NCBI GenBank assembly: GCA_021734045.1
Contig: JAIPJR010000118.1
Location: forward strand, 1-5,962
Origin: Fidelibacterota bacterium
Lineage (GTDB): Bacteria > Fidelibacterota > UBA8477
DNA length: 5,962 nucleotides
Direction of reading: 5' to 3'
Shown: in pieces, positions 1 through 5,962 of the stretch
How the letters are laid out: every line of letters starts with the position of its first letter
Position numbering within the stretch: position 1 is the stretch's first letter
Made by a program: the position numbers and the translations under genes
The notes under the pieces: model-generated
What the model saw: only the letters and a program-made list of their open reading frames with translations
What the model was told of the DNA's origin: nothing
Databases searched by the model: none

Positions 1-228
1 GGGCGAGTGATGTGGAATGCATAAATACCAAAAGGAGAATTAGTTGGAATAGTCGGAACATCTGTAGCCTCCACTTATGACAGAAATATTAGGCAATCGT
101 TATGATTTTTATTTGTACTTCAAGTGCTCTAATGGCAAGCGCTTTGGCTACCTTGCCTAGATTGCAGGCTGATTCGTTTATATAAATTTTCGTTACTCAT
201 ATGGAATACCCCTGGAGGTCATGGTATT

Positions 229-267
229 GAGTTCCCTCTACTTCACTTCGTTCCGGTCGGGATGACA
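229..267 (-). repeat. Dispersed intergenic repeat-like segment (TGTCATCCCGA type)
   Basis: Read on the minus strand this begins TGTCATCCCGACCGGAACGA and runs on through AGTGAAG to GGGAACTC. From memory, short elements of the form TGTCATcCCGA-(GAACGAAGTGA)-GGGAtCTC are scattered between genes in many bacterial genomes. Here it lies about 150 bases beyond the stop of the minus-strand gene. Only one copy is in the window, so repeat status rests on resemblance and not on an observed second copy. Confidence 0.4.
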
Positions 268-329
268 TGGTTTCTTCTGTGATACCGATACCCACTCCAA
301 CCTGGCATCGCTTAAGCCCCACCAGCCAA

Positions 330-344
330 CCCCTCAAGGAGGGG
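330..344. repeat. Small GC-rich hairpin, CCCCTC-AAG-GAGGGG
   Basis: A perfect 6-bp stem (330-335 with 339-344) closes a 3-base loop. On the plus strand it is followed by GATTTTCTC, a weak T-rich tail; on the minus strand it is followed by GGTTGGCTGG. It therefore has poor terminator form for the minus-strand gene that ends at 419. Similar CCCCTCCTTGAGGGG modules are common intergenic decoration in FCB-type genomes (from memory). Confidence 0.4.
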
Positions 345-379
345 GATTTTCTCATCCTTCATTCTCCAGGTTCCTTTTT

Positions 380-420
380 CCATCTTCCATCTTCCTGCCT
401 CCGGCTTCCCGGCTCCGGCT
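380..420. repeat. Short tandem and direct repeats at the 3' end of the minus-strand gene
   Basis: CCATCTTCCATCTTC (380-394) contains two CATCTTC units; read on the minus strand it is a GGAAGATGGAAGATGG-type low-complexity tract. Next come two exact copies of CTCCGGCT (399-406 and 413-420). The second copy overlaps the stop codon (419-421) of the minus-strand CDS. The module therefore abuts the gene end and may have set the present stop position. Confidence 0.5.
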
Positions 421-2377
421 ACAGATACAACCCAAATTTCCACTGATACCGGAACGCCCAAGGCTCTTCGCCAGGAACCGGATGAGACTGCCAGAATGGA
501 AAATAAACACCCAGGAAAAAGAAGGACTGGTGCTCAATTCCAATGCCCGCTGCCTTCTCCAAAGGCGCACCGGCAAACGGCGTCTGGTCATCCCCGTAAA
601 TCATAGTCGATGCAAATACTTTGGGTTGAAAGGTTCCCAACCAATACCCCAGCGAAACCCGGGTACCCATATAAGCATAGACCGGATCTTCACGCGTTGG
701 CTGGCCCTGCAAACCGGGGATGCGCGCTTTCGCATCCACCCAGCCACGGGACTGGGTAAACTCAAACGGATAGGGTACCGACCCGCGCTCCAGACCACCG
801 ACGCCGGAAAATTCTGCCCGCAACCAGTTACCAAATAATCCGCCCAGCGAAATTCTTCCCCGATATAGTGTAAATGGTTGCCCAAAAGGCTGCTCTCCAT
901 CCCAACCACTGAGAATGGTTCCGGAATAATGGAGCTGATGACCCGCCTCTGTCATGGTAAACCGCGTCGTGTTTATAGCAATATAGGGCAGCCGCAATGG
1001 GTCCCCCCAGACAGTAGGATTATCATAATACAAGACACCGCCGGAACCCGTGTAACGATGATATTCCAGACGAAAACCTTGGAACGGATAGCGGGAAACG
1101 CCCACATATTTGGTCAACCCCAACTCAGCTTTCCGGAAGTCCTGAAACAGGTCCACTTTCGCGCCGATAAACAATCGATGGGGCCACGACAGCGGGTGAC
1201 CATAATCCAGCGTCAGACCCCATTTTTCCAGCTCATCCAATGCCTCATACGCCGACACCTCCACCATCCAGCGGTGGTGATAATCGCTGGGATATAGCGG
1301 CATCAAATCAATGCCAATTCCGCCGGACGCCCGTACACCATAACGCTTTACTTCATTCCAATCCCGCCATGAAAAGGGTGTTACAATAACCTTATAGTAC
1401 TCCCAACTCGGTAGTCCCCAGAATGGCTGAACCATGACGGTTTGAGGAAATTGTGGCCAGAAATTATTGGAGCGGTGGATCTCTACTAATTCCTCCTGCG
1501 GATCCACAATAACCTGTCTGATTTTTGCAGAGACGGGCAGCCAGATCGGATCGTCTCCCGGCCACACACCACCAATATCTACCGTATCGCCATTGTCATA
1601 AACGATTCGCAGCGTCACGGGAAAATTCCAGGCACCCGCCTGTTTTACCCAAACCCGTAGGGAATCATTCCCCATTTTTTCTACCTTATCAACGTAGGGA
1701 TCCGTTCGCTCAGCGGTTTTTAACGCCTGAAAAAACGCGTGTGCCAATCGTGGTGAGGTGGTTGTGGCAATTTGCTGGACAAGTGTATCAGTAAGCGTCT
1801 GACCGTTCACTCCGCTGTCATCCGTATTTTGCACAATCATTTCAAACAGACTGTCACCAACCGTGTATCGCAACATTTTCAAATGGCGCATGCCATTGAA
1901 AAAATTCACCAACTGTTCTTCAGCCACTTGGATCTGAAACGGCCGTTCCGGACGATAGAGGGGAACGGTCACCCCGTGGGACAAGACGGCATCCACCTTC
2001 CGGATTAAGTCATCAATTGTAAGCTCGCGGAGATCCCGCCAAAAAACAGGAACATATTTTTGAATATCGCCTAAGGGGCGATGACTCACCTCGTTGTCAT
2101 TATCAATTTTCAGTAAGGCGTATGCACCATAAAACCAACTCGTAGGACTGTCATTATTGTTCTCGTGTTGCACCAAAGCGCGTCCCAGGGCATCCAGATA
2201 GATCGACATGTTGTCAGCGAATGCTTTACGGGGATCAGGGACATATTCAGGCAGGGAATAACGCCGCTGGAAGAGGCGATTTTGCGTTGAATCGACACTT
2301 TGACCCCACACCGGTCCCACCGCTACCAGCAACAGTAGCAGGGGCAGGAATTGCCACGGATGCCGGGGAAAAGTCAT
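419..2377 (-). CDS. Exported protein with M1-peptidase-like middle (no zinc site) and C-terminal outer-membrane beta barrel
   Basis: I do not recognise a named gene. Residues below count from the GTG one codon before the ATG at 2377-2375. I prefer that ATG because AGGA lies 4 bases before it, giving 652 residues. An N-terminal signal peptide is clear: RHPWQ, a hydrophobic core FLPLLLLLVAVGP, and a likely cut after VWG (residue 26). There is no lipobox cysteine. Residues 27-160 are mixed helical. Residues 160-306 resemble the end of M1 aminopeptidases: MLRYTVGD (169-176), a helical stretch, then a beta domain with WNFPVTLRIVYDNGDTV (251-267) and VDPQEELVEIHRSNN (292-306). No HEXXH exists anywhere (HENNN at 72 is not one), so peptidase activity is not expected. 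Residues 325-653 alternate hydrophobic and polar positions in aromatic-rich strands and end in FRYQWKFGLYL, typical of an outer-membrane barrel. Transcribed divergently from the dehydrogenase. Confidence 0.85.
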   Translation of the reverse strand: MTFPRHPWQFLPLLLLLVAVGPVWGQSVDSTQNRLFQRRYSLPEYVPDPRKAFADNMSIYLDALGRALVQHENNNDSPTSWFYGAYALLKIDNDNEVSHRPLGDIQKYVPVFWRDLRELTIDDLIRKVDAVLSHGVTVPLYRPERPFQIQVAEEQLVNFFNGMRHLKMLRYTVGDSLFEMIVQNTDDSGVNGQTLTDTLVQQIATTTSPRLAHAFFQALKTAERTDPYVDKVEKMGNDSLRVWVKQAGAWNFPVTLRIVYDNGDTVDIGGVWPGDDPIWLPVSAKIRQVIVDPQEELVEIHRSNNFWPQFPQTVMVQPFWGLPSWEYYKVIVTPFSWRDWNEVKRYGVRASGGIGIDLMPLYPSDYHHRWMVEVSAYEALDELEKWGLTLDYGHPLSWPHRLFIGAKVDLFQDFRKAELGLTKYVGVSRYPFQGFRLEYHRYTGSGGVLYYDNPTVWGDPLRLPYIAINTTRFTMTEAGHQLHYSGTILSGWDGEQPFGQPFTLYRGRISLGGLFGNWLRAEFSGVGGLERGSVPYPFEFTQSRGWVDAKARIPGLQGQPTREDPVYAYMGTRVSLGYWLGTFQPKVFASTMIYGDDQTPFAGAPLEKAAGIGIEHQSFFFLGVYFPFWQSHPVPGEEPWAFRYQWKFGLYL

Positions 2378-2411
2378 CACGTCCTATTTTCCGGTTGTCC
2401 TGGTGCCATTG

Positions 2412-2463
2412 AAAAAAGATAAGCTCACGGTGGGTGAGAAAAAAATACCACCGTGGCTTTTTT
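2412..2463. terminator. Terminator-like hairpin with T tracts on both strands
   Basis: CACGGTGG (2426-2433) pairs perfectly with CCACCGTG (2448-2455) around a 14-base A/T-rich loop. The outer bases AAG (2421-2423) and CTT (2457-2459) extend the stem past one bulge. On the minus strand the stem is followed, after ATC, by six T (2417-2412). On the plus strand it runs into TTTTTT (2458-2463). It has the form of a bidirectional intrinsic terminator. Its place is odd: on the minus strand it sits about 35 bases before the start codon of the barrel protein, in the presumed leader, and no plus-strand gene runs into it. It could be a leader attenuator, or the end of a short transcript. Confidence 0.5.
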
Positions 2464-2690
2464 GCGGCGTAATTCAGTTGCACACCAATTTCCGTGAACA
2501 TAGATTGAAGCTCAAACCACAGACGCGTTACCAAGCGTCGTGCCATGAGCGAGGGAGTGTTGACACAACGGTTTGATGGGTAAGCAAGCCTGCCAGAAAA
2601 AGACATTTCCAAGAGGTCCCCACAGAGGACCTTATTTTATATCTGTCCGCTCATTCATGTATGACAACACCATCTTAACACATGCTCTGG

Positions 2691-2707
2691 CCCTGACCGG
2701 GTCAGGG
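2691..2707. promoter_or_regulatory. 8-bp palindrome CCCTGACC-G-GGTCAGGG upstream of the dehydrogenase
   Basis: The two arms (2691-2698 and 2700-2707) are perfect inverted repeats around one central base. The right arm ends 3 bases before the AAGGAG ribosome binding site (2711-2716). This is a plausible operator for a dimeric regulator. In RNA it would be a strong hairpin next to the ribosome binding site and could affect initiation. There is no T tract after it (five A follow), so it is not a terminator. The regulator is unknown; I do not recognise a family consensus. Confidence 0.45.
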
Positions 2708-2723
2708 AAAAAGGAGACTTTTA

Positions 2724-3842
2724 ATGGCTAAATATCGGATTGCATGGCTCCCCGGTGACGGCGTGGGAAATGAGGTCATGGAAGCAGCCCGCATTGTGCT
2801 GGACAAAATCAATTTTGATGCTGAATATGTCCATGGTGACATTGGCTGGGAAATCTGGAAGACCGAAGGTGATGCCCTGCCCCAGCGCACCATTGAGATG
2901 ATGAAAACCTGCGACGCCGGTCTCTTCGGCGCCATTACCTCAAAACCCAAAGAGGAGGCTGAAAAAGAACTGGTACCCGATCTGCAGGACAAGGGGTTGG
3001 TTTATTTCTCACCCATTGTACGGATGCGACAGGAATTCAATCTCCACACAAACCTGCGTCCCTGCAAAGCCTATCCGGGTAATCCCCTGAACTTCAAGGA
3101 GGGGATTGATATCGCCATTTTCCGTGAAAATACGGAAGGCATGTATGGCGGCGTGGAATTCTTCCCCCTGCCCCAGGATGTCTACGATGCTCTGGACCGC
3201 AACCATCCCAAAATGAAGAAATTCAAGGACAAGGGCCTGGAAAATATCGCCATGTCCACCCGGATTATGACCAAACAGGGTTGCGCCAGTATCATTACCC
3301 AGGGATTTGAGTACGCGAAAAAATTCGGGAAAAAAGCTGTCACCGTAGTAGATAAACCCAATGTTCTGCGGGAAACGGGTGGTCTGATGATTCGCACTGC
3401 CCGTGAGATCGCCAAAAACTATCCTGGCATTGAATTGTGGGAAACCAACATTGATGCCCAGTGTATGTGGCTGGTGAAAAATCCCCAGGATTACGAAATT
3501 CTGGTAGCGGAAAACATGTTCGGGGACATTCTCTCCGACCTGGCTGCCCAGCTTATCGGCGGATTGGGGTTTGCCTGCGCCGGGAATATCGGTGATGGAT
3601 TTGCCGTTTTTGAACCTACTCACGGTTCAGCGCCCAAATATTTTGGCCAGTATAAAGTCAATCCCATCGCCACCCTGCTGGCGGCTAAAATGATGCTGGA
3701 ATGGCTGGGTGAGCTGGAAAAAGCCGAAAAAATCGAGAGCGCCATTTCTGCCGTCATCAGCGAAGGAACCGTCCGCACCTATGACATGGGCGGAAGCAAC
3801 ACCACGCTGGAGATGGCGGAAGCCGTGGCGGGGAAGGTTTAG
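2724..3842 (+). CDS. Isocitrate/isopropylmalate dehydrogenase family protein
   Basis: A 372-residue cytoplasmic beta-decarboxylating dehydrogenase, full length for the family. It should oxidise and decarboxylate a 2-hydroxy-3-carboxy acid with NAD(P) and a divalent metal. AAGGAG (2711-2716) lies 7 bases before the ATG. Visible motifs are GDGVGNEV (11-18), SPIVRMRQEFNLHTNLRP (96-113) with substrate-carboxylate arginines R102 and R112, ENTEGMYGG (135-143), K211 in VDKPNVLRE, D244, GDILSDL (267-273) with metal-ligand aspartates, and HGSAPKYFG (300-308). The Lys-Tyr pair (305-306) matches the NADP determinants of E. coli isocitrate dehydrogenase rather than the Asp-Ile typical of NAD enzymes. In contrast, I98-V99 stand where isopropylmalate dehydrogenase has its hydrophobic leucines. 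Substrate assignment (isocitrate, isopropylmalate, homoisocitrate or a relative) is therefore open. Likely cotranscribed with the MmgE/PrpD gene downstream. Confidence 0.93.
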   Translation: MAKYRIAWLPGDGVGNEVMEAARIVLDKINFDAEYVHGDIGWEIWKTEGDALPQRTIEMMKTCDAGLFGAITSKPKEEAEKELVPDLQDKGLVYFSPIVRMRQEFNLHTNLRPCKAYPGNPLNFKEGIDIAIFRENTEGMYGGVEFFPLPQDVYDALDRNHPKMKKFKDKGLENIAMSTRIMTKQGCASIITQGFEYAKKFGKKAVTVVDKPNVLRETGGLMIRTAREIAKNYPGIELWETNIDAQCMWLVKNPQDYEILVAENMFGDILSDLAAQLIGGLGFACAGNIGDGFAVFEPTHGSAPKYFGQYKVNPIATLLAAKMMLEWLGELEKAEKIESAISAVISEGTVRTYDMGGSNTTLEMAEAVAGKV

Positions 3843-3854
3843 AAGAAGTAGAAA

Positions 3855-3894
3855 ATGGGATAAGTAGTCAGTAGTGAGTAGTTAGGGGAAATCG
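3855..3894 (+). repeat. GTAGT-rich repeat, left copy 1
   Basis: A 40-base unit that matches copy 2 (3975-4014) at 37 of 40 positions and includes an exact 19-base core GTAGTCAGTAGTGAGTAGT (3864-3882). The two copies are offset by exactly 120 bases, but the sequence between and around them is not duplicated. Its part 3863-3888 is also an imperfect inverted repeat (23 of 26) of 4368-4393 beyond the S23 gene. It starts 12 bases after the dehydrogenase stop codon. Confidence 0.85.
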
Positions 3895-3974
3895 AGGTTG
3901 GTATCACACTTTCTGGACTTGTGGTCGTTTCAAAATACCTCCAAATTACCACCTCAATTGCAATACACACGGAC

Positions 3975-4014
3975 ATGGGATTGGTAGTCAGTAGTGAGTA
4001 GTCAGGGGAAATCG
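3975..4014 (+). repeat. GTAGT-rich repeat, left copy 2, containing the S23 start codon
   Basis: Near-identical direct copy of 3855-3894, differing at 3982, 3983 and 4003. The GTG start of the S23 ORF (3994-3996) lies inside its shared 19-base core, so the first residues of the protein are written by repeat sequence. A nine-codon frame from ATG 3975 to TAG 3999-4001 overlaps that start in another frame; whether it is translated or couples initiation is unknown. Confidence 0.85.
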
Positions 4015-4374
4015 GGATCTGCGCAGTCGTTCCGGGATTTACTGGTTTGGCAAAAAGCTCATGAATTTGTTCTGACGGTCTACAAAATGACAGAGCAATT
4101 CCCAGAGTCAGAGAAGTATGGTCTGACGAGCCAGATTAGGCGTTCTGCTATTTCGATTCCCGCGAATATTGCCGAAGGGTTTAAGAAACAGGGCAAACTG
4201 GATAAAATTCGGTTCTATAACATCAGCCAGGGATCCCTTGAGGAGTGTAAGTACTATCTGATTCTTGCTCACGATCTTCAGTATTTTGACACCACGGAAT
4301 CAAAGGAGGCATTGGATGAAATAGGACGGCTGCTATCGGGTTTAATTCGTTCAATTCGCCACCGAACCCCCTAA
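3994..4374 (+). CDS. S23 / four helix bundle protein (23S rRNA intervening-sequence type)
   Basis: A 126-residue protein of the S23 family. Hallmarks are FRDLLVWQKAHEF (13-25), the highly conserved YGLTSQIRRSAISIPANIAEG (42-62), and SQGSLEECKYYLILA (78-92). Predominantly helical, with length normal for the family. Related four-helix bundles include the accessory Avd protein of diversity-generating retroelements; the family's own function is not settled, with a proposed link to RNA or nucleic acid binding. The start is GTG at 3994. An in-frame stop (3985-3987) closes the frame upstream, and no ATG, GTG or TTG follows before residue 32, which is beyond the first conserved motif. No good Shine-Dalgarno site is seen. 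The TAA stop (4372-4374) falls in the inverted repeat. Start and stop within repeats suggest that gene and repeats form one unit. No reverse transcriptase or variable repeat accompanies it here. Confidence 0.85.
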   Translation: MSSQGKSGSAQSFRDLLVWQKAHEFVLTVYKMTEQFPESEKYGLTSQIRRSAISIPANIAEGFKKQGKLDKIRFYNISQGSLEECKYYLILAHDLQYFDTTESKEALDEIGRLLSGLIRSIRHRTP

Positions 4375-4404
4375 CTACTCCCTACTATCTACTCCCTACT
4401 ATTC
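4367..4404 (-). repeat. Right-hand inverted copy of the GTAGT-rich repeat with 14-bp tandem units
   Basis: The reverse complement of 4368-4393 matches left copy 1 (3863-3888) at 23 of 26 positions, including an exact GAGTAGTTAGGGG stretch, and matches left copy 2 at 21 of 26. The segment also holds two perfect tandem copies of CTACTCCCTACTAT (4375-4388 and 4389-4402). The S23 stop codon lies inside it. Confidence 0.85.
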
Positions 4405-4433
4405 CAATGACAAAAAAACAACAAGGAACCCAA

Positions 4434-5879
4434 ATGACACCTACAAACGATAAAAGCCTCTCCCGAATAATCTCCGAATTTGCCGTCAATTTGAAATACA
4501 ACGTGCTGCCGGCTGAGGTGGTGCACGAGGTAAAACGCTACCTCTACGACTCCATCGGGTGTGCCTACGGCGGCTATCACACCAAAGATGTGAATATCCT
4601 GCGAGACATTTATACCGAAATGGGCGGGAAAGATGAAGCCACGCTCATGGCATTTGGGGATAAAATGCCTGCTGTGAACGCCACACTGGTGAACGCCCTC
4701 ATGGTCCGGGCACTTGATTTTAATGACATTTACTGGAAAGAAGACCCTTCCCACCCTTCCGATCTCATTCCAGCCGCATTAACCGTGGGCGAATTGGTGA
4801 ACGCCTCCATGGAAGAGGTGATTGTGGCCATTGTACTGGCTTATGAGTTTGAACAACGCATGTGCCTGTTTGCCAAACCGGGTGTCCGCGAGCGGAAATG
4901 GCATCACGCTACCCTGACCCAGTTCGTTTCACCCATCGTGGCCGGCAAACTATTGGGTCTTACAGTGGACCAAATGGTGAACGCCATCGGCATTAACGGC
5001 AGCCATAACCACACCATTGGATGCCCCACTGCCGGCAAACTCACCATGATGAAAAACACAGTCGATCCAATGGCCGTTCAATCGGGTGTTTTTGCCGCCC
5101 TCATGGCCCAAAAAGGCTATTCCGGTACGGAGAAGGTTTTTGAGGGCAAAGAGGGTTTCATGGATGCCTTTATCGGTTGGGATGCCAAGGCGGAAGTGGT
5201 CAAACCTACCGGCATGGAAGGTCGCGACGGCATTTCGACCTGGTCCTGGGATGTGGATGCGCTGGTGGGTGGTTTAGGTGAAAGCTGGAAGATTCTGGAA
5301 TGTGGCATGAAAGCATTTCCCACCGAAGCCCTGACCCACACCCATATTTCCTGCGCTCTGGAGGTGATGGTGAATAATAACCTGGATTATTCAGATATTC
5401 AGGAAGTAAAGGTGACTGCTTTTGCCCAGGCTTATGACATTCTATTTGATCCGGCAAAATATCGCCCGGAGAGCCGCGAGACGGCGGATCACTCACTGCC
5501 CTATTGCCTGGCTGTGGCCATTGTTGACAAAAAAATCACCACCCAATCCTTCTCTGATGAAAAACTCAATGATCCGGCGATTTTGGAGGTCATTGACAAA
5601 ATCAAGGGAGAACCCTCGCTGGAATTCGAAAAGATGTTTCCCGCCAAACAACCGTCAAAAGTGGTTGTAACCACCAAAGATGGAAGACAATACGAGGCGT
5701 ACCTGGAATATCCCAAAGGTCATCCCAATGAGCCCATGACCATCGAGGATATTGAGAACAAGTTCAATGGATTGTCAGCCGAAGTTCTGACACCTGAGCG
5801 TCAGGCGGAAATCAAAGCCATGATTTTTGACGCGGAGAAATTTTCCGCCCGGGACTTCATGGCCAAACTGGTGGTTTAA
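4434..5879 (+). CDS. MmgE/PrpD family protein (2-methylcitrate dehydratase-like fold)
   Basis: A 481-residue cytoplasmic enzyme of the MmgE/PrpD family, which includes 2-methylcitrate dehydratase, cis-aconitate decarboxylase and iminodisuccinate epimerase. I chose ATG 4434 because AAGGAA (4423-4428) stands 5 bases before it. An in-frame ATG at 4407 lacks such a site and directly follows the repeat. Family motifs with this start are ALDFNDIYWKEDPSHPSD (93-110) including D95 and H107, WHHAT (156-160), MMKNTVDP (205-212) with K207, K293 in GMKAFPTEALTH, RETADHSLPYCLAVA (348-362), and YPKGHPNEP (426-434). These cover the His and Lys positions discussed as catalytic in the cis-aconitate decarboxylase branch, so the enzyme looks intact. 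Length is normal. It probably shares a transcript with the dehydrogenase 591 bases upstream, now interrupted by the S23 element. The exact substrate cannot be assigned. Confidence 0.93.
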   Translation: MTPTNDKSLSRIISEFAVNLKYNVLPAEVVHEVKRYLYDSIGCAYGGYHTKDVNILRDIYTEMGGKDEATLMAFGDKMPAVNATLVNALMVRALDFNDIYWKEDPSHPSDLIPAALTVGELVNASMEEVIVAIVLAYEFEQRMCLFAKPGVRERKWHHATLTQFVSPIVAGKLLGLTVDQMVNAIGINGSHNHTIGCPTAGKLTMMKNTVDPMAVQSGVFAALMAQKGYSGTEKVFEGKEGFMDAFIGWDAKAEVVKPTGMEGRDGISTWSWDVDALVGGLGESWKILECGMKAFPTEALTHTHISCALEVMVNNNLDYSDIQEVKVTAFAQAYDILFDPAKYRPESRETADHSLPYCLAVAIVDKKITTQSFSDEKLNDPAILEVIDKIKGEPSLEFEKMFPAKQPSKVVVTTKDGRQYEAYLEYPKGHPNEPMTIEDIENKFNGLSAEVLTPERQAEIKAMIFDAEKFSARDFMAKLVV

Positions 5880-5907
5880 ATCCTTAAGAAATTCGTCCCG
5901 ATCCCGG

Positions 5908-5921
5908 GTTCGTTGTTCGTT
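5908..5921 (+). repeat. Two tandem GTTCGTT units at the -35 box
   Basis: Exact 7-base copies at 5908-5914 and 5915-5921; the second overlaps the first two bases of the TTGACA -35 hexamer. Such an arrangement could be a regulator site or an upstream promoter element, but two short units can also arise by chance. Confidence 0.4.
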
Positions 5922-5948
5922 GACACACCTGGGGTCGGCGACTATATT
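5920..5948 (+). promoter_or_regulatory. Strong sigma70-type promoter reading off the right edge
   Basis: TTGACA (5920-5925, perfect consensus) and TATATT (5943-5948, five of six) are separated by exactly 17 bases. It lies 41 bases after the stop codon of the MmgE/PrpD gene and points out of the window. Transcription would begin around 5954-5956, so the transcribed gene or RNA is not visible. The consensus quality would suit a highly expressed gene. No separate terminator for the MmgE/PrpD operon is visible between 5880 and the promoter. Confidence 0.65.
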
Positions 5949-5962
5949 CGCTTGCTTTTTAA

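Follow-up and report, generated by a model that had tools for sequence, protein, structure and literature searches.

How did a gene for S23, the protein encoded in 23S rRNA intervening sequences, come to lie between complementary repeats in a metabolic operon, and what kind of unit do gene and repeats form together? The window analysed here, which comprises the whole of a 5962-bp contig (C102) from a genome of 2.54 Mb in 119 contigs, raises this question between a dehydrogenase gene (idh) and a gene of the MmgE/PrpD family. In the openly accessible literature, S23 appears either in the context of rRNA or as a protein without known role, and we found no S23 elements outside rRNA. The first-pass annotation took the locus for an S23 ORF with paired ends that had been inserted into an operon, and this view is borne out by empty sites, by similar ends elsewhere and by the replacement of the unit in a sister species (G002). 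We consider it likely that the unit is a minimal mobile element whose heptamer ends are recognised by its own S23 protein.

Organisation of the S23 unit

The element starts directly 3' of the dehydrogenase stop codon and is organised as follows.

2724–3842, plus strand: upstream host gene, isocitrate/isopropylmalate-type dehydrogenase (idh; PF00180)
3855–3894, plus strand: outer left end, GTAGTCA heptamer array; its arm 3863–3888 pairs with the right arm at 23/26 positions
3895–3974, no strand: spacer of 80 nt that separates the two left-arm copies, lacking similarity to the S23 5' region
3975–4014, plus strand: inner left end, where the heptamer array recurs with 93% identity to 3855–3894; 3984–4008 pairs with the right arm at 21/25 positions
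3994–4374, plus strand: S23 protein of 126 aa (23S rRNA-intervening-sequence protein, four-helix bundle) with a GTG start; the HMM match begins at 4033
4368–4400, minus strand: right end, heptamer array in inverted orientation, complementary to the left arms and overlapping the stop codon of S23
4407–5879, plus strand: downstream host gene, MmgE/PrpD family; AAGGA at ~4420–4424 before an ATG at 4434

Profile searches identified the encoded protein as S23 (PF05635, E 5.9e-39, 133 bits at a cut-off of 33.8; TIGR02436, E 2.5e-37, 127 bits at a cut-off of 24), a family in which structures of relatives have been solved (2gsc, 2rld). The complementarity reported for the outer arms (3863–3888 and 4368–4393) was recovered at the same 23 of 26 positions, and the TAA stop codon (4372–4374) indeed lies inside the right arm. 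The ribosome-binding site of the next gene likewise falls outside this arm, as originally described; its AAGGA is conserved in G002, and the true start of the MmgE/PrpD gene is likely the ATG at 4434, just outside the element. The GTG start does lie within a repeat, as the first-pass annotation had it, although this repeat is the inner left copy, located 120 bp downstream of the outer one, from which it had not been distinguished. The spacer between the two copies was considered as a possible S23 remnant and rejected, because its score against the S23 5' region (12) did not exceed that of shuffled sequences (13.3). Between the element ends, an ORF and profile search of the window revealed only S23 and no transposase gene; no transposase or recombinase motif was recognised in S23 itself, and a scan of the window for RNA families (Rfam) and tRNAs returned none. 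Elsewhere in the window, the minus strand contains a 653-aa ORF (419–2380) with a signal-like N-terminus and no Pfam or NCBIfam match.

Paired heptamer ends at S23 loci

To quantify the pairing, the left flank of each gene was scored against the reverse-complemented right flank. The window reached an arm score of 37, whereas control ORFs handled likewise had a median of 17–18 and a 95th percentile of 23–25. The median was 33.5 for 36 S23 loci of the phylum, compared with 18 when flanks were swapped between loci, and 35 for 80 S23 loci from some 20 other phyla, compared with 18 for control ORFs on the same contigs. Among all 116 S23 loci, 75–76% attained a score of at least 27, as opposed to 1.6–3.6% of control ORFs. 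The repeat period was 7 in 67 and 8 in 11 of 82 arms, and the left arms consisted of 70% purines; a general rule of stop-free left arms was tried and rejected (41% of left versus 25% of right arms). Elements of this type are scattered through the operons of many bacterial groups.

The window's own genome harbours four further S23 genes (one truncated) on contigs C60 and C74. With host genes named from their translations rather than by profile search, C60 contains three of them in the row cysD-S23-cysNC-S23-...-S23, and C74 contains one between neuB and kdsC. By eye, these genes have their own tandem repeats with a complement on the opposite side (GGATTG.., AGGTTCA.., GGAACAG.., GAGGAAA..), which gives five different ends for the five S23 units of this genome. 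GTAGT arrays were found in it only at the window's S23 gene, in both left copies, and we therefore abandoned the notion of one shared repeat in favour of clade-specific repeats. As to the proposed check whether S23 ORFs at unrelated sites carry the same terminal repeats, the kind of end is shared but the GTAGT motif is not. At the cysD-cysNC locus (L009, 2800–8600), which contains three S23 units, the right arm of the first unit continues in frame into CysN, to which it adds an N-terminal repeat extension, and the third unit is interrupted by an IS200-type transposase gene. Several cyanobacterial genomes (those of L139, L146, L147, L172 and L190) contain dozens to more than 100 solo GGAGTCA arrays each.

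Covariation of repeats and protein

The heptamer differs from one S23 clade to the next. In the 80-locus set, which was picked only by S23 similarity to the window (57–65% identity), CAGRANNCAGRA, representing the heptamer family CAG[AG]A-N2, occurs in both flanks of 41 loci, across phyla. It was seen on the wrong strand in only 1 of these 80 window-subtype loci. Among the 36 own-phylum loci, which mostly belong to other S23 subtypes, none has it in both flanks. The GTAGTCA repeat of the window is a variant of this family. For pairs of loci from different phyla, arm similarity correlated with S23 identity (Spearman 0.61; none of 999 Mantel permutations reached this value). It was at a background value of 13 where protein identity was under 50%, and increased to 16, 20 and 26.5 at 50–60, 60–70 and 70–80%, respectively. 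Because synonymous sites are saturated at such protein distances, the repeats must be under constraint. Joint inheritance could account for part of this covariation, yet the covariation persists where synonymous sites are saturated, and recognition of the heptamers by S23 would be the simplest reading of the constraint. S23 itself evolves under purifying selection (dN/dS ~0.1–0.2). Its invariant or near-invariant residues in 116 sequences are Q, R, S, N and E along one face of a helix and S and E on another, as placed by their spacing, a pattern that is compatible with binding or catalysis.

Empty sites, target duplications and replacement

Comparisons between the genomes of relatives, which reveal both copies at unrelated sites and empty sites, the latter on chromosomes as well as plasmids, indicate that S23 units are mobile DNA. 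Anabaena catenula contains two units at unrelated sites that are 97% identical over ~450 nt, with the identity stopping within the repeats. At one of these sites, A. lutea is empty and its flanks are 98% identical; it reads ..GTCATTAAAAGTCAAAATAAC.., and the occupied site of A. catenula reads ..GTCATTAAAAGTCA, followed by the element (GGAGTCA..S23..GAATTCTTA) and CATTAAAAGTCAAAATAAC... Here, 12 bases are repeated; one possible reading is that CATTA was duplicated (5 bp) and that the other 7 bases are shared with the start of the element. Clean 5-bp target duplications were seen at two sites only, namely plasmid site A (GTAAT; occupied in Trichormus and Scytonema versus empty in Aulosira and Nostoc linckia, 97% identity) and plasmid site B of Nostoc (TTCTA); at sites C, D, E and G, none was legible. 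The empty gaps measure 13 nt at site A, 3 nt at B, 12 nt at C (cmr2-cmr3) and 2 nt at D. At site F, in Dolichospermum, another repeat element takes the place of S23. Within the window's order, G007, G004 and G011 have an S23 unit between cysD and cysN, whereas this site is empty in G016 and G017. The first-pass annotation had allowed for mobility, and S23 units are indeed mobile, although at the DNA level and with target duplication, which differs from what had been stated. As side observations, S23 units also reside inside CRISPR operons (L308, L325), at cmr2-cmr3 in Picosynechococcus PCC 7003 and cas6-cas4 in Anabaena sp. 90, and the cas6-cas4 junction of Dolichospermum (L327, 900–1175) contains, in place of S23, another insert with inverted repeats, GTAGGTTGGGTT..AACCCAACCTAC.

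At the idh-mmgE locus, S23 is present in all three genomes of the window's genus. G001 retains GTAGT-type repeats. In G002, the closest relative, idh is 97% identical at the protein level (dS 0.33, dN 0.013), whereas S23 shows only 64% identity with saturated synonymous sites (pS 0.82, dN 0.32) and is flanked by different repeats (AGAAGTAGAAAAG..). The low dS of idh, combined with the saturated S23 and the different repeats, implies that the element was replaced in G002 since the two lineages split. The proposed search for an empty site at this locus was rewarded in other genera; the three genomes of the genus itself revealed this replacement and no empty site. Members of the sister family either have GxxExxY genes in this gap, again flanked by inverted repeats of their own, or show a nearly empty gap (L051, L054), and in another family it is empty (L063); the idh-mmgE gap is an insertion hot spot. 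In two further genomes, from another family of the phylum (L061, L062), inspection by eye revealed a VapBC-like toxin-antitoxin pair in this position.

The GxxExxY units are a second element of the same build. Their genes (TIGR04256, PD-(D/E)XK) occupy the idh-mmgE gap in L050, L052, L053 and L055–L058 and occur at further loci (L068–L097), with inverted repeats that largely form one family (ACCACAGAGNNCACAGAG, CACGGATTNCAC). The arm score was reached by 45% of GxxExxY loci versus 8% of a small number of controls. The gap of L051 lacks a gene but contains a short hairpin whose ends are of the GxxExxY type; this hairpin resembles an element minus its cargo.

Orientation within host operons

S23 units are inserted at the stop/start junctions of operons. 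Among loci of the window's subtype, the left arm frequently continues into ..GAATAAATG.., where the stop codon adjoins the S23 start. Considering the 105 loci with both neighbours nearby, the two neighbours were codirectional with S23 in 89 (85%) and antisense, i.e. codirectional with each other and opposite to S23, in 3 (p 5e-23). Control ORFs had codirectional neighbours in only 62% of cases (53/86; p 4e-4). This sense bias could be explained either by selection on a gene that depends on read-through or by an orientation-specific insertion step.

Discussion

Taken together, these results lead us to propose a mobile element of ~450–550 bp in which a single, apparently promoterless S23 gene is framed by inverted arrays of 7-nt repeats. 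The element would insert at stop/start junctions of transcribed operons, almost exclusively in the sense orientation and with a target duplication of ~5 bp, so that S23 may be expressed by read-through from the host operon. S23, probably as an oligomer, would recognise the heptamer ends and act as the specificity factor of mobility, with catalysis provided either by S23 or by a host enzyme. By analogy with rRNA intervening sequences, the arms in the read-through mRNA may additionally form a stem that can be cleaved by RNase III.

Several known systems share part of this organisation. Like the 23S rRNA intervening sequences of Coxiella and Leptospira, the S23 elements encode S23 (PF05635) in a unit of ~430–550 nt with complementary ends and a sporadic distribution; unlike them, they reside in protein-coding operons, have ends composed of 7-nt tandem arrays specific to the S23 clade, and display target duplications and empty sites. 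The STRR repeats of cyanobacteria are tandem degenerate heptamers, many of them solo arrays and some able to fold into hairpins. The S23 arrays share the tandem heptamers but differ in flanking a gene and in being mobile together with it; to our knowledge, STRR repeats have not been recognised as ends of S23 elements, and the solo GGAGTCA arrays are possibly remains or seeds of such elements. S23 also shares a distant homology and the four-helix-bundle fold with Avd of diversity-generating retroelements, whereas S23 loci lack a reverse transcriptase, template and variable repeat, and the window's protein scored 44 bits against the Avd equivalog, below the cut-off of 80. MITEs and other non-autonomous elements are similarly short, with inverted ends, a target duplication and no recognisable transposase, but in S23 elements the ends track the encoded protein, the orientation is one-sided and the protein is conserved under purifying selection.

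The first-pass annotation suggested that the stem could be processed in mRNA and thereby uncouple expression of the two host genes. In this vein, the arms could instead be selected as an RNase III-cut stem in mRNA that spares or uncouples the host genes, mobility being secondary. We regard this explanation as possible but doubtful. In Coxiella, an rRNA intervening sequence with an S23 gene and a terminal stem of 28 bp is cut out by RNase III in vitro (PMC4990558). The arms of the window's unit pair in the predicted RNA fold, and the strong sense orientation within operons also fits a function in RNA. However, neither the window nor any of the 20 related loci scanned lies in an rRNA gene, the fold of the whole unit has a z-score of only -1.08, and the identity of the heptamers is conserved across phyla beyond the needs of pairing alone. 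Moreover, non-Watson-Crick positions are unbiased (86 sense G:U versus 72 antisense-type, p 0.30); given this lack of sense G:U enrichment, RNA processing is possible but not supported.

A stronger version of our proposal, which we consider rather improbable, holds that S23 is itself a recombinase, with a four-helix bundle unlike known transposases, that recognises the heptamer arrays of its clade and directs the sense-oriented insertion of the gene encoding it at junctions within operons. In that case, the seven near-invariant polar residues would form the active site.

It is unlikely that S23 is mere cargo (e.g. antitoxin-like or for defence) in a MITE-like unit whose movement depends on an unrelated transposase acting in trans. 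Target duplications of 5 bp are typical of DDE transposases, one of the units described above is interrupted by an IS200-type gene, and S23, GxxExxY genes and a VapBC-like pair share the idh-mmgE gap in relatives. Yet the ends change with the clade of S23, in hosts that span many phyla, and a single genome combines five units with five different ends. Moreover, single-strand Y1 (IS200) transposition generates no target duplication.

The involvement of a reverse transcriptase in trans, with S23 acting like the related protein Avd, appears very unlikely. S23 scores against bAvd and DivGenRetAVD, albeit below both cut-offs, and the orientation bias would fit an RNA intermediate. However, most genomes of the phylum that contain S23 lack reverse transcriptase (RVT_1 in 33/149 versus S23 in 106/149 genomes), which is also absent from the matches listed for the single-contig genome G036, which has 16 S23 genes. 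It is disfavoured for the window's genus in particular, as RVT_1 was not found in G000, G001 or G002 (82–92% complete). Finally, although heptamer arrays are slippage-prone and often solitary in cyanobacteria, an ordinary intergenic gene with repeats arisen by chance or slippage is hardly conceivable in light of the controls and the unrelated-site copies, and is refuted by the empty sites.

Despite their wide distribution, S23 genes carry no annotation beyond 'four helix bundle protein'. If S23 is a specificity protein, a whole class of mobile DNA would have been misread as unknown genes and unexplained heptamer repeats, and the question of where rRNA intervening sequences originate would be answered. 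S23 elements would then also represent an overlooked disruptor in the evolution of operons, including those for CRISPR, cysDN and idh-mmgE. The match between repeats and protein makes the binding of S23 to its cognate ends directly testable.
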